This document shows, piece after piece, positions 1-64,000 of a stretch of 64,000 nucleotides of DNA. Origin of the DNA: Candidatus Saccharimonadota bacterium. Its GTDB lineage: Bacteria; Patescibacteriota; Saccharimonadia; Saccharimonadales; Saccharimonadaceae. Each line of letters begins with the position of its first letter. Position 1 is the stretch's first letter. The notes under the pieces are model-generated. The model was not told the origin of the DNA, did not search any database, and saw only the letters and a program-made list of their open reading frames with translations. The translations under genes and the position numbers were made by a program. The stretch lies in assembly GCA_017962365.1 (NCBI GenBank), contig JAGCVL010000002.1, positions 1-64,000 on the forward strand, in the 5' to 3' direction.

Positions 1-329
1 CCTACTGCATATATCGCATAGCCATCATTGTCATTACATATGGTAGTGAGGGTGGTGGAACCGATACCATTGGCATAGGGGGTGCTGGTACCATTATTAT
101 AAGAAACTGAATATATGCCAGGCATTAAAGTAGCATTATGGACAGAAGTAGTATTAGCCGTCATAGAACAAGCATTACCTACTGAGACTGCGGCGGTAGC
201 GGGAGTGGATATGGCTAAGGCGCCAGAGTCACCAGCTGCGCCGCTAAGCAAGACTCCAGAAAACACAGACATACATAGTAGTGCCACCGTAACCGTCTCT
301 ATGTATTTTCTGGTCGACTCTAAATTCAT
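1..329 (-). CDS. Secreted or surface protein, N-terminal part, runs off the left edge
   Basis: An open frame begins at an ATG at 327-329 and stays open to the window edge, about 109 residues. Residues about 10-35 form a hydrophobic segment after a short charged start, which fits a signal peptide or anchor. The rest is rich in Ser, Thr, Asn and Gly and contains a Cys-Asn-Asp-Asn-Asp-Gly-Tyr stretch. The start lies 6 bases after the stop of the membrane protein at 336-917, so the two are probably co-transcribed. The composition resembles the large FISUMP-type surface protein at 37810-40071, but with the C-terminus missing the family cannot be confirmed. Confidence 0.6.
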   Translation of the reverse strand, partial: MNLESTRKYIETVTVALLCMSVFSGVLLSGAAGDSGALAISTPATAAVSVGNACSMTANTTSVHNATLMPGIYSVSYNNGTSTPYANGIGSTTLTTICNDNDGYAIYAV

Positions 330-335
330 ATCGTG

Positions 336-917
336 TCAACTCACCCGTTTAGTAGTTAAAAATTGCGTCAAAGCCCCGAACGCCGTAAGGCCAATCAGCA
401 TCGGGAAATACATATCACCTCCGACGCTAGAAAGTTGAATCACCCCCACGGTGATCACATACGCCCCAGCGAGCGACGTCGCGAGGATAATTGCCGGCTT
501 CATCATCATCACGGCGGCCCCCGCCGCAATCACGCCGACCACAGCTCCGATTGCCAGCGTCTGCATCTCAGACCCAAAATTATACATTGTCACGATGATT
601 ACTAACGCAAACACGATCCCGCCGACACAGACTTTCTCAATGGTGAAGCCCATCAACGCAAGCAATAGTCCGCCAGCGATTGGGGTTAAGTTTTGCCATA
701 GATCGCTCTCGGCAATTTGCGGCACCGCGCCATTTAACCACGGCATTAAATAATGCGTCAGATTAAGCCCGATGATAAACCACACGATAAAGAAAGCCAC
801 CTTTTTAATCCGATAGCCAGCAAGTAGTACCGCCGCTCCGACCGCCATCGTTATCACGAGCTCTGCCTCCGATAAGTCCTTCAAAGTGTTTTCAAGATTT
901 TGCACTTCATTATCCAT
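336..917 (-). CDS. Polytopic membrane protein of unknown function
   Basis: A 193-residue protein with about seven predicted hydrophobic helices after a short acidic N-terminus, the last helix followed by a basic tail. The overall look resembles TMEM198/DUF4203-like membrane proteins, but no diagnostic motif is visible, so no function is assigned. I chose the ATG at 915-917 over the GTG two codons upstream: a TATAAT with the extended TG (rev. comp. 924-929) ends six bases before that ATG, and there is no Shine-Dalgarno sequence, so the mRNA is probably leaderless. Confidence 0.7.
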   Translation of the reverse strand: MDNEVQNLENTLKDLSEAELVITMAVGAAVLLAGYRIKKVAFFIVWFIIGLNLTHYLMPWLNGAVPQIAESDLWQNLTPIAGGLLLALMGFTIEKVCVGGIVFALVIIVTMYNFGSEMQTLAIGAVVGVIAAGAAVMMMKPAIILATSLAGAYVITVGVIQLSSVGGDMYFPMLIGLTAFGALTQFLTTKRVS

Positions 918-943
918 AACCACATTATATCACATTTAGCACA

Positions 944-973
944 AAAAATCTCCACCGTTTCGTGGAGATTTTT
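944..973 (-). terminator. Intrinsic terminator after rplA
   Basis: AATCTCCAC and its complement flank a short GAAACG-type loop and are followed on the minus strand by a T run. It lies 16 bases beyond the rplA stop and ends that transcript. The A run on the other side makes it potentially bidirectional. Confidence 0.8.
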
Positions 974-988
974 ATTAGAAAGTATCTA

Positions 989-1891
989 TTAGTTGTATAG
1001 ATTCTCTACTGCGATCGAAGGACCCATGGTAGTCGTGACAAACACGCTCTTTACATAGGTGCCTTTGAGCGAAGCTGGCTTCTGAGTCTTCAAGGAATCA
1101 AAGAATACATTTGCGTTCTCGAGCAACTTGTCAGTACCAAACGAAACCTTGCCAAGACCGATGTGTACGATAGCTTGCTTGTCTACGCGGTATTCAACCT
1201 TACCAGCCTTGGATTCCTTCACGGCTTTCTCGACATCCATAGTCACGGTGCCAGCCTTTGGATTTGGCATCAAGCCTTTCGGGCCAAGTAGTCTTGCATA
1301 CTTACCAAGCTTTGGCATATAAGCTGGAGTAGAGATTAGCACGTCAAAATCAATCACGCCTTTTTCGAGCTGTTTCAAGAATTCCTCATCCTCAGCGATG
1401 TCGGCACCAGCGGCCTTAGCGGCTTTGCAAACATCAAGCGGTGCAAACACTGCTACGCGCACGGTCTTACCATTACCATTTGGAAGTACGATGGTGGTGC
1501 GGATGTTTTGATCAGCTTGACGTGGATCTACGCCGAGTCTTACGTGCGCCTCGACTGATGCATCAAATTTCACTGGCGAAGTCTTGCCAGCAAGCCCCAA
1601 AGCTTCTTTCAAAGTATAAACTTTACCCTTCTCAACCAACTTATAAGCATCCTGGTACTTGCGACCACGGCGCTCAATGCGTGGACGGGTCACTGGCTTT
1701 GCACCCTTTGGCTTTTCGCCAGCAGCATCAGCGGCTGCGCGCTCAGCTTTGCGAGCCTGGCGCTCTTCTTCGGCTTTTACTTCCTCAATATGTTTTTTGG
1801 ACTTCTTGCCAGATTTTGCAAAAGTCTCTTCAGCCTCAACCACCTCAGTAGTTTCGACATTTTCATTAAGTTTGACCTCTTCTTCGGCCAT
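989..1891 (-). CDS. rplA: 50S ribosomal protein L1 with N-terminal extension
   Basis: This protein builds the L1 stalk of the large subunit and in many bacteria represses its own mRNA. The canonical L1 fold starts near residue 75 ([13 protein letters not shown]) and runs to the C-terminus, including the conserved [14 protein letters not shown] segment. At 300 residues it is about 70 longer than usual L1. The extra N-terminus is first Glu-rich, then Lys/Ala-rich, and looks disordered. An AAAGG ribosome-binding site precedes the ATG. The gene has its own consensus promoter (1951-1979) inside the terminator region of rplK, so it can be expressed apart from rplK. Confidence 0.95.
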
Positions 1892-1950
1892 AATTTCCTT
1901 TCTGTGGTGCTAGCGAGTAAACTCTCCCACGGTTAAAACTATCTCCTCTA

Positions 1951-1979
1951 ATTATATCAAAAAAGAGAGCCTCTGTCAA
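1951..1979 (-). promoter_or_regulatory. Consensus sigma70 promoter of rplA
   Basis: On the minus strand TTGACA (rev. comp. 1974-1979) and TATAAT (1951-1956) are separated by exactly 17 bases. The -35 hexamer falls in the loop of the rplK terminator hairpin and the spacer contains its 3' arm and T run. Confidence 0.8.
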
Positions 1980-1992
1980 GTAGGCTCTCTTT
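1963..1992 (-). terminator. Intrinsic terminator after rplK
   Basis: AGAGAGCCT pairs with AGGCTCTCT and is followed by six T on the minus strand, directly after the rplK stop. It physically overlaps the rplA promoter. Confidence 0.8.
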
Positions 1993-1998
1993 TTAATG

Positions 1999-2424
1999 CT
2001 ATTCTACGGTCACGCCCATCGAGCGAGCGGTGCCGGCTACAATCTTAACTGCACCTTCTAGATCGACAGCGTTGAGCTGATCCATCTTTTTCTGTGCGAT
2101 TTCTTCGAGCTGAGCGCGAGTAATCTTACCAACCTTTTCGGTATTTGGCTTGCCTGAACCCTTTTCGAGCTTGATAGCCTCGCGAATCAAATCATCCACT
2201 GGCTGACCAAGGCAGGTCCAATCAAACGTACGATCTTCGAACACGCGGATGTGTACGATTACGTTTTTACCCATGAACTCCTTCGTCTTCTCGTTGAATG
2301 GGTTGATGAAGTCCATCATGTTGAGGCCCCACTGACCGAGTGTTGACCCGACCGGAGGTCCTGCTGTCGCCTTTCCACCAGGAATGCGCAGCTTAAGATT
2401 TCCAATAACTTTCTTTTCTGCCAT
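1999..2424 (-). CDS. rplK: 50S ribosomal protein L11
   Basis: L11 forms the GTPase-associated region with 23S rRNA and contacts elongation factors. The 141-residue product has normal family length, with the N-terminal PGGKATAGPPVGSTLGQWG motif (residues about 15-33) and the C-terminal RNA-binding half ending GTARSMGV. An AAGGAT ribosome-binding site lies upstream. A promoter overlaps the end of nusG, and a strong terminator follows, so rplK can form a single-gene unit, unlike the usual rplK-rplA co-transcript. Confidence 0.96.
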   Translation of the reverse strand: MAEKKVIGNLKLRIPGGKATAGPPVGSTLGQWGLNMMDFINPFNEKTKEFMGKNVIVHIRVFEDRTFDWTCLGQPVDDLIREAIKLEKGSGKPNTEKVGKITRAQLEEIAQKKMDQLNAVDLEGAVKIVAGTARSMGVTVE

Positions 2425-2467
2425 AAATATCCTTATTAATTTTTAGAAGCTTTTGCGTAACTATATA

Positions 2468-2495
2468 ATTATATCACAATTGTTTTACTTGTAAA
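2468..2495 (-). promoter_or_regulatory. Probable promoter of rplK
   Basis: TTTACA (rev. comp. 2490-2495), a 16-base spacer, then TGATATAAT with its -10 at 2468-2473. The -35 lies inside the end of nusG. Confidence 0.6.
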
Positions 2496-3019
2496 GCATC
2501 AAGTTCGACTGGTGTTTCACGTCCAAACATCGACACCATCACTTTGAGCTTGCCCTTCACTGGGTCAATTTCAGACACGGTACCGTCAAAGCCCTTAAAT
2601 GGACCATCGGTAATTGACACCACTTCGCCAACCTCGTATTTCACTGAGAACTTCGGGTCTTCTACGCCCATGCGCTTCTTGATCTTGGCAATTTCTTTGT
2701 CGGATACTGGAGTTGGCTGAGTCCCAGTACCGATAAAGCCAGTCACACCTGGTGTGTTGCGGATGATGTACCACGTCTCATCGGATAATTTCATATCGAC
2801 TAGCACATAGCCTTGCAAAATCTTGCGGTCTACGACCTTGCGCTTGCCATTTTTAATCTCGATTTGCTTTTCTTTTGGTACGATTGCCTCAAAAATCTTC
2901 CCACTCATTTCCACAGTGCCGGTTCGCTGATTAATCGAATCTGCAACCTTATCTTCGTACCCAGAGTAGGTCGAAATCGCATACCATGCTCTTGTATCGT
3001 CATAACGGTTTACTGCCAT
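2474..3019 (-). CDS. nusG: Transcription termination/antitermination factor NusG
   Basis: NusG binds the RNA polymerase clamp and couples it to Rho or the ribosome. The 181-residue protein has the NGN domain (about residues 8-110, starting ARAWYAISTYSGYEDKV-like) and a C-terminal KOW domain with VSITDGPFKGFDGTVSEID. AAGGAG precedes the ATG with good spacing. It follows secE after 12 bases, the classical secE-nusG pair, and rplK comes next on the same strand. Confidence 0.95.
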   Translation of the reverse strand: MAVNRYDDTRAWYAISTYSGYEDKVADSINQRTGTVEMSGKIFEAIVPKEKQIEIKNGKRKVVDRKILQGYVLVDMKLSDETWYIIRNTPGVTGFIGTGTQPTPVSDKEIAKIKKRMGVEDPKFSVKYEVGEVVSITDGPFKGFDGTVSEIDPVKGKLKVMVSMFGRETPVELDALQVKQL

Positions 3020-3031
3020 TTTGGCTCCTTT

Positions 3032-3433
3032 CTAATTTCCTAAAATTAAATTAAATAACCAAGTAAAGAATAAATCGAGTAGAGAAATTAGTACCATAAA
3101 CAGTGCTGTATATACTAGCACCGCGAGTACCATTTTCCAAGTTGCTTTGCGATTTGGCCAGCGTACTTGCCGGAGTTCTTTCCATGAGTCGCGAAGATAC
3201 CGGAAAAACGCTACAAATGGCCGAAATAGGATGAAGACTTTTTTACCCTCTTTTGCTTTTTCGGCTTTCTTAGCGGCCTTATCGGCTGCCCGCGCCTCTT
3301 TTAGTTTAATCTTTTCCTGCTTTTTGTCTTTTACGACTACCTTTTTACGAGTAATCGGCGTCTCGTCGCGCTCAGAATCATTCTTTGCGCTCGACTCGCC
3401 TGCTTTAATGCGGGTGATTTTGGGTTTTGCCAT
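3032..3433 (-). CDS. secE: Preprotein translocase subunit SecE with long N-terminal tail
   Basis: SecE clamps SecY in the membrane. The conserved SecE segment is at the C-terminus: RYLRDSWKELRQVRWPNRKATW followed by one transmembrane helix (about residues 108-130). Ahead of it is a Lys/Glu-rich cytosolic tail of about 70 residues, giving 133 residues against about 60 in minimal SecE. I chose the ATG at 3431-3433 (MAKPKIT) over one five codons upstream because AAGGAG lies four bases before it. A promoter at 3479-3507 and a hairpin at 3450-3470 lie in the leader. Confidence 0.88.
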   Translation of the reverse strand: MAKPKITRIKAGESSAKNDSERDETPITRKKVVVKDKKQEKIKLKEARAADKAAKKAEKAKEGKKVFILFRPFVAFFRYLRDSWKELRQVRWPNRKATWKMVLAVLVYTALFMVLISLLDLFFTWLFNLILGN

Positions 3434-3449
3434 TTTACTCCTTTTCAAT

Positions 3450-3470
3450 AAAAATAGTCTGATACCAGAC
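3450..3470 (-). promoter_or_regulatory. Terminator-like hairpin in the secE leader
   Basis: On the minus strand AGTCTG-GTAT-CAGACT is followed by ATTTTTATT, between the secE promoter and its ribosome-binding site. It looks like an intrinsic terminator and could attenuate the secE-nusG operon. Confidence 0.5.
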
Positions 3471-3478
3471 TTGTCAAT

Positions 3479-3507
3479 ATTATACTACACCAAAAATAAA
3501 TAATCAA
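3479..3507 (-). promoter_or_regulatory. Promoter of the secE-nusG operon
   Basis: TTGATT (rev. comp. 3502-3507), 17-base spacer, TATAAT (3479-3484). The predicted leader before secE is about 40 bases and carries the hairpin at 3450-3470. Confidence 0.6.
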
Positions 3508-3532
3508 GACTAGACGGCATAGATTTTGAAAT

Positions 3533-4486
3533 TTAGTATAAATATTTTTTAGGCAACTTGTCTGCGATGCGCTTGTGAAATTCCCAGTCAAAATCTGGCA
3601 ACTTGGTGGCATCTTTTTTGAGGTATTTTTTTCTAATTTCCTCGGCCGTGAAAATCTCGCCAGGGATCAACTTGTAAGTTTTAAAGAAATTTAGCCCCTT
3701 TTTGTAATTATCTGGCGGCAAAATCGCCATCGGCAAAAAATCGCACTGCGTCTTCGGGTCTTTTAATGCGTCAATCGCCAGCACCGACATGGTCGGGATA
3801 ATTGGCGCTTTTTTCTCGTACACTTCGCGCGACAAAAATACCGTTTTCTGCCTGGTCGCACTTGGTGCCACAAAAATCACGCCACCTTCCTTCAGTATAT
3901 CGTGAGATAGCTTTGTGTATAAGTCTCTAAATTCTCTCTTTAATTTCTGCCCCACTTCAAACTCTGGCGACCCCTCTTTTAGATTCAACTTTTTCCAGGT
4001 TGAAGGCGTAATGGTTGGAGTAATGATAATGCCGAGCTGCTTTATTCTATCGTAGTCATTTGCCATTGCCTCATACCATGGCAAATTCACTGGGAAAAGC
4101 ATCGGCTTGTCGCCCATTACTTCCATCTTCATCATCAAAATTCTCGCGATTTCGCCAAGCGATGGATGGTTAAAACCGACCACCAGCCCATTCTCAGAAT
4201 CGTGCGGAAATCCTTCATAAACACCAGGCGTCAATTTGTGAAGTTTTTTGACGAGTTTTGCCCTTGCTCGGTGCGAATGTTTTTCCTCGGATTCGCCTCT
4301 TAATGTAGCGCCCAGCACATAATTTACCGCGGCATTACAAATCTTGCCAACTGGCACCATTTCGCGGCGCATTTTGTGGGCACCCAAAGTCTCAAGTAGC
4401 GAGTATCCGTCATGCTGAATTTTATCAATCACTTCCCCAGCGGACATTTTTTCAAGTTTAACTAGATCGAATTTTTTCTTACCCAT
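3533..4486 (-). CDS. Possible lysophospholipid-type acyltransferase
   Basis: A 317-residue soluble-looking protein. Near residues 97-104 it has VVGFNHPSLGEI, reminiscent of the NHxxxxD/E catalytic block of PlsC-like acyltransferases, and further on VIFVAPSATRQ, which sits where those enzymes carry the FPEGTR block. No transmembrane helix is evident. Function is inferred from these two weak motifs only; the family may be a CPR-specific relative. It stands between secE and the pyrophosphatase gene. A TATAAT lies seven bases before the ATG with no Shine-Dalgarno sequence, so the mRNA may be leaderless. Confidence 0.45.
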   Translation of the reverse strand: MGKKKFDLVKLEKMSAGEVIDKIQHDGYSLLETLGAHKMRREMVPVGKICNAAVNYVLGATLRGESEEKHSHRARAKLVKKLHKLTPGVYEGFPHDSENGLVVGFNHPSLGEIARILMMKMEVMGDKPMLFPVNLPWYEAMANDYDRIKQLGIIITPTITPSTWKKLNLKEGSPEFEVGQKLKREFRDLYTKLSHDILKEGGVIFVAPSATRQKTVFLSREVYEKKAPIIPTMSVLAIDALKDPKTQCDFLPMAILPPDNYKKGLNFFKTYKLIPGEIFTAEEIRKKYLKKDATKLPDFDWEFHKRIADKLPKKYLY

Positions 4487-4530
4487 AGCATATATTATAT
4501 ATATAATAGTAAAAAATCACAATCATTAAA

Positions 4531-4560
4531 AATCCCCCGACTTTTTAGGGCCGGGGGATT
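4531..4560 (-). terminator. Intrinsic terminator after hppA
   Basis: AATCCCCCG / CGGGGGATT stem, followed on the minus strand by a TTTTT run, immediately beyond the hppA stop. Confidence 0.85.
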
Positions 4561-4566
4561 AAGGAG

Positions 4567-6810
4567 TTAGAAAATATGATACATGTAGAACATGACTGCC
4601 ATTGCCGTGGACACCGTCACCATAATTTTGATGCAGATGTCGCAGCAGACGGCTACCACGTCCTTCATTGTGTCACCGATGGTGTCACCCATGATGGCGG
4701 CCAGGTGCGCCTCGGTGTGTTTGCCAAAGCCTTTGAGCAGGCCCATTTCGATATACTTCTTAGCATTGTCATAAGCTCCACCAGCGTTGCCATTGAAGAA
4801 GGCCTCGCCAATCGCCTGATAAGTACTACCAAGAAGCAAACCGAGCACCGCCATCGGTCCAACCGTAAAACCAACAATGAGCGGCGACACCACGGATAGC
4901 AGCGACGGCACCAACATGTAGCGCAATGCGTTGTCAGAGGCAATTCCGATGGCCTCGTTGTAATTGGGCGGGACGGTGCCCTCCATTACTCCGGGCCTCT
5001 CAAATTGGTCCTCAGCAACGGCTGCCAGCTTGTGGGCTGCCTTCAAAGTATTCTTTGTCAAAATCGAGACAAATTCCTTGATTACGGCCATACCGATAAT
5101 ACCACCGGCCACCATCCGCACGATTGAGTCAGGCTCATTTAGGTTGAAGACCGGGATGTTGCCAATAAATGCCATAAACATAGTAATGGTCGAGAATGCC
5201 GCTGCGCCAATGGCATTTCCCTTGCCAACCGCCGCAGTAGTGTTTCCAAGCGCGTCGAGCTCGTCGGTGATTGCACGAACTTCTTCCGGTAAATGACAGC
5301 CTTCCGCAATGCCGCCAGCGTTGTCTGCAATCGGGCCAAAAGCATCAATCGACACCGTTGTCCCTACGAACGAGAGCATACCAACTGCTGCGATAGCTAT
5401 ACCATAAAAACCGCAAAGCAGATATGCCACAATGATAGAAACGGCGATGATGACGGAAGGCCAGAATGCTGAGTGGTTACCCACCGCAATGCCCTCCGAG
5501 ACAACGAATGCTCCGCCCTGCGGTGCCATTTTAGCAATACCCTTGACGTATCTGTATTTAGTACTAGTGTAGCGTTCGGTCAAAAGACCAACTACTACCG
5601 AGCTCAGCACGCCAAGCGTTGCAGCCAGCCATGGCGAAATCCAGCCTACGGCAAAGGTTTCCACGATTAACTTTCCACCAAACAGCAATCTGGCACCTAG
5701 GAGACCAATCCCCAGGGTAATAAATGCAGAGATGGTGGTTGCCATATTGAGCTCCGCACCGGGGTCTTCGATTTCGAGCGAATACTCCATCCGGAGCTCG
5801 GTGCCTTCTTTGCCTCTTCTTGTGATATTCTCCTTGAGGGCTTTTTCGATTCCGCGCGTTGCTGTTCCGTCTAGCACTGCTTTGCTGGCTTCCTCAAGCG
5901 GAATCCATTTATAGCGCCGCCGGTTTTTCAGGATTACGAACATAATGCTAAGAAGCGTGCTGAAAATACCGCCCGTAATCAGGATGAACGGGAACGAGCA
6001 GGCCAGCAGTAATGTTCTGGTGTCACTGCCGTAGTTCTGAATCGCAATTACGATACATGCCATCGGAGTTGCCACGAAGCTTTCGCACAAATCCGAGATG
6101 TTGCCCGCAAGGTCATTTACGCAATCACCAATCAAATCGGCAATCGAGCAAACATTGCGAGGGTCATCTTCTTCCAGATTGTGCTTGCCTTTTCCGGATA
6201 GGTCTCCAGCGATGTCGGCAGACTTAGTGTAAGTGCCGCCAGCCACGCGGTTGAACATTGCTACGATTGAGCAGCCGAGCGAATAGGCCGTAAGCCTAGT
6301 CGCCATCGCGTTGCAAGGTGTATTGAACAACAAGCTATACCCAATCGTATTTGGCCCGTTGTGCCACGAAAGCAGGAATATTACCGTAAAACCCAACAGT
6401 CCGAACGCCGGCACAGAAAAACCACTAAGGCTTCCGCCCAGCGTAGCAATCCGCAAGGTTCTACTAAGTGCGCCAGTTACCCTGGCTGCATTGGTAGTAC
6501 GTACGTTACCATACGTGCCGCCACGCATACCAACTTCCACAGCACATCTTACCAGCAGGCTACCAATCAGCAAACTCATACCCGCAAAGGTTTCTTGGGT
6601 GAGAGTAAAACCAGTTGCCATGATAGCGACTACCCAGATAATGACGCGGTCCTCGCGTCTGAGAAACGTTTTGGCTCCCGACCGGATGTTTGCAGCCATT
6701 CTAACCATTTCATCGGCACCCTCCGCGTGATTCCGAAGATTCACGAAGTTGTAGCCAATCAGGACGAATGCGCAAGCAATCATGGCGAAAGTCATGTAAT
6801 AGACTACCAT
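4567..6810 (-). CDS. hppA: Membrane-bound ion-pumping pyrophosphatase, divergent
   Basis: This enzyme couples pyrophosphate hydrolysis to H+ or Na+ export across the plasma membrane. At 747 residues with about 16 hydrophobic helices it matches the family. Substrate loops are recognisable: GGTYTKSADIAGDLSGK, EEDDPRN, the IADLIGDCVND aspartates, IADNAGGIAE, GGAYDNAKKYIE and MGDTIGDTMKD. GNTTAAVGKG carries the Ala/Gly pair typical of the K+-dependent subfamily. Several positions differ from the usual family: the DNVGDNVGD loop is altered, and the conserved end motif after the last KD (TSGPSLN in most members) reads VVAVCCD. AAGGAGGT precedes the ATG. Confidence 0.9.
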   Translation of the reverse strand: MVVYYMTFAMIACAFVLIGYNFVNLRNHAEGADEMVRMAANIRSGAKTFLRREDRVIIWVVAIMATGFTLTQETFAGMSLLIGSLLVRCAVEVGMRGGTYGNVRTTNAARVTGALSRTLRIATLGGSLSGFSVPAFGLLGFTVIFLLSWHNGPNTIGYSLLFNTPCNAMATRLTAYSLGCSIVAMFNRVAGGTYTKSADIAGDLSGKGKHNLEEDDPRNVCSIADLIGDCVNDLAGNISDLCESFVATPMACIVIAIQNYGSDTRTLLLACSFPFILITGGIFSTLLSIMFVILKNRRRYKWIPLEEASKAVLDGTATRGIEKALKENITRRGKEGTELRMEYSLEIEDPGAELNMATTISAFITLGIGLLGARLLFGGKLIVETFAVGWISPWLAATLGVLSSVVVGLLTERYTSTKYRYVKGIAKMAPQGGAFVVSEGIAVGNHSAFWPSVIIAVSIIVAYLLCGFYGIAIAAVGMLSFVGTTVSIDAFGPIADNAGGIAEGCHLPEEVRAITDELDALGNTTAAVGKGNAIGAAAFSTITMFMAFIGNIPVFNLNEPDSIVRMVAGGIIGMAVIKEFVSILTKNTLKAAHKLAAVAEDQFERPGVMEGTVPPNYNEAIGIASDNALRYMLVPSLLSVVSPLIVGFTVGPMAVLGLLLGSTYQAIGEAFFNGNAGGAYDNAKKYIEMGLLKGFGKHTEAHLAAIMGDTIGDTMKDVVAVCCDICIKIMVTVSTAMAVMFYMYHIF

Positions 6811-6837
6811 TTCCTTTGACCTCCTTGTAAAAGTACA

Positions 6838-6876
6838 GAGCGGGCCCTAAAGCCCACTCCGCCACCTATAATTATA
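6838..6876 (-). promoter_or_regulatory. hppA -10 region and leader hairpin
   Basis: TGATATAAT lies at rev. comp. 6871-6876 with no good -35. The short leader folds GAGTGGGC against GCCCGCTC (6838-6859) before the AAGGAGGT ribosome-binding site. Confidence 0.4.
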
Positions 6877-6983
6877 TCAAAAACTTCAAAAAACCAAAGC
6901 ATAATCATTCAATATTCCGTCGGATAATATTAAATATAGTGGGCTGTAAATACTCGACCGCATAAATCTAAAAAGAATGACGA

Positions 6984-7012
6984 TTGACAGAAATGTCTTT
7001 TTGATGTATAAT
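6984..7012 (+). promoter_or_regulatory. Consensus extended -10 sigma70 promoter
   Basis: TTGACA at 6984-6989, exactly 17 bases, TATAAT at 7007-7012, with the extended-10 TG just upstream. It is among the closest matches to consensus in the window and drives the 75-aa gene at 7058. Confidence 0.85.
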
Positions 7013-7057
7013 AAAAAAGCTGGCATCAGCAGAGTACTTTATTGGGAGGATAAAAAC

Positions 7058-7285
7058 ATGAGCAAATTCTACAACCCTGGCAAAGTGGACGTCGAAAAGG
7101 CGGCTGAGACTATCGTTGAGAATGGTGGTGGTATGTCCTCCAAGCAGAAGGGCGACCATATTCACCACACTGCCTACTCGAAAGAGGAAAATCGGCACCT
7201 TTCTTGGGATGAATATCCCAACGGTAGCGTACAGAACGTCCATACGGACAAAGACAACAGTTCCTACACTCAGTACGGCAACTAA
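7058..7285 (+). CDS. Short orphan protein of unknown function
   Basis: A 75-residue hydrophilic protein with no signal peptide, membrane helix or Cys. It contains a Gly cluster (NGGGM), a His pair (DHIHHTAY) and an acidic, Asn- and Ser-rich C-terminus ending QYGN. I do not recognise a family. I chose the ATG at 7058 over one 27 codons upstream because GGGAGG lies 8 bases before it and the promoter's start point falls inside the longer reading. A consensus promoter, good ribosome-binding site and tight terminator suggest strong monocistronic expression. Confidence 0.7.
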   Translation: MSKFYNPGKVDVEKAAETIVENGGGMSSKQKGDHIHHTAYSKEENRHLSWDEYPNGSVQNVHTDKDNSSYTQYGN

Positions 7286-7294
7286 CCCCCAAAG

Positions 7295-7317
7295 GGCGCT
7301 ACGGCGCCATATTTTTT
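7295..7317 (+). terminator. Intrinsic terminator after the 75-aa gene
   Basis: GGCGC-TACG-GCGCC stem followed two bases later by a TTTTTT run. Confidence 0.75.
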
Positions 7318-7385
7318 ATAAAAAAATACTTAAATGATATGAGTGATTAGGTATCCCTATATCCCCAGCGAGCCAGAAAATTGCG

Positions 7386-7515
7386 TTAAGAAGAAACTAG
7401 GGACTTCGTCCCTTCAGTCTACTCAGAATACAAAAAATACTAGAGCAAGCTCTAGATTTTTTATATTCTTCGTATCCTTCGGAATGCTTCGCATTCCTAG
7501 TTTCTTCTAGCTTAA
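7386..7515. repeat. 130-bp nested palindrome downstream of tRNA-Gln
   Basis: The outer arms TTAAG..AAGAAACTAGG (7386-7402) and their complement (7496-7515, with a four-base bulge) enclose three further inverted repeats: GGGAC-TTC-GTCCC at 7400-7412, a long stem centred on CTAGAGC/GCTCTAG at 7426-7468, and GGAATGC-TTC-GCATTCC at 7481-7497. The central stem is flanked by A/T runs and could terminate transcription in both directions. It begins 6 bases beyond the tRNA 3' end. It has the shape of a mobile palindromic element; no second copy is in the window. Confidence 0.7.
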
Positions 7516-7521
7516 TTCTCA

Positions 7522-7596
7522 TGGCTGGGGATGAGGGATTCGAACCCCCGAATGTCGGGACCAGAACCCGATGCCTTACCACTTGGCGAATCCCCA
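7522..7596 (-). tRNA. tRNA-Gln (CTG)
   Basis: Cloverleaf on the minus strand: acceptor TGGGGAT/ATCCCCA, anticodon stem TCGGG/CCCGA with loop TTCTGGT giving anticodon CTG, T-arm with GGTTCGAATCC, discriminator G and encoded CCA (7522-7524). Confidence 0.93.
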
Positions 7597-7688
7597 AGCT
7601 ATCTTATTATATCACACCTTGGCCTAAGGCGCAATGATTTACAGCATAAAAGCTATGCTAGCCATGTAAAATGTATTAAAATATAATC

Positions 7689-8456
7689 ATGGACGAAAAA
7701 ATTTTTAGTCGCGTCGAAAAGAAATACCTTGTTACCAAAAAAGAACGAGACGCCATGCTAAAACTCATCAAAAAGCACATGAGAAAAGATGATTATTTTG
7801 AGTCCGAAGTTTTCAATATTTATTTTGACAATGATAACTATGATTTAATCATCCAGTCGATCGATCACCCAATTTTCAAAGAAAAACTCCGCGCCAGAAG
7901 CTATGGTGGATACGACAAAGTGTTCCTCGAAATCAAAACCAAAGTCTTAAGCCGCGCCTACCGTCACGATTTATTGGAAGACGACGATACATTGAAAGAT
8001 AATAATCTTGGTTATAAACGCCGTATTTTGCTCACGCATACAGATTTTGATAGGCTTATTTCCGGCGAAGCTACCGCCCATGAGCTTGCCGCTCAAAATA
8101 TTGAGTGCGGCTCCGATCTTCAAATCGCTAGAGAAGTCGATTACATGATAAATCATTTCAGCCTAGGCCCGAAAATTTTACTATATTATAAACGCAAAAG
8201 TTACGTTGATGACAACGGTCTTCGCGTTACTTTTGATGCTGATTTACGTTGTCGCAATCACGATTTAAATTTCATTAAAAAACCCGGTGATCTTGTTTTG
8301 CTAAATGATGACAAAAATATTATAATGGAAATCAAGGCGCCTGGCGTGATGCCGCTTTGGTTAGTAAACCAACTTTCTGCCACGCACCTTTATCCAACTC
8401 GATTTAGTAAAATTGGCAAAATATACGAACTATTAAGAAAGGAGAAAAATGTTTAA
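7689..8456 (+). CDS. VTC-domain polyphosphate polymerase
   Basis: VTC domains are triphosphate-tunnel enzymes that make inorganic polyphosphate from ATP. The 255-residue protein covers one domain: RVEKKYLV near residue 8, the Lys/Arg-rich strand EKLRARSYGG with EIKTK (about residues 69-90), YYKRKSYVDDNGLRVTFD, and the late glutamate strand IMEIKAPG. It overlaps the DUF4956 gene by 8 bases. The VTC/DUF4956 pairing with a Cthe_2159- or CotH-type partner is known from other Gram-positive-type genomes. A TAAAAT ends six bases before the ATG without a Shine-Dalgarno sequence, so a leaderless mRNA is likely. Confidence 0.85.
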   Translation: MDEKIFSRVEKKYLVTKKERDAMLKLIKKHMRKDDYFESEVFNIYFDNDNYDLIIQSIDHPIFKEKLRARSYGGYDKVFLEIKTKVLSRAYRHDLLEDDDTLKDNNLGYKRRILLTHTDFDRLISGEATAHELAAQNIECGSDLQIAREVDYMINHFSLGPKILLYYKRKSYVDDNGLRVTFDADLRCRNHDLNFIKKPGDLVLLNDDKNIIMEIKAPGVMPLWLVNQLSATHLYPTRFSKIGKIYELLRKEKNV

Positions 8457-9120
8457 TAGTATATTTGATTCAAGCGCTGCGGGTCTCGAAATCACATCGG
8501 CGTTGATTTCGGCGGCCGTCGCTTTGGCGCTCGGTGTCGCACTTGCGATTACCCACTCCAAAACTTCACAGACCACTAAAGGCATGATGATTACTTTGGC
8601 GATTTTACCGGTACTTGTGATGGCGGTCATGATTATGATTAACGGGAATCTTGGTACGTCAATTGCGATTCTTGGTGCCTTCTCATTAATTCGTTTTCGT
8701 TCTATTGCTGGCCGCGCCAAAGATTTACTAGCTGTTTTTGCCGCCATGATGATTGGCCTTGCTTGTGGTATGGGTCACGTGCTTTTTGCTACCGGCGTGA
8801 TGGCGATTTATATCGTTGCGACAGTGCTATTTGCATATACCAATATTCTTGAGCCGGACCGTCACGAACGCGTACTCAAAATCGTCATCCCAGAAGATTT
8901 GGATTACGAAGATGTCTTTGAAGATATTTTCAAAAAATACACTTCGCGCCATCATCTCGTTCGCATGAAGACTATGAATATGGGGAGTCTCTACAAGCTA
9001 ACTTATGAAGTCAAACTAAGACATGGCGTCAAAGAAAAAGCCTTCCTTGATGAAATTCGTATAAAAAATATGAATCTTAAAGTCCTACTTTCCGAACCTT
9101 GCTGCGAAGAGGAGATTTAA
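8449..9120 (+). CDS. DUF4956 membrane protein
   Basis: A 223-residue protein with about four hydrophobic helices in the first 125 residues, including the family's GNLGTSIAILGAFSLIRFRS stretch, and a cytosolic C-terminal half. By association with the VTC polymerase it may move or receive polyphosphate at the membrane, as the membrane subunits of the yeast VTC complex do; this is inference. It overlaps the neighbouring genes at both ends (8 bases with the VTC gene, 1 base with the next gene), so the three are clearly one operon. Confidence 0.85.
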   Translation: MFNSIFDSSAAGLEITSALISAAVALALGVALAITHSKTSQTTKGMMITLAILPVLVMAVMIMINGNLGTSIAILGAFSLIRFRSIAGRAKDLLAVFAAMMIGLACGMGHVLFATGVMAIYIVATVLFAYTNILEPDRHERVLKIVIPEDLDYEDVFEDIFKKYTSRHHLVRMKTMNMGSLYKLTYEVKLRHGVKEKAFLDEIRIKNMNLKVLLSEPCCEEEI

Positions 9121-10652
9121 TGTCCTCAGAGCTTAGCTTCAAAATGGATTCAAAATGGCTCCTGATCTTCGTCGTATTGTTGTCGGTCGTCATCACTTCT
9201 GCCATGATGAATACTACTCACAATAATCAAGAAAATCATAGCGCTATGAGTAGCTCCATTGATATAGATAATGGCGATCTCAAAATCAACTGGAATCGTT
9301 TTACCTACCATGATATTGATTTATCCAGTACAGTTACCATTACTAATTCTGGTGTTTATCATCTAACTGGTTCGCTAAATGACGAAAGCATCATTATAAA
9401 AGTCACAAATGGCAAAGTTAAACTTATCCTAGATAATGTCACGATTAAAAATTCTACTGGCCCCGCCATTGCTTGCTACGCGGCAGACGATTTAGTGATT
9501 GAACTCGTCGGTGAAAATATTTTAGAGGATGGTAAAAATTATAGCGCGGATTACGATGAGGATGTCACTGGTGTGATTTATTCCAAAGCCGACCTTACAT
9601 TTCAGGGTGATGGCAGCTTGAAGATTGCTGCAAACTACCAAGATGGCATCATCGGTAAAGACGACGTCAAATTTAATTCAGGCGCCTACGAAATTGCCGC
9701 AGTTGACGATGGTATCCGTGGTAAAGACTCTGTTTATATCGTAGATGGCAAATTTGACATCACCGCAAAGGGTGACGCCATTAAGTCCAACAATGATGCT
9801 ACTATCGGTAAAGGATTTGTGCTGATCGAAAACGGCGACATTTCAATTTCAGCCGGAGACGATGGCATTCATGCGTATAATAAATTGATAATCGATGGTG
9901 GTACTATTAATATACTAAAAAGCTACGAAGGGCTCGAAGCGCAGACTATTATTATAAATAACGGCGATATTTCGATTGCCAGTAATGATGACGGCATTAA
10001 TGCTGGCGGCGGCTCGGACAGTTCCACCAGTCAAAATCCATTTAACGCCAATACTAATTGCTCACTGACTGTTAGCGGTGGAAATATTTACATCAATGCG
10101 TCCGGTGATGGTGTTGATAGTAATGGCTACATATATTTTGATGGCGGCACCACGGTGATAGATGGTCCAACAAACAACGGCAACGGCGCACTCGACAGTG
10201 GTATCGGCATTACGCAGACCGGCGGCACCGTGATTGCAGTTGGAGCCTCCGGCATGGCGGAAACGCTAGGCGAAAACTCAAGCGTCTATAGCGCCAGTAT
10301 TTACTTTGATTCTACGCTTCCTGCCGGCACGGAGGTTAAAATTAAAAATTCCGACAGCAAGACTATCGTCCGCCACACCTCAGCTAAATCCTTTAGCCAT
10401 ATGTCAGTCGGCGCAGAAGATTTCAAAAAAGACGAGACCTATGTGATTTATGTAGGCGGCGAGGAATACAAAACATTCACTGTGTCATCAATCGTGAATA
10501 TAGTTGGAGAAAACACAACTAATAACATGGCGCCCGATATGACACCTGGCAACATGATGCCAGAAAATATGACCCCACCAAGCGATGCTGAGGGCCAGCA
10601 GGGATTTCCAAACCAACCCAGTACCCCGCCAGACAGCCAATATCGTCGTTAA
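9120..10652 (+). CDS. Secreted carbohydrate-binding (Cthe_2159-like) beta-helix protein
   Basis: A 510-residue protein with an N-terminal membrane segment (about residues 12-30), then many degenerate repeats of the form GDGI/DDGI (DDGIRGKD, GDAIKSND, DDGIHAYN, DDGINAGG, GDGVDSNG). This is typical of the calcium-dependent Cthe_2159 fold (PF14262), a right-handed beta-helix. The last 45 residues are Met/Pro/Asn-rich and probably disordered. The ATG at 9120 overlaps the previous stop (TAATG) and has a GAGGAG site, so it is preferred over a TTG seven codons upstream. In comparable operons a CotH-like kinase often fills this place; none is seen here. Confidence 0.82.
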   Translation: MSSELSFKMDSKWLLIFVVLLSVVITSAMMNTTHNNQENHSAMSSSIDIDNGDLKINWNRFTYHDIDLSSTVTITNSGVYHLTGSLNDESIIIKVTNGKVKLILDNVTIKNSTGPAIACYAADDLVIELVGENILEDGKNYSADYDEDVTGVIYSKADLTFQGDGSLKIAANYQDGIIGKDDVKFNSGAYEIAAVDDGIRGKDSVYIVDGKFDITAKGDAIKSNNDATIGKGFVLIENGDISISAGDDGIHAYNKLIIDGGTINILKSYEGLEAQTIIINNGDISIASNDDGINAGGGSDSSTSQNPFNANTNCSLTVSGGNIYINASGDGVDSNGYIYFDGGTTVIDGPTNNGNGALDSGIGITQTGGTVIAVGASGMAETLGENSSVYSASIYFDSTLPAGTEVKIKNSDSKTIVRHTSAKSFSHMSVGAEDFKKDETYVIYVGGEEYKTFTVSSIVNIVGENTTNNMAPDMTPGNMMPENMTPPSDAEGQQGFPNQPSTPPDSQYRR

Positions 10653-10678
10653 ATTGCATTGATTGTATGAACTTATGT

Positions 10679-10697
10679 TATAATATAGACATAATAA
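10679..10697 (+). promoter_or_regulatory. Probable promoter before the 7TM gene
   Basis: TATAAT at 10679-10684 with a poor -35 (TTGCAT, 19-base spacer), followed by the ribosome-binding site AAGGAGG. Confidence 0.4.
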
Positions 10698-10706
10698 GGA
10701 GGTTAA

Positions 10707-11645
10707 ATGCAATTAATAGCTATCTTGCTTACCACGGTATCAATCCTGACTTTGCTTTCCGGTATCGCCGTGCTTGTGGGGTCTAAAAAATCCGACCGCG
10801 GTCGGTCGGCTTGGTTTTTTGCCGCTACTTTGTTTGCAACTATTTGGATGATTTCTATTTCCCTTTTCCTTGTTGCTGCTCCGGATTGGCCAGGCAGTCT
10901 CATGGTTACCGTCGTAAACCTTACTTATCTTAGTGCTATTTTTATAGATATAGCATTGCTTGGGTATATCATCTGGCACAACAAATACGGCAAAATCGCC
11001 ATGACGATATTTTCAATTCTCGGTATAATCATTGCCTGGGTCTTTGTCGTAAATCCTACGCTTCTATATACCGATATCGTCCTCACTAATGCCGGCAATA
11101 GCCTCATTACTAATGTTGGTCCATTTTATTTTATCTATGTTATCTTTTTCTGTGCCCTTGTGCCCGCCGTTATCGTTACGCTCATCCGTCAAATCATCAA
11201 ATCTAAATCCGACCGCACTAAAAATGGCAGCATAGTATTACTGGTAGGCTTTGGTATTTCCGGTACCGCATCACTAGTATTCAACCTTATATTAACATTC
11301 TGGACCTGGCACCTAGTTTGGATTGGGCCATTTGCGATTTCTGCGACCATGCTAACTTTTTACTATACGATTTTGCGTTATCACACATTAAAACTCGATT
11401 CGATTTGGTTACGCATTTTATCATATATAGTACTCATTGCGTCTGCCGCAGTCCTTTATATGATTGTGTTTTATCTCGTCTTCCTGGCGATGTTCCGTGG
11501 CTCTACGCCATCCACTGAAGTTATCATTCTAAACTTCGTCATGGTACTATTCTTCCTACTGCTCGTACCAGCAATGAATGAATTAACTAATTTTGTCCAT
11601 TCGCTAATTTCTGGAGATGGTGGTAAAAAGGATACCAATGAATGA
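10707..11645 (+). CDS. Polytopic membrane protein resembling the histidine-kinase 7TM sensor region
   Basis: A 312-residue protein with about eight hydrophobic helices and short loops. The layout and motifs such as VNPTLLYTDIVLTNAGNSLITNVGPFY and the late RYHTLKLDSIWLRILSY resemble the N-terminal 7TM module found on some histidine kinases, but there is no HAMP, kinase or other output domain. It may sense or transport a cell-surface compound; function unknown. AAGGAGG lies upstream of the ATG. Its end overlaps the CAP gene by 8 bases, so the two are translationally coupled. Confidence 0.65.
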   Translation: MQLIAILLTTVSILTLLSGIAVLVGSKKSDRGRSAWFFAATLFATIWMISISLFLVAAPDWPGSLMVTVVNLTYLSAIFIDIALLGYIIWHNKYGKIAMTIFSILGIIIAWVFVVNPTLLYTDIVLTNAGNSLITNVGPFYFIYVIFFCALVPAVIVTLIRQIIKSKSDRTKNGSIVLLVGFGISGTASLVFNLILTFWTWHLVWIGPFAISATMLTFYYTILRYHTLKLDSIWLRILSYIVLIASAAVLYMIVFYLVFLAMFRGSTPSTEVIILNFVMVLFFLLLVPAMNELTNFVHSLISGDGGKKDTNE

Positions 11646-12600
11646 CGCTGGTCCTGCAGTTAAAAAACCGCATCGCTTGACCATTCTCCTGTCGGTCAAT
11701 GCCGCCGCTATTTTGGTGGCAGGCATCTTGATAGCGAATGCACTGATGGGTGATGGCTTGGAATTTCGCATGGTCGGCGAACGCTCCGATGTGGTAGAAG
11801 ATGCTATTGGCGAGCTCAATCTTCTCGATTCGGTTTCCGACTCTGAAGCTGAAGCTGTTAATTATATTACCGGAAACGATGACTATATTTCAACTGCGAG
11901 TCACGAGTTCGATAGCTCTGCCGTAAAAAGCGGTGAGCTTTGGAACGAGACCGCCATCACTATTTATGCTACGCCAGACGTGGATATTTGTGTGGGTGGC
12001 AATCTCTCAGACCTCGGCCCAATGTATTGGCAGACGTCCAATACCGATGTAATTGAGGGTTTTTATGACTCTTCAAGAACATGGCTTGGGTATGACAGCG
12101 AAAACTGTCGCTACCCAATCATTCGTGGCGCCGGCACTACTACTATTACAGCTGGTACTTATGATGGTAAACGCAAGGATAGTATTATTGTAAATGTCGT
12201 CGAACCTCCAATCGAGCAATGGGAGCATGAAGTCTTGACTCTTGTTAATAAAATACGTATTAAGAATGACTTAGACCAGTTGGCTTGGGGATACACTTGC
12301 GAATCTGCCGCCAATTTGCGTGCAGAAGAAGCCAAGACTTCCTATAGTCACACCAGGCCAGATGGCACTAGCTGGTCCACTGTCTGTCCAGCGCCGGAAT
12401 CCGGTGGCGAATCTGGCGAAAACCTCGCCATCGGCAATGCTGCTGTATCTCCAGCTACGGTCGTTGCACTTTGGATGAGTTCGGAATCTCACCGTGATAA
12501 CATCTTGAACCCAAATTACACCAATCTTGCCGTTGGGTTTGTTTTTGACCCTAACAGTAGTTACCGTACCTATTGGTCACAATTCTTTAGTACATATTAA
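11638..12600 (+). CDS. Membrane-anchored CAP-domain (SCP/YkwD-like) protein
   Basis: A 320-residue protein: one transmembrane segment (about residues 13-35), a middle part with bacterial Ig-like features (about 85-185), and a C-terminal CAP domain (about 195-318) with the sequence logic HEVLTLVNKIR, YSHTRPDG, GENLAIG, WMSSESHRDNILNP. CAP proteins are extracellular and often bind cell wall or lipid. The ATG at 11638 is chosen over 11617 because AAGGAT lies before it, whereas GGAG abuts the earlier one. It converges with the CapA-fusion gene with a 14-base overlap of coding ends. Confidence 0.85.
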   Translation: MNDAGPAVKKPHRLTILLSVNAAAILVAGILIANALMGDGLEFRMVGERSDVVEDAIGELNLLDSVSDSEAEAVNYITGNDDYISTASHEFDSSAVKSGELWNETAITIYATPDVDICVGGNLSDLGPMYWQTSNTDVIEGFYDSSRTWLGYDSENCRYPIIRGAGTTTITAGTYDGKRKDSIIVNVVEPPIEQWEHEVLTLVNKIRIKNDLDQLAWGYTCESAANLRAEEAKTSYSHTRPDGTSWSTVCPAPESGGESGENLAIGNAAVSPATVVALWMSSESHRDNILNPNYTNLAVGFVFDPNSSYRTYWSQFFSTY

Positions 12601-14797
12601 GCGCATCGGCAAGTTTTCTAATTTGCTGATATGATACACCGCTCGTCATGACTACTAAAATAAAATGTCGCCCAGATTTAGTAAAATCAAGTATCGCAGC
12701 ATCGTCATAAATTGTCCATTTGCTTCCGTCGTAATTCCACCCAACCTTATTATAGACTAGCACATCATCGGAAAACCCGCTCGGTAATCCCTGTCGCCAA
12801 TTATAGGTTGTGGTCGGCTGATTTAAGAATGAATCCTCCATTGTGGAGATTAATTTTTCATCTGTGATCTCATTATGTTCGTAATAAATTTTCATCATCT
12901 GCATAATCTCGCGTGGTGTTGCGGATAGTTCACCTACCGATAGATTAATTCCGAAATCATTTTGTACTACAATGTCTAGCGATTCCCTTCCAATCATCTC
13001 CCAAAGCGTTTCCGCACATGGAGAATGTGATTCTCTGATTGCGAGATCTAGACATTTTGCGATAGTTTTTCCAGTCGAACCAGCCATGGCCTCGCCGTCC
13101 CACTCGCCGTTTTGTACTTTTCGGTAACCTTCATATACGACAAATAATTTATATAGCGACGCGGTCTCAAATTTTGTGTCAGCATTATATTTACCAATCA
13201 CCCTAGACTCATCAAGATCATAAAAAATCACCCCCTTCTTGCCGCCAGTCGAGCTAGCCCACTGGTTAATTCTAATCTGCGCCGTGTTGCTACCGTCTGC
13301 TGCAAGTGGCCTAGCATTAACTAATCGCTCTAGGAACCACTGCGGGTCTTTCATGACCTCAGTCTGCATATTATTATCATATACTGTCGGGACAATCTTT
13401 GTTTGTAGCAACCTACCATTATATATATAATGCACCAACACCAAACTCCTAGTCGTGCCGGGCCACCACACTTGGTCAAAGAACAAATTCCCTAGACCAT
13501 AGTAAATCACGCCGTCACCATACAATTCAAAAGTTTGTGGCTGATGTGCACTCGTGCCTACCACTACGTCTGCACCAAGGTCAACTAAATGTCTGAAGAA
13601 TCCAATCTGGTCTCCCGCTGCCGAGTCGGCATAGTCACAAGTTGCATCTTCATACGTCGATGCGTAACCGTTACATTCATAGTACTGGATGTCTACGATT
13701 ACTAGGTCACCACGTTCTTTTGCGGCCTTTATCTCAGCCGTTGCCGTCTCCTCGTAATACTGATTTGCTCCAGGCGTAGCGTCGTAGGTCGCCCCGCCGG
13801 TCGACAGATTATAGGCCAGCATCGTAATATTGGAACCTTTTTCACTAATCTCCAAAGGCTTTGCTGCCTCCTCTGCCGTCTTACCGCCGCCGACTATCTT
13901 AATATTATTCTCCACGTATTTATCAATCGTCTCAAGCGCCGCCGTGTCTCCACAGTCTTGGTTGTGATTGCCGGTGAGCTCTACAATATCAAGACCAATC
14001 GCGACTAGCGTGTCGATAAACTTTTTATTTGAGCAGATATTCTTGGATGTTGCAAAATCAGTAAAGGAAGACTCATTTGACGTATGCGTCAAATCGAAGG
14101 ACGACAAAAACTCAGCAATATTTTCAGCAAAATACCTTGCGTCACCGCCCACTTGGGACAACTTCGCATTCATACCGCGCGACAGCGCTGTCACGCCAGT
14201 CTGAGCAAACGTTAGTACCGACTCGCTGGATGGAAAGTCTTTAGTCATCACCTCGGCAACCAATGGTAAAATCTCGTCTTTATATTTTTCCGACTCAAAT
14301 TTAATAATCCTAAACACCGCACCGGCATTAAAATCGTCTAAATAATACTTACCATTGATTTTCATTAACCTAGAAGAATAGTCTAGCTCCTCCACTGGGA
14401 TCGTATTATAATTTGAAAGTATTTCCTCTGCCGACTCTGCTAAAATCTCGTCGTTAAAATCATAAAAATCAGTGACCGGTACATAAACTTCATACAAAAA
14501 CTCATTTGAGCCAAGTTCTGGCAACTCCAAAACATTCCTTGCTGATATTTTTACATCCGCATCTAAAACTTTTTCGGCAAAAATATTTTCTAGCATATCT
14601 ACTTCCGCCTCGGAAAGCGAAGCGCTATACTCCACTACGCCAGGAATTTTAAAAACACCAGTTTTCGTGACAAATTGCACTCCGAAAAACACTGCAAAAA
14701 ACATAACAAAAAACCCGGTGAACATAACAAAAACATGTTTATTATATTTTCGCTCGCGCTTTTGGTTCTTTCTCTCGCTTTTTACTTGCTTCTTCAT
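12587..14797 (-). CDS. CapA-like metallophosphatase fused to a class A beta-lactamase-like serine hydrolase
   Basis: A 736-residue membrane-anchored protein: basic N-terminus, one transmembrane helix (about 23-45), an uncharacterised region to about 200, a CapA/PGA_cap domain to about 470 and a serine-hydrolase domain to the end. The CapA part shows GNHNQDCG (near 277), GTSAHQPQ (near 414) and YYGLGNLFFDQ. The hydrolase part has SLYK (Ser near 546), SHS in place of the SDN triad, and KVG near 683 in place of KTG. The changed triads argue against an efficient beta-lactamase; a wall-peptide hydrolase or binding role is more likely. TGTTATAAT ends six bases before the ATG, so the mRNA is probably leaderless. 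Confidence 0.85.
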   Translation of the reverse strand: MKKQVKSERKNQKRERKYNKHVFVMFTGFFVMFFAVFFGVQFVTKTGVFKIPGVVEYSASLSEAEVDMLENIFAEKVLDADVKISARNVLELPELGSNEFLYEVYVPVTDFYDFNDEILAESAEEILSNYNTIPVEELDYSSRLMKINGKYYLDDFNAGAVFRIIKFESEKYKDEILPLVAEVMTKDFPSSESVLTFAQTGVTALSRGMNAKLSQVGGDARYFAENIAEFLSSFDLTHTSNESSFTDFATSKNICSNKKFIDTLVAIGLDIVELTGNHNQDCGDTAALETIDKYVENNIKIVGGGKTAEEAAKPLEISEKGSNITMLAYNLSTGGATYDATPGANQYYEETATAEIKAAKERGDLVIVDIQYYECNGYASTYEDATCDYADSAAGDQIGFFRHLVDLGADVVVGTSAHQPQTFELYGDGVIYYGLGNLFFDQVWWPGTTRSLVLVHYIYNGRLLQTKIVPTVYDNNMQTEVMKDPQWFLERLVNARPLAADGSNTAQIRINQWASSTGGKKGVIFYDLDESRVIGKYNADTKFETASLYKLFVVYEGYRKVQNGEWDGEAMAGSTGKTIAKCLDLAIRESHSPCAETLWEMIGRESLDIVVQNDFGINLSVGELSATPREIMQMMKIYYEHNEITDEKLISTMEDSFLNQPTTTYNWRQGLPSGFSDDVLVYNKVGWNYDGSKWTIYDDAAILDFTKSGRHFILVVMTSGVSYQQIRKLADALNMY

Positions 14798-14829
14798 AGT
14801 TTAATTATAACACCTTTAATTTAATATAC

Positions 14830-15321
14830 CTACCTAGCTACAGCCGTTATAATTAACCGATGCGACGCGTCGCCACCGCTAAACAATTCACCCGCGCAGG
14901 TCATCACCACAATCGTGTCCACGTCTGCCGGCGCAAGCAATCTATCCATTGAGACGTCGGATTTTTGCAGCACGTCAATATTTACTACTGTGTAACTTAC
15001 TAAATCATAATAGATCTCATCGCCAAGTTCCAATTTACCCAAATCACCAAAAACTCCCGTCGAATGCCCCACTAGAAAAGTTTTATTTTTATTGCGAGAA
15101 TAGCCGCCTACGGCCACACCAGGTGTTTTTAGTATGCCCTGATTCATCGTAAGTAAAGTCACGTCGGATGAAAGACCAATTTTTGGAATCTTAATTTCGG
15201 TCGCCACGTCAACTTTGGTCGCTTTCGCCGGCGTCAGCCCAATCAAAAGGTATAGTGTCAGCATTGTAAAAAATGCCCCAACCATAAACTTTCTAAAATC
15301 CCAAGATTTCTTAAGTTCCAC
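14830..15321 (-). CDS. Sortase-family transpeptidase (first of three)
   Basis: A 163-residue protein: short cytosolic start, one transmembrane helix (about 12-30), then a sortase barrel with catalytic His in VGHSTGVFG (near 86), Cys in VVMTCAGE (near 141) and Arg in HRLIITA (near 153). Sortases join surface proteins to the wall or to pili. The start is a GTG with AAGGAG five bases upstream. No protein in the window has an obvious LPxTG tail, so the substrate is unknown. It lies upstream of the CapA fusion on the same strand, 32 bases apart. Confidence 0.83.
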   Translation of the reverse strand: MELKKSWDFRKFMVGAFFTMLTLYLLIGLTPAKATKVDVATEIKIPKIGLSSDVTLLTMNQGILKTPGVAVGGYSRNKNKTFLVGHSTGVFGDLGKLELGDEIYYDLVSYTVVNIDVLQKSDVSMDRLLAPADVDTIVVMTCAGELFSGGDASHRLIITAVAR

Positions 15322-15371
15322 ACCACTCCTTTTTTATTATTATAGCACAAGCAAATACAAAAAACTAAAAA

Positions 15372-15917
15372 TTATACGCCAGGATTAAACATTTTTAATT
15401 TTTTTTCGTGAGCTTTGTAGTTTTTGTCGTGTAATCCCACTTCCTCCCAAAAAGCTTTCGAATGATCCATGTGGTTTAGATGTGCCAGCTCGTGCAATAT
15501 CACATAGTCGCGTAGTGGCTCAGGAAGTTTCATGAGTCCAATGTTTAGCGAAATAGTTTTTTGGCTAGAGCAACTCCCCCACCTAGTGTTAGCATGTGTG
15601 AGGCGACACTTGTCGTATGTATAGCCGTGGAGTTTTGCATAGTATTCTAGGCGGTACGGCAAATATTCACGCGCCTTCTTCATTAACACTTTTTTCTGAT
15701 AGTCGCGCGCACGTTGCTCGGACGGGTCTTTGACTGGCAATTTTTCTCGTATGGTATCGCGATTTGAATTTAAAAACCGTTTAGCCAAAAAATCCGAGGT
15801 GTACGTCGGGACGCTCATCTGTAGCCGTCCGGAAGTTGAAATCGAAAACCTTACCCCCCGAGCGAGCGGGCTCTTGCGGACGACGACCTCCCCAAACTCT
15901 TTGTCGTTGATAACCAT
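15372..15917 (-). CDS. YgjP/SprT-like zinc metallopeptidase (DUF45, M48-related)
   Basis: A 181-residue protein with the zinc motif HELAHLNHMDHSKAFW near residues 139-154, preceded by TRWGSCSSQKTISLN, both typical of the DUF45/YgjP family. It is cytosolic (no signal or membrane segment). The ATG shares its last bases with the upstream P-loop gene's stop region, so the two are coupled. YgjP-type proteins have been proposed as proteases, but the substrate is unknown here. Confidence 0.83.
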   Translation of the reverse strand: MVINDKEFGEVVVRKSPLARGVRFSISTSGRLQMSVPTYTSDFLAKRFLNSNRDTIREKLPVKDPSEQRARDYQKKVLMKKAREYLPYRLEYYAKLHGYTYDKCRLTHANTRWGSCSSQKTISLNIGLMKLPEPLRDYVILHELAHLNHMDHSKAFWEEVGLHDKNYKAHEKKLKMFNPGV

Positions 15918-16414
15918 TATTTTTGCTCAGTGGTAGCAAGTCCAGCCAGGACGTGTCTGGTCTGCGTATCAAAAGTATGTTTTCCAGAAAGGATTAGCGG
16001 CTTCTCGATGTCGGTCGGTGCCTCTAGGTCCGCCACAGCCTTATCGTAAGCCTCTTTTGCTGCCGAGACCGAGCGATAGCGCATCTTCATCCGAAGCCTA
16101 ATCGTCGCAAGGTCAGTCTGAATCCAAATCAAAGTCGGCTCATATCCAGCCGCCCGAAGAATATTCCTAATCTCAGCGCGTTCTTTTTCGGTACCAATGC
16201 CACCTTCAAATACCAAATCCTTCTTGGTCCGCGCGAGAAGTTCGATTATAAGTAATATATTCTTACGCGTCAAGCGATGCTGAAGCCTCAGCTCATCAAG
16301 ATTAAAATACGTAAGGTCAAATTTACGTGAAAATCTTTCGCCAAACGTCGTTTTCCCACTGCAAGGCGCACCGAAAACAAGTAGTGCACGCGGTTTCGAT
16401 TTTTTACCTTCCAT
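15917..16414 (-). CDS. P-loop kinase/AAA ATPase, zeta-toxin or adenylate-kinase-like
   Basis: A 165-residue protein with Walker A GAPCSGKTTFG near residue 15 and a nearby YFNLDELR, as in small nucleoside or sugar kinases and zeta-toxin-like folds. Arg-rich LRMKMRYRS (about 108-116) could be the lid. No antitoxin-like gene adjoins it, and the specific substrate cannot be told. A TACAAT lies nine bases before the ATG. It is divergent from the deacetylase gene, with 82 bases between them. Confidence 0.65.
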   Translation of the reverse strand: MEGKKSKPRALLVFGAPCSGKTTFGERFSRKFDLTYFNLDELRLQHRLTRKNILLIIELLARTKKDLVFEGGIGTEKERAEIRNILRAAGYEPTLIWIQTDLATIRLRMKMRYRSVSAAKEAYDKAVADLEAPTDIEKPLILSGKHTFDTQTRHVLAGLATTEQK

Positions 16415-16496
16415 AATAGTTCCATTGTAACATAAAAATATAAAATTTTATAAAAAACGCCCAATTTTGTTTATGCGGTGATACAATAGAATCAAG

Positions 16497-17474
16497 ATGG
16501 CAGATAAATTCAAAAAAATCAGCCCATATCTACTAAATTTTATTGGATGCTCGCTTGTTGTCAGTGTGATTTTTTATGCTATCGGTGTTTTAATCTTACT
16601 GGATAAACCGATCGAGGCCCCATCCGCGGATTATTCTGCGCCGGAAATCACTTTGCTTGGCGACTCGCATATTACCATCTATACCGGCGACAGCTATGAT
16701 GATCCTGGCGCTATTTCAGATACGACGGTTTTTGCGAGTGGGCAAGTGGATGCTACTCGCCCAGGCGATTATTTGGTTTCTTATGTTACTGCAGATAGCG
16801 CCGGCAATATCGCCACGGCTTCGCGCGTCGTCACGGTTTTGTCGCGAAACACGGGTGTTATCTACCTTACATTTGATGACGGCCCGAGCGCTTATACCGC
16901 AGAGCTTCTCGATGTGCTTGCAAAGTATAACGTAAAGGCTACTTTCTTTGTCACAAACGCTGGCAGTGACGAAATGATAGCCCGCGAATATAACGAGGGG
17001 CATGCCATTGGCCTCCACTCTTGCACTCATGACTATTCATATATTTATACCAGCGTAGATAATTTCTTTTCCGACCTTTATTGTGTCCAAAATCGCGTTA
17101 AAAATATCACCGGCTATACTTCATATCTCATGCGCTTCCCAGGCGGCAGCTCCAATCTAGTGAGTAGCCGCTATGATGGCGGCACTCGTATCATGAGTAC
17201 GCTCGTCCGCGAGGTTGAAGCTCGTGGGTTCACCTATTTTGACTGGAATATTACATCTGGCGACGCCGGCGGCACTACTAGCTCGGACGGGGTTTATCGC
17301 AATGTCATAAACCAAGTTTACCGCGACGGCAAATCCGTAGTATTGCAACACGACATCAAATCTTTCTCCGTGGCTGCCGTCGAGCGCATTATCCAGTGGG
17401 GTCTCGCAAACGGCTTCACTTTTGATAAACTCTCGGCCGATTCTTTCACCGCCCACCACGGAGTCAATAACTAA
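16497..17474 (+). CDS. Membrane-anchored polysaccharide deacetylase with Ig-like domain
   Basis: A 325-residue protein: N-terminal transmembrane helix (about 13-36), an Ig-like/DUF5011 domain (about 45-118) and a NodB-type deacetylase domain. Catalytic motifs are TFDDGPS (near 125, Asp pair), HSCTHDY (near 174, metal His), MRFPGGSSN and FDWNITSGD. Such enzymes remove acetyl groups from peptidoglycan or other surface glycans and protect against lysozyme. It acts outside the membrane. It belongs with the surrounding envelope genes but is transcribed alone, ahead of tRNA-Trp on the other strand. Confidence 0.88.
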   Translation: MADKFKKISPYLLNFIGCSLVVSVIFYAIGVLILLDKPIEAPSADYSAPEITLLGDSHITIYTGDSYDDPGAISDTTVFASGQVDATRPGDYLVSYVTADSAGNIATASRVVTVLSRNTGVIYLTFDDGPSAYTAELLDVLAKYNVKATFFVTNAGSDEMIAREYNEGHAIGLHSCTHDYSYIYTSVDNFFSDLYCVQNRVKNITGYTSYLMRFPGGSSNLVSSRYDGGTRIMSTLVREVEARGFTYFDWNITSGDAGGTTSSDGVYRNVINQVYRDGKSVVLQHDIKSFSVAAVERIIQWGLANGFTFDKLSADSFTAHHGVNN

Positions 17475-17481
17475 CAAAAAA

Positions 17482-17557
17482 TGGCAGGGGTGGCAAGACT
17501 TGAACTCACGACACGCGGTTTTGGAGACCGCTGCTCTACCAACTGAGCTACACCCCT
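17482..17557 (-). tRNA. tRNA-Trp (CCA)
   Basis: Minus-strand cloverleaf: acceptor AGGGGTG, anticodon stem CGGTC-like with CCA anticodon, GGTTCAAGTC-type T-arm, encoded CCA at 17482-17484. It lies beside rpmG, as in many bacterial rpmG-trnW-secE clusters, but secE is elsewhere. Confidence 0.93.
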
Positions 17558-17599
17558 ACGCATAACTATTTTATCATATCATCAACACATTTGCAAAAA

Positions 17600-17621
17600 A
17601 ATAACCCCCTTGGGGTTATTT
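17600..17621 (-). terminator. Intrinsic terminator after rpmG
   Basis: AATAACCCC / GGGGTTATT hairpin followed by an A/T run next to the rpmG stop, so the minus-strand transcript ends before tRNA-Trp. Confidence 0.7.
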
Positions 17622-17831
17622 TTAGCGTTTCTTCTCCTTGACTTCGTTTCGTCCGAGATTTTTCTTCGTCTCAACGAACAAGACATGCTTTCTAAGAACC
17701 GGATCGTACTTCTTGAGGCTAAGTTTATCAGGAGTATTCATCGTGTTCTTCTTGGTATAATAAGCACGAACCCCAGACTCCTCAGAGACGAGACCGACCA
17801 ACTTGCGCTTAGTATTATTCTTTTTTGCCAT
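17622..17831 (-). CDS. rpmG: 50S ribosomal protein L33, Cys-free form
   Basis: A 69-residue Lys-rich protein with the L33 pattern [44 protein letters not shown]33 sits near the E site of the large subunit. There are no cysteines, so it is the zinc-free type. It is about 15 residues longer than usual L33. I chose the ATG at 17829-17831 (MAKKNN) over one four codons upstream, because the start region AKKN is canonical. A TATAAT ends ten bases before this ATG, so the leader is very short. Confidence 0.9.
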
Positions 17832-17865
17832 AACTCTTACCATTATATCACAGATGCATTAAAAA

Positions 17866-17892
17866 GGCAAGGGGTAGTCGCTACCCCTTGCC
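17866..17892 (-). terminator. Strong intrinsic terminator after the zinc-finger gene
   Basis: GGCAAGGGGTAG pairs with CTACCCCTTGCC around a tiny CGA-type loop and is followed by TTTTT on the minus strand. Confidence 0.88.
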
Positions 17893-17908
17893 AAGAGAGG
17901 TAAAAGGC

Positions 17909-18049
17909 TCACCTGGAGCCACAGGACAGGTAATGGATATTGCGTTCAGCTTCCGTAAGGAAGACATGTCCGCAACGCGGACAGGAGTACGTGATGAAAT
18001 GAATACGCTTCCATCTCATCGAATGCCTAAATCTAGACTTTCTCATCAT
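17909..18049 (-). CDS. 46-aa zinc-finger protein
   Basis: A short open frame (ATG at 18047-18049, TGA at 17909-17911) with an AAGGTGG ribosome-binding site eight bases upstream. The product is basic at the start and carries CPRCGHVFLTEAERNIHYLSC, a Cys-x2-Cys-x12-His-x3-Cys zinc-finger arrangement. It has its own promoter (18103-18131) and a very strong terminator, so it is a complete transcription unit. Possible roles are nucleic-acid or ribosome binding; no family can be named. The gene is too short for standard ORF cut-offs. Confidence 0.75.
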   Translation of the reverse strand: MMRKSRFRHSMRWKRIHFITYSCPRCGHVFLTEAERNIHYLSCGSR

Positions 18050-18102
18050 ATGTCTCACCACCTTTCTAAGTTGCAATCGTCTTTTTTAAAAACGTTGCCA
18101 AG

Positions 18103-18131
18103 ATTATATTATTTTTCTTGGTTTTTTGCAA
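18103..18131 (-). promoter_or_regulatory. Promoter of the 46-aa zinc-finger gene
   Basis: TTGCAA (18126-18131), 17-base spacer, TATAAT (rev. comp. 18103-18108), overlapping the end of the helicase gene. Confidence 0.65.
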
Positions 18132-21100
18132 GCAGTAGCGCAATAAAACTCTTGATGTCTTTTAGTCCCCGCCCGTTATTTGCCTCAATAAACACATCGG
18201 TATCGTCCATAAACTTCAAATCTCTCACTAACTCATAGACTGCGACCATCAAATTCTTCAAATTTTCTTCATCCGTACCGTTAAATTCATAAATTTTATC
18301 ATGCACCTCGCCGTCCTTGTCTGGTGTTACAAATAATATATGCGCCTTCTCTACGCGGTACTTATTGTATTTTGGCGAAGCATTTAGCAGCAGTTTATAA
18401 AATCCAAGCTGCAACATATATTTAAGTAAAGTCGCGTGTGAAGACCACTTTTCCCTATGATACCCACCAGTTTTAAAATCATAAATTTCAATCGTTCGCG
18501 CTGCGTCATCAATAATCAAGTGATCAATTTTACCAGTTACTGGCACCCCAGAAATCACCAAATGCTCGGGGGCAAAATCAACTTCGGCTTTTCCCTGCCT
18601 CAAAATGTCACTAAATTGCTCCAGCGAGACGGAAAGGTCTCGGACGCCTTTTTCGCGCAGTTTTTTAATCTCCGCATCTGACAAATCGCACATCTCGACA
18701 CCGCGAACAAACATCTCTGCCGCTTCGTCGTCTGAAATACCCTTATTCGTCACGGCTTCAAATACGGCATGAATCAAATTTCCAAAAGCAATCGCTTCGG
18801 TCTCCGCGTCGCGTGGTACTCTTAGAACATAAGACTTAAAAAACTCCTGCGGCCCAGCATATACGATATCTATAAATGACGTCAAGGCCGATGCGCTCAT
18901 CCGCCAGCCATTCATCCGTTCTTGATACATCGTCCTGATGTCTGGCGAAAGCGCCATAAATGGTCGCATCCAATTTCTTAAATTTTCCTCTCGGACGTTA
19001 ATCGGCGCAAGCTCATACTTTAAATCCACTAGCCCACTCGGGATTAGTGGCGCACGCACGACTTCGGCGCCATTAGCATCCTTGTCCACATACTCCTTAA
19101 AATACTCCAATCTTTTTGGAGATTTACCACCAAAATCTCTCAGCGAATTCGTAATGTAAAGAGCTTTTTTAGCACGAGTTAGAGTAACGTACAAAATCCT
19201 TAGCCTCTCACTATCCGACATACCAGTATGGCGGATTTGTGTTAGATTCTTCGGCAAACTCAGCATGTTATTATTCCCGCCACCCTTGCCCCAAGCGGTA
19301 TCGTCGGCCGATATCACAAATACATGCTCAAACTCGAGCCCCTTTGCCTTGTGCGCGGTCATAATTTGTACCGCCTCATCAGCCTCACGATAAGGACTTT
19401 TTACCGCAAAAGGCATTTCAGCCGCCTCATAATCGTCAACGAACTCCATCAACTCTTTCAATTTTAATGGTCTTGCTTCGCCAAAATGCTTTCGCACCCC
19501 CTCCATTAAAGCCGCAATATTCTCATAGAATCTAAAACGTTCATATTCGTCATGGATAGCGGTATCAATTTTATCCACCACTGGGAACATCAAATTAACC
19601 AGCGGCTCAGTAAATGACTTCGCGACGAGATCGAGCAAAAATTCCGCCGTGCTTCGAATATCGGCAATTTCCGAGGCGCCTGCAACTTCAATCACCGGAC
19701 GCTTATCTCTCCTAGCCTTATCTACAGTTTTTAGAACCTCAAGCACTGGCAAATTGAAACACGGATAAGATAAAATCTCCATCGCCGACGTGTCGACCCG
19801 TTTTTCATTTGCCACTTCATAAATAAACTTTAAAATCGTGAGTAGCTCACGACACTTCTCGTCATCAAATATATTATCTCGCTTTTCGTAGGCAATTTTA
19901 AGCTCAGGATACTCCTTTAGATATGCCAAAAGTGGCTCAAAATACTTCGTCTTGTAAGAAATTACCGCAATTTCGCTTTGCCTCACGCCAGATTTTACGA
20001 GCTCGGCAATCTTCTCCGCCATAAATCCATATTCACTGTCAGACCCCAGAAACTCATAGCGATAAATTTGTGAAGTTTTCGGCTCCGGCTTATGGGCGAT
20101 TAGCTCCTTGTCGGCAAACCGGTCCGGCGCCTGCGAAATAACCTCTCGTGAAAAATCCAAAATTTCCTGCGTGCTCCGATAATTCTCCACTAGCGGTATC
20201 ACGTTTGCTGAGTAATGTCTCTGAAAATCCAGCAAATTAGACGAAAGCGCCCCCTGAAATTCATAAATCGCCTGATCGTCGTCGCCCACAGCCATAATCA
20301 TTGGATTTTCGTAGTCGGTCAAAGCCTGGACGATGGAAAGTTGCGCCGGATTTGTATCCTGGAACTCATCCAGCATAATAAATTGATACTTTTCCTGCAT
20401 TGTCATTCGAAAGCCGTCGTCGGTCTTCAAAGCTTTTACTGCTTCTTGAATCATATCATTAAAGTCGTATAGTCCATTTTCTAGCAAATATTTTTGGTAT
20501 TTTTGCATTATTTCAGCTACGGATTTCAATTTTAAATTCGCGATGCGATCTTTTAGCCGATAATTTCCCTTTTCATCTTTCTCAAAAAATTCATCCTTAA
20601 AACTCGTGAGTGGCTTAATCTTTTGTGAGCTTTCAGCTTCAACCAAGGCGTCTTTAAGGCTTCTTAAAATTATACTCACAATCCTCTCGATGTTCGTCAA
20701 AATTGGCTTTTCGTTGCCGAAATTTTTAAGAGCATTATACATAGGCTCATATGCTGCGTCATATGATGCTTTAAAATTCCGCGGTACGATATTTTGAAGT
20801 AGGGGCGAGACCTCTCTTGATATCATCTCGGAGTCTTCTAGATTGCATTTTGCAATCAACGCCAAATCATCCGCTGACAAATTTGCCGATTTCGCTTCGT
20901 CAATTACGCTAAGGATGTCTCTTACTTGGTCGCCACGCAAAATATCAGTGCTAGGCAAATTATCTTGCAAAGTCTTTATAATTTTATACTTTGTCACCTC
21001 ATCTATTACCGAATCGAGTTTGCGGTCATATTCTGGTGCGTAATTTTTATATTGGGCTAAGATTTCTCCACCAAAAGAATGATATGTCCCAATATTGACT

Positions 21101-21330
21101 TTTGCCGCCGCATCTTTGATGGTAGTCTTAAGTCTCTCCCGCATATTTGAGGCCCCCGACTCCGTAAACGTAAGACACAAAATATTTTCCGGATTTGTAT
21201 CGGTATGTTTTAAAATATATTCTACCTTACGCGATAAAAGCTGCGTTTTGCCAGTACCTGGACCAGCTAGAACTAGCAGCGGCCCATCTAGGTATTCTAC
21301 GGCTTTTTTCTGTTGCTCGTTTAGCTCCAT
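18109..21330 (-). CDS. UvrD/Rep-family helicase with C-terminal PD-(D/E)XK nuclease
   Basis: A 1073-residue superfamily 1A helicase. Motifs in order: Walker A GPGTGKTQLL (near 22), CLTFTESGASNMRER, LDEFQDTNPAQ, VGDDDQAIYEFQGA, ENYRSTQEIL, TAHKAKGLEFEHVFV and YVTLTRAKKALY. The C-terminal region has FGNLIHAVFE, EIYDFKTGG and QLGFYKLLL, the signature of a RecB/AddB-type nuclease fold. Together this resembles AddA-like or UvrD-nuclease fusions used in double-strand-break processing. No AddB or RecC partner is in the window. TATAAA lies five bases before the ATG, so a leaderless message is possible. Confidence 0.9.
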   Translation of the reverse strand: MELNEQQKKAVEYLDGPLLVLAGPGTGKTQLLSRKVEYILKHTDTNPENILCLTFTESGASNMRERLKTTIKDAAAKVNIGTYHSFGGEILAQYKNYAPEYDRKLDSVIDEVTKYKIIKTLQDNLPSTDILRGDQVRDILSVIDEAKSANLSADDLALIAKCNLEDSEMISREVSPLLQNIVPRNFKASYDAAYEPMYNALKNFGNEKPILTNIERIVSIILRSLKDALVEAESSQKIKPLTSFKDEFFEKDEKGNYRLKDRIANLKLKSVAEIMQKYQKYLLENGLYDFNDMIQEAVKALKTDDGFRMTMQEKYQFIMLDEFQDTNPAQLSIVQALTDYENPMIMAVGDDDQAIYEFQGALSSNLLDFQRHYSANVIPLVENYRSTQEILDFSREVISQAPDRFADKELIAHKPEPKTSQIYRYEFLGSDSEYGFMAEKIAELVKSGVRQSEIAVISYKTKYFEPLLAYLKEYPELKIAYEKRDNIFDDEKCRELLTILKFIYEVANEKRVDTSAMEILSYPCFNLPVLEVLKTVDKARRDKRPVIEVAGASEIADIRSTAEFLLDLVAKSFTEPLVNLMFPVVDKIDTAIHDEYERFRFYENIAALMEGVRKHFGEARPLKLKELMEFVDDYEAAEMPFAVKSPYREADEAVQIMTAHKAKGLEFEHVFVISADDTAWGKGGGNNNMLSLPKNLTQIRHTGMSDSERLRILYVTLTRAKKALYITNSLRDFGGKSPKRLEYFKEYVDKDANGAEVVRAPLIPSGLVDLKYELAPINVREENLRNWMRPFMALSPDIRTMYQERMNGWRMSASALTSFIDIVYAGPQEFFKSYVLRVPRDAETEAIAFGNLIHAVFEAVTNKGISDDEAAEMFVRGVEMCDLSDAEIKKLREKGVRDLSVSLEQFSDILRQGKAEVDFAPEHLVISGVPVTGKIDHLIIDDAARTIEIYDFKTGGYHREKWSSHATLLKYMLQLGFYKLLLNASPKYNKYRVEKAHILFVTPDKDGEVHDKIYEFNGTDEENLKNLMVAVYELVRDLKFMDDTDVFIEANNGRGLKDIKSFIALLLAKNQEK

Positions 21331-21336
21331 AATTAT

Positions 21337-22191
21337 TTATACTATATGCCTTTTTCGGCGACTAGACTTTATCCTAAATATAATCGATGTAATAACCGCG
21401 GTTATAGTCACGATTGCTAGCACCATAAACCAAATTGGACACGCGACTACAATCTGCCTCAACTGGTTTACTTCCCCAAGATAATCGACGGTTTGAGTTA
21501 CTTCATAAATCCCAAGTGGCGACACGTTGGTAATATCTCGCGTCACATAGCGTGAAGTCTCCGGCATAATCACCTCATCCACAATTCCGCTTTCATCTGG
21601 TTGTGGGTAAATTAGTGTTGACGAGAAAAGGTTTCGCACTTCGAGTCCGATACGCGCAATTTCATGGGCGTTGCCAGTATTAGTGAGTAAAGTACTCACG
21701 CGAATTGGCATATTTGTCACAAACCCAGGAATTGAATTCTCTAGTACAGCACCATCCTCAATAGTGTTGCCAGTAATTTCCGCATAAATTATGCTGGCCA
21801 TCTCAAAAACATTATTCACTGATACCCCACTGCTAATCTCAGCTTCACTATTTGACCCTATCACAATTGCGGCATATTGACCACCGGCCGGCGCGGTCTC
21901 CGGTATATTAACCACAAAATGTATCTTTTCAGACTCATTCGGCCTCAAAGTACCAACTGGATTTTCTATCGTAATCCAATCCGCAATCTGCGTTCGCGCC
22001 GTTTTTGACGAAAAATCGGCCGCATAATCTTCGCCAGCTACAGCATACGGAGCTATGGTTATGAGATAATCAAAATTTTCCTCCGCATTTGCCGGATTTG
22101 CTATTGTAATATATCCATCATAAGTATCACCAGCCGCCAAACTTATAGTATGACTCATCGGTGAAATGGTGAAAATGTTAGATTTGCTCAT
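21337..22191 (-). CDS. C-terminally anchored surface protein with DUF916-like beta domains
   Basis: A 284-residue protein. The N-terminal part (ISPMSHTISLAAGDTYDGYITIANPANAEENFDYLITIAPY) and the following IPETAPAGGQYAAIVIGS resemble WxL-associated DUF916 beta-sandwich proteins. One C-terminal helix (about 256-276) and a basic end (KSSRRKRH) place the bulk outside the cell if exported. No clear signal peptide is present, which is odd for such a topology. GGAGGAG lies very close to the ATG. A TTGAGC-17-TATACT promoter precedes it. It stops just upstream of the helicase gene. Confidence 0.6.
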   Translation of the reverse strand: MSKSNIFTISPMSHTISLAAGDTYDGYITIANPANAEENFDYLITIAPYAVAGEDYAADFSSKTARTQIADWITIENPVGTLRPNESEKIHFVVNIPETAPAGGQYAAIVIGSNSEAEISSGVSVNNVFEMASIIYAEITGNTIEDGAVLENSIPGFVTNMPIRVSTLLTNTGNAHEIARIGLEVRNLFSSTLIYPQPDESGIVDEVIMPETSRYVTRDITNVSPLGIYEVTQTVDYLGEVNQLRQIVVACPIWFMVLAIVTITAVITSIIFRIKSSRRKRHIV

Positions 22192-22226
22192 ACTCCTCCA
22201 CTATTACATTATAGTATAGCACAGAA

Positions 22227-22778
22227 CTATTCTTGGCTCAATATTTTGCCAGTGCCGAGCTCTAGATGTAATAGTCGCTGGTTTTTAGAGCCGCGATAGC
22301 GCAAGCTTAAATCTTTCTGCGACAAGATGAAGGGACCATCAATCAATGCGTCGAGCGATTTTAGAAATTCCCACGCATCACCACCAGCCGCTTTAATCTG
22401 TTCATAAGTAAAGCCAGAAAAGCTCCAAACATTCCAACCGAGATTTTTTCTGACCCAGTCCGCAATCTCTTTGCAGGCTTTTGGCTGTACAAATGGCTCA
22501 CCACCGCAAAAGGTCACGCCGTTCTGCCCAGGGAATTTTGCTAGTCGTTCGCAGATTTCTTTCGTCGTCACCTCAAATCCACCATTAAAATCCCAAGTTT
22601 CTGGATTCTGACAGCCTTTGCAATGATTTGGGCAGCCTTGTGTCCACACCACTGCGCGAAGACCATCGCCATTGACGATATTGTCCCGCTCTAGCGGCCC
22701 GGAGAGGCGAATATACCCCTCCGTTGGCTGTGGAGCCGTCTGAATGTTCTTGATGACGATTTTATCCCAATCGCTCAT
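22227..22778 (-). CDS. nrdG: Anaerobic ribonucleotide reductase activating enzyme
   Basis: A radical SAM activase that installs the glycyl radical on NrdD. The 183-residue protein has the cluster motif CPNHCKGCQNPETW (near residues 49-62) and the FCGGEPF loop, matching NrdG length. Its ATG overlaps the last base of the nrdD stop (TAATG), so translation is coupled. Without oxygen it would allow class III deoxyribonucleotide synthesis. Confidence 0.93.
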   Translation of the reverse strand: MSDWDKIVIKNIQTAPQPTEGYIRLSGPLERDNIVNGDGLRAVVWTQGCPNHCKGCQNPETWDFNGGFEVTTKEICERLAKFPGQNGVTFCGGEPFVQPKACKEIADWVRKNLGWNVWSFSGFTYEQIKAAGGDAWEFLKSLDALIDGPFILSQKDLSLRYRGSKNQRLLHLELGTGKILSQE

Positions 22779-24973
22779 TATTTGCCTTTTGTGCAGTTAC
22801 AGATTTTTTCAAATGGCACATCGCCCTCAAGTCGACCGCAGTGTGGACAGCGATTGCCGGTAATGATACCAGAGAATCCACACACTGGATCACGATCTAC
22901 TGGGTGGTTGACTGAGCCGTAACCAATCCCAGCGTCATGCATTTTACGAATCACTGCTTCAAATGCTGCTATATTTTGCGATGGGTCGCCGTCGAGCTCG
23001 ATATAGGTAATATGTCCAGCATTACACAGGTTATGATATGGCGCCTCAATATCAATTTTTTCAAAGGCCGAAATTGGATAATATACTGGTACATGGAATG
23101 AGTTAGTGTAGAATTCACGGTCAGTTACGCCAGGAATTTCGCCATATTCTTTGCGGTCAATCTTGGTAAAGCGTCCAGCGATGCCCTCAGCCGGCGTTGC
23201 TAGTAATGAGAAGTTGAGCTTATATTTCTTACAATATTGGTCACATTTCTCACGCATGTGGGTGACAATATCAAGACCAAGGTCACGTGCATCCTCATCT
23301 TCACCATGATGTTTACCAGTCATGGCTACCAAAGTCTCAGCTAGACCGATAAACCCAATCGAGAGCGTCCCGTGTTTGATTACGTCGCGCAAAGTATCAT
23401 TTGGCCCTAACTTTTCGGAACCAAACCAGTTGCCTTGCCCCATTAGGAATGGGAAGTTGCGCACATGCTGATTAGCCTGAAATTCAAATCTCTCAAGAAG
23501 CTCATCTTTCACAAGGTCCATCTTCTCATCGAGCTCTTTATAGAACCCTTCCCAGTCGGCTTCTTTACGCTCGCCAAGGCAGATACCATGTTTGATGCCA
23601 ATCCGCACTAGATTTACCGTCGTAAATGAAAGATTACCGCGTCCGGTCACGATGCCGTCAGATTCTGGGAACACTGACGCAAACACCCGTGTCCTACAGC
23701 CCATCGTCGCAATCTCGGTCCTGTAGTCACCCTTCTTATAATACTTCAAGTTATATGGTGCATCGACAAAACAGAAATTTGGGAATAGCCTCTTTGCTGA
23801 TACTTCCATCGACTTCTTAAATAGGTCATAGTTTGGATCATCCGGCTCATAGTTTACCCCAGATTTTACCTTAAAAATCGAAATTGGGAAAATTGGTGTC
23901 TCACCCTTGCCAAGGCCATTTTCGGTCGCTTGAAGCAAATCCATCGACACTAGTCGCCCAGCTGGAGAGGTATCGGTACCAAAGTTAATCGAAGTAAACG
24001 GCACCTGTGCACCGGCACGCGAATGCATGGTGTTGAGGTTATGCACGAAGCCTTCCATTGCTTGCATAGTCTCGCGTTCGACATCTTCATTTGACGCCTC
24101 TACGATTGCTTTTGGCCACTTTGCCTTCTCGAGCTTTTTGTCGTCACCATATTCGTAATCATCTTTGACTTCAAGGTCGAGCTTCTTGCCAGAGAATTTA
24201 TTGTATTTTGCAAGATTCCGCTTTAAGGCCTTGCGGAATGATTTATTTACGCCAGGAGCCATCGCATAGTCAAAGTTTGGGATTGACTGCCCGCCATGTT
24301 GCTCATTTTGGTTTGCCTGCAAAAGGATTGCCGCGAGTGCACCGTAAGAGCCAATCGAATTTGGCGTGCGAAGGTGTCCGTGTCCAGTATTAAAACCACC
24401 ATTTTCAAATAGCACAAATGGGTCAGACTGGCAGCAGGTCAAAGTCCCAGTCGCGTAAAAATCAAGGTCGTGGATGTGAATGTCGCCATTGTCATGCGCA
24501 GCTGCGATATCCGGGCGAAGCAGCAAAGTCTTTGCAAACACCTTTGCGCCCTCCGCGCCAAATTGCAACATCTTACCCATTGCTGAGTTGCCATCGACAT
24601 TTGCATTGGAACGCTTGATATCCGAATCTTCGCTCGCATCTGCATGCGAAATCGTCTTGTAGGCATTCATGAGGTCAGACTTTGCCTCACGCCGCCTGGA
24701 TCGCTCTTGTCGGTACTGGATGTACTCCTTGGCGGTCTTTTTGAAACTCGACTCCATCAATACATCCTCTACGATATCCTGAATCTGCTCTACATGCAGC
24801 GTCCGCTCTTTGATGGTCTCCTCTGCGCGCTTGATAGCTTTTTCGGCCAAAGTTTTTGCCCGGTCATATTTGAATTCTTCAGTCACTAGCCCAGCTTTTG
24901 CGATTGCATTCGTAATCTTCTCTGGGTCAAATTTTACAATCTTCCCATCCCTCTTGATAATTCGCTTGAACAT
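22778..24973 (-). CDS. nrdD: Anaerobic (class III) ribonucleoside-triphosphate reductase, unusual C-terminus
   Basis: A 731-residue protein: N-terminal ATP-cone (about 1-95, KRDGKIVKFDPEKI), then the catalytic barrel with TLTCCQSDPF (Cys near 178) and the thiyl site MGCRTRVF (near 425), and late NHPVDRDPVCGFSG and CPHCGR zinc-type motifs. The expected glycyl-radical loop (RRxTGYL-like, about 15 residues beyond the CPxCG pair) is absent; the protein ends FEKICNCTKGK. No frameshift explains this because nrdG begins at the stop. AGGAGG precedes the ATG, after a leader of about 145 bases. Confidence 0.9.
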   Translation of the reverse strand: MFKRIIKRDGKIVKFDPEKITNAIAKAGLVTEEFKYDRAKTLAEKAIKRAEETIKERTLHVEQIQDIVEDVLMESSFKKTAKEYIQYRQERSRRREAKSDLMNAYKTISHADASEDSDIKRSNANVDGNSAMGKMLQFGAEGAKVFAKTLLLRPDIAAAHDNGDIHIHDLDFYATGTLTCCQSDPFVLFENGGFNTGHGHLRTPNSIGSYGALAAILLQANQNEQHGGQSIPNFDYAMAPGVNKSFRKALKRNLAKYNKFSGKKLDLEVKDDYEYGDDKKLEKAKWPKAIVEASNEDVERETMQAMEGFVHNLNTMHSRAGAQVPFTSINFGTDTSPAGRLVSMDLLQATENGLGKGETPIFPISIFKVKSGVNYEPDDPNYDLFKKSMEVSAKRLFPNFCFVDAPYNLKYYKKGDYRTEIATMGCRTRVFASVFPESDGIVTGRGNLSFTTVNLVRIGIKHGICLGERKEADWEGFYKELDEKMDLVKDELLERFEFQANQHVRNFPFLMGQGNWFGSEKLGPNDTLRDVIKHGTLSIGFIGLAETLVAMTGKHHGEDEDARDLGLDIVTHMREKCDQYCKKYKLNFSLLATPAEGIAGRFTKIDRKEYGEIPGVTDREFYTNSFHVPVYYPISAFEKIDIEAPYHNLCNAGHITYIELDGDPSQNIAAFEAVIRKMHDAGIGYGSVNHPVDRDPVCGFSGIITGNRCPHCGRLEGDVPFEKICNCTKGK

Positions 24974-25154
24974 TGAAATATACCTCCTTTTAGTATTTCA
25001 ACAGTTTAATTATTGCATGACCTTCTTGTGGGCGGCTAGGATTGCTCTGGACTATAGACTATGTATTTTCCGAGCAAATGGTGGTAATGCTATTTCTAGC
25101 ACCCTACATTTAGCGTCTTATATCTATATTACAACACCACATCTAGCATTGCAA
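24974..25154 (-). promoter_or_regulatory. nrdD promoter and structured 5' leader
   Basis: TTGCAA (25149-25154), 17-base spacer, TAATAT (rev. comp. 25126-25131). The roughly 145-base leader contains GCTA-GAAA-TAGC inside a GGT/ACC stem and a second stem TTGCTC/GAGCAA with inner GGA/TCC. A later CTAGCCGCCC can pair with the first GGGTGCTAG, suggesting alternative structures. This fills most of the gene-free stretch 24974-25335; the rest is repeat copy A and the promoter of the next gene. Confidence 0.5.
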
Positions 25155-25189
25155 GACTTTTATGTTAAAAATGTCAAAATTACAACAAA

Positions 25190-25231
25190 GACGATTTTAT
25201 AGGGATGACAAAGTGTCTAACAGATTAGACA
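25190..25231. repeat. Intergenic repeat, copy A (partial)
   Basis: GACGATTTTATAGGG (25190-25204) is identical to 27763-27777 in copy C. It is followed by a perfect TGTCTAA-CAGA-TTAGACA palindrome containing the CTAACAG motif shared by other copies. It sits at the left side of the accessory region. Confidence 0.55.
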
Positions 25232-25233
25232 TA

Positions 25234-25262
25234 TTGACAAAAATAACCATGTGTGGTATAAT
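25234..25262 (+). promoter_or_regulatory. Consensus sigma70 promoter of the 261-aa gene
   Basis: TTGACA at 25234-25239, exactly 17 bases, TATAAT at 25257-25262. Confidence 0.85.
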
Positions 25263-25273
25263 TAAAGTAAGCA

Positions 25274-25302
25274 GTTACTATTAATAAGTAACCGAGTTTT
25301 TT
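25274..25302 (+). promoter_or_regulatory. Terminator-like leader hairpin
   Basis: GTTACT / AGTAAC stem (25274-25279, 25287-25292) followed four bases later by six T. It lies between promoter and ribosome-binding site, where a possible attenuator would be. Confidence 0.45.
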
Positions 25303-25335
25303 AACAGTATTAACAAATACGAAGGGGGATTTACT

Positions 25336-26121
25336 ATGTCGGAAACGAAATACTTCTGTAGGAGAATATCCGAGTTTGATATATCCGAACTCGGACTGAG
25401 CGAAAAGGACCTCAAATACGCTAAGGCGGCGTTCAAGCGCCAGTCGTATTTGGTTGTCGCAGCAAGGAAACGTGAGGAGGAATTTTTAATGAACTATCTC
25501 TTCACGGCGCTAAGGCGCGAAGATAGAGAAAAAGGCATTTGTGTTAAGCGCAAGGACGACTATTGGGAAAAGGCATACGAAATATCTAAGCGCATTTACA
25601 AGAAAATAGATGAGGCTGGATACATCAGGCACGACTGTTCTTGGGACCATAAAAACCTGAGACTGCTTTTCATCATTGTGGATAAAATTCTCAGATCTGA
25701 CCAGCAATGCATTGACGACGCCAAATCCCACAGGTTTTCCCGTTATGACGGCGGTCGTATGACGCGAAGAGCCGATGAGTGGCTGGATGGTATTGATGAT
25801 CTTAAAAAGGCACTCCGCTGCATCAACTACGTATATTTCGAAGAGATTGATGGGTTCAGTGAATGCGAAACGGAAAAATACGAAACATATGACTTTGAGA
25901 AGCTAGACCATGCCGTCGCCGACGTGATGCACAATATCTTTACTCCCAAACAGATGGAGATGATGGAATGGATCGGAGATTATCGACAACCCTGCGGTAA
26001 TGATGTTTCATCTTGCGTTAGAGTCTACACAGAAGAAGAGCGGACGCTGTATAGCGCCGCCATGTGTAGCGTCTTGACGAACGCATGCTACATCAAAGAA
26101 GTACTCGAACGGTATTTGTAA
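25336..26121 (+). CDS. Hypothetical 261-aa protein of the accessory region
   Basis: No family recognised. The protein is soluble, charged and largely helical by composition, with many Glu/Lys/Arg, seven or more scattered Cys and Trp-containing acidic stretches (DEWLDGIDDLKK). No membrane segment, signal peptide or catalytic motif stands out. GGGGG lies before the ATG with good spacing. It has a consensus promoter, a leader hairpin and a strong terminator, and stands alone between repeat copies A and B. The single-gene unit and lack of recognisable homology suggest recent acquisition, perhaps a defence or regulatory protein; this is speculation. Confidence 0.75.
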   Translation: MSETKYFCRRISEFDISELGLSEKDLKYAKAAFKRQSYLVVAARKREEEFLMNYLFTALRREDREKGICVKRKDDYWEKAYEISKRIYKKIDEAGYIRHDCSWDHKNLRLLFIIVDKILRSDQQCIDDAKSHRFSRYDGGRMTRRADEWLDGIDDLKKALRCINYVYFEEIDGFSECETEKYETYDFEKLDHAVADVMHNIFTPKQMEMMEWIGDYRQPCGNDVSSCVRVYTEEERTLYSAAMCSVLTNACYIKEVLERYL

Positions 26122-26130
26122 TACTAGAAA

Positions 26131-26152
26131 AGGCGCCACCAGGCGCCTTTTT
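26131..26152 (+). terminator. Intrinsic terminator after the 261-aa gene
   Basis: AGGCGCC-ACCA-GGCGCCT hairpin followed by TTTT. Confidence 0.85.
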
Positions 26153-26250
26153 CAATTGTCTTTTAATATCGTAATACTCGGAAATCCGCAGTAGAACTTG
26201 TATTTTGACTTTAGGCTTTCAAATTCTGCCAACCAATCCATAAAATATGC

Positions 26251-26307
26251 TATAGTAAGCATATGAAGAAATCATTATTTAAGAAAATTTATTCTCCGAT
26301 ATTGTAG
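26251..26307 (+). pseudogene. Truncated gene start with a leaderless-type promoter
   Basis: TGCTATAGT (-10 at 26251-26256), then exactly six bases, then an ATG at 26263 opening a 14-codon frame (MKKSLFKKIYSPIL) that stops at 26305-26307. The spacing matches the leaderless genes elsewhere in the window, so this is probably the surviving 5' end of a lost gene, although a tiny functional peptide is possible. Confidence 0.4.
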
Positions 26308-26327
26308 CTACCATCAGAAAAATGACG

Positions 26328-26455
26328 GCTACAAAATGGACCAAAATATAATACTATTACTGCGAGGCACTTAACAGAAATCTACTACTAAAAAATCGGC
26401 CAAAATGCCGAACTGCATAAAGTTTGATGGGAGCGAATTGTTCAGGCATTAGTGC
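26328..26455. repeat. Intergenic repeat, copy B
   Basis: Aligns with copy C: an ACAAAATGGACCAAAATA block, CACTTAACAGA (around 26369), CTAAAAAATCGGC with the hairpin CGGC-CAAAAT-GCCG (26397-26410), and a final GATGGGAGC..TTCAGGC block. It lies between the 261-aa gene and the radical SAM gene. Confidence 0.65.
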
Positions 26456-26466
26456 TGGGCGATAAC

Positions 26467-26494
26467 TTGAAAAAGTAGTAATTTATGATATAAT
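26467..26494 (+). promoter_or_regulatory. Promoter of the radical SAM gene
   Basis: TTGAAA at 26467-26472, 16-base spacer, TGATATAAT with -10 at 26489-26494. The leader to the ATG at 26546 is about 45 bases and contains GAGGAGG. Confidence 0.6.
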
Positions 26495-26545
26495 TTTGAA
26501 AGAGGAGGATGCTTTTCAAATAGTACTTTAGAAAGAAGGTGGACT

Positions 26546-27607
26546 ATGATTTATTATGATCCTTGGCGCTCTGAGAGATTTGATGTCATGATGCGTTACG
26601 CTCGTACGGACCTGCTGTCATTGGATGTGCAGCTGGGCTCCACTTGTAATGGTAGATGCCCACGCTGCGACAGCTCATGCTCTGGGAGAAATGAACCTGC
26701 CGCTTTAGATATCAATGCCGCTTCGGCACTCGCCGCCAAAATCAATCAACGCCGTATGTCTTTAGGTATAGCTGACAATAATATGGGGTTCTGTTGCGGT
26801 CTTGGTGAACCAACCTTTGGCGCTAACCTGACCATGCTTAAATCCCTAATTACTAGTACCGCCACCCATGACTTTAGTTGGTCTATTTTTAACAATGGCA
26901 TTTACTGGGACAAAGACCTTGACGATTTCCTTAGGCAAGGACGCTTAAATGTATTAGTTCAATACAATAGTGAACGTCCGAAAGTCGTAGCAAAAATGCT
27001 CGGCGTTAATTCGGCACTGGCAGCAAAACACATGGAGAATCGTTGGCATCTTATAGAACTCGCCAACGAACTCAGTCGCAACGGTGCAACTAGCATTGGT
27101 GCTTCAATCGTTCCTGAACGCGATAACTATGATGAAATCTTAGGTATCGTAGAACGTTGTGTTGAGCACAATGTGTTCCCACTAATCGGCGAGTTGGAAA
27201 ATGCTGGGTATTCCAAAAACGAATATTACGAACAGCATAAGATCACTGAGGAAGAGCTAGCAACGTTACGTTGCGCAATCGAACGGCAATTCGGCGTTAA
27301 CTACAAAACACCATTTTGCCCTGCCGCAATCGGAGCAATTCATATCAATAATCGTAATATGGTTACAGTCGATGCTTTCACTGGTCTCTCTTGCGGTTGG
27401 TTCGGTATGGGGGATCCTCAGCCTATAGTCATTGGTGATATTCGCCAAATGACATACGAACAGATTGTTCGCGCCGTTCTAGGCTATCGCGCCGAACATA
27501 TTTCTGAAGTGCGTCGCATAATCAAAGACTACCCCGAAATGATATTTGGTGGTTGTGGCGGCAACGCCCGTGATTTATTGGCTGCCTATCTTGCACTTTA
27601 CGATTAA
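26546..27607 (+). CDS. Radical SAM enzyme with SPASM/Twitch-like C-terminus
   Basis: A 353-residue protein with the CxxxCxxC motif STCNGRCPRCDSSC (Cys near 34, 38 and 41), CCGLGEPT as the GGE-like SAM-binding loop, and C-terminal cysteines in TPFCPAAIGAIH, GLSCGWFG and GGCGGNARDL, as in auxiliary-cluster SPASM or Twitch domains. Such enzymes often modify peptides, but no precursor peptide gene is visible beside it. AAGGTGG precedes the ATG. It has its own promoter and terminator and repeat copies on both sides. Confidence 0.85.
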   Translation: MIYYDPWRSERFDVMMRYARTDLLSLDVQLGSTCNGRCPRCDSSCSGRNEPAALDINAASALAAKINQRRMSLGIADNNMGFCCGLGEPTFGANLTMLKSLITSTATHDFSWSIFNNGIYWDKDLDDFLRQGRLNVLVQYNSERPKVVAKMLGVNSALAAKHMENRWHLIELANELSRNGATSIGASIVPERDNYDEILGIVERCVEHNVFPLIGELENAGYSKNEYYEQHKITEEELATLRCAIERQFGVNYKTPFCPAAIGAIHINNRNMVTVDAFTGLSCGWFGMGDPQPIVIGDIRQMTYEQIVRAVLGYRAEHISEVRRIIKDYPEMIFGGCGGNARDLLAAYLALYD

Positions 27608-27618
27608 TCCTCCTCATA

Positions 27619-27662
27619 AACCCCAGTCTTCACGTGCCCAGCGTGAGCGTGACTGGGGTTTT
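27619..27662 (+). terminator. Intrinsic terminator after the radical SAM gene
   Basis: AACCCCAGTC / GACTGGGGTT stem with an inner CACG/CGTG pair, followed by TT; long and G+C-rich. Confidence 0.8.
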
Positions 27663-27744
27663 CTTAAATACCGCAGTATGTTAACTATTAATTATGATGT
27701 ACGCAAAAACACGATTACAGATTTAACAGAAAAATAAAATCTGA

Positions 27745-27945
27745 ACGTTTAGGGTATTAACAGACGATTTTATAGGGGGTAAAAATGTGCCTTCTGGTCC
27801 ATTTTTTATGCAAAATTGGCATAAAATAACATACTAGAACTTACAGGGTATTTAACAGAGATTTACCACTAAAAAAATCGGCGAAAATGCCGACTTATAT
27901 ATAATCTGGTGGGGCAAAATTATCCAGGCTTTAACATTTTTCAGG
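27745..27945. repeat. Intergenic repeat, copy C (longest)
   Basis: In order: GGGTATTAACAG, GACGATTTTATAGGG (27763-27777), TATAGGGGGTAAA shared with D, GCAAAATTGGCATAAAATA shared with D and B, GGGTATTTAACAGAG, CACTAAAAAAATCGGC with the TCGGC-GAAAAT-GCCGA hairpin (27877-27893), CTGGTGGGGC and CCAGGC. It serves as the reference copy for aligning A, B and D. Confidence 0.65.
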
Positions 27946-27982
27946 AAATATCTATGGCTATTAGCATCGTATCCATTCTTGG

Positions 27983-28011
27983 TTGCAAATTTATAAAAAT
28001 GATGTTATAAT
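27983..28011 (+). promoter_or_regulatory. Promoter of the cupin gene
   Basis: TTGCAA at 27983-27988, exactly 17 bases, TATAAT at 28006-28011, followed by AAGGAGGTGAT. Confidence 0.75.
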
Positions 28012-28033
28012 TCTCGTGAAGGAGGTGATCGTA

Positions 28034-28402
28034 ATGGGATTAATTAAACCATCAAAGACTCTTATGGAAACATGGGGCTGGGACCCCGTTGGGTCTGAAT
28101 GGACCGACGATCAAGACGTGAGTTGTACCAATAACCAGTTCCGCGACAAGGATAAGTCTATGTGTTTTGCCAGCATTAAGCGTGGTAAGCATCATGGTTG
28201 GACAACAGCCGCTAGTGATTATTTCTATTACATAATTGGCGGTACGGGCGAACTTGAAATTGAAGGTGAGAGCAGCCCAATCCATATCAGACAGGGAGAT
28301 TCATTCTGCGTTGAAAAAGGTACCAGATATAACTACTGGGCAGATGACGGTAATGACTTGAACTTTGTCTTATTCATGAGCAAGCTGTGGAACGAAGAGT
28401 AA
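28034..28402 (+). CDS. Small cupin-domain protein
   Basis: A 122-residue single-domain cupin: YYIIGGTGELEIEGE and IRQGDSFCVEKGTRYNYWAD correspond to the two cupin motifs. The metal-binding His residues are only partly recognisable (HH near residues 54-55), so it may bind a ligand rather than catalyse. The ATG at 28034 is chosen because the near-perfect ribosome-binding site AAGGAGGTGAT lies before it and the promoter makes earlier starts impossible. It is monocistronic with its own terminator, flanked by repeats C and D. Sugar- or small-molecule sensing is possible but unproven. Confidence 0.8.
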   Translation: MGLIKPSKTLMETWGWDPVGSEWTDDQDVSCTNNQFRDKDKSMCFASIKRGKHHGWTTAASDYFYYIIGGTGELEIEGESSPIHIRQGDSFCVEKGTRYNYWADDGNDLNFVLFMSKLWNEE

Positions 28403-28413
28403 TGTACGGCCGT

Positions 28414-28443
28414 GGCCCCGTCCATAATCGGGGCCTTTTTTTT
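28414..28443 (+). terminator. Strong intrinsic terminator after the cupin gene
   Basis: GGCCCCG / CGGGGCC stem followed by eight or more T. Confidence 0.9.
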
Positions 28444-28509
28444 GTAATAAAAACCAGCAGGCAGGGACATTTATTATATTTATCCATCACTGGCAATAGT
28501 ATATGTTGA

Positions 28510-28670
28510 GAACATTGGGGGATTTATCGGCCGAGAATATAGGGGGTAAATTACGGTTTATGACATATTCTTGTCGCAAAAATGGCATAAAAATAGCCCT
28601 CTATTTTTACAAGGGATTTAACAGACATTCATAGATTACGAAATAGTTGAAAATTATTTTGTAAACCGTT
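28510..28670. repeat. Intergenic repeat, copy D, abutting tRNA-Val
   Basis: Shares TATAGGGGGTAAA (28538-28550), GCAAAAATGGCATAAAA and GGGATTTAACAGA with copy C in the same order. It ends at the 3' end of tRNA-Val, where GTTTGGTGG aligns with CTGGTGGGG of copy C. Confidence 0.6.
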
Positions 28671-28747
28671 TGGTGGATCTTACTGGGCTCGAACCAGTGA
28701 CCTTACGAATGTGAATCGTACGCTCTAGCCAACTGAGCTAAAGATCC
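28671..28747 (-). tRNA. tRNA-Val (CAC)
   Basis: Acceptor GGATCTT/AAGATCC, anticodon stem TACGA/TCGTA with loop TTCACAT (anticodon CAC), T-arm GGTTCGAGC, discriminator A, encoded CCA at 28671-28673. Its 3' end borders the repeat-rich accessory region. Confidence 0.93.
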
Positions 28748-28756
28748 ATAAAATAT

Positions 28757-28764
28757 GCTATAAT
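28757..28764 (+). promoter_or_regulatory. Extended -10 of prfA (leaderless type)
   Basis: TGCTATAAT ends at 28764, six bases before the ATG at 28771. No -35 and no Shine-Dalgarno sequence are visible. Confidence 0.65.
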
Positions 28765-28770
28765 TATATC

Positions 28771-29808
28771 ATGGATATTGAAAAAATAAAAGCAGAACTT
28801 AATGAGCTCGAGGCCTTTCTTGCCACGCCAGATGCTTACAGTAACCCAGACTTCGCCGCAAAGGCCAAGCGCGCCTCGACCTTAAGAGAAATTGTCGAAC
28901 TCACCACTAAAATTACCACCGAGGAATCCAACCTAAAAGAAGCCGAATCTTTGGTTAGTGACCCAGACCTTGGCGAAATCGCTCGCGAGGACGTCGCAAG
29001 ACTAAAAGCCGAAATTCCAGAGCTAAAAGCTAAATTAGAAGAGCTTTTAATTCCCCGCGACCCCGCCGACGATAAGCCTGCCATCTTTGAAATCCGCGCT
29101 GGAGCCGGTGGCGACGAGGCCAGCCTTTTTGCTGGCGAACTCTATCGCATGTATCAAAAATACGCCGAATCCCACGGTCTAAAGTCGGAGCTCATGAGCC
29201 AAAACGAAAACGAAGCCGGCGGCATGAAGGAAGTCATTTTCAAAATCTCTGGCGACAACGCCTATGGACAGCTCAAATTCGAAGGTGGCGTCCATCGCGT
29301 GCAGCGCATTCCGGTCACTGAGTCTCAGGGGCGTATTCACACCTCCACCGCCACAGTTGCCGTCCTGCCAGAAGCCGCCGAAGAAGACCTCGAAATCAGC
29401 CCCGAAGACCTCCGCATTGATATTTACCGTTCCGGCGGCCATGGTGGTCAGGGCGTCAACACTACTGACTCCGCCGTCCGCATCACCCATCTCCCGACCG
29501 GCCTCGTCGTCGCTATGCAGGACGAACGCTCTCAGCAGCAAAACCGCATTAAGGCCATGAACATTCTCCGTTCCCGCCTATTAGAGCGCAAAAAAGAAGA
29601 AGAAATGAAGAATGCATCAGAGGCTCGCAAGTCCCTCATTGGTACCGGCGACCGCTCCGAAAAAATCCGCACCTACAACTTCCCTCAAGACCGCGTCACC
29701 GACCACCGCATCCACTACTCCCGCAGCAACATCCCGGCGGTCATGAACGGCGACATCGACGACATCATTCACGAGTTAATCAAACATGAACGCAGCCTCG
29801 GAGAGTAG
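28771..29808 (+). CDS. prfA: Peptide chain release factor 1
   Basis: RF1 ends translation at UAA and UAG. The 345-residue protein has the GGQ loop [17 protein letters not shown] (near 224) and the RF1-type [23 protein letters not shown] region, plus [14 protein letters not shown] at the C-terminal part. It is followed by prmC, which would methylate the GGQ glutamine. The mRNA is predicted to be leaderless. Confidence 0.95.
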
Positions 29809-30511
29809 TGGACGGGTGACGGCCGAAGGGGGACCCACGAAATGTTTGCGTCAGCAAAATTTTGGGGGAGGAGGCCGGCAGGACCCGTCCAGTTTTTACC
29901 AAGATTTCTACGGCCGTGATTTTTTGGTCACGAAGGATGTGTTGATCCCCCGACCTGAGACCGAGCAGCTCATCGACGCTGTCCTTAGTCTCGCAGGGGT
30001 AGCCTATCTCCCAGGCGTCAAACCTACCAAAAGAGAGCTCCCAGAAAACCCAGTAATTGTAGATATCGGTACCGGCTCCGGCTGTATTGCCATCACCCTT
30101 AAAAAAGAACTAAAAGACGCCGATATCATAGCTACCGACATATCAGAAAAGGCCCTAAAAGTGGCACAAAAAAACGCCGTAAAGCACGGCACCCATATAT
30201 CTTTCATTATATCACATTTGCTCGAAAAAGTCAATACCAACCCAGATCTCATCGTCGCTAACCTCCCTTATGTCGATGAAAACTGGGACTGGCTAGACAA
30301 AAAATCCCTATCAAAAGAGCCTTCCATCGCTCTCTACGCTAAGGACCACGGTTTAAAGCTCATTAAGGAGCTCATCGATACCGCTACCAGTAAATATCTC
30401 ATCCTCGAAGCTGACCCCTGCCAGCACGAAGACATTATAGAATACGCTACCCCAAAATACACCCATATGGACACCAAAGGCTTTATCCTCACTTTTCGCA
30501 AAACAACTTAA
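29786..30511 (+). CDS. prmC: Release-factor glutamine methyltransferase, N-terminus altered
   Basis: PrmC (HemK) methylates the glutamine of the release-factor GGQ motif. The SAM domain shows [24 protein letters not shown] and ATDISEKAL; the catalytic NPPY is NLPY (near 157-160). At 241 residues it lacks most of the usual N-terminal helical domain. Residues about 9-35 are encoded by an 81-base palindrome (29810-29890) and read as low-complexity Gly-rich sequence, so a palindrome may have replaced the original N-terminus. The ATG at 29786 overlaps the end of prfA; the true start is uncertain. Confidence 0.78.
29810..29890. repeat. 81-bp nested palindrome at the prfA-prmC junction
   Basis: GGACGGGT (29810-29817) pairs with ACCCGTCC (29883-29890), CGGCC with GGCCG inside it, and AAAT-TTTGC with GCAAA-ATTT around GTCA at the centre. 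The three stems share one axis and lie within the predicted prmC coding region. Confidence 0.65.
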
Positions 30512-31290
30512 ATATTGAAGATTGGATTACTGAAGAACGCTACAATCACCCCAATCAGCGCCATCGCAAAAAGCACTGGCCCGATAATGTCGCGGAATCT
30601 AAAATCTTCTTGATATCGTATAATCGCTTGCCTAGCATAGTTATAAATAAACACAAAAATCGTCAAAACAATCGCCGCCTGCGGAATCCGTATGCCCGTA
30701 TCGCCAAAAATGTAAACTATCGCCCACGAATGACACATCCACGCCACCTCTGCAAACATCAGGCCACACGCCAGTGTCGTCAAAGTGAAATCTTTTGTAT
30801 TTGTCTGCGCAAGCACATGCCGACTCGCGGCATATCCAACCAAAAACGCCAAGAAAACCGCAACAATAGCATTTAAACTCGCGGTCATAATAGTGCTAGC
30901 AGAAATCCCTAGAAACACCGCAATGAGAGACTGCGCAAAAGTAGCATTTTCCGTCGACATAGGCTTAATGGCGAGTAGCCAGCCCACATAAATCCCCATT
31001 AATATAATATGCACCGGCATCAATGTACTACCAGCATAATAAGACAAAAGCACTATCGACAACCCGACAATCAAATCTACCAAATTTAACTTAATATTAA
31101 GCCACAAATATCGGCTCCGAACGGCAAAAATCCGCCACTTCGACACTAGCACCAATATAATACCGAGTGCTGGACTGCCGCTAAATACGGTAAGCAAAAC
31201 CGCAAACATGCCGAGTAGAATATTCAAAAACACATGCACTGCGCTTGAGGCGATATTCCTGGATTTTCTAGCCAATACAAAATCTGCCAT
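30508..31290 (-). CDS. Polytopic membrane protein of unknown function
   Basis: A 260-residue protein with about eight hydrophobic helices and few charged loops; no family recognised. The coding end overlaps prmC by four bases in convergent arrangement, and it is divergent from lepB. TGGTATAAT (rev. comp. 31297-31302) ends six bases before the ATG with no Shine-Dalgarno sequence, which predicts a leaderless mRNA. Confidence 0.7.
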   Translation of the reverse strand: MADFVLARKSRNIASSAVHVFLNILLGMFAVLLTVFSGSPALGIILVLVSKWRIFAVRSRYLWLNIKLNLVDLIVGLSIVLLSYYAGSTLMPVHIILMGIYVGWLLAIKPMSTENATFAQSLIAVFLGISASTIMTASLNAIVAVFLAFLVGYAASRHVLAQTNTKDFTLTTLACGLMFAEVAWMCHSWAIVYIFGDTGIRIPQAAIVLTIFVFIYNYARQAIIRYQEDFRFRDIIGPVLFAMALIGVIVAFFSNPIFNI

Positions 31291-31333
31291 ATTTACATTA
31301 TACCAGATTTATCAAATTATGCTTAAAATATGC

Positions 31334-31339
31334 TATAAT
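31334..31339 (+). promoter_or_regulatory. -10 element of lepB (leaderless type)
   Basis: TGCTATAAT with the hexamer at 31334-31339, followed by six bases and the ATG at 31346. Confidence 0.65.
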
Positions 31340-31345
31340 GGCAGA

Positions 31346-32014
31346 ATGAAACCAAATTTTTTCGACCGACATCCATTACTTAAAGATATCCTAAGCCTCA
31401 CTGGTTTTATTACTGCAATCGTACTCGGTACACTGTTTTTAAATACTTATATTTACCGTAGCTACAATGTTGTAGGTGTCAGTATGGAAAATACCCTCAA
31501 GAACGACGACCGTGTTATCGTAAATCGTGCCGCCGTATCTTGGGCACATTTTCTCGGCCAACCATATATCCCAGAACGCGGCCAAATCATCGTTTTTATG
31601 AATGAAGATGAAAGCGCCGTCGCAGCGTACAAGGCCGAAGGTGTTAAAAATCCGATGACCTGCACTGTACCGAGCAATGTAGCAGACCAATATATCATCA
31701 AACGCGTAATCGCCTTCCCTGGCGAACGTGTCGTCGTAAAAAATGGCACGATGACTATTTATAATGAGGAACACCCCGACGGTTTCATTTACGATACAGA
31801 GTGGCGCCAATCCGACACTGATGGACCAAAAGAGCACACATCTGGCGAAGTTGATATGGTTGTCCCAGACGGAGAACTTTTCGTCTCTGGCGACAATCGC
31901 GAAGGCTCCAATTCGTGGGATTCCAGAAACGGCCTCGGTACCATTCCTTACTGCCGAATTATCGGCCCAGTTGTCTTCCGCATTTTCCCATTCGACAAAA
32001 TGCGTAGTTTCTAA
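31346..32014 (+). CDS. lepB: Signal peptidase I
   Basis: Cleaves signal peptides of exported proteins at the outer membrane face. The 222-residue protein has one N-terminal transmembrane helix (about 16-36), the nucleophile motif VSMENTL (Ser46), the general base in IIKRVIAFPGE (Lys near 118) and VSGDNREGSNSWDSR box E. I chose the ATG at 31346 because the -10 element lies just upstream; longer readings overlap the promoter. An insertion between the Ser and Lys motifs makes it slightly larger than minimal type I peptidases. Confidence 0.92.
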   Translation: MKPNFFDRHPLLKDILSLTGFITAIVLGTLFLNTYIYRSYNVVGVSMENTLKNDDRVIVNRAAVSWAHFLGQPYIPERGQIIVFMNEDESAVAAYKAEGVKNPMTCTVPSNVADQYIIKRVIAFPGERVVVKNGTMTIYNEEHPDGFIYDTEWRQSDTDGPKEHTSGEVDMVVPDGELFVSGDNREGSNSWDSRNGLGTIPYCRIIGPVVFRIFPFDKMRSF

Positions 32015-32017
32015 ATA

Positions 32018-33133
32018 CTATATTTCGCCTATCATTTTGACTGATTCGGACTCTGGCAGCTCTTCAACATCTTTCAACTTTCGCTCAATTTGCCGCGAGG
32101 TTGTCCTGGCCGACTCGATTTTATTTGCAGACTCCTGCAATTTCTTTTGTACACCCTCGAGCAAATCGCCAAACTTGCCAAATTGAGTTTTCACAGCACC
32201 TAGAGTCTGCCAGACATCCGCTGAGCGCTTCTCAATGGCAAGCGTCCTAAAACCCATCACGAGACCATTTAGCATCACTGGCAAGGTCGATGGTGATGCG
32301 ATGGTGATTTTGTATTTTTTTCGCACCTCATCCGACAGTCCAGGAATCCGAATAATCTCTGCATACAACGACTCGGTTGGCACAAACATCACACCAAATT
32401 CCGTCGTCATTGGTGGCTCAAGATACTTAGTTGAAATCTTTTTAGCCTGCTCTTTCACGTCATTTGCAAGAGCCTTTTGATAAGTTGCAATATCAACCTT
32501 GCTTCCGCTATCGTATGCCGCAATTAGCCGAGAATAATTCTCAACTGGAAACTTTGAGTCGATCGGCAAATATACATTGTCGTCTTTACCCGGCATCTTA
32601 ATCGCAAATTCAACCCGATCATTGGAGCCAGGCTTGGTCGCAATATTCTCCTCATATTGAGATTTATTCAACATATCCGCAATAATCGCACCAAGTTGCA
32701 CTTCGCCATAGATTCCGCGCGTCTTTACACCCTCCATCACTTTCTTGAGGTCGCCTACACCGGTCGCTAGATTTTTCATCTCGCCAAGCCCCTGATACAC
32801 CTGCGTAAGTTGGGTTGATATCGATTTAAAGCTCTCGTTAAAGCGTTTTTCTACGGAAGCCTTTAGTTTTTCGTCTACCGTCTCTCGCATTTCTTCTAAT
32901 TTTTTCTCGTTTCCGGTCTGAAGTCGTTCCAAATTTTCTGCGATTTCCTTGCGATTTTCCCGGAAATTTCGATCAATCTCCGGATTTATCTTAGCTACTT
33001 CCCCCTCCATCCGAATTAGTCGCTCCTCGAGCTTTTTATAGTCTTTCTCGCCTTGTGGCCTAGACATTTTATAAATTACCACCGCGAGCATTATTATAAT
33101 TATTGTCCCCATCACACCTAAAAATATATCCAT
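32018..33133 (-). CDS. rmuC: RmuC-family DNA recombination protein
   Basis: A 371-residue protein: N-terminal membrane helix (about 2-22), a long coiled coil (about 30-125) and the RmuC domain (about 140-345) with GEVQLGAIIADML, VEFAIKMPGKDD, LPIDSKFP and FVPTESLYAEI. RmuC limits inverted-repeat recombination, which is interesting beside the many palindromes here, although no link is shown. The ATG at 33131-33133 is preferred: TGATATAAT ends seven bases upstream, while the longer frame would run through the promoter. Confidence 0.88.
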   Translation of the reverse strand: MDIFLGVMGTIIIIMLAVVIYKMSRPQGEKDYKKLEERLIRMEGEVAKINPEIDRNFRENRKEIAENLERLQTGNEKKLEEMRETVDEKLKASVEKRFNESFKSISTQLTQVYQGLGEMKNLATGVGDLKKVMEGVKTRGIYGEVQLGAIIADMLNKSQYEENIATKPGSNDRVEFAIKMPGKDDNVYLPIDSKFPVENYSRLIAAYDSGSKVDIATYQKALANDVKEQAKKISTKYLEPPMTTEFGVMFVPTESLYAEIIRIPGLSDEVRKKYKITIASPSTLPVMLNGLVMGFRTLAIEKRSADVWQTLGAVKTQFGKFGDLLEGVQKKLQESANKIESARTTSRQIERKLKDVEELPESESVKMIGEI

Positions 33134-33175
33134 AAACCTAATTATATCACAAAACAAAAATGAGAGCACGGGCGC

Positions 33176-33264
33176 CCTCTTTTATTTTCTCTCGTGGAGC
33201 CGACTGTACTTCGTACAGTTGCTCCACTCGGAAAACAAAGCGAGAGTATAAATACTCTCTTTTG
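33176..33264. repeat. Duplicated tRNA-Thr 3' end with hairpin
   Basis: The 23 bases 33185-33207 are identical to 33265-33287, which include the CCA end and acceptor 3' arm of tRNA-Thr; the spacing is 80 bases. The downstream copy folds TGGAGC..ACTGTAC-TTC-GTACAGT.GCTCCA, with outer CTCTCG/CGAGAG arms. It may act as terminator or be a scar of integration at the tRNA end. Confidence 0.65.
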
Positions 33265-33274
33265 TTTTCTCTCG

Positions 33275-33351
33275 TGGAGCCGACTGTCGGGTTTGAACCG
33301 ACGACCTACGGTTTACAAAACCGTTGCTCTACCAGCTGAGCTAAGTCGGCA
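33275..33351 (-). tRNA. tRNA-Thr (TGT)
   Basis: Acceptor GCCGACT/AGTCGGC, anticodon stem ACGGT/ACCGT with loop TTTGTAA (anticodon TGT), T-arm GGTTCAAAC, encoded CCA at 33275-33277. Confidence 0.92.
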
Positions 33352-33376
33352 TGTGGTAATTATACCACAATCTAAT

Positions 33377-34138
33377 TTAGACGCAAGTGTATCCACCATC
33401 AACCGGCAAAATTGCGCCAGTGACGTATGAAGCCTCGCTAGATGCCAAGAACACCGCTGCAGCATCAAGCTCGCCAGGCTTACCATACCGTTCCATCGGC
33501 ACATGTGTCTTTGCGAAATCTTGGAATCTCGGTGTATCGAGCACGGCTTTTGTAAGCTCGGTCTCGAAATATCCTGGACAAATCGCATTGCAAGTAATCC
33601 CAAAAGTAGCTAGCTCCGCCGCCACAGCCCGCGTGAAGTTTACCACGGCGCCTTTTGACGCATGATATGCCACCGTATAAATCTCAGTATTTCCGACCAA
33701 GCCGTACATCGAGGCGATATTAATGATTCGTCCATAGTTATTCTTCTTCATAATCGCCGCAAATGCTCGCGTCATCTTAAATACACTCGTCTCGTCGGTC
33801 GCAATCGTAAAATCCCATTCCTCGTCGGTCATTTCGAGTACGCCTTTGTCTTTTGATGCCCCGGCACAGTTAAGTAAGATATCACAGCGACCGAACTCAG
33901 CTTCACATTTCGCCGCTGCTGCGTTAATATCTTCCGTCGACGTCACATCGCATTGCACGGGTAGCACTTTTACACCGTATTCGTCACTGAGCTTACCAGC
34001 AAGCTCTTCTAGTCGTTCCATTCTTCTAGCTAAAAGTACTAAATTCGCACCTTGTTTTGCAAACGCTGTCGCCATTTGAACTCCAAGGCCAGATGACGCA
34101 CCGGTCACTACTGCAATCTTTTCTTTCAAGTCAAACAT
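33377..34138 (-). CDS. Short-chain dehydrogenase/reductase
   Basis: A classical SDR of 253 residues: TGASSGLG cofactor motif (near 14-21), LNCAGA, catalytic Ser in NIASMYG, YHASK (Tyr near 156) and PGYFETEL, ending VDGGYTCV. Sequence resembles FabG and gluconate-5-dehydrogenase types; the substrate is not determinable. AGGAGG lies before the ATG and a TATAAT promoter further upstream. Confidence 0.85.
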   Translation of the reverse strand: MFDLKEKIAVVTGASSGLGVQMATAFAKQGANLVLLARRMERLEELAGKLSDEYGVKVLPVQCDVTSTEDINAAAAKCEAEFGRCDILLNCAGASKDKGVLEMTDEEWDFTIATDETSVFKMTRAFAAIMKKNNYGRIINIASMYGLVGNTEIYTVAYHASKGAVVNFTRAVAAELATFGITCNAICPGYFETELTKAVLDTPRFQDFAKTHVPMERYGKPGELDAAAVFLASSEASYVTGAILPVDGGYTCV

Positions 34139-34198
34139 ATTCCTCCTTTTTGTCTATTTCACCCATCTATTATACCAAACTATGTTAAAATATAATAT

Positions 34199-34855
34199 AT
34201 GAAAACTACAACTTCTCGTTCGCAAGCTATAGTAAAATCCGGAGCTCTTTTTATAGCCACTAATTTTCTTCTTGCCGCCATCAATATCACTGTTGGCGTA
34301 CTTTCAAATTCGCTCGCGATCATTTCTGACGCTGCACACAGTTTTATAGACGCAATTTCTGGGCTTATTATTATTGTCAGCGAAAGATTAGCCGTCCACA
34401 AATCTAATTATCGCGACAAAATCGAGCGCGTCACCACCATAATTATCGCTATTATTATTATTTTCATGGGCGTACACCTGATTATTGAATCTATCGAAAA
34501 AATCATCGAACCATTTTGGGTCAAATATGATACCCCCACGCTCATTGTCCTTGTTTCTAGTATTATACTCAAACTCGTCCTAGCACTTTATCTTAAAAAA
34601 CAAGGCAAAATCCATAAATCCACCGTGCTTGTCGCTTCTGGCGCTGAAACCATGAATGATGCCTGGATTTCCGTCGCTGTTCTCACCTCCGCTATCGTGT
34701 ATGTTATCTGGCATGTTGATATTGAAGCGTATATTAGTATTGTCATTTCGGTTCTCATCATCAAAATCGGACTTGAATTTATTTTCCCGCATTTATCTCA
34801 TCACCACCACCATCCACTGGAACAAAATCCGGACCACGACCATTGCGGAAAATAA
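34199..34855 (+). CDS. Cation diffusion facilitator (CDF) efflux protein
   Basis: A 218-residue membrane protein with about five or six helices, ISDAAHSFIDAISG (metal-site HxxxD) in helix 2 and a second ETMNDAWIS segment matching the later site. The end is His-rich (LSHHHHHPLEQ) and replaces the usual cytosolic domain, so it is truncated compared with classic CDF proteins. It probably exports Zn, Co or Mn. TAAAAT lies seven bases before the ATG; a leaderless mRNA is likely. Confidence 0.82.
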   Translation: MKTTTSRSQAIVKSGALFIATNFLLAAINITVGVLSNSLAIISDAAHSFIDAISGLIIIVSERLAVHKSNYRDKIERVTTIIIAIIIIFMGVHLIIESIEKIIEPFWVKYDTPTLIVLVSSIILKLVLALYLKKQGKIHKSTVLVASGAETMNDAWISVAVLTSAIVYVIWHVDIEAYISIVISVLIIKIGLEFIFPHLSHHHHHPLEQNPDHDHCGK

Positions 34856-34860
34856 TTTTA

Positions 34861-34885
34861 AAAGGTCGCCACGTGTGGGCGACCT
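34861..34885 (-). terminator. Terminator of the small membrane gene
   Basis: AGGTCGCC / GGCGACCT hairpin followed by TTTT on the minus strand, close to the stop of the 53-aa gene. Confidence 0.55.
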
Positions 34886-34900
34886 ATAGGAGTGTATAGC

Positions 34901-35062
34901 TCATTCTTTAGTATCAGAATATGCCGAAGAAAACCAAATGACGGCGCTGGCGGCATGAACTGCAAAAACGAGCCAATTGCGACCACCGTACTCTAAAGCC
35001 TCCACAAATCTAAAACCAGCACAAATTATACATGCTATAGCAAAGACCATCTTAAAGACCAC
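34901..35062 (-). CDS. Small membrane protein of unknown function
   Basis: A 53-residue protein with two hydrophobic helices (VFKMVFAIACIICAGF and WLVFAVHAASAVIWF) and polar ends. I chose the GTG at 35060-35062, ten bases after AGGAGG; a longer reading starts further upstream. The leader bears an 18-base sequence almost identical to that before hppA. No function assigned. Confidence 0.5.
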   Translation of the reverse strand: MVFKMVFAIACIICAGFRFVEALEYGGRNWLVFAVHAASAVIWFSSAYSDTKE

Positions 35063-35132
35063 GTCGCCATCACCTCCTAGTAAAAGTACACACAAAACCT
35101 TTTGTGACTATAATTACATTATATCATAGCAT

Positions 35133-35160
35133 ACAAAAATGGTGCTGGAAGTAGGACTCG
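35133..35160. repeat. Duplicated tRNA-Tyr 3' end
   Basis: These 28 bases are identical to 35214-35241, which cover the CCA end, acceptor arm and part of the T-arm of tRNA-Tyr; the spacing is 81 bases. Between the copies a TTTTTGTTC-GAA-GAACAAAAA hairpin (35200-35220) could terminate transcription. Confidence 0.7.
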
Positions 35161-35220
35161 CTTGGAGCTTTAGCGACAACGATGTCCTGGTTTTTGTTGT
35201 TTTTGTTCGAAGAACAAAAA

Positions 35221-35305
35221 TGGTGCTGGAAGTAGGACTCGAACCTACGAAGCCCGAAGGCGAGAGATTTACAGTCTCTTGTCATTGCCACTAGACGATT
35301 CCAGC
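35221..35305 (-). tRNA. tRNA-Tyr (GTA)
   Basis: Acceptor GCTGGAA/TTCCAGC, anticodon GTA in AGACTGTAAATCT, a long variable arm (CGCCTTCGGGCTTC-like) typical of Tyr, T-arm GGTTCGAGTCC, encoded CCA at 35221-35223. Confidence 0.92.
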
Positions 35306-35355
35306 ACGCTAACATATAGCACCGATAACTAGCCCTCACGACCCCAGACTAAGCC

Positions 35356-35431
35356 TGGAGCCGCGACCGGGATTTGAACCCGGGACCTCATCCTTACCAT
35401 GGATGCGCTCTACCGACTGAGCTATCACGGC
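35356..35431 (-). tRNA. tRNA-Thr (GGT)
   Basis: Acceptor GCCGTGA/TCGCGGC with one G-T pair, anticodon stem CATCC/GGATG with loop ATGGTAA (anticodon GGT), T-arm GGTTCAAATCC, encoded CCA. Confidence 0.92.
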
Positions 35432-35456
35432 ACTAAAATTATTATACACGTTAAAC

Positions 35457-36161
35457 TCATTTTTGTCTAGACCGAGAATTCAAAATCCTCGATGCTGCAC
35501 CCACAGAAGATGCCCGTTTGGTACTCTTTTTCTGTTTTAATTCATTATCGTGCGCCACCTGAGCCTCAATCCTGGCCGTCGTCGCTGTCGCAGCCTCGGT
35601 ATCGCCAGAAGCCTCATAAATTGCCAAAATCTGCCGAAGCGTAGACACGGATGGGTCTAGCTCATACGCACTCTCTAGTGCCTCGATAGCCTTTCGTGGA
35701 CGCCCCATTTTCTCTTCCGCCTTTGCAAGCGCCATATACCTCGCCGGCACATCACCCTCTAGAGCAATCGCCTGCCGAAAAGCCATCTCTGCCTTTTCGT
35801 ATTCGCCAATTTCAAGATAAATTAGCCCCGCATTATGAATCGACGCCGGGTTATTATCTAGCGACTGAGCAATCTCAAAACATTCCACCGCCTCTTCATA
35901 ACGTTGACCCTTGGCGTACAAAATCCCAAGCCGGTTATATGCCGCGGCGTTTTTTTCATCAAACTTCAAAATCGTAAGAAGCGCCTTCTCTGCCCTAAAC
36001 GGCTTCCGCTCCCTCATCGCAGTCTGCGCCACCGACCACAGCTTCTTCATCTGCGCTTTATACTTCGGCGAACGCTCCGGTTCCGGCTCCTCCTTGACCG
36101 TCATTGGAAAGAAAAACGAAAGATATACACTAAAAGCCAAAATCACTAAAACAGCAATCAT
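35457..36161 (-). CDS. Membrane-anchored TPR protein
   Basis: A 234-residue protein: N-terminal transmembrane helix (about 2-20), then four or more tetratricopeptide repeats (about 60-190: AAAYNRLGILYAKGQRYEEAVECFEIA type), and a basic C-terminus. TPR domains mediate protein contacts. The ATG at 36159-36161 is six bases after TGGTATAAT, so it is preferred over a start six codons upstream and predicts a leaderless message. It follows the holB-like gene closely. Confidence 0.82.
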   Translation of the reverse strand: MIAVLVILAFSVYLSFFFPMTVKEEPEPERSPKYKAQMKKLWSVAQTAMRERKPFRAEKALLTILKFDEKNAAAYNRLGILYAKGQRYEEAVECFEIAQSLDNNPASIHNAGLIYLEIGEYEKAEMAFRQAIALEGDVPARYMALAKAEEKMGRPRKAIEALESAYELDPSVSTLRQILAIYEASGDTEAATATTARIEAQVAHDNELKQKKSTKRASSVGAASRILNSRSRQK

Positions 36162-36179
36162 ACGCCCATTATACCACAA

Positions 36180-36842
36180 TCACATTAAATCCGCCACCAG
36201 ATGTAGCTTCACGTGACCATTTCGCTCGATTGCTTCGTATGCTGCCAAAAACTTAGGTATTTTGCTAAGAAAAGCGAACTTCTTAGTAATAAAATAAGTC
36301 TTATATGACATCTCTATCGCCGCCGCGAGTATTTCCATAGCATAACTTCTCACGCCGTCTTTACGCTTGCAAATCTCTTCTGCTATGCTAGGCAGCTCTC
36401 GCTCCTGGCAGGTCATCAACCTTTTGGCGATTGTTTTGGTCTTCTCATCAAATTTTACTCCAGCATCTATATTCGGTGTGGTCTTTAATACATATACTGC
36501 CGACCGAGATAAAATCGTATCAAGAAGACTCGACGGATTTTCTGTCACCAGTACAAAATGCACCTTTTCGCCTGGCTCCTCTAGCGACTTCAGTATCGCA
36601 TTTGCCGCCTCTTCACCAAGCGATTCGGCTGGACGAATCACTACAAATTGATCCGAAGTCTGTTTTACAGATAGTAACGCTAAGATTTCACGCACCTGCT
36701 CAATCGTAATTACCGACTTTTCCTCTGGCTGCAAGATTAAAGCCCTAGGCAAATCCACTTGCATATCTGCCGGCACCACAAAAACACCGCAACCCACTTT
36801 CCTGGCTATTTCAAAGATGTCATTTGTATTCTCAAAAAACAT
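36180..36842 (-). CDS. holB: DNA polymerase III delta-prime-like clamp-loader subunit
   Basis: A 220-residue protein with the clamp-loader signature FVVIRPAESLGEEAANAILKSLEEPGE and VHFVLVTENPSSLLDTILSR, as in HolB. It lacks the Walker A motif and zinc finger of DnaX, which is expected of delta-prime. The ATG at 36840-36842 follows AAAGG and the rluA stop by one base. The N-terminal part is short compared with about 330 residues in other bacteria, so it may be a minimal version. Confidence 0.72.
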   Translation of the reverse strand: MFFENTNDIFEIARKVGCGVFVVPADMQVDLPRALILQPEEKSVITIEQVREILALLSVKQTSDQFVVIRPAESLGEEAANAILKSLEEPGEKVHFVLVTENPSSLLDTILSRSAVYVLKTTPNIDAGVKFDEKTKTIAKRLMTCQERELPSIAEEICKRKDGVRSYAMEILAAAIEMSYKTYFITKKFAFLSKIPKFLAAYEAIERNGHVKLHLVADLM

Positions 36843-36843
36843 G

Positions 36844-37749
36844 CTAGCCTTTAGCAACCTCGTCGCTAGTATCTATCATCGTATCAAACTCACATGGACG
36901 CTTCACAATAAACGTTTTTCTTACACCTCCAGGTAAAGTGATTTCAAGAGAACCAGCGTGTAACATCAACCGCTCGGCAGCCTCTCCATCATACACCACA
37001 TCGCCAACGATTGGGTGACCAAGATATTTCATATGTACTCTAAGCTGATGTGTACGTCCGGACGTTGGTCTAAGCTCCACCAAAGAATGCGCATTATCAG
37101 ACAGCAAAACTTTATAAAATGTCTCCGCTTCCTTGCCATTTGCGTCTACCCGGAAAGTCGTTGGCCGCTTCAAGTCTCTTATCATCGGCAAATCTATACG
37201 CGCCTCGTCCAACTTTGGCCGTCCAGATATTACCGCATAGTAAGTCTTATGCACCTTTCTGTCTTGGAATTGCCTCTTCAAAAAGCTCTGCACCTCAGGA
37301 TTTTTTGCAAGGATCATCACGCCAGACGTATCCCTATCTAATCGATGCGCGATTAAGCCATAATCCGCCAAAGTCTTTTCCGGACAATATTCGCCCTTTG
37401 CCTCAGATAAAAGACCAGAAGGTTTATTTACGACCAGCACATTTTCGTCTTCATATACAACCTCAGGTTTAAGGTCGGCGTTTTTCATTATCTCTGGCAC
37501 TTTAAGATCGATTTTTACGCCACGCTCGACTTTAAAATTTGGCTTTAACGCCAACTCTCCATCCACAGTCACAAAACCACTTTCGATAAATTTTTGGATT
37601 GTCGACCGATTATAACTCTTGTAAATTTCTTTCATCAAAATATCTAGTCGCACTTTTTCTGGCGCCACCTCCGCCTCCGGCAACACCATGTCACCATTAA
37701 TTACGCGAGACATCTCTGGCTTACTAAATTTCTTACCTGTCCGTATCAT
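36844..37749 (-). CDS. RluA-family pseudouridine synthase
   Basis: A 301-residue RNA-modifying enzyme: S4 RNA-binding domain (about 30-90), then the catalytic domain with AHRLDRDTSGVMI (Asp near 136), HKTYYAV and RPTSGRTHQLRVHMKYLGHPIVGD. It isomerises uridines in rRNA (RluC/D-type); the exact sites are not known. It begins an operon with holB and the TPR gene. Confidence 0.88.
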   Translation of the reverse strand: MIRTGKKFSKPEMSRVINGDMVLPEAEVAPEKVRLDILMKEIYKSYNRSTIQKFIESGFVTVDGELALKPNFKVERGVKIDLKVPEIMKNADLKPEVVYEDENVLVVNKPSGLLSEAKGEYCPEKTLADYGLIAHRLDRDTSGVMILAKNPEVQSFLKRQFQDRKVHKTYYAVISGRPKLDEARIDLPMIRDLKRPTTFRVDANGKEAETFYKVLLSDNAHSLVELRPTSGRTHQLRVHMKYLGHPIVGDVVYDGEAAERLMLHAGSLEITLPGGVRKTFIVKRPCEFDTMIDTSDEVAKG

Positions 37750-37809
37750 AAATAACTTCCACCATTATTATATGATAAACCGACACAAAAACCAATAATT
37801 ATTTTGCAT

Positions 37810-40071
37810 CTAAGATTCCGCCAAAACACATCTTATAGTAGCCCCTTCTCCAGAGCGATCAGTATAATGCTGGGCATAAGCTGCAAATGAGCCATTAGAT
37901 CCATTATAATACATTGATGAGCCATTAGCATAAGTGGATGACCACCACTCCCCCGCCCAACCCAGATCCATTGCTACGCCGCCACTAAAATAGCCAGAAT
38001 AGACAACGGAAATGCCGTCTCTGAAATAATCACGTCCTACATCGCTAAGATACGCTACCCACAAGTCCCAATATTCACTAGTCCCATCCACATATTCTCT
38101 TCCGGTTGGTATGTGCCAACCCTTAGGGCATATATCCTGTGTAGCATTACTGGAGCCATCTCCAGCAGCATAACAATAACTACCAGCCGAAGCAGCACAA
38201 TAATTATAATAAATGCCTATTTTGTGGTTGCCATCACCGAACGTTGGATAGACTATGCTGTCAGCTGACCAATAACCCAGAGACGGGTCGTTGGCACAAC
38301 TATCATTATCGTCACATTGACCACTAGTAGCCACCAGCGGCTCCGTATACGAATCGGAAGAAGACCAATTTGCTACTCTAGCAGTAGCATATGGGCTAGA
38401 GCAACGCGAGCCATTATATTCACCGGAGATCAAGCACTGCAGAGAATGGTCATCAGCATTGGTATTTGTCGTAGACAACTCCTGCTGAATATTTGAATCG
38501 CTAAGATCTAGAGCGAGATTATCTAGCATCCAGCACCTATTGTCTGGTAGCCTTCTCACTAGATATATTTTATTGTCACGATTATCATACACATAAGTAC
38601 CAGCCGCAGTACATAGTGACGGAGTAAGCTCTTGCATCTCGATATCGGTTTGCAGATACACTGCATACAAAGTCACCGGCGTATCACCATTTACCGCCTC
38701 AAGCCTCGCCTTGACATCTCCCTCATTTCTGTAAGTCGGCACCGTGGCCATTGGATTCTCACTCCATCCAAGAAACTCCACGACATCAGAGCCAGATACC
38801 GGCACGGCATATGTGCCAGATAATACAGTTTTATCGTTAAACACAGCAAAATCATTCGCATCGCCCTGAACGGTGGCATAATAACCATACGCCCCATTAC
38901 CTTCCTCACCATAATTACCATAGAGTACAAATGTTACTGAATCACCATTAACGCCAAAACTAACCTCTGCTGGTGCAGTAAAATCATTCGCGCTCGCCGC
39001 CCCAGAATACACCTCCAATAAATCAACATCCCTAAACGCCATTCGCTCTTTGGCGCAGCTAATATCCTGATAACAAACATTAAACATTACGTTATATAAG
39101 TCGGCAACCCCGTAACTGTCCTCTGTATAATACCCATTTAGTACAAATAAGTAATCTGGATTATCGATAAAACCATCGAGATAATGATTGAGGCCATATT
39201 TTAAATCAACCTTTAAAGAATTGGTATCAGTAAACCCTACTGGATTAACTGTCATCTCATTATAGGAATAGCTAACCGGTATATCATTGCCATCATTAAA
39301 ATTATACGAATGCGCATACTGCGATACTGGATAATAAGTTGCCGTTGCATCATAAGTCACGACATTTACTACGTTACTTGGGTCATTACCAAAATGTAAA
39401 CCGTTACCATTGTAATTTATCGTAAGAGCAGTATTTGTATTATTTGTTACCGCAACAAAATTTAATGTTGTAGCATAGGTACCAGTCGGTTGCGAAGCAT
39501 CCACTTTTGCCGCAAAATTCAAAGTCACATTAGCCACGTTGCTCTGTGCATTGGTTGCATCAAGTGTAACTTCGTTCGTCGTCATCGGCATATAATTTGT
39601 CTCGGTTGACAATTTATAACCCCAACGATTCAGTGTATCGCTATCAGAATTTGAAGCCTCAAATTGAGCTTCCGTATAGCCATTAATACTACCAGTCGTT
39701 GTCATCGGCGCTATAACGGGAATGGATTTACTGTACTCTCTGTCCGTAATACTATTGCTTCTAGTTAAGTTTGCCGACTCTGCCTGCATCTTCAATGTAT
39801 ACCCAGAACCACTATTTGTACCGACCCATATATCAAGATTCTCCGTATCAAATGCTCTGCCAGAACTTGGCATAAGATCTAGTGTCACACTAGCGGGAAC
39901 ATACATTTCGAGCACGGTATTGGTATTGTTTACTGTCAAACTTACATTTGCTGCCATTGTGTTGTCAGGAAGCAAGACATGACAAAAACATGCTCCAGCG
40001 AGCACAACAATCACCGCCACTACAAAACGACGTATGCTTTTTGCTGTTTTATTCGTATGTATGAACTTCAT
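37810..40071 (-). CDS. Large secreted surface protein with FISUMP-type C-terminal domain
   Basis: A 753-residue protein: basic N-terminus and signal peptide (about 14-40, cleavage likely after TMAA), beta-rich repeats, and a C-terminal Fibrobacter-succinogenes-major-paralogous type domain from about residue 480, with NRCWMLDNLAL, ICPKGWHIPTGREY, GYWSADS and GEWWSSTY. A region rich in Asp/Tyr/Ser precedes it. This class is surface exposed and often expanded in host-associated lineages. A GAGAGG site precedes the ATG. It has no LPxTG motif. A likely role is attachment to the host bacterium, which is inference. Confidence 0.82.
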   Translation of the reverse strand: MKFIHTNKTAKSIRRFVVAVIVVLAGACFCHVLLPDNTMAANVSLTVNNTNTVLEMYVPASVTLDLMPSSGRAFDTENLDIWVGTNSGSGYTLKMQAESANLTRSNSITDREYSKSIPVIAPMTTTGSINGYTEAQFEASNSDSDTLNRWGYKLSTETNYMPMTTNEVTLDATNAQSNVANVTLNFAAKVDASQPTGTYATTLNFVAVTNNTNTALTINYNGNGLHFGNDPSNVVNVVTYDATATYYPVSQYAHSYNFNDGNDIPVSYSYNEMTVNPVGFTDTNSLKVDLKYGLNHYLDGFIDNPDYLFVLNGYYTEDSYGVADLYNVMFNVCYQDISCAKERMAFRDVDLLEVYSGAASANDFTAPAEVSFGVNGDSVTFVLYGNYGEEGNGAYGYYATVQGDANDFAVFNDKTVLSGTYAVPVSGSDVVEFLGWSENPMATVPTYRNEGDVKARLEAVNGDTPVTLYAVYLQTDIEMQELTPSLCTAAGTYVYDNRDNKIYLVRRLPDNRCWMLDNLALDLSDSNIQQELSTTNTNADDHSLQCLISGEYNGSRCSSPYATARVANWSSSDSYTEPLVATSGQCDDNDSCANDPSLGYWSADSIVYPTFGDGNHKIGIYYNYCAASAGSYCYAAGDGSSNATQDICPKGWHIPTGREYVDGTSEYWDLWVAYLSDVGRDYFRDGISVVYSGYFSGGVAMDLGWAGEWWSSTYANGSSMYYNGSNGSFAAYAQHYTDRSGEGATIRCVLAES

Positions 40072-40180
40072 TTTTACCTCTCTTAGGCATCACTGAGCAC
40101 CTAAATGTCATAAGCTTATTGTAACACAACTTTAGTACTTATGTCTACATTATTTTTTGAAATTTTATACTAACAAAAAA

Positions 40181-40256
40181 TGGTGGAGTGTACGAGATTC
40201 GAACTCGTCGCCTCTTCCATGCCATGGAAGCGCTCTACCAAATGAGCTAACACCCC
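40181..40256 (-). tRNA. tRNA-Ala (GGC)
   Basis: Acceptor GGGGTGT/ACACTCC, anticodon stem CTTCC/GGAAG with loop ATGGCAT (anticodon GGC), T-arm GTTCGAATC, encoded CCA. Confidence 0.92.
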
Positions 40257-40295
40257 AACTTTTAATCCCCCACATTTTCATTTTATCACAAACTA

Positions 40296-40304
40296 TGCTA
40301 AAAT
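40296..40304 (+). promoter_or_regulatory. Extended -10 of trpS (leaderless type)
   Basis: TGCTAAAAT ends six bases before the ATG at 40311, with no ribosome-binding site. Confidence 0.6.
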
Positions 40305-40310
40305 TAAAGT

Positions 40311-41321
40311 ATGAAAACGATTTTAACCGGCATACGTGCCAACTCAGTTCTTACTCTCGGCAATTATCTAGGCGCCCTCATTCCGATGGTCCGCCTTGCA
40401 AATCATTACTCGGCAGACAACCATATTAATATTTTTATCCCCGATTTACACTCTATTATCTCGGACATTGATGGCAGCCTTCAGGATAACATCATCCGCA
40501 CCCTGAAATACTGGCTCGCCGCCGGACTCGTTGTGAATGAAAACATCCACATCTACCGCCAATCTTACGTCCCTGCTCACTCTGAGCTTTGCTGGATTCT
40601 AAACTGCACCGCCACCATGGGCGAAACTTCCCGCATGATTCAGTATAAAGAGAAATCCAAAGGTCAAGACACCTGCAATGTCGGAATTTTCGATTATCCA
40701 ATCCTGATGGCCGCCGATATCCTACTCTATGGCGCCGAGTTTGTACCAATTGGCGAAGACCAATTCCAACATATCGAGCTCACCCGCGATATAGCTATGC
40801 GTTTTAATCGCAAATATGGCGAAGTCTTCACCATCCCGGCCAAGACTGCCGATCAGATCAAATTCATGGGTCTTTCAAATGGTATCCGCATCCGCGATCT
40901 GCTGAGCCCAGAAAAAAAGATGAGCAAATCTACTCCAGCCGAGAACTCCAAAATCATGTTAGACGATGACCCGACCCGCGCCGCCAAGAAAATCATGTCC
41001 GCTACAACCGATTCCATTGGTCGCATCCGCTACGACATGTTCACCCAGCCCGGCATTTCAAACCTTCTGCAAATCGAAGCCCTCGTGACCGACACGCCAC
41101 TTGAAAACGTCGTCCAAAAATGGACTGGCGAGACAAGCTATGGCGAACTCAAGCGCACTGTTGCTGAAAGCGTAAGCAAAATGCTCGCCGATTTACAGTC
41201 TAATCTAGCCCAAATCTCAGACGAAGAAGTATTGCGTATCCTTCAAGCTGGTGAATCTTACGCCAACGAAGTTGCAAACAGAAAACTCCATGAGGCTCAA
41301 AAAGCCGTCGGCCTCCGCTAA
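40311..41321 (+). CDS. trpS: Tryptophanyl-tRNA synthetase
   Basis: Charges tRNA-Trp. The 336-residue class I synthetase has a HIGH-like motif region (ANSVLTLGNYLGAL, residues about 8-21), YPILMAADILLY, GEDQFQHIELTRDIA and KMSKS (near 203). It stands alone, with a terminator that may work in both directions. The leaderless arrangement is notable for a housekeeping gene. Confidence 0.94.
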   Translation: MKTILTGIRANSVLTLGNYLGALIPMVRLANHYSADNHINIFIPDLHSIISDIDGSLQDNIIRTLKYWLAAGLVVNENIHIYRQSYVPAHSELCWILNCTATMGETSRMIQYKEKSKGQDTCNVGIFDYPILMAADILLYGAEFVPIGEDQFQHIELTRDIAMRFNRKYGEVFTIPAKTADQIKFMGLSNGIRIRDLLSPEKKMSKSTPAENSKIMLDDDPTRAAKKIMSATTDSIGRIRYDMFTQPGISNLLQIEALVTDTPLENVVQKWTGETSYGELKRTVAESVSKMLADLQSNLAQISDEEVLRILQAGESYANEVANRKLHEAQKAVGLR

Positions 41322-41337
41322 ATTGCCCTCACAAAAA

Positions 41338-41364
41338 ATACCGCTGAGCAAAAGCGGTATTTTT
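41338..41364. terminator. Bidirectional terminator between trpS and the hydrolase gene
   Basis: ATACCGCT / AGCGGTAT stem flanked by A6 and T5, serving both convergent genes. Confidence 0.85.
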
Positions 41365-41381
41365 AGTCACACGTATTATCC

Positions 41382-42332
41382 TTAAGCTTGTGCCAGCTCC
41401 GCCGAATCGAGATTGTAATCCCCCATCTTGACGCTCACAATTGCTGGATTTTCATATGTATTGTAATAATATGTCTTGCTCGCCGCCGAGTAGCCACCAG
41501 TATAGACCGTCTTTTCGCACTTACCATCTGACATCTCAGCTGCGCCGTCAATCATCGCCACGCCAGTCAGTGTATGGAAAAGTCGCGACACATTTCCAGC
41601 TTCATCAGATTGCACCGGATAATGTGTATTGAGGTACGCCACTCGCACAAAACGCGACGGCGAGTAATAATCACCTGGGATACCACGCATCAAAGACCCC
41701 GAGCCAAATGGCTTCATGGTGGCATTTCCCCACTTTACTGCTGGCGGCATCTGCGGGAAGAGATTCATGTAGTTACGCAAATTCTCTTGGTGCCAACCAT
41801 AGCCCGGCTGATTCGTCAAAATATCAACATCGTTATGGAAAATTTCCATCCCATTTGCGGTATATTCCACTACGATCGACCGCTTACCGTCACCAATGAT
41901 AAAATGCAGCTGCGACACCGGATACTGCGCATTTACCGGCTTTGCCACAATCGCAACATCTTTCAAGGCCTTCTCCGCTTCATCTACTGTAGCAAAATTC
42001 ATCGCCACCCATAGCGGGAATTCATAAGCTGCCACATTGGTCTTGCCATCAACTGCATTTAGAGCATACGCTGCATAACCTGGAAAATTTAGCCCGGCAA
42101 TCCCAAGCCCAGCCTCATTAAAACAGTCAAAATATAGCGGAATATTCTCTGCCACAATCGCCATCCCAATAATCGCCCCCTGTTTTGGGCTCAAAGATCC
42201 AAGAAACGCCGAATTGTACGAAAACTTCCTCGGTGTCACGACAACTTTCTGGCCATACCCCTCCGACCAGTCAAGATTTCGCCCCATATACATATTGCCT
42301 TTGTTATCACTAAACCGCACTCCCGTGCACAT
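41382..42332 (-). CDS. Linear amide C-N hydrolase, choloylglycine hydrolase/penicillin V acylase family
   Basis: An Ntn hydrolase of 316 residues starting MCTGVRFSD, so after removal of Met the nucleophile is Cys2; RNLDWSEGYG follows, and Asn and Arg residues around 170-230 fit the family. Members cleave bile salts, penicillin V or acyl-homoserine lactones; the substrate here cannot be chosen. There is no signal peptide. AGGAGG precedes the ATG. It may act on amides from the host or its surroundings. Confidence 0.85.
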   Translation of the reverse strand: MCTGVRFSDNKGNMYMGRNLDWSEGYGQKVVVTPRKFSYNSAFLGSLSPKQGAIIGMAIVAENIPLYFDCFNEAGLGIAGLNFPGYAAYALNAVDGKTNVAAYEFPLWVAMNFATVDEAEKALKDVAIVAKPVNAQYPVSQLHFIIGDGKRSIVVEYTANGMEIFHNDVDILTNQPGYGWHQENLRNYMNLFPQMPPAVKWGNATMKPFGSGSLMRGIPGDYYSPSRFVRVAYLNTHYPVQSDEAGNVSRLFHTLTGVAMIDGAAEMSDGKCEKTVYTGGYSAASKTYYYNTYENPAIVSVKMGDYNLDSAELAQA

Positions 42333-42366
42333 ATTTGCCTCCTATTTACATAACCATTTTACATCA

Positions 42367-42392
42367 AAAAACGGCTCTTTTCAACCGTTTTT
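42367..42392 (-). terminator. Terminator after the second sortase gene
   Basis: AAAACGG / CCGTTTT stem followed by T on the minus strand. Confidence 0.65.
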
Positions 42393-42398
42393 AAAAAA

Positions 42399-43067
42399 TT
42401 ATATTGCGTCCGCCACCACTATATAACGACTATTTGCGCCATAGCAAGTCATCAAAACCAGCGAATGCTCGCCAAACCCCATATCAGTAAAAGCATTCAT
42501 TTTAATCGAATTATACTTTGGATTACTAGCATAAGAAAGCGTGGAATCATCTTTCACGTCAAGCGCCACGCCCGCCTTGCCGTCAAGCGGATTTGCCGCC
42601 ACTTGGTAAGTAGTAGTCGCACCACCTTCGGTTATAGTAAAAGTAGAGCCGATACCAAGTCGCACAATATTTCCAAACGCCGTATAATTATGTCCCCAAA
42701 TTAGCCTGCCGACCCGCGCCGCGTTAGTACCAGAGTTTGCAGCTGTCGACGAAACTCTAAAAATCCCCTGCGTCCCCCAAGAAAAAGCTATATTATCTGC
42801 CGGCACAGTTTTTTCTACTACACCCGCTCTTGGCGCTGAGACCACTGGAGTCGAATTTTTCACATCCGTGACACCTTCAATCGTACTCTCCTCAGTCATT
42901 TCTTCTTCGACCGTAGGCTCTATAATCACAGTCTCCACAATCCTAGTCGAATCAAGACCAGAAACAGCCACTAGGTCCGACGCCATCAAAGACTCAGGAT
43001 TTACCATCAACCCCAAAAAGCCAGATAATATCACAAAAAACAGATTTTTTAGTGTATTGACATTCAT
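42399..43067 (-). CDS. Sortase-family transpeptidase (second of three)
   Basis: A 222-residue exported protein: N-terminal hydrophobic segment (about 8-28), a Glu/Thr-rich linker, then a sortase barrel with RLIWGHNYTAFGN (His near 144) and LVLMTCYGANSRYIVV (Cys and Arg near 208 and 214). The linker of about 70 residues is long for a sortase. The start lies near a TGGTATAAT -10 region that overlaps the divergent thyA promoter. Confidence 0.78.
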   Translation of the reverse strand: MNVNTLKNLFFVILSGFLGLMVNPESLMASDLVAVSGLDSTRIVETVIIEPTVEEEMTEESTIEGVTDVKNSTPVVSAPRAGVVEKTVPADNIAFSWGTQGIFRVSSTAANSGTNAARVGRLIWGHNYTAFGNIVRLGIGSTFTITEGGATTTYQVAANPLDGKAGVALDVKDDSTLSYASNPKYNSIKMNAFTDMGFGEHSLVLMTCYGANSRYIVVADAI

Positions 43068-43108
43068 AAAACCCCAAAAACACTCTTATTTCTTCATTAT
43101 ACCACACT

Positions 43109-43137
43109 TTGCCAAAAAAGTCAAGCCGTGATACAAT
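43109..43137 (+). promoter_or_regulatory. Promoter of thyA
   Basis: TTGCCA at 43109-43114, 17-base spacer, TGATACAAT with -10 at 43132-43137. It overlaps the divergent -10 region of the sortase gene. Confidence 0.65.
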
Positions 43138-43157
43138 AAGGTCAAAATGGAGGAGAC

Positions 43158-44123
43158 ATGAGTAAATTTGACGACCAATATATTGATCTGTGCAGGCGCA
43201 TCCTAGATCATGGTGAAAAGATAGTAAACTACAAAAAATCAGACAATCGTAGTGAAGCTACGGCTACGGCCATCCCGGATCATACCGCGCAAGGCTCTTC
43301 CGAGGCAAAAACCATCCGTCTCCCACATCAGATCCTCCAGTTTAACCTCGAAGAGGAGTTTCCGATTTTGACCTCTAAGCAGGTTGCTTTTAAGACCGCC
43401 ACTCTCGAGATGCTCTGGATCTATCAGCAAACCTCAAATGACGTCCGCTGGCTACACGACCGCGGTATCAAAATTTGGAACGAATGGGAAATCGCCGAAG
43501 ACGGCACTTATCAGGGCCGCAACATTAATGAAATTTTCGCCAAAAATCACCCTGGCGAGCCGGAGCAAAATTTCGCTCACACCATCGGTACTGCCTATGG
43601 CTGGATCGTGAATCGCTACAATCTCATCGATAATCTAATCGAAACCTTAAAAGAAAACCCTGGCAATCGCCGCATGATTATGAGCCTCTGGCAAAACGAG
43701 TGGCTCCCAACCGCGGCATTACCGAGCTGCGTCTGGAATTCTCAGTGGAATCTAATCGACGGCCACTTAAATCTTCTCGTCACTTCCCGTTCCTCAGATG
43801 TACCGCTAGGACTGCCATTTAACGTTGTACAGTATGCCGTCCTCTGTCACCTCATCGCTCAGGTCATCGGCGCGAAGCCAGGCCAATTTACCTTTATCAC
43901 CAACGACGCTCATATTTACGAAAATCAAATTGACGGCATCAAAGAGCAAATCGCCCGCTACGACAAAGCCATGAAAGACGGCACGCTTCCCCCAGCTCCG
44001 ACTCTCTGGCTCAACCCAGACATTAAGGATTTTCACGCGTTCGACAGCTCCCGCGAGCTCAAAGACATCCGCCTCGACAATTATCAAAATCTCGGCACCA
44101 TCAAGATGCCAGTTACGGAGTAA
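43158..44123 (+). CDS. thyA: Thymidylate synthase
   Basis: Makes dTMP from dUMP using methylenetetrahydrofolate. The 321-residue protein has the active Cys in LPSCVWNSQW (Cys191), RSSDVPLGLPFN and the dUMP-binding NDAHIYENQ. In most ThyA the active-site motif is PPCH with Tyr/Phe after it; here it is PSCV, so the neighbouring His is replaced. GGAGGA precedes the ATG. It is followed by folA after two bases, a classical pair. Confidence 0.9.
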   Translation: MSKFDDQYIDLCRRILDHGEKIVNYKKSDNRSEATATAIPDHTAQGSSEAKTIRLPHQILQFNLEEEFPILTSKQVAFKTATLEMLWIYQQTSNDVRWLHDRGIKIWNEWEIAEDGTYQGRNINEIFAKNHPGEPEQNFAHTIGTAYGWIVNRYNLIDNLIETLKENPGNRRMIMSLWQNEWLPTAALPSCVWNSQWNLIDGHLNLLVTSRSSDVPLGLPFNVVQYAVLCHLIAQVIGAKPGQFTFITNDAHIYENQIDGIKEQIARYDKAMKDGTLPPAPTLWLNPDIKDFHAFDSSRELKDIRLDNYQNLGTIKMPVTE

Positions 44124-44125
44124 AT

Positions 44126-44602
44126 ATGATTAGCATGATCGCTGCCATCGGGCAAAACAATGAACTCGGCCTAAAAAACCAGCTCATTTTCAATATCAAA
44201 GAAGATATGCAATTTTTTAAATCCACCACTATGGGTCACCCCGTTATCATGGGGCTTAAAACTTTCGAAAGCATCGGTCGCCCCCTGCCGGGCCGCGACA
44301 ATTATGTTGCTTCAACCAGTAAGGAGCCAACCCCAGACGGCACCATCAAGATCCCCGACCTTATCGCATTTCTAAAAGAGCATCAAGACGACCCAACCGA
44401 ATACTTCGTCATTGGCGGCGCTACTATTTATCGCCTAGCGCTTCCCTATGCCACCACTCTCTATCTTACGGAGATTGACGCCACTCACGAAGCCGACGCC
44501 TTCTTCCCGGATTTCGACCATTCAAAATATTCCCGCACCGTTATCAAGAAAGGAAAGGACGATGATCTAACATATTCCTTCGTCAAATATAGTTTAAAAT
44601 AG
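44126..44602 (+). CDS. folA: Dihydrofolate reductase
   Basis: Regenerates tetrahydrofolate after ThyA. The 158-residue protein starts MISMIAAIGQNNELGLKNQLIF and contains GHPVIMGLKTFESIGRPLPGRDN, FVIGGATIYRLALP and a C-terminal TYSFVKYS. It is co-transcribed with thyA. The active-site acid (Asp/Glu27 region) is in FNIKEDMQFF. Confidence 0.94.
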   Translation: MISMIAAIGQNNELGLKNQLIFNIKEDMQFFKSTTMGHPVIMGLKTFESIGRPLPGRDNYVASTSKEPTPDGTIKIPDLIAFLKEHQDDPTEYFVIGGATIYRLALPYATTLYLTEIDATHEADAFFPDFDHSKYSRTVIKKGKDDDLTYSFVKYSLK

Positions 44603-44781
44603 CAAATTATTTAATTTTTGAGCATTTTGCGAGCCCAAGTAATTTTAACAAAATTTCCTCATCCGAGGCGAGTAAAGTTGCGAGCCCATAGGGCGAGACA
44701 ACTTGATCGAGACGAGGATTGAGTGAAATGTTGTGAAAATTACATGGCGCGAAACAATCCGCGAAAAAATTAAATAATTTG
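44603..44781. repeat. 179-bp palindromic element between folA and glyA
   Basis: The outer 17 bases (44603-44619) are an exact inverted copy of 44765-44781. Inside are GTAATTTT/AAAATTAC, AAATTTC-type/GAAAT arms, and at the centre GTTG..GCCC-ATA-GGGC..CAAC. The undecamer TTGCGAGCCCA occurs twice in direct orientation. Perfect terminal inverted repeats suggest a miniature transposable element or an RNA-forming element. Confidence 0.75.
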
Positions 44782-44800
44782 CGAATCATAAAGGAGATAT

Positions 44801-46171
44801 ATGAAAGACTTAGTATTTAGTTTAATCGATAAAGAGAAAGTTCGCCAAAGCGAAGGTTTAGAGCTCATCCCAAGCGAAAACTACGTTTCAAAAGAGGTTC
44901 TAGAAGCCATGGGTAGCGTCCTCACTAATAAATATTCCGAGGGCTATCCGAGTTTTGAAGGTATCCCGGGCTGGAGCGAAGACAAAATTGCCACTGAAAT
45001 TTTACCAAACTACCGCTACTACGGCGGCCAAGACAACGTCGACCGCATCGAGCGCCTCGCAATCGACCGCGCTTGCCGGCTTTTCCACGCCGACCACGCC
45101 AACGTCCAGCCTCACTCGGGTGCCCAAGCCAACAATGCCGTCTATTTTGCCTGGCTAGAGCCCGGCGATACCGTGCTTGGCATGTCGCTTCCGGCCGGCG
45201 GTCATCTCACCCACGGCGCTCCAGTCACTCAAAGTGCCCACACCTATCATTTTGTCGGTTACGGCGTGACCGACGATGGCAATATCGATTACGACGACCT
45301 TGAAGCAAAAGCTCTCGAACACGAGCCAAAACTCATCCTCGTCGGCTATTCCGCCTTCATGAAAATCCCAGATTTTGCCCGTGTCGCCAAAATCCGCGAT
45401 AAAGTTGTAGAAAAATCCGGTCATGAGGTGCTGCTGGTGGCCGACATGGCTCACGTTGCCGGCCTCATCGCTGCCGGCGTCCACCCAAATCCGCTAAATT
45501 TTGGTTTTGACGTTATGACCACCACTACACATAAGACTCTGCGTGGTCCTCGCGGTGGACTCATTTTAAGTAAAGGCAACGTCGCCTCCCCACTCAAGAA
45601 ACCCGAGAAAAACCTCGCAAATATCCCAATTTTGATCGACCGCGCCGTCTTCCCTGGCACTCAGGGCGGGCCGCTCGAACACGTCATTGCCGCCAAAGCT
45701 GTCGCTTTTGGCGAAGCTTTAAAGCCGGAGTTTAAAACCTACGCCGAGAATATCATCAAAAACGCCAAAGCCCTCGCCGAAGCTTTGCAAAAAGATGGCT
45801 TCATTCTCCAGGGCGGTGGTACTGATAACCATCTCATCCTAATCGATGTCCAAAAATCCTTTGGCTTTGATGGTAAACTCTACGAAAAAGCCCTCGACAA
45901 AGTCGGTCTCACCCTAAACGCCAACTCTCTACCCCACGACAAAGGCGCCGCCTTTAGACCATCCGGCGTCCGTCTCGGCACTCCAGCCATCACCACCCGC
46001 GGTCTCGGCGTAGAAGAAATGCGACAATTATCCCACTGGATGAAACTAGTCGCCGATATTTGCAAAAAAGCCGGCTCCGAAGAAACCTTATCGGATTACA
46101 AAGCCGAGCTTAGCCAAATTCACACCGAAGTTAAAACTTTGGCTCAAAATTTTCCTGTACCAACCATCTAA
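44801..46171 (+). CDS. glyA: Serine hydroxymethyltransferase
   Basis: A PLP enzyme that makes methylenetetrahydrofolate, the ThyA cofactor. The 456-residue protein has SENYVSKEVLEAMGS, NVQPHSGAQANNAVYFA, the Schiff-base region TTTTHKTLRGPRGG (Lys near 244) and VRLGTPAITTRG. It is 30-40 residues longer than typical GlyA, mostly as added loops. AAGGAG precedes the ATG, right after the 179-bp palindrome, which may influence its expression. Confidence 0.95.
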   Translation: MKDLVFSLIDKEKVRQSEGLELIPSENYVSKEVLEAMGSVLTNKYSEGYPSFEGIPGWSEDKIATEILPNYRYYGGQDNVDRIERLAIDRACRLFHADHANVQPHSGAQANNAVYFAWLEPGDTVLGMSLPAGGHLTHGAPVTQSAHTYHFVGYGVTDDGNIDYDDLEAKALEHEPKLILVGYSAFMKIPDFARVAKIRDKVVEKSGHEVLLVADMAHVAGLIAAGVHPNPLNFGFDVMTTTTHKTLRGPRGGLILSKGNVASPLKKPEKNLANIPILIDRAVFPGTQGGPLEHVIAAKAVAFGEALKPEFKTYAENIIKNAKALAEALQKDGFILQGGGTDNHLILIDVQKSFGFDGKLYEKALDKVGLTLNANSLPHDKGAAFRPSGVRLGTPAITTRGLGVEEMRQLSHWMKLVADICKKAGSEETLSDYKAELSQIHTEVKTLAQNFPVPTI

Positions 46172-46193
46172 AATATGGTATAATGAAGTGGTT

Positions 46194-46269
46194 GGGGTAT
46201 TAGCTCAGCTGATAGAGCGCCGCATTCGCATTGCGGAGGTCGCGGGTTTAAGTCCCGCATACTCCACCA
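46194..46269 (+). tRNA. tRNA-Ala (CGC) with altered D-loop/T-loop pair
   Basis: Acceptor GGGGTAT/ATACTCC, anticodon stem CCGCA/TGCGG with loop TTCGCAT, T-stem GCGGG/CCCGC, encoded CCA at 46267-46269. The T-loop is TTTAAGT, so position 56 is U not C, and D-loop AGCTGATA has A at position 19. A TGGTATAAT -10 lies just upstream. Confidence 0.9.
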
Positions 46270-46286
46270 TTGTTATTGAACTGGAA

Positions 46287-46316
46287 AAATCCCCCGAGTG
46301 AAAACCCGGGGGATTT
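46287..46316 (-). terminator. Terminator between tRNA-Ala and the 146-aa gene
   Basis: AAATCCCCC / GGGGGATTT stem; on the minus strand TTTTT follows, ending the 146-aa gene transcript. Confidence 0.75.
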
Positions 46317-46328
46317 GCGAAAGAGATT

Positions 46329-46769
46329 TTACATCGGGTGCGGATGCTGCTCCTGACCTCTGTTGATTCGCACACCAGCGGCATGCATCAACACGGAAAT
46401 CAGCTTCGTCTTGCCCTCGAAATCATTGGCCATCATCGCCATCAGCAGACCGCCGATAACGGTAAAAAGCATGCTCAGGCTGTTTCGCGTCGCGTCGTCA
46501 ATCACCACGCCATCGGTCGCCGGAAGCGGGAAGAGTGTTCCACTCACCCTTGTCAGCTCGGACGCGATAAACCGGATATCCTCGTCAGGCCGCGACTTTG
46601 CCATAGTAGCGCGGTCGTCCTTTGTCCAGGTCTGGACATCCACATCACCCGTCATATCGTCGATGTGGAAATGGGTACTGAGGACTCCGTTTTCGCGAAG
46701 CTCAGTAATAATAGGGGTGAGCGCGTCCAGGATCCTTTTCTGAATGCCGATTTTTTCTTCGAGAGTCAT
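46329..46769 (-). CDS. Hypothetical 146-aa protein with structured leader
   Basis: A soluble protein: helical N-terminus, a middle part with His/Asp residues (THFHIDDMTGDVDVQTW), and a hydrophobic helix near residues 103-121 (SLSMLFTVIGGLLMAMMAN), then HPHPM at the end. No family recognised. AAGGAGGGG lies before the ATG at 46767-46769, preferred over one seven codons upstream. Its promoter and a leader of about 130 bases with a long stem suggest regulation, perhaps by RNA structure. Confidence 0.65.
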   Translation of the reverse strand: MTLEEKIGIQKRILDALTPIITELRENGVLSTHFHIDDMTGDVDVQTWTKDDRATMAKSRPDEDIRFIASELTRVSGTLFPLPATDGVVIDDATRNSLSMLFTVIGGLLMAMMANDFEGKTKLISVLMHAAGVRINRGQEQHPHPM

Positions 46770-46813
46770 ATTAGACCCCTCCTTTTTCAAAATAGAGCGC
46801 AGCTGTAAACCGT

Positions 46814-46864
46814 CTGCAACTCGCCCTAAACGCCAACCACAATGGTATCCAGAGCGAGTCGCAG
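46814..46864 (-). promoter_or_regulatory. Structured leader of the 146-aa gene
   Basis: CTGCGACTCGC (rev. comp. 46854-46864) pairs with GCGAGTTGCAG (46814-46824), eleven pairs with one G-U, enclosing an ACCA-TTG-TGGT hairpin. Riboswitch-like layout, class unknown. Confidence 0.5.
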
Positions 46865-46906
46865 AACTAAAATCTCACTTTCTTCTTAAAGTGCCACAAT
46901 ATAACT

Positions 46907-46935
46907 ATTATAGCACAAGTGCAATAAAAAGTCAA
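46907..46935 (-). promoter_or_regulatory. Promoter of the 146-aa gene
   Basis: TTGACT (rev. comp. 46930-46935), 17-base spacer, TGCTATAAT with -10 at 46907-46912. Confidence 0.75.
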
Positions 46936-46982
46936 TAGTAACACCATGTTCATCCATTAATAGAAGTCAAATCGTCAATGAA

Positions 46983-47008
46983 AAATCCCCCGAGAAACTC
47001 GGGGGATT
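46983..47008 (-). terminator. Terminator after the HD hydrolase gene
   Basis: AATCCCCCG / CGGGGGATT stem with T run on the minus strand. Confidence 0.85.
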
Positions 47009-47020
47009 AGGTGGAAGTGA

Positions 47021-47818
47021 TTATTTTTCATAAGGCGGGACTTCTTTATCCCACCACTTTGGCAGCTCTCCGCGCACGTCAACGAATGCCGTCTCCATCA
47101 TCTTTAAAATCGGTTCAAAGAGGCTCTTCGGAAAACAACCTTGTACTACGAGCTTAAAATGAATCGCCCAAACGTCTGCTGGATTATTACTCTCTGCGGC
47201 TTCCATAAAATACTTGTCTTGAGCCGTCAAGCTAGCTTTATTCTCAAGATTACCAACAGCGCCATGCTTTTCCAAGAAAAGCAATGCCAGCACCGCTTCT
47301 AGCTTATCCAACATAAATAAGGCAGCCCCCGTCGACGAATGCTTCTGCTGGAAACGTTCAAAAACCGCAATTGCCTCGCTCGCATTGTACGAGCAAAAGG
47401 CACGCATAAGAGTTTTAAAAACTCTCAATTCTGTATCGTTTTTCGAATCATGCTCTGGCCTGCCATCGTCTGGGATATCGCCAATCCCTACTTCACCCAC
47501 GTCGTGGCATAAAGCAACGGTGACTAGACTCCAAATTTCGGGCTGAAATCCACTCCTGTTAGACAGTTCACCAAAGAATCCCGGAAAGTTGTTTAGAAAT
47601 GCCAAGGTCAACCAACCTACCTTGGCCTGATGCTCAAGGTCGGATTCACCTCTGTAAAAGAAAGCTTCTGCAACCTCTTTTCCGGAACCGCCCAGGCTAT
47701 CCGCCAGGCCAAGCATTTCAACTCCTCTTCTCGTGACTGCCGCACTACACGCATAAAGGACATACCCGTCCCAAATTCTTTTACATGCTTCAGCAATATT
47801 ATGATTCAAAAAAATCAC
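47021..47818 (-). CDS. HD-domain hydrolase
   Basis: A 265-residue HD-superfamily protein: His near residue 63 (DLEHQAKVGW), HD pair in VALCHDVGEVGIGDIPDD (near 108) and a late Asp (NPADVW region). This is like YfbR/HDDC2-type 5'-nucleotidases or phosphohydrolases. The start is unclear: GTG at 47818 has GGAG too close, while a TTG nine bases later has better spacing. Possible substrate is a deoxynucleotide, which would fit the salvage theme, but is inferred. Confidence 0.75.
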   Translation of the reverse strand: MIFLNHNIAEACKRIWDGYVLYACSAAVTRRGVEMLGLADSLGGSGKEVAEAFFYRGESDLEHQAKVGWLTLAFLNNFPGFFGELSNRSGFQPEIWSLVTVALCHDVGEVGIGDIPDDGRPEHDSKNDTELRVFKTLMRAFCSYNASEAIAVFERFQQKHSSTGAALFMLDKLEAVLALLFLEKHGAVGNLENKASLTAQDKYFMEAAESNNPADVWAIHFKLVVQGCFPKSLFEPILKMMETAFVDVRGELPKWWDKEVPPYEK

Positions 47819-47860
47819 TCTCCTTTAAGATACTCCCACCTTTTTATATTATACCATAAA

Positions 47861-47888
47861 AAATAACCCCCGTAAAGGAGGTTATTTT
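47861..47888 (-). terminator. Terminator of the ribosomal/RNA polymerase alpha operon
   Basis: AATAACC / GGTTATT stem followed by T on the minus strand, beyond rpsI. Confidence 0.75.
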
Positions 47889-47905
47889 TAATCCGTCTTT
47901 CAAGC

Positions 47906-48307
47906 TTAACGCTTTGAGAACTGCTCTTTCTTGCGAGCTGAGCGTAGACCGTACTTTTTGCGTTCCTTTTCGCGTGGATCGCGAGAAGTAAGACCAGCTT
48001 TCTTGAGTACTGGACGTAAGTCCGGTGCCTCGAGTACGAGAGCTTTCGAGATAGCGAGCTTAATCGCATCTACCTGACCAGCAAGGCCACCGCCTTTGAC
48101 TAGAATCGATACATCGTACTCTTTCTGCTTTTCAGCGATTGCTAAAGGATCAGTCACCTCAGCAAGCAAAGTCTTATTACCAGAAAGATATTCAAGTGCA
48201 GTCTTGCCATTAATGGTAATCTCACCTTTACCCTTGTAAAGCCGTGCGGTTGCAGTTGCAGCCTTTCGACGACCCAACCCGTAAACATATTTCTTAGTAG
48301 CTACCAT
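47906..48307 (-). CDS. rpsI: 30S ribosomal protein S9
   Basis: Binds 16S rRNA in the head, its tail reaching the P-site tRNA. The 133-residue product has GRRKAATATARLYKGKG, VKGGGLAGQVDAI and ends KKYGLRSARKKEQFSKR, the conserved basic tail. It follows rplM with a one-base overlap. Confidence 0.96.
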   Translation of the reverse strand: MVATKKYVYGLGRRKAATATARLYKGKGEITINGKTALEYLSGNKTLLAEVTDPLAIAEKQKEYDVSILVKGGGLAGQVDAIKLAISKALVLEAPDLRPVLKKAGLTSRDPREKERKKYGLRSARKKEQFSKR

Positions 48308-48744
48308 TATTTAATCTCCTTCAAAATATTTTGCGGATTCTGTGCAGTATGAGTATGTTCTGCGCCATCGAAAACCCGAAGCCGAGCCATCCGGTCAGCT
48401 AGAAGTTTGTTCTTTGGCAACATACCTTTTACTGCTTCGCTAATTGCGAGTGATGGATTCTTTTCGATTACTTCCTCAAGTTTAAGCTCGGTGAGTCCAC
48501 CCGGAAAACCACTGTGACGATAGTACATCTTCTTTACCATCTTATCGCCGGTAACTTTCAAGTTCTTAGCATTTACCACTACTACATAGTCACCATTATC
48601 GATATGTGGGGTGTAAGTCACTTTGCTCTTGCCCATCAGCTTATCGGCAATCACTACAGCAAGCTTACCTAGCGGCAACGAAGACGCATCAATCACCCAC
48701 CATTCGCGCTTGATTTCAGCTGCTTTTTGAGAATAAGTTTTCAT
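48307..48744 (-). CDS. rplM: 50S ribosomal protein L13
   Basis: An early-assembly protein. 145 residues of normal length with WWVIDASSLPLGKLAVVIADKLMGK, GDYVVVVNAKNL, KKMYYRHSGFPGGL and MLPKNKLLADRM. It overlaps rplQ and rpsI by one base each, so translation is coupled. The rplM-rpsI pair is common. Confidence 0.96.
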   Translation of the reverse strand: MKTYSQKAAEIKREWWVIDASSLPLGKLAVVIADKLMGKSKVTYTPHIDNGDYVVVVNAKNLKVTGDKMVKKMYYRHSGFPGGLTELKLEEVIEKNPSLAISEAVKGMLPKNKLLADRMARLRVFDGAEHTHTAQNPQNILKEIK

Positions 48745-49190
48745 TATTTATCCTCCTTTTTCGACTTCTTCGCAGCTGGTTTTTCTGCCTTTTTGTCAGC
48801 TTTTTTCTCTTCCTTTGCAGGCTCTTCAAAATTGAACTCATCTACAAACGAAATCGTACCCATCTCGGCATTATCGCCTCGCCTAAATCCAGCGTGCTCA
48901 ATTCTGAGATATCCAGAATTGCGCTTGATCTGTGGAGCAATCACGTCAACAAGAAGCGTTGCGGTCTCGAGATCATTAAGTCTTGCGATTACAAGCCGCC
49001 TCGATGCGAGATCGCCTTTCTTAGCAAGCGTAATAAGCTTCTCGGTACCACGGCGAATCTCCTTCGCTCGTGCGAGAGTCGTAGTTATAGTTTGATATTT
49101 GATCAGAGAGCACATTAGCCCCCGAGTTAGCGCCAACCTCTGATCGGTTTCACGGCCGAACTTGCGGCCTTTGTATCCGTGTCGGTGCAT
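48744..49190 (-). CDS. rplQ: 50S ribosomal protein L17
   Basis: 148 residues starting MHRHGYKGRKFGRETDQR, with LMCSLIKYQTITTTLARAKEIR and the conserved GYLRIEHAGFRRGDNAEM. A Lys/Glu/Ala-rich tail of about 30 residues is added at the C-terminus. It lies directly after rpoA, the usual arrangement. Confidence 0.95.
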   Translation of the reverse strand: MHRHGYKGRKFGRETDQRLALTRGLMCSLIKYQTITTTLARAKEIRRGTEKLITLAKKGDLASRRLVIARLNDLETATLLVDVIAPQIKRNSGYLRIEHAGFRRGDNAEMGTISFVDEFNFEEPAKEEKKADKKAEKPAAKKSKKEDK

Positions 49191-49191
49191 A

Positions 49192-50142
49192 TTAGATATT
49201 TAACTCCGTTAACTTTTCTTTAACTTCGTCTAGCGCCTTCTGGCCAAAACCTTTGAGATCTTTGAGGTCACCTTCAGACAAAGTGACGAGATCGCGAATA
49301 GTCTTGATATCATTATTTAGAAGTGCGTTAGCCGTACGAGCGGAAAGATCAAGCTCTTCGATTGGAAGTAGAAGACCAGTATCTTCCTCCTCTTTCTTAG
49401 CGCCAGGAGCCGGGGTAGATTCTACCTTGGTTGACCCAGCAAGCGCAGTGTACTGATTGACGAGAATCGCCGCAGCCTCTTCAAAAGCCTCTTTTGGTGT
49501 AATCGTACCATCGGTATCAATAGCAAGCGTAAGCTGCTGCAGATTTGTATCCTGGCCCACGCGCGTGTTCTCTACTTTGTAACGCACACGAAGGACCGGT
49601 GTAAATACTGCGTCTACAGCGATCATATCTGAGTGAATTCTGTCCTCAGCGGACCGCTCAATTGTGAGATAGCCACGGCCAGATTCCACCACAAAATGCA
49701 TCTTCAAAGTATACTTTGGATCGTCAATGTGACAAATCACTTGGTTTGGATTTGAAATCTCAACCTCAGCTGGAAGTTTGATGTCACCAGCCACGACGCG
49801 CTTATCGCCATCTTTTTCAGACTGCTTGTCGCCTTTCATTTCAAGCGAAAGCTCTACTGGGGCATCAGTATGCAACTTAAAACGGATATTCTTGAGGTTC
49901 AACATGATGTCGACCACATCTTCCCGTATGCCAGGAATTGCAGTAAACTCATGAGTCGTACCCTCAATCGAGAACGCCGTAATAGCTGCGCCCTTCACGC
50001 TAGAAAGAAGCACCCTGCGAAGCGAATTACCGAGCGTATTGCCATACCCTGGATAGAGTGGGCGAATCACAAACTCAGCTTTTGTTTCGCTAATTTCTCG
50101 CACTTCGGCGAGGTTTGCTTCGTGAATATTTTTTGTCGTCAT
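49192..50142 (-). CDS. rpoA: RNA polymerase alpha subunit
   Basis: Scaffolds polymerase assembly and contacts activators. The 316-residue protein has the N-terminal dimer domain (FVIRPLYPGYGNTLGNSLRRVLLSS) and the C-terminal domain (LDLSARTANALLNNDIKTIRDLVTLSEGDLKDLKGFGQKALDEVKEKL), joined by a Glu-rich linker. The order rpsM-rpsK-rpsD-rpoA-rplQ is the classical alpha operon. Confidence 0.97.
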   Translation of the reverse strand: MTTKNIHEANLAEVREISETKAEFVIRPLYPGYGNTLGNSLRRVLLSSVKGAAITAFSIEGTTHEFTAIPGIREDVVDIMLNLKNIRFKLHTDAPVELSLEMKGDKQSEKDGDKRVVAGDIKLPAEVEISNPNQVICHIDDPKYTLKMHFVVESGRGYLTIERSAEDRIHSDMIAVDAVFTPVLRVRYKVENTRVGQDTNLQQLTLAIDTDGTITPKEAFEEAAAILVNQYTALAGSTKVESTPAPGAKKEEEDTGLLLPIEELDLSARTANALLNNDIKTIRDLVTLSEGDLKDLKGFGQKALDEVKEKLTELNI

Positions 50143-50154
50143 ATATTCGTCTCC

Positions 50155-50772
50155 TTAGCGTGAGTAGTACTCAACGATTAATTGTTCATTTATACCAGCT
50201 TCCGCCTCTTCGCGCTTCGGAAGGCCAGTAACTTCAATCTTCATTTTCTTGCCATCAGCCTTAATCCACGATAATGGAGTAACAGCTGCTGCACTTATGA
50301 CGTTCGGGAGGTTCTTGAAATATTCTGACGTCTGCGATTTGGACCTTACTTCTAGAACATCACCCGGGTTCAAACGAATTGATGGAATATCAATCCGACG
50401 ACCGTTCAATAGAAAATGTCCGTGGCTCACTAATTGCCTAGCCTGTCGACGAGTCAAAGCAAAGCCAGCGCGGTAGACCACGTTGTCGGCTCTCCGCTCG
50501 AGGAACTCGAGCAACTTCTCACCGGTTAGACCTTCAGCTTTTTGAGCCTCTTTCATTAATTTTGCGAATTGCTTTTCGAGCAATCCATAAGTCCGACGGA
50601 CTTTCTGCTTCTCACGAAGCTGTGTTAGATAAAGGCTACCGCCACGCACTCGCATGTCACCATGCTCGCCCGGGATTCCGGATTTCTTCGCCATTATCTT
50701 GTGAGCCTTTGGCGCCAGGGCATAACCCTCGCGACGACTCTGCTTGCCAATTGGAGATTTATCGCGTGCCAT
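50155..50772 (-). CDS. rpsD: 30S ribosomal protein S4
   Basis: 16S-rRNA assembly protein, often repressor of the alpha operon. 205 residues with S4 domain around FALTRRQARQLVSHGHFLLNGRRIDIPS, and N-terminal KIMAKKSGIPGEHG. It lacks the zinc cysteines of some S4 proteins. It starts at the stop of rpsK. Confidence 0.96.
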   Translation of the reverse strand: MARDKSPIGKQSRREGYALAPKAHKIMAKKSGIPGEHGDMRVRGGSLYLTQLREKQKVRRTYGLLEKQFAKLMKEAQKAEGLTGEKLLEFLERRADNVVYRAGFALTRRQARQLVSHGHFLLNGRRIDIPSIRLNPGDVLEVRSKSQTSEYFKNLPNVISAAAVTPLSWIKADGKKMKIEVTGLPKREEAEAGINEQLIVEYYSR

Positions 50773-51212
50773 TACGGTTTCCTTTCTCCCTTCGGTCGCA
50801 CACCACCGTGCGCAATCGGGGTCACATCTGTTATAGAATCAATCTTAATACCAACCGTCGAAACTGCACGGATTGCCGCATCACGACCTAGACCGATACC
50901 AGAGACGTAAACATCTACTGAGTTTAGAGCGTGATTCTTCTTTGCAATCTCGAGTGCCTTTTCAGCTGCAACGCCAGCTGCAAAAGCGGTGCCCTTCTTT
51001 GAACCGCGGAACCCATTGGCTCCAGCAGATGACGCTGAAAGTACTGCGCCAGTTTTGTCGGTGACACTGATGATTGTATTGTTAAAGGTTGCCTGGATAT
51101 GAACAGCACCGCTGTTTACAATCCGCTTGCCTTTTTTTGCTGCCTTGGACTTTGGAGCTTGAGCCTCAACGTCTGAAGTAGCAGTAGTTTTCTTAATTTC
51201 TTCTTCTGCCAT
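50772..51212 (-). CDS. rpsK: 30S ribosomal protein S11
   Basis: Platform protein near the E site. 146 residues with an acidic/Thr-rich N-terminal extension (about 30), then GAVHIQATFNNTIISVTDKTGAVLSASSAGANGFRGSKKGTAFAAG in segments typical of S11, and ending DVTPIAHGGVRPKGERKP. Confidence 0.96.
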   Translation of the reverse strand: MAEEEIKKTTATSDVEAQAPKSKAAKKGKRIVNSGAVHIQATFNNTIISVTDKTGAVLSASSAGANGFRGSKKGTAFAAGVAAEKALEIAKKNHALNSVDVYVSGIGLGRDAAIRAVSTVGIKIDSITDVTPIAHGGVRPKGERKP

Positions 51213-51221
51213 ATTTACTCC

Positions 51222-51608
51222 TTAAGTCTTACTTGCTGCCTTTGGTTGTGCACCACCGACCGCGATCGCCTTACCCTTACGAGTACGTGCATTCGTACGA
51301 GTACGTTGGCCGTTGACTGGTAATTTAGCCTTGTGGCGGATACCCTTGTAGGAATTAATATCCTTTAAGCGTTTGATATTGTTGCTCACGAGGCGCCGTA
51401 AATCACCCTCAACATGATATTTCGCTGAAATAATGTCGTTGATTTTTTGTTCGTCAGCCTCGGTGAGATCTTTCACCCGAGTGGTAGGCTCGATTTTAGC
51501 CTCCGCAAGGATTTTCTTTGATGTTGTTCTACCAATCCCATAAACATAAGTGAGAGCAATCCACACTTGCTTATCGGACGGGATCACAACGCTAGCTATT
51601 CTAGCCAT
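51222..51608 (-). CDS. rpsM: 30S ribosomal protein S13
   Basis: Head protein bridging to L5. 128 residues with [25 protein letters not shown], the helix-two-turn-helix region, and [25 protein letters not shown]. It follows rpmJ within three bases. Confidence 0.96.
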
Positions 51609-51610
51609 TT

Positions 51611-51727
51611 TTAACCCTGCCTTTGCTTGTTCTTAGGTTTTTTCTTATTGATGACACGTAGTACACCCTTCCGGCGCACAATAATATCATCAGGCGAGAT
51701 TTTCTTAACACTAGCACGTACTTTCAT
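51611..51727 (-). CDS. rpmJ: 50S ribosomal protein L36, zinc-free form
   Basis: A 38-residue protein starting [21 protein letters not shown] with ATG at 51725-51727, ending KNKQRQG. Short ORF missed by usual cut-offs. The Cys/His zinc ligands of classical L36 are replaced by Ser/Asp-type residues, so it is the Cys-free variant. Position between infA and rpsM is canonical. Confidence 0.93.
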
Positions 51728-51758
51728 GTGTTAAAATTATCCTTTCCTATTAGTATTA

Positions 51759-51983
51759 TTAATCTTTGAGCCTAAAGCTGATTCTGCCCTTTGTAAGATC
51801 GTAAGGGGTTAACTCAACCTCGACTCTGTCGCCCGGGACGAGACGGATATAGTTTTTCCGCATCTTCCCACTCATATGGGCAACAATAATATGACCATTC
51901 TCGAGTTCAACCCGAAACTGGGTATTAGGCAATGCCTCACAGACAGTGCCAGTGAGTTTAATCACTTCTTTTTGACTAGCCAT
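51759..51983 (-). CDS. infA: Translation initiation factor IF-1
   Basis: Binds the 30S A site during initiation. 74 residues with the S1-like fold: [25 protein letters not shown] and [29 protein letters not shown] in segments. A promoter lies 14-43 bases upstream (51997-52026), so infA can begin its own transcript. Confidence 0.96.
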
Positions 51984-51996
51984 AAATTACCACCTA

Positions 51997-52026
51997 ATTA
52001 TACCACGATTATAGCTACTTTGTAAA
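51997..52026 (-). promoter_or_regulatory. Promoter of the infA-led ribosomal operon
   Basis: TTTACA (rev. comp. 52021-52026), 18-base spacer, TGGTATAAT with -10 at 51997-52002. Confidence 0.6.
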
Positions 52027-52036
52027 TACTAAAATT

Positions 52037-52747
52037 TTAGTTATCTACCAAAATAGCCCTTACAAATTGTCTTGAAAGATAAGTCCCTTGCTGTTGTGAC
52101 CATTCACCAGTACAAGAAATCAAAGTTACCGATTCTTTACCCTTTTCCGGCGACCGCAACGCCGTCGCCATATACATATCCGAATCTTCAAGTGACACCG
52201 TTACATTCTCAACTATGCGATATTCAAAAGCCTCCCCATCGCCGCGTTCTACCAATATAGTGTCACCGTTTTTTAAATCCGGTAAATCCTTGAACACTCC
52301 GTGCACATGCGGGCCACCATTGTGTCCGTCTATTACCAATGTGCCGCCTTGCCCCGGCTTGCCAGACGATTCATACCAGCCAACATCAAAGATATTATTT
52401 GGCGTCCCAAGCTCACCATTTGGCTTCACGCCTACTGGTATAATCCTTGCCCTTACGATACCAAGTCTTCCAATCGACAAATACCGTGGTCGGTCTGCGG
52501 CTACCGCGTACTCAACCACTTCCTCTTCGGTCGGGGCCTCCTCTACTAATGGCTCTTCCTCTTCCTCAATGGCAGCTTCTACCACATCTCGCTCACTCCC
52601 CTCCATCTCGCTATAATATTTACTCTCAAAAGTTACTACTCTTATAAAGAATACCAGAAAAAGCACACCAGCTAGCCCAATCGCCACCCATTTGGCAATT
52701 AACTTCGGACTTACCTTTAATTTAAGACTCATCTTTAAAATCGTCAT
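52037..52747 (-). CDS. Sortase-family transpeptidase inside the secY-infA operon (third of three)
   Basis: A 236-residue protein: one N-terminal transmembrane helix (about 17-38), a Glu-rich linker, and a sortase barrel with RLGIVRARIIPVG, VIDGHNGGPHVHG (His near 129), VTLISCTGEW (Cys near 204) and an Arg near SRQFVRAIL. Its start overlaps the end of secY by about 26 bases, so it is translationally coupled to the translocon gene. Most bacteria have adk and map here. Coupling may bring the sortase to the secretion pore. Confidence 0.8.
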   Translation of the reverse strand: MTILKMSLKLKVSPKLIAKWVAIGLAGVLFLVFFIRVVTFESKYYSEMEGSERDVVEAAIEEEEEPLVEEAPTEEEVVEYAVAADRPRYLSIGRLGIVRARIIPVGVKPNGELGTPNNIFDVGWYESSGKPGQGGTLVIDGHNGGPHVHGVFKDLPDLKNGDTILVERGDGEAFEYRIVENVTVSLEDSDMYMATALRSPEKGKESVTLISCTGEWSQQQGTYLSRQFVRAILVDN

Positions 52748-54149
52748 AAGTTATCATGAGCGCCCTAGAATCCACCGACCTTAGATTCTCTAGTGCCACC
52801 GTCACCACAATGAGAAGTCCAGTACCAGAAATCGATAAACCAATCGGCGCACCAGTAGTTAAGATAAACACGTAATCCGTGATAAATGGCAACATCGCAA
52901 TCATACCAAGTGCCAAAGCACCAAAGAGATCCAAACGGTTCACAACCTTGCCAAGATATTCTGCCGTCTTACCACCTGGACGCACGCCCTCGATAAATGC
53001 CCCCTGCTTCTGCAGGTTATCTGCAATCTCTTTTGTATTGAAAATGATTGATGTATAGAAGTAGGTAAACGCAAACACTAGTACAAAGTATAGCGCTGGA
53101 TACACAAACCACTGACCAGTAATCCCATCCGGATATTGTGTTGCAAAGTTGCTTGCACTTGGAGCCGAGAACACAGTCGTAAGTGTCGCACCGATTTCAT
53201 TTCCAGGATCCACCGATGTGATTACCTGCCCTACTAGAGCCGGCAAAGACAAGAATGCTGTCGCGAAAATCACCGGCACCACACCAGCTGCAATTAGCTT
53301 GATTGGTAAAATCGAGCGAATTCCACCATAGGAAGAATTGCCGTGCACGCGTTTTGCATAATTGATAGTTATGATTCGTTGCGCCTCGTTTAACTTCACT
53401 AAACAATAGATAACTATCAGCATTGCAATAGAAAATCCCAGCACAATCCAAAATACTACCGGATTTACGGGTAATTCCAACCATCCAAAGAGATTTAATG
53501 CACCGTCGCTCGTATCAAAGAGTGCTGTGCCAAGCGACGCCATCGTAGTCGGAAGTTGCGAAATAATTGATGCAAAAATCAATGTCGAAATACCATTACC
53601 AATCCCCTGCTCAGTGATTAATTCGCCCATCCACATCAAAATCACCGACCCAGCAGTCATCGATACCACTGATAGTACCCAGTCGCCAGTCGTTGGCACA
53701 AACTCGGTTGCAATATTTGCCGACACCACTGATTGGTACAAAATAAATATATACGCTATGGATTGCACCACTGCTAGCGGCACAGTGAGCATGCGTGTCC
53801 ACTGATTAATCTTTCGCCTCCCACTTTCACCATCATTTGAAAGTTCTTCAAGTCGAGGTATCGCTTTTGTAAGTAGCTGCATCACAATCGAACCGGTAAT
53901 ATATGGTGACAAACCTACCAATATAATACTAAACGACGCTAGCCCACCACCAGAAATCAAATTCAAAAAGTTCGAAAAGTCCGACTTTTCCATCAAATTG
54001 GAGACTGCCTCTTTGAATGTCGAAGCATCGCCCATCGGTACCGGAATTTGCGCCAGCAAGCGATAAGCTACTAAAATACCGAATATAATACCCACTCTTT
54101 TCAGCATGTCCTTGTTTTTCAAGGATTTAAATATCGTCGAAAAATGCAT
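52722..54149 (-). CDS. secY: Preprotein translocase subunit SecY
   Basis: The protein-conducting channel. 475 residues with about ten helices: ISGGGLASFSIILVGLSPYITGSIVMQLL in segments, the plug region, GIGNGISTLIF and the cytosolic RRKINQWTR and GVRPGGKTAEYL loops. The ATG at 54147-54149 (MHFSTIF) is preferred because AGAGG lies before it; another ATG is seven codons upstream. It follows rpoC after the terminator at 54196-54225. Confidence 0.94.
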   Translation of the reverse strand: MHFSTIFKSLKNKDMLKRVGIIFGILVAYRLLAQIPVPMGDASTFKEAVSNLMEKSDFSNFLNLISGGGLASFSIILVGLSPYITGSIVMQLLTKAIPRLEELSNDGESGRRKINQWTRMLTVPLAVVQSIAYIFILYQSVVSANIATEFVPTTGDWVLSVVSMTAGSVILMWMGELITEQGIGNGISTLIFASIISQLPTTMASLGTALFDTSDGALNLFGWLELPVNPVVFWIVLGFSIAMLIVIYCLVKLNEAQRIITINYAKRVHGNSSYGGIRSILPIKLIAAGVVPVIFATAFLSLPALVGQVITSVDPGNEIGATLTTVFSAPSASNFATQYPDGITGQWFVYPALYFVLVFAFTYFYTSIIFNTKEIADNLQKQGAFIEGVRPGGKTAEYLGKVVNRLDLFGALALGMIAMLPFITDYVFILTTGAPIGLSISGTGLLIVVTVALENLRSVDSRALMITYDDFKDES

Positions 54150-54195
54150 AAAACCTCTTACTTTCTCCATTTATCATATCATACCCTATCCAAAA

Positions 54196-54225
54196 AATAA
54201 AGGGCTTTTAAAGCCCTTTATTTTC
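54196..54225 (-). terminator. Terminator after rpoC
   Basis: AAATAAAGGGCTT / AAGCCCTTTATTT stem with T run on the minus strand. Confidence 0.85.
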
Positions 54226-54242
54226 TAAATTCCCAACAAATC

Positions 54243-57200
54243 TTAGAGATTTTCTAAATCCTCTTCTGTCGGGGTTTTAGTATCTGGAATCTCGAAGTCA
54301 ACGAGTGGAGCTACGCCAGTTCCTACCGGAATCTTTCGACCAATAATCACGTTTTCCTTTAGACCCTTCAATTTATCTACGCGACCGTTAATTGCCGCAT
54401 TGATTAGCACGCGTGTCGTATCCTGGAATGAAGCTGCCGACAAGAACGAATCTGAGAAGATTGATACCTTTGTGATACCAAGTAGAAGATTCGTGTAAGT
54501 TGCAGGTTTCTTTCCTTCTGCTTCGAGCTCACGATTTACTGATACTACTGAAGCCTTCGAAGTTACGTCACCAGACACAAACTCTGAATCGCCCGGATCA
54601 TTAATCTGAACTCTCGAGAACATTTGACGTACCAAAATCTCAAGGTGCTTTGGTGAAATCTCATGTCCTTGTGCTGAGTACACAGACAAAACATCGTTCA
54701 TGATGTAGCGCTCAGTCTCTTCGATGCCCTTGTACTTCAACAAGTCTTGCAAGTTGAGGGAGCCGGTGGTCAACCGATCGCCAGCCATCACTGAGTCATT
54801 TGATTTTACAACCAACTCAGCATCGCCAGGAATTTCAATCCTCACTGGTGCAACATTTGAACCAACTAGGATTATTGCATCCTTTACAAGCTCTACGATA
54901 CCGTCGTGCTTTGCCTTGACCGCAGCCTTACCTTCAGACTTCTTAATCAAAGTCGTGCCAGTCTTAACGCTTTCACCGTCTTTCACTGCTGGCTCACGCC
55001 CGTCAAGTGAAATTCGCATAATCTCGCCAGATTGTGGGGTAATTTGTGCAATATAACGATTGCCATCTTCCCAAACCTCGACTGTACCATCGATTGGCGA
55101 AACATACGCTTGGCCTTTTGGTGCTCTAGCCTCAAGAAGCTCTTCTACACGAGGAAGACCACGGGCAATTGCACCAGAACCTGCCACACCGGAACCGTGC
55201 TTGGTATCGAGCGTTAGCTGAGTACCAGGCTCACCGAGCGACTGCGCAGCAATTACACCGACTGGTTCATGTGCAGCCACGAGCTCACGTGTAGACATAT
55301 CTACGCCATAAGCCTTGCGCGGCACACCGTCAACCGCAGTGGTTGATAGTACTGACTGAATCTTCACTGATTCGATTGCTGGATCAGCATCAATCTGTTC
55401 TGCAACCTCTTTAGTGATAAGCTGATCAGCTTCAAGATAACCAGGCACCACCTCGGCAGTATATCGCCCAGCGATTCTTGCTACAAACGAGATTCCTGAT
55501 TGCTCAGTCTCAGACTTGTAAACTGTAAAGCCTGGATCTTCCGCCTCTTCATCAGTTGTAAATACATCCTGAGACACATCAACAAGACGACGGGTGAGAT
55601 ACCCAGAGTCTGCAGTACGAAGTGCCGTAGATACCTGACCCTGACGCGCACCTCGCGTCGCGATGAATGATTCTAGAGTATTTAGACCCTTCTTGTATGA
55701 AGATTTAACCGGAAGCTCAATTTCGTTGTTGTTGATATCCACCATGATACCAATTTCTGCCGAAGCGAGCTTAATGTTTGAAATATTACCACGAGCACCC
55801 GAGTTCACCATCACCGCGATATCGGTATCCATCTCAGCAAGCTTGCTCTGCAAGAATTCTGAAATTCTCTTATCGATATCACGCCAGTTGGCAATCGTTA
55901 GCTTGTAGCGTTCATCTTCAGTTACGAGACCATCATTGAACTGCTGTTGAATAAGTGCCGTCTTTGCATCACCTTCAGCGATGAAATCATCGATCTCATC
56001 ATAAGTCGGGTAATCGTCCTTCGCGGTCGAAATCGACGCAATCGTCTCATACTCAAACGCAAGGTCCTTGAGCGCATCAGCGGTATGCACCATCACCTCA
56101 GATCCATAAAGATCAAAGATATCAGCCATCACCTTAGACAAATGCTTCTTGGTCTGCACCGAGTTATCATAAGGATACTCTTTTGGCAAAATCTCATTAA
56201 AGATTACTCGCCCGAGTGTAGTATTGCGAATCTCACGCTTTGCAAACACCCGAATTGGGGTCTGAAGCGCAATGATTCCCTGGTCATAAGCCATTTCTGC
56301 TTCATATACCGACGAGAATGCTTTCGGCTCACCAGTATCAGTGCCAGGCTTGTCATAAGTCAAATAGTATGCACCAAGCACTACGTCCTGATAGATAGCA
56401 AGCACCGGAGCACCATCTGCTGGCTTCAAAAGGTTCTTTGAGGCCGACATCAACTCTTTTGCTTCGAGCTGGGCTGCATCTGACAATGGTAGATGTACAG
56501 CCATCTGGTCACCATCGTAGTCAGCGTTAAAGCCAGAAGCTACTAGTGGATGCAACTTAATTGCCTTACCATCAATCAATCTCGGCTGGAACGCCTGTAC
56601 CGACAAACGGTGAAGCGATGGAGCGCGGTTAAGAAGCACATACTTACCCTTAATCACCTCGTCCAACGCATCCCATACCACAGTTTCTTTAGCCTCAATG
56701 AGACGCGAAGCCGAGCGGATGTTGTTTGCATGCTCATTCGAAATCAACCACGAAATCACGAATGGCTTAAAGAGTTCAAGCGCCATCTGCTTTGGCAAAC
56801 CACACTCATGGAGTTGCAATTCTGGGCCTACCACGATTACTGAACGGCCAGAGTAGTCCACGCGCTTACCAAGTAAGTTCTGGCGGAATCGCCCTTGCTT
56901 ACCTTTAAGAAGGTCAGACAAAGACTTTAACTTCCTACGACCATTGGTCGTACCAGCACCATGTGACGCCGAGTTGTCGATAAGGGCGTCCACCGCCTCC
57001 TGAAGCATTCGCATCTCATTTCGACAAATCACTGCTGGAGCATTGAGATCAATCAACTTCTTTAACCGGTTGTTGCGGTTAATTACCCGTCGATACAGAT
57101 CATTAAGATCCGATGTCGCAAAACGTCCGCCAGGAAGTGCAATCATAGGACGAAGATCTGGTGGGATTACCGGAATCACCGTAAGGATCAAATCCTCTGG

Positions 57201-58067
57201 GCTAATACCAGCAGCCTGCATACCTTCAAGCGTCTTGAGGCGCTTTTGAATCTTCTTTTCCTTCTGACCCTTAGCTTCCTCTTCCTCAGTATGAAGCTCA
57301 CTAATCAATTTATCGAGATCGATTTCGTCAAGCATCTTCTTGATTGCCGTCGCACCCATCTCAACCTCAATCAAATCTTCATACTCTTCTGGCAAATTAC
57401 GATATTCTACTTCCGTAATTACGCCGCCCTTCTTGAAGGATTCGAGCATACCCTTACGAGACTGATAGTCAGACTCAAGCTCTTCGAGCTCTTTATTGCG
57501 TTCATCAGCAAGCGACTTTACATCCGCACCTTCTGCCTCAGCGGCATTCTTGTAGCGAATTTCAATCGCATCACGCGCTGCCTTGGTTTGAGATTCCAAA
57601 GTTTCAAGCGTCTTCTGAATCTCGTCAGTCTTGACATCAGTCATGAGATAAGTCGCAAAATACACTACTTTCTCAATATTTTTCACTGTAATATCAAGCA
57701 AAAGTGAAAGTGCAGACGGAATCCCGCGCATAAACCAAATATGTGCTACTGGCGCAGCAAGCGCAATGTGCCCCATACGTTCACGTCTAGTAATTGACTT
57801 AGTGACAAGGTTGCCTTCCTTATCTACTGCTGCCTCACGGCTTCTTACACCTTTTAGTTTAGAATCATGTGGGTTAATATCTTTGGTTGGCCCGAAAATA
57901 CGTTCACAGAACAACCCATCACGCTCTGGTTTTTGAGTACGATAATTAATCGTCTCCGGCTTGGTCACTTCACCATAACTCCAATTCAAGATGTCATCGC
58001 GACTCGCTACCGACAATCTAATGGAGTCAAAGTCTGAAGCTGAAATGAAATTATCCATCCACGCCAT
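54243..58067 (-). CDS. rpoC: RNA polymerase beta-prime subunit
   Basis: Catalytic subunit, 1274 residues from the ATG at 58065-58067, which has GAGGAG before it and sits on the rpoB stop. The active site is NADYDGDQMAVHLPLS (Tyr replaces Phe of the usual NADFDGD). Bridge-helix and trigger-loop region AAQSLGEPGTQLTLDTKH is present. An acidic and long coiled segment of about 120 residues lies after the N-terminal domain (about 155-290). Order rpoB-rpoC is standard. Confidence 0.97.
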   Translation of the reverse strand: MAWMDNFISASDFDSIRLSVASRDDILNWSYGEVTKPETINYRTQKPERDGLFCERIFGPTKDINPHDSKLKGVRSREAAVDKEGNLVTKSITRRERMGHIALAAPVAHIWFMRGIPSALSLLLDITVKNIEKVVYFATYLMTDVKTDEIQKTLETLESQTKAARDAIEIRYKNAAEAEGADVKSLADERNKELEELESDYQSRKGMLESFKKGGVITEVEYRNLPEEYEDLIEVEMGATAIKKMLDEIDLDKLISELHTEEEEAKGQKEKKIQKRLKTLEGMQAAGISPEDLILTVIPVIPPDLRPMIALPGGRFATSDLNDLYRRVINRNNRLKKLIDLNAPAVICRNEMRMLQEAVDALIDNSASHGAGTTNGRRKLKSLSDLLKGKQGRFRQNLLGKRVDYSGRSVIVVGPELQLHECGLPKQMALELFKPFVISWLISNEHANNIRSASRLIEAKETVVWDALDEVIKGKYVLLNRAPSLHRLSVQAFQPRLIDGKAIKLHPLVASGFNADYDGDQMAVHLPLSDAAQLEAKELMSASKNLLKPADGAPVLAIYQDVVLGAYYLTYDKPGTDTGEPKAFSSVYEAEMAYDQGIIALQTPIRVFAKREIRNTTLGRVIFNEILPKEYPYDNSVQTKKHLSKVMADIFDLYGSEVMVHTADALKDLAFEYETIASISTAKDDYPTYDEIDDFIAEGDAKTALIQQQFNDGLVTEDERYKLTIANWRDIDKRISEFLQSKLAEMDTDIAVMVNSGARGNISNIKLASAEIGIMVDINNNEIELPVKSSYKKGLNTLESFIATRGARQGQVSTALRTADSGYLTRRLVDVSQDVFTTDEEAEDPGFTVYKSETEQSGISFVARIAGRYTAEVVPGYLEADQLITKEVAEQIDADPAIESVKIQSVLSTTAVDGVPRKAYGVDMSTRELVAAHEPVGVIAAQSLGEPGTQLTLDTKHGSGVAGSGAIARGLPRVEELLEARAPKGQAYVSPIDGTVEVWEDGNRYIAQITPQSGEIMRISLDGREPAVKDGESVKTGTTLIKKSEGKAAVKAKHDGIVELVKDAIILVGSNVAPVRIEIPGDAELVVKSNDSVMAGDRLTTGSLNLQDLLKYKGIEETERYIMNDVLSVYSAQGHEISPKHLEILVRQMFSRVQINDPGDSEFVSGDVTSKASVVSVNRELEAEGKKPATYTNLLLGITKVSIFSDSFLSAASFQDTTRVLINAAINGRVDKLKGLKENVIIGRKIPVGTGVAPLVDFEIPDTKTPTEEDLENL

Positions 58068-58068
58068 A

Positions 58069-61000
58069 TTAGAACTCCTCTCCGAGGTCAATCGTACCTT
58101 CGTCTAGCTCTTCTTCGGTTTCCAAAGAACCGTCATCGAAACTATCCGAATCCTCATCAGCCTCTGTTATATCGATACCTTCTTCCGCCATCATTGCTGC
58201 GGCCTCATCATCATCAAGGTCGAGAATTTCTGGTGCGGTATCTTTCTTATGTTGATCATAAATGGATTGATCATCCTTATCTTTCTCAATCTCACGTGAA
58301 GTCTTTTCAATCACATCACCAGCATCTGCTGACTCACCGTGATCCAAAAGATCAACCTTAAGACCAAGGCCCTGAAGCTCTTTCACCAAGACATTGAAAC
58401 CTTCTGGAAGCTTTGGACCTTCGATTGGTTCATGCTTGATAATTGCTTCATAAGCTTTTGCACGACCATATACGTCATCTGACTTAATGGTGAGCATCTC
58501 CTGCAATGTTGTCGCAGCGCCGTAAGCCTCAAGTGCCCAGACCTCCATCTCCCCGAAGCGCTGACCACCATTTTGAGCTTTACCACCAAGTGGCTGCTGA
58601 GTAACCATCGTGTAAGGACCAGTTGAACGTGCATGAATCTTATCTTCAACCATGTGGTGAAGCTTCAGCATATGCATCACACCAACTGAGGTTCGCTCAT
58701 TGAACGGTTCGCCAGTAAGACCATCATAAAGTTGGACTCTACCGTCTCTAGCGTAGCCGGCCTTTTCGAGCTCATCTGAGATTACTTCGTCTGGCACACC
58801 GTTGAATGATGGGGTAGCTACGGTATAACCAAGCGCCCTTGCTGCCATACCAAGATGCGTTTCGAAGAGCTGACCGAGGTTCATACGCGATGGTACGCCC
58901 ATTGGGCTTAATACTACATCGATTGGAGTACCGTCTGCCATAAATGGCATGTCTTCTACTGGAAGTATACGAGATACTACACCCTTGTTACCATGTCGCC
59001 CAGCAAGCTTATCACCGACACCAATCTTTCGCATTTCTGCTACAAAGATTTTAATCTGCATGATTACGCCAGCTTTAAGCTCGTGACCTTGTTCGCGAGT
59101 GTAAACTCGTACATCTACGACCTTACCAGTCGAAGAACCATTCATACGAATCGAAGTATCGCGTACGTCTTTTGCTTTTTCACCAAAGATTGCACGTAGC
59201 AACCGCTCTTCGCTTGAAAGTTCCTGTTCGCCCTTAGGGGTAATTTTACCTACCAAGATATCACCGTTTGAAACTTCCGAGCCAATCGTCACGATACCAT
59301 CTTCACCGAGGTGACGCAATGCATGCTCAGATACGTTTGGAATATCCCGGGTTACTTGCTCTGGACCAAGTTTGGTTTCGCGTACTTCTACGTCAAAATC
59401 TTTAATATTGATTGATGTAAGCGTATCATCCTCAACCAAACGATTGGAAATCACGATTGCATCGTCCATGTTGTAACCACGCCATGGCATAAATGCTACG
59501 AGAAGATCGCGACCAAGTGCAAGCTCGCCATTGTGAATCGATGCGCCCTCAATCAAGGCATCACCCTTCTTTACGCTCTGACCTCTTGCTACTACACAAT
59601 GCTGGTTGTAACAACGGTCATCGTTGGTCTTTTCAAAGTGTTGCAATTTATATTCAACATCGCCACCCTTTTCATAGGTCACGATCACAGACTCGCCATC
59701 GGCCTTCTTTACTACACCTTTACCAGAAGCCATCACGAGTTGCGAGGTGTTCTTAGCCACTTCAGCCTCAATGCCAGTACCGACAATTGGATTGTCTTGA
59801 CGAAGTAGAGGTACCGCCTGCTTCTGCATGGCGCAAGCCATGAGTGAGCGGTCAACACGGTTTTTCTCAACAAATGGAATTAGCGACGCTGATACACCGA
59901 GAATCTCTTTATGTGCAGCATCAATGTGGGTCACCTTAGATGCTTCCACGTGCGCCGGCGCTCCATGCACACGAGCTGACACCCAGTCTTCCACAAACTT
60001 ACCATCTTTGTCTAGCTTGACTGATGCATCCGCAATCACCATCTCGTGCTCGGTGTCCGCATCTACGTAAACGATTTCATCGGTCACCTTACCATTTTTT
60101 ACTACGCGATATGGAGCCTCAATGAAACCATATTTATTAATTCTTGCATAAGTCGCGAAGTTGAGCACTAGACCCACGTTGCCACCTTCTGGCGTTTCTA
60201 CCGTACAAATACGGCCGTAATGTGTCGGGTGAGCATCGCGTACATCAAATCCAGCACGTTCACGAGTCAAACCACCAGGGCCCATTGAGGATAGACGCCT
60301 CTTGTGCGCAAGCTCTGAAAATGGGTTTACTTCGTCCATTAGCTGTGAAAGCTGTGAGGTAGAGAAGAATTCTTTCACTGCTGCAACGACTGGTCGCGAA
60401 TTAAGAAGCTGCGATGGGGTCACCTCGTCAGCATTTGCCATTGACATCCGGTCTAGGATGTTGCGTTGCAAACGAAGCATACCAAGACGGAATTGCCTCT
60501 GTACCAACTCGCCAACCAACTTCACACGACGGTTCGACAATGAATCGATATCGTCTGGAGCTTCTTGAGTATTGTTCAAACGAATCATCTCGGAGATAAT
60601 CGCTACCACATCATCCATCTGGAGAGTGCGGAACTTTGGCTCATTTGGAGTCTCCATATGAAGCCTTCGATTAATCTTAAAGCGACCAACATTTGAATAA
60701 TCATATCGCTTTGGATCGAAGAACATGCGCTCAATCATCGAACGTGCATTCTCGACCGTAGCGAGATCACCAGGACGAATCCTGCGATAAACCTCGAGCA
60801 AAGCCTCGCCCTGAGTCGAAGTCGTATCCTTCTCAAGCGTTGCTTCGATATATTTCTTGTCGCCATTGTCGACACTCTCAAACGCTTTCTTGATTGCACT
60901 TTCTTTCATACCGAGCGCTCTTAAGAATGTCGTGACTGGCAACTTGCGTCGACGGTCAATCTTTACATACATTGCACCGTTTGCAGTGGTCTCAAATTCG

Positions 61001-61497
61001 AGCCATGCACCACGGCCAGGAATCACCTTTGCGCCATAATAGCGTCGCGTACCAATGGTCTCAGCATTGAAAAATACCCCAGCCGAACGAATCAACTGCG
61101 ATACAACCACACGCTCTGTGCCATTGATGATAAAGGTTGCCCGCTCAGTCATCCAAGGATAATCACCAAAGTAAATATCCTGTTCTTTCTTTTGGCCGGT
61201 CACCTTGTTTTCGAGCTCTACGACCACATGAAGCGGAGCCTCGTATGTAGCCAAATTGTACTTTGCTTGCTGCTCAGTCTGCTTTGGCTCTTTAAAATAG
61301 TAATCTTTGAACCGTAGCGAAAGTTTCTGCCCCGTATAGTCATCTATCGGGTTCAGCTCATCAAAAACCTCGCGCAGTCCGTTTTTGACAAAGTCTTCCC
61401 ACGAATCCGTCTGATGCTGAGTCATGTCCGGAATCGGCAAAGCTTGGTCTCCCTCGGTGAAGAATACTCTCTCACCTACGACTGGTTTTTTAGCCAT
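58069..61497 (-). CDS. rpoB: RNA polymerase beta subunit
   Basis: 1142 residues with RAGFDVRDAHPTHYGRIC near the rifampicin region, GRDLLVAFMPWRGYNMDDA, KISGRHGNKG-type segment and late MEVWALEAYGAA. The C-terminus ends in a very acidic tail of about 75 residues not found in standard RpoB. rplJ and rplL, usually upstream, are absent; instead there is a 165-base leader and two terminator/promoter elements between khpA and rpoB. Confidence 0.97.
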   Translation of the reverse strand: MAKKPVVGERVFFTEGDQALPIPDMTQHQTDSWEDFVKNGLREVFDELNPIDDYTGQKLSLRFKDYYFKEPKQTEQQAKYNLATYEAPLHVVVELENKVTGQKKEQDIYFGDYPWMTERATFIINGTERVVVSQLIRSAGVFFNAETIGTRRYYGAKVIPGRGAWLEFETTANGAMYVKIDRRRKLPVTTFLRALGMKESAIKKAFESVDNGDKKYIEATLEKDTTSTQGEALLEVYRRIRPGDLATVENARSMIERMFFDPKRYDYSNVGRFKINRRLHMETPNEPKFRTLQMDDVVAIISEMIRLNNTQEAPDDIDSLSNRRVKLVGELVQRQFRLGMLRLQRNILDRMSMANADEVTPSQLLNSRPVVAAVKEFFSTSQLSQLMDEVNPFSELAHKRRLSSMGPGGLTRERAGFDVRDAHPTHYGRICTVETPEGGNVGLVLNFATYARINKYGFIEAPYRVVKNGKVTDEIVYVDADTEHEMVIADASVKLDKDGKFVEDWVSARVHGAPAHVEASKVTHIDAAHKEILGVSASLIPFVEKNRVDRSLMACAMQKQAVPLLRQDNPIVGTGIEAEVAKNTSQLVMASGKGVVKKADGESVIVTYEKGGDVEYKLQHFEKTNDDRCYNQHCVVARGQSVKKGDALIEGASIHNGELALGRDLLVAFMPWRGYNMDDAIVISNRLVEDDTLTSINIKDFDVEVRETKLGPEQVTRDIPNVSEHALRHLGEDGIVTIGSEVSNGDILVGKITPKGEQELSSEERLLRAIFGEKAKDVRDTSIRMNGSSTGKVVDVRVYTREQGHELKAGVIMQIKIFVAEMRKIGVGDKLAGRHGNKGVVSRILPVEDMPFMADGTPIDVVLSPMGVPSRMNLGQLFETHLGMAARALGYTVATPSFNGVPDEVISDELEKAGYARDGRVQLYDGLTGEPFNERTSVGVMHMLKLHHMVEDKIHARSTGPYTMVTQQPLGGKAQNGGQRFGEMEVWALEAYGAATTLQEMLTIKSDDVYGRAKAYEAIIKHEPIEGPKLPEGFNVLVKELQGLGLKVDLLDHGESADAGDVIEKTSREIEKDKDDQSIYDQHKKDTAPEILDLDDDEAAAMMAEEGIDITEADEDSDSFDDGSLETEEELDEGTIDLGEEF

Positions 61498-61662
61498 TCT
61501 ACCTCTTTTATTATTAGTGTTATTAATCTTTCAAACAACTAGGAATACTAGCCCAAACTAGCCCCAAATTGTTTCAGCGCCGAAGATTACTGCTATATTT
61601 TGCCCTGAAAGTCGCCACCTTTCCCTAGCTCCAAAAATACAGCACACTACTTCTTGTACTTA

Positions 61663-61691
61663 ATGATATCACACGCCAGCAAATAATTCAA
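61663..61691 (-). promoter_or_regulatory. Proximal promoter of rpoBC
   Basis: TTGAAT (rev. comp. 61686-61691), 17-base spacer, TATCAT (61663-61668). Confidence 0.55.
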
Positions 61692-61695
61692 TACC

Positions 61696-61724
61696 AAAAA
61701 AGCCCTTCAACGTAGGGCATTTTT
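61696..61724 (-). terminator. Terminator between the two rpoB promoters
   Basis: GCCCT / AGGGC stem extended by A/T pairs, followed by TTTTTT on the minus strand. Confidence 0.7.
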
Positions 61725-61790
61725 AGACATATATAAAACTCTCAACTTTGATTAATATGTTTTCAAGCGAACTCGCAGTTAGTTAGCTTA
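61696..61790 (-). ncRNA. Candidate small RNA or attenuated rpoB leader
   Basis: A transcript from the consensus promoter at 61797-61825 would start near 61790 and reach the terminator at 61696-61724, about 95 bases. It contains no frame longer than seven codons. It could be an independent small RNA or the premature product of rpoB attenuation. Confidence 0.4.
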
Positions 61791-61796
61791 AGCCTA

Positions 61797-61825
61797 ATTA
61801 TACTCTTAGGCGTAGTAATTGTCAA
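61797..61825 (-). promoter_or_regulatory. Consensus sigma70 promoter upstream of rpoB
   Basis: TTGACA (rev. comp. 61820-61825), exactly 17 bases, TATAAT (61797-61802). Confidence 0.85.
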
Positions 61826-61834
61826 CCACTTTTT

Positions 61835-61869
61835 TTAAAAAATATGGCACATTTAAATGCGCCATATTT
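61835..61869 (-). terminator. Terminator after khpA
   Basis: AAATATGGC / GCCATATTT stem followed by TTTTTT on the minus strand, 17 bases beyond the khpA stop. Confidence 0.85.
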
Positions 61870-61885
61870 CAAACTTTAACTTTAA

Positions 61886-62338
61886 TTAGATATCGAGATC
61901 GTCAAGGTCCGCAAGCTCTGCTCGAGTTTTTTCGGCAAGCTCAGAGGTCTCAGACTCATCATCATATTCTTCATCGGAGCCCCCATCCTCTTCCACGTCT
62001 TCCACCTCTACGGCTTCAACTTCCTTTTCTTCCTCGTGCTGATTTTGGCGCTTTTCATCACGGTGCGATTCGTGAGATGATTCGCCGTCCTCATCAGTGT
62101 TTACGATCTTCAAATTGTACCGCGCATCTTGCTTGGTCCCAAGCGCCCGAAGCAACATCCGAATCGACTGTGCTGTCACCCCACGCTTACCAATCACGCG
62201 CCCGACATCCTCTGGGTCCACCGTCAAAGATAGTAGCACGCCTTTCTCATCAATTTTGCGTTCCACCGATACTTTATCTGGATTATTGACTAAGGTTTTT
62301 ACGATATATTCTACGAATTGTTGGTCGATAGTAGCCAT
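61886..62338 (-). CDS. khpA: KH-domain RNA-binding protein KhpA with acidic tail
   Basis: A 150-residue protein. The first 80 residues are the KH domain with VGRVIGKRGVTAQSIRMLLRAL (GxxG near 50), as in KhpA, which partners KhpB in RNA binding. The rest is a Glu/Asp-rich tail of about 65 residues, twice the usual size. It follows rpsP, the common rpsP-khpA pair. Confidence 0.9.
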   Translation of the reverse strand: MATIDQQFVEYIVKTLVNNPDKVSVERKIDEKGVLLSLTVDPEDVGRVIGKRGVTAQSIRMLLRALGTKQDARYNLKIVNTDEDGESSHESHRDEKRQNQHEEEKEVEAVEVEDVEEDGGSDEEYDDESETSELAEKTRAELADLDDLDI

Positions 62339-62376
62339 ATTTTCTCCATTTTAAGTTATATAATATATATTATAAC

Positions 62377-62407
62377 AAAAATAACCCTTTTTAAAAGGGT
62401 TATTTTT
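62377..62407 (-). terminator. Hairpin terminator between rpsP and khpA
   Basis: AAAATAACCCTTTT / AAAAGGGTTATTTT symmetrical stem with T tail. Confidence 0.8.
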
Positions 62408-62417
62408 TGAATTTTGC

Positions 62418-62789
62418 TTAAGCTTCTGCTGGAGCCTCAGCTGGTTCGACTGGGGCTTCTGCTGGAGCCTCTTCCTTTGGCTGATTCTTCCTCAGCTTAT
62501 CAGCGTGCTTAGCCTTAGCTGACTTTACCGACGCCTTCTTTACCCAATCTGGGAGCTTGACGTCATTTTTCGCCAAGATGTAAGCTACTCGGCTCGACGG
62601 CTGCGCACCATTCTTTAGATATTTTTCCACCGCTGCCTTATCAAGCGTCAAAGCTTTGGTAGCTGGGTTATAATTGCCGACCTCAGCTACAACGCGCCCA
62701 GACAAAGGGTGGCGCTGCGCTTCTTGGACGACTATCCGGTACGTAGGATAATGCGCCCGGCCATTACGTTGCATACGAATCGCAAGCAT
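62418..62789 (-). CDS. rpsP: 30S ribosomal protein S16
   Basis: 123 residues; MLAIRMQRNGRAHYPTYRIVVQEAQRHP start, GNYNPATKALTLDKAAVEKYLKNGAQPS region. C-terminal 40 residues are Ala/Pro/Glu-rich, longer than usual S16. Confidence 0.95.
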   Translation of the reverse strand: MLAIRMQRNGRAHYPTYRIVVQEAQRHPLSGRVVAEVGNYNPATKALTLDKAAVEKYLKNGAQPSSRVAYILAKNDVKLPDWVKKASVKSAKAKHADKLRKNQPKEEAPAEAPVEPAEAPAEA

Positions 62790-62857
62790 GTTTTCTCCTT
62801 AAAAATTATTAACCACCCTATTATATCACAATTTTTAAAAAAGATAAACCCTAAAAG

Positions 62858-63580
62858 CTATTTACCAGCTTCTAATTTACGGTACATTTTCACCCCCACA
62901 CGAGCCGCTTCCGTCTGCGCCTCCTGTTTCGAGTGGCCGACACCAGTCGCCTTAAGCTGATCCCCTACGTAAAGTCCAACTTTAAATGTCTTATCGTGAT
63001 CTGGACCTTCCTCACTCAGCGTATGGTAAACCGGCGTCATCCCGTCAATCTTCTGTGCTAATTCCTGCACGTACGATTTCGGATCGCGCCAGCTCCCCTC
63101 ATCAAGAATCGTATCCATCTTCACCAAAATATGCTTCGCGATAAATTCCCTCGCCGCATCGTAACCCTGATCAAGATAAATCGCCCCAATCACCGCCTCG
63201 AAACAATCCGCCAAAATCACATCCCGCGCCCGTTCCGAACCATTTTTCTCGCCATGCGACAATCTCACTAAAGGCTCATACCCAAGCTCTTTTCCAGCGT
63301 CACCTATCGACTCAGTCCGAACCAAAGCTGCCCGAAGCGCCGTCATAATTCCCTCAGGTTCGTTGTAGTTCCGATACAAAAAATCCGAAGAAACTAACTC
63401 TAGCACCGCATCACCCAAAAATTCCAACCTCTCATTGTGCTCTTTTACACTACCCTTATGCTCATTTACGTAACTCCGATGCGTGAGAGCTGTCACCAGA
63501 AGCGAAATATCATTAAAAGAAAACCCCAGCTTCTCTTTTGCAAACTCTTTGTAAGGTGTTAAATCCATTTTTTCCTCCAT
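62858..63580 (-). CDS. rnc: Ribonuclease III
   Basis: Cleaves double-stranded RNA in rRNA maturation. 240 residues: RNase III domain with ERLEFLGDAVLELVSSDFLY (near 43-62) and CFEAVIGAIYLDQG, then a double-stranded RNA-binding domain (about 165-235) with KTFKVGLYVGDQLKATGVGHSKQEAQTEAARVG. GGAGGA precedes the ATG. The palindromes in the window would be natural substrates. Confidence 0.95.
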   Translation of the reverse strand: MEEKMDLTPYKEFAKEKLGFSFNDISLLVTALTHRSYVNEHKGSVKEHNERLEFLGDAVLELVSSDFLYRNYNEPEGIMTALRAALVRTESIGDAGKELGYEPLVRLSHGEKNGSERARDVILADCFEAVIGAIYLDQGYDAAREFIAKHILVKMDTILDEGSWRDPKSYVQELAQKIDGMTPVYHTLSEEGPDHDKTFKVGLYVGDQLKATGVGHSKQEAQTEAARVGVKMYRKLEAGK

Positions 63581-63625
63581 ATCCCCCCATTATATCACAT
63601 TTTGCATAAAAAGTCAAGGTGAAAC

Positions 63626-64000
63626 CTAAATTTCCCCTGATCGAATCTTTCTTTTCGCAATTAGCATTAGCTTTTCGATATCTTCATATTCAATCAAATC
63701 CAGCGCCTCCGCAAACGGAAACCACCGAATCCCCCGCATCCATTTTTCACCCAAAAGTTCTTCCCTAGCATCTAGCGCTTGCACCAGATAAATCTGGGTG
63801 GTCATCAAGACCAATTTGTCAGCCCTGCGATATTTAAAATGAATCTTGCCAAGCCATGCAAGAACATTAAAATTCTTTAGACCCGTCTCTTCTTCAATCT
63901 CTCGTCTTGCCGTCATCTTGGCCGTCTCGCCAGGCTCAATATGCCCTTTCGGAATCGTCCACCGCCCCTTAGAATCCTGAATCAAAAGCACTTCGATATC
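63626..64000 (-). CDS. Nudix hydrolase, start beyond the right edge
   Basis: A frame open to the window edge, at least 124 residues. The Nudix box GHIEPGETAKMTARREIEEETGL (positions G-x5-E-x7-REUxEExGU) is intact, preceded by SKGRWTIPK. Nudix enzymes hydrolyse nucleoside diphosphates linked to other groups. The frame continues in phase beyond position 63991, so that GTG is probably not the start. Confidence 0.88.
   Translation of the reverse strand, partial: DIEVLLIQDSKGRWTIPKGHIEPGETAKMTARREIEEETGLKNFNVLAWLGKIHFKYRRADKLVLMTTQIYLVQALDAREELLGEKWMRGIRWFPFAEALDLIEYEDIEKLMLIAKRKIRSGEI

Follow-up and report, generated by a model that had tools for sequence, protein, structure and literature searches.

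The stretch between nrdD and prfA in a Candidatus Saccharimonadota genome most probably consists of non-autonomous cassettes, mostly with one gene each, that a Ccr-like large serine recombinase (LSR) acting in trans has stacked in tandem at the 3' end of tRNA-Val; we put the probability of this reading at about 0.8. It lies in a window of 64,000 nucleotides, the whole stretch of contig JAGCVL010000002.1 that was analyzed. The reading draws on sequence comparison, namely on the geometry of the arrays, core-to-core exchange, empty and differently filled sites in relatives, the origin of the att sites and the presence of an LSR at the same site. Judged by the same comparisons, the locus is one case of a wider system that uses many tRNAs and extends over most of the genus.

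The three lone genes that the earlier note had described between nrdD and tRNA-Val/prfA, all on the plus strand, were recovered as open reading frames (Table 1). Each has its own sigma70-type promoter, as claimed, with hexamer matches falling from 12/12 for gene 1 to 11/12 and 10/12 for genes 2 and 3 (promoter starts at 26467 and 27983), and each is followed by a terminator-like hairpin. The radical SAM identity proposed for gene 2 stands as plausible only, given a CxxxCxxC motif, a weak Pfam radical SAM score (E=0.037) and an NCBIfam match to W_rSAM_matur (E=1.6e-6) that is far below the cutoff. Among 59 relatives searched, a single one (G024) has a homologue of this gene, at 44% identity, and a search of genome contigs with the rSAM protein returned no relative.

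Table 1. Positions of the cassettes, their genes and signals, the att copies and the flanking chromosomal genes in the window
Feature	Position	Strand	Remarks
nrdD	22778..24973	-	Conserved chromosomal left neighbour; Pfam NRDD E=7e-180
Cassette 1	25192..26430	+	Left end decayed, followed by promoter, 261-aa gene, terminator and the left half of att B
Cassette 1 promoter	25234..25262	+	Sigma70-like, TTGACA-17-TATAAT; 12/12 hexamer match
Cassette gene 1	25336..26121	+	261 aa, no family assigned
Terminator-like hairpin after gene 1	26127..26152	+	
att B	26343..26460	+	Internal, alpha class, partly decayed; core TGATGG 26425-26430
Cassette 2	26425..27912	+	Core to core; bounds are the cores of att B and att C
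Cassette gene 2	26546..27607	+	353 aa, radical-SAM-like; CxxxCxxC motif
Terminator-like hairpin after gene 2	27621..27665	+	CCCCAGTC...GACTGGGG TTTT; seen in sequence
att C	27747..27940	+	Internal, full length, alpha class; core TGGTGG 27907-27912
Cassette 3	27907..28676	+	Core to core
Cassette gene 3	28034..28402	+	122 aa, cupin-like; Pfam Cupin_2 E=3.5e-6, 27.1 bits vs cutoff 27.2
Terminator-like hairpin after gene 3	28414..28435	+	
att D	28519..28676	+	Left half, beta class; ends in core TGGTGG 28671-28676, the tRNA-Val 3' end
tRNA-Val(CAC)	28671..28747	-	ARAGORN; 3' end is the target site
prfA	28771..29808	+	Conserved right neighbour; Pfam PCRF/RF-1; syntenic in relatives

The earlier note had seen a copy of one repeat in every gap (A to D), always in the same orientation, the last adjoining the 3' end of tRNA-Val. 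Orientation and position at the tRNA proved exact, and copies B, C and D align far above chance, B with C at 72% over 121 nt (E=3.6e-15) and C with D at 66% over 147 nt (E=9.9e-12). Copy A did not hold up as a repeat: no more than 16 bp (25189-25204) are identical to C, at E=0.12, and the right-half profile gave no match there. The match coincides with the left insertion junction, placed at about 25191 by alignment of the flank to att-free relatives; since this junction is without a right-half profile match, the left end of the array in the window is decayed. Cassette 1 ends on the right in core B, itself mutated from TGGTGG to TGATGG, and on the left without a recognizable half-site. The landmarks in att C are GGGTATTAACAG at the outer side, GGTATTTAACAG at the inner side and CAGGCTTTAACA at the right. 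Profile scores for B (E=1.6e-21) and for D (28601-28688, model positions 3-90 only, E=5.3e-19) are those of training copies. Rfam matched the tRNA alone in this region and no repeat family, and the totals of short motif searches within the window were not above chance. As regards hairpin sites of the attC type, the region contains no inverted repeats of at least 20 nt, and a short hairpin is present in the alpha class.

The order nrdD, tRNA-Val, prfA is kept in relatives with or without cassettes. In one of them (G009) the site is empty, with a 170-bp spacer and no att, and six more gave no att match in the stretch examined. Two relatives have other cassettes between nrdD and prfA, and six have other genes at tRNA-Val-prfA. 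The variation in gene content between nrdD and tRNA-Val had been set beforehand as a test, and neither of the two results that the earlier note named as refuting came about; the content differs in the occupied relatives examined, and the repeats persist and align far better than by chance, which, with the empty site, supports the earlier suggestion of repeated acquisition at one tRNA end.

A second contig of the same genome (C2) carries a copy 83% identical to att C (E=2.3e-50), as part of a second three-gene array in which lone genes are parted by the repeat and the last copy adjoins the 3' end of tRNA-Leu. A sequence-only profile was built from six copies of this genome, three in the window and three on C2, and a search of the genome with it gave no copy beyond these training copies below E=0.1. 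When the profile was run on other genomes, as the earlier note had advised, 114 of 147 genomes drawn from the genus matched at E≤0.05 and 92 of these at E≤1e-5, the best matches in other members reaching 3e-24; the matches often form same-strand clusters with a spacing of about 1 kb. Outside the genus, only a sister genus within the family gave convincing matches, with 15 copies in one genome. Exact right-half matches in GTDB r220, with one genome per species, were found at 13 loci, all from Candidatus Saccharibacteria and with record titles that mostly name sheep, goat, cattle or yak gut. No copies were found in IMG/VR, phages and plasmids with the patterns and queries used, which cover exact or close matches only.

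Array geometry was analyzed in 42 regions, comprising 40 from other loci, the window and the array on C2. They contain 46 full att copies, 40 copies with the left half only and 16 with the right half only, and position follows kind: right-half copies (core plus right half) mark the outer end, full copies separate the genes, and left-half copies with the core are found at the tRNA. More than half of the terminal copies (27/40) end no more than 2 nt from the 3' end of a tRNA gene on the opposite strand, the tRNAs being Val, Phe, Ile, Met and Leu; the remaining 13/40 do not directly abut a recognized tRNA, and several of them lie near tRNA fragments. These positions correspond to attL, internal and attR sites, the pattern that site-specific recombination leaves after insertion in tandem. 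Units between att matches have a median length of 903 bp and contain one ORF in 46 of 59 cases, two in nine and none in four, with 50 of 64 ORFs pointing along the att. The conserved left half is about 160 bp long, starts sharply at the same outer landmark as in att C and falls into an alpha class (50 copies) and a beta class (30 copies). A related set of att copies has TGGCTGGGG, the end of tRNA-Gln, as its core.

Sequence comparison shows that the att sites derive from the recombinase gene itself. It is common in the genus, across many genomes, for an LSR gene to run into the 3' end of a tRNA, so that the gene adjoins the attachment site. An LSR remnant without a catalytic domain in G170 (locus L081) reads ...SALYKI-WWGRIVQALTLYRED... 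through an internal att, and the left half of att C in the window is homologous to the 3' end of this gene (E=4.7e-13). The right half reads as protein (WWGRIGQALTIYREDI...), and in its coding frame 73 non-redundant copies contain 7 stops vs. 24.7 expected from column shuffles (minimum 17 in 300); the BLOSUM score of this frame is clearly above every shuffle, frame 1 being at chance and frame 2 only marginally above. By these measures both halves go back to the gene of a CcrB-like LSR: the left is its 3' end, copied and since decayed, and the right is its tail, still under protein-coding constraint. Intact LSRs of the matching family were found at tRNA-Gln (G089, L317:5252-7033) and, adjoining prfA, at the very tRNA-Val studied here (G148, L312:7815-9512). 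The LSRs of loci L224/L317, L312 and L211 combine Resolvase, Recombinase and Zn-ribbon domains, and the best NCBIfam match of intact LSRs is CcrB, below its cutoff (E=4e-30, 104.8 bits vs. 900). Helper elements share a P-loop protein of about 531 aa, the predicted fold of which (mean pLDDT 74) resembles the SaPI5 primase-helicase. Candidates dropped after PF00589 searches and the LSR match were an SSV-type split integrase, Xer/dif modules and a tyrosine integrase.

We propose the following model. A cassette, counted from core to core, would consist of a right half-site with the promoter, the gene, its terminator, a left half-site of about 160 bp and the core. The recombinase would most likely be a CcrB-like LSR whose gene contains attP in its 3' end; the 3' end of a tRNA gene (TGGTGG) would serve as attB, or that of tRNA-Gln in the sister type with the alternative core. 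Crossover within the core would place a circular cassette between flank and tRNA, leaving core plus right half on the outer side and left half plus core on the tRNA side, and every later insertion would leave a full att between cassettes. The cassette sites are copies of the LSR gene 3' end, the left half having decayed into a pure DNA site and the right half still encoding a tail that would complete an LSR where a cassette follows one. We infer, rather than observe, excision, the circle, action in trans, the route of transfer and tail swapping as a switch.

A variant that overlaps with this explanation is that the arrays were built by an LSR in the past and are now relics, immobile in most genomes including this one, which we regard as possible but rather doubtful. 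The matching LSR is indeed absent here and in most genomes. The single LSR of the window genome is at tRNA-Leu and is 33% identical to the matching family; its 3' end has no convincing second copy in the genome, which implies no cassettes of its own type, and none of the cassette genes in the window and on C2 is a recombinase. The cassettes of this genome would therefore depend on a helper that is now absent, and with an LSR of the matching family at ≥50% identity in about 10 of 147 genomes the helper is usually absent. The decay of core B and of the left end of the array is likewise what a relic would show. Against this, the right halves remain under coding constraint, intact LSR elements exist, and near-identical cassettes are found at different tRNAs in different species among the draft genomes compared. 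One cassette is common to tRNA-Leu in this genome and tRNA-Val in G124 (92.5% over 704 nt), and another occurs at tRNA-Val in G088, tRNA-Phe in G005 and tRNA-Met in G170 (93-94% over about 710 nt). Comparison of the units alone gave 93-97% for several pairs of hosts with prfA genes 75-80% identical, implying recent movement somewhere.

The 3' ends of tRNA genes are typical integration targets of tyrosine integrases, and hardly any of the genomes lacks a Xer-like gene, so movement of the cassettes by a tyrosine recombinase, be it the host Xer or an integrase of a phage or ICE, deserves consideration. We judge it very unlikely, given that the att halves share their ancestry with the 3' end of an LSR gene, that LSRs of the same family occupy the same tRNAs, including this tRNA-Val, and that the only Phage_integrase match of the window genome, an isolated Xer-like gene, lies at a great distance from the arrays. 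Marginally less likely still is that the repeats are passive and the cassettes passed between genomes when DNA was taken up and recombined homologously within the repeats and tRNA flanks they have in common, a process that 160-200 bp at about 65-90% identity could support and that may contribute, but the homology of shared cassettes starts and stops inside the 6-bp TGGTGG core on both sides, beside unrelated or native flanks, arrays occur at unrelated tRNAs without common flanks, and halves of the two att classes are joined exactly at the core.

Stacking of cassettes by an LSR in trans would have several implications. The genomes of Saccharibacteria are very small, and little is known of the routes by which they gain genes; genus-wide cassettes would supply one. 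Their cargo can be catalogued, and by Pfam includes HD, NUDIX, SDR, DHH, methyltransferase, HAD, GNAT, DUF218, VanY and (weakly) ATP-grasp proteins, peptide deformylase, a proton-pumping H+-pyrophosphatase, a CdiA_C-like domain, LysE, and transporters such as an ABC exporter and an NMN transporter with a Ham1-like gene. Many cassettes encode proteins of unknown function without any Pfam match, and a defence library gave no matches to ten cassette proteins. Provided that the enzymes are functional, their ability to stack cassettes at tRNA ends would make such a recombinase useful as a tool.

No description of such a cassette system was found in the open-access literature searched; a study of oral TM7 genomes reports prophages and transposases, and the sections consulted mention no such cassettes (PMC7739484). 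Gene-sized cassettes with recombinase-derived att at many tRNAs appear to be a new variant of known systems. The closest parallel is the ssrA islands of Dehalococcoides (DsiB), in which att is without exception overlapped by a CcrB-like gene at its 3' end; these islands are tandem, some lack integration genes, and their authors proposed in 2011 that the circle or the following island might supply the tail (PMC3146451). The CcrB-like recombinase, the overlap of its gene with att, an RNA gene as target, the tandem order and the existence of members without integration genes are shared with the arrays described here. The Dehalococcoides islands are multi-gene, with one target (ssrA) and a 20-bp repeat, whereas here the cassettes are about 1 kb long and mostly have one gene, the recombinase-derived att spans 160-200 bp, the targets are many tRNAs and not ssrA, and the coding constraint on the tail within the cassettes can be measured. 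The system makes testable the 2011 idea of a recombinase that is complete only on the circle or with the tail of the next element.

With the SCC elements of staphylococci (ccrA/ccrB/ccrC) the system shares a Ccr-like recombinase, CcrB being the best NCBIfam match, if sub-cutoff, the formation of tandem composite islands at the 3' end of a conserved gene, and a helicase-like gene in the helpers. SCC elements target rlmH and measure tens of kb; the arrays here end at tRNA 3' ends instead, and their cargo consists of single genes. CIMEs are flanked by att, lack recombination genes, stack in tandem at one site and are mobilized after accretion through the integrase of a related element (PMC7563491). 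The cassettes resemble them in being flanked by att of an integrase family, in having no recombination genes of their own, in their tandem stacking at one site and in what would be dependence on the recombinase of a related element. CIMEs are decayed ICEs or IMEs, whereas the cassettes seen here are gene-sized, form one uniform family with two lineages of att and far outnumber the helpers.

Finally, integron cassettes and CALINs likewise consist of a single gene plus a recombination site, arranged in head-to-tail arrays that often have no resident integrase. We lean, with slightly better than even confidence, towards regarding the system as a serine-recombinase counterpart of the integron, in which a genus-wide pool of single genes would be shuffled in trans between tRNA 3' ends, att would be the 3' end of the recombinase gene and each recombination would swap its C-terminal tail. 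If true, integron-like single-gene arrays would have arisen from a serine recombinase. Unlike in integrons, with their tyrosine integrase IntI and attI, the recombinase would be of the serine type, att comes from the recombinase gene, and the cassettes have their own promoters and are anchored at tRNAs.

The genome from which the window comes (G000) carries a large serine recombinase gene whose 3' end extends into the 3' end of a tRNA-Leu gene. Many genes of this recombinase type in the genus end antisense in a tRNA gene, which results in protein tails such as RQDSNLR....

Coordinates of the recombinase gene, cassettes and short match
Feature	Location	Remark
Large serine recombinase, 581 aa	G000:C4:29260-31002	= L211:5261-7003
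Membrane-protein (MEQN...) cassettes	L011:8988-9650; L052; L060; L074; L088
CdiA_C-like domain protein cassette	L084:2324-2719
Repeated 19 nt, gap B	26236-26254	Window
Repeated 19 nt, tRNA-Val 5' end/prfA promoter region	28744-28762	Window

With regard to cargo, cassettes of one family, which encode a membrane protein, are present in five arrays that lie at different tRNAs, and the product of another cassette is a CdiA_C-like domain protein. Since many contigs, including those of loci L071, L072, L077, L086 and L088, end within or shortly past arrays, the arrays probably interrupt assemblies and their number is probably underestimated.

The tRNA-Val 3' end is duplicated as fragments at most about 110 bp from tRNA-Val in four relatives (L254 in G070, L257 in G007, L246 in G029 and L234 in G006). 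The cassette att is absent beside most of these fragments, which perhaps stem from a different type of element that uses the same site. In the window, an exact 19-nt match links gap B to the tRNA-Val/prfA region: the two places may have an extended -10 promoter in common, or one may contain a fragment duplicated from the other.

Loci L161-L170, L172, L176 and L178 contain att copies of a sister family, whose core is TGGCTGGGG and whose right half is WLGQIKQALTIYKEDIRNKL; some of these copies lie close to tRNA-Gln, and others form the start of larger units, e.g. with TetR-like/transporter genes.
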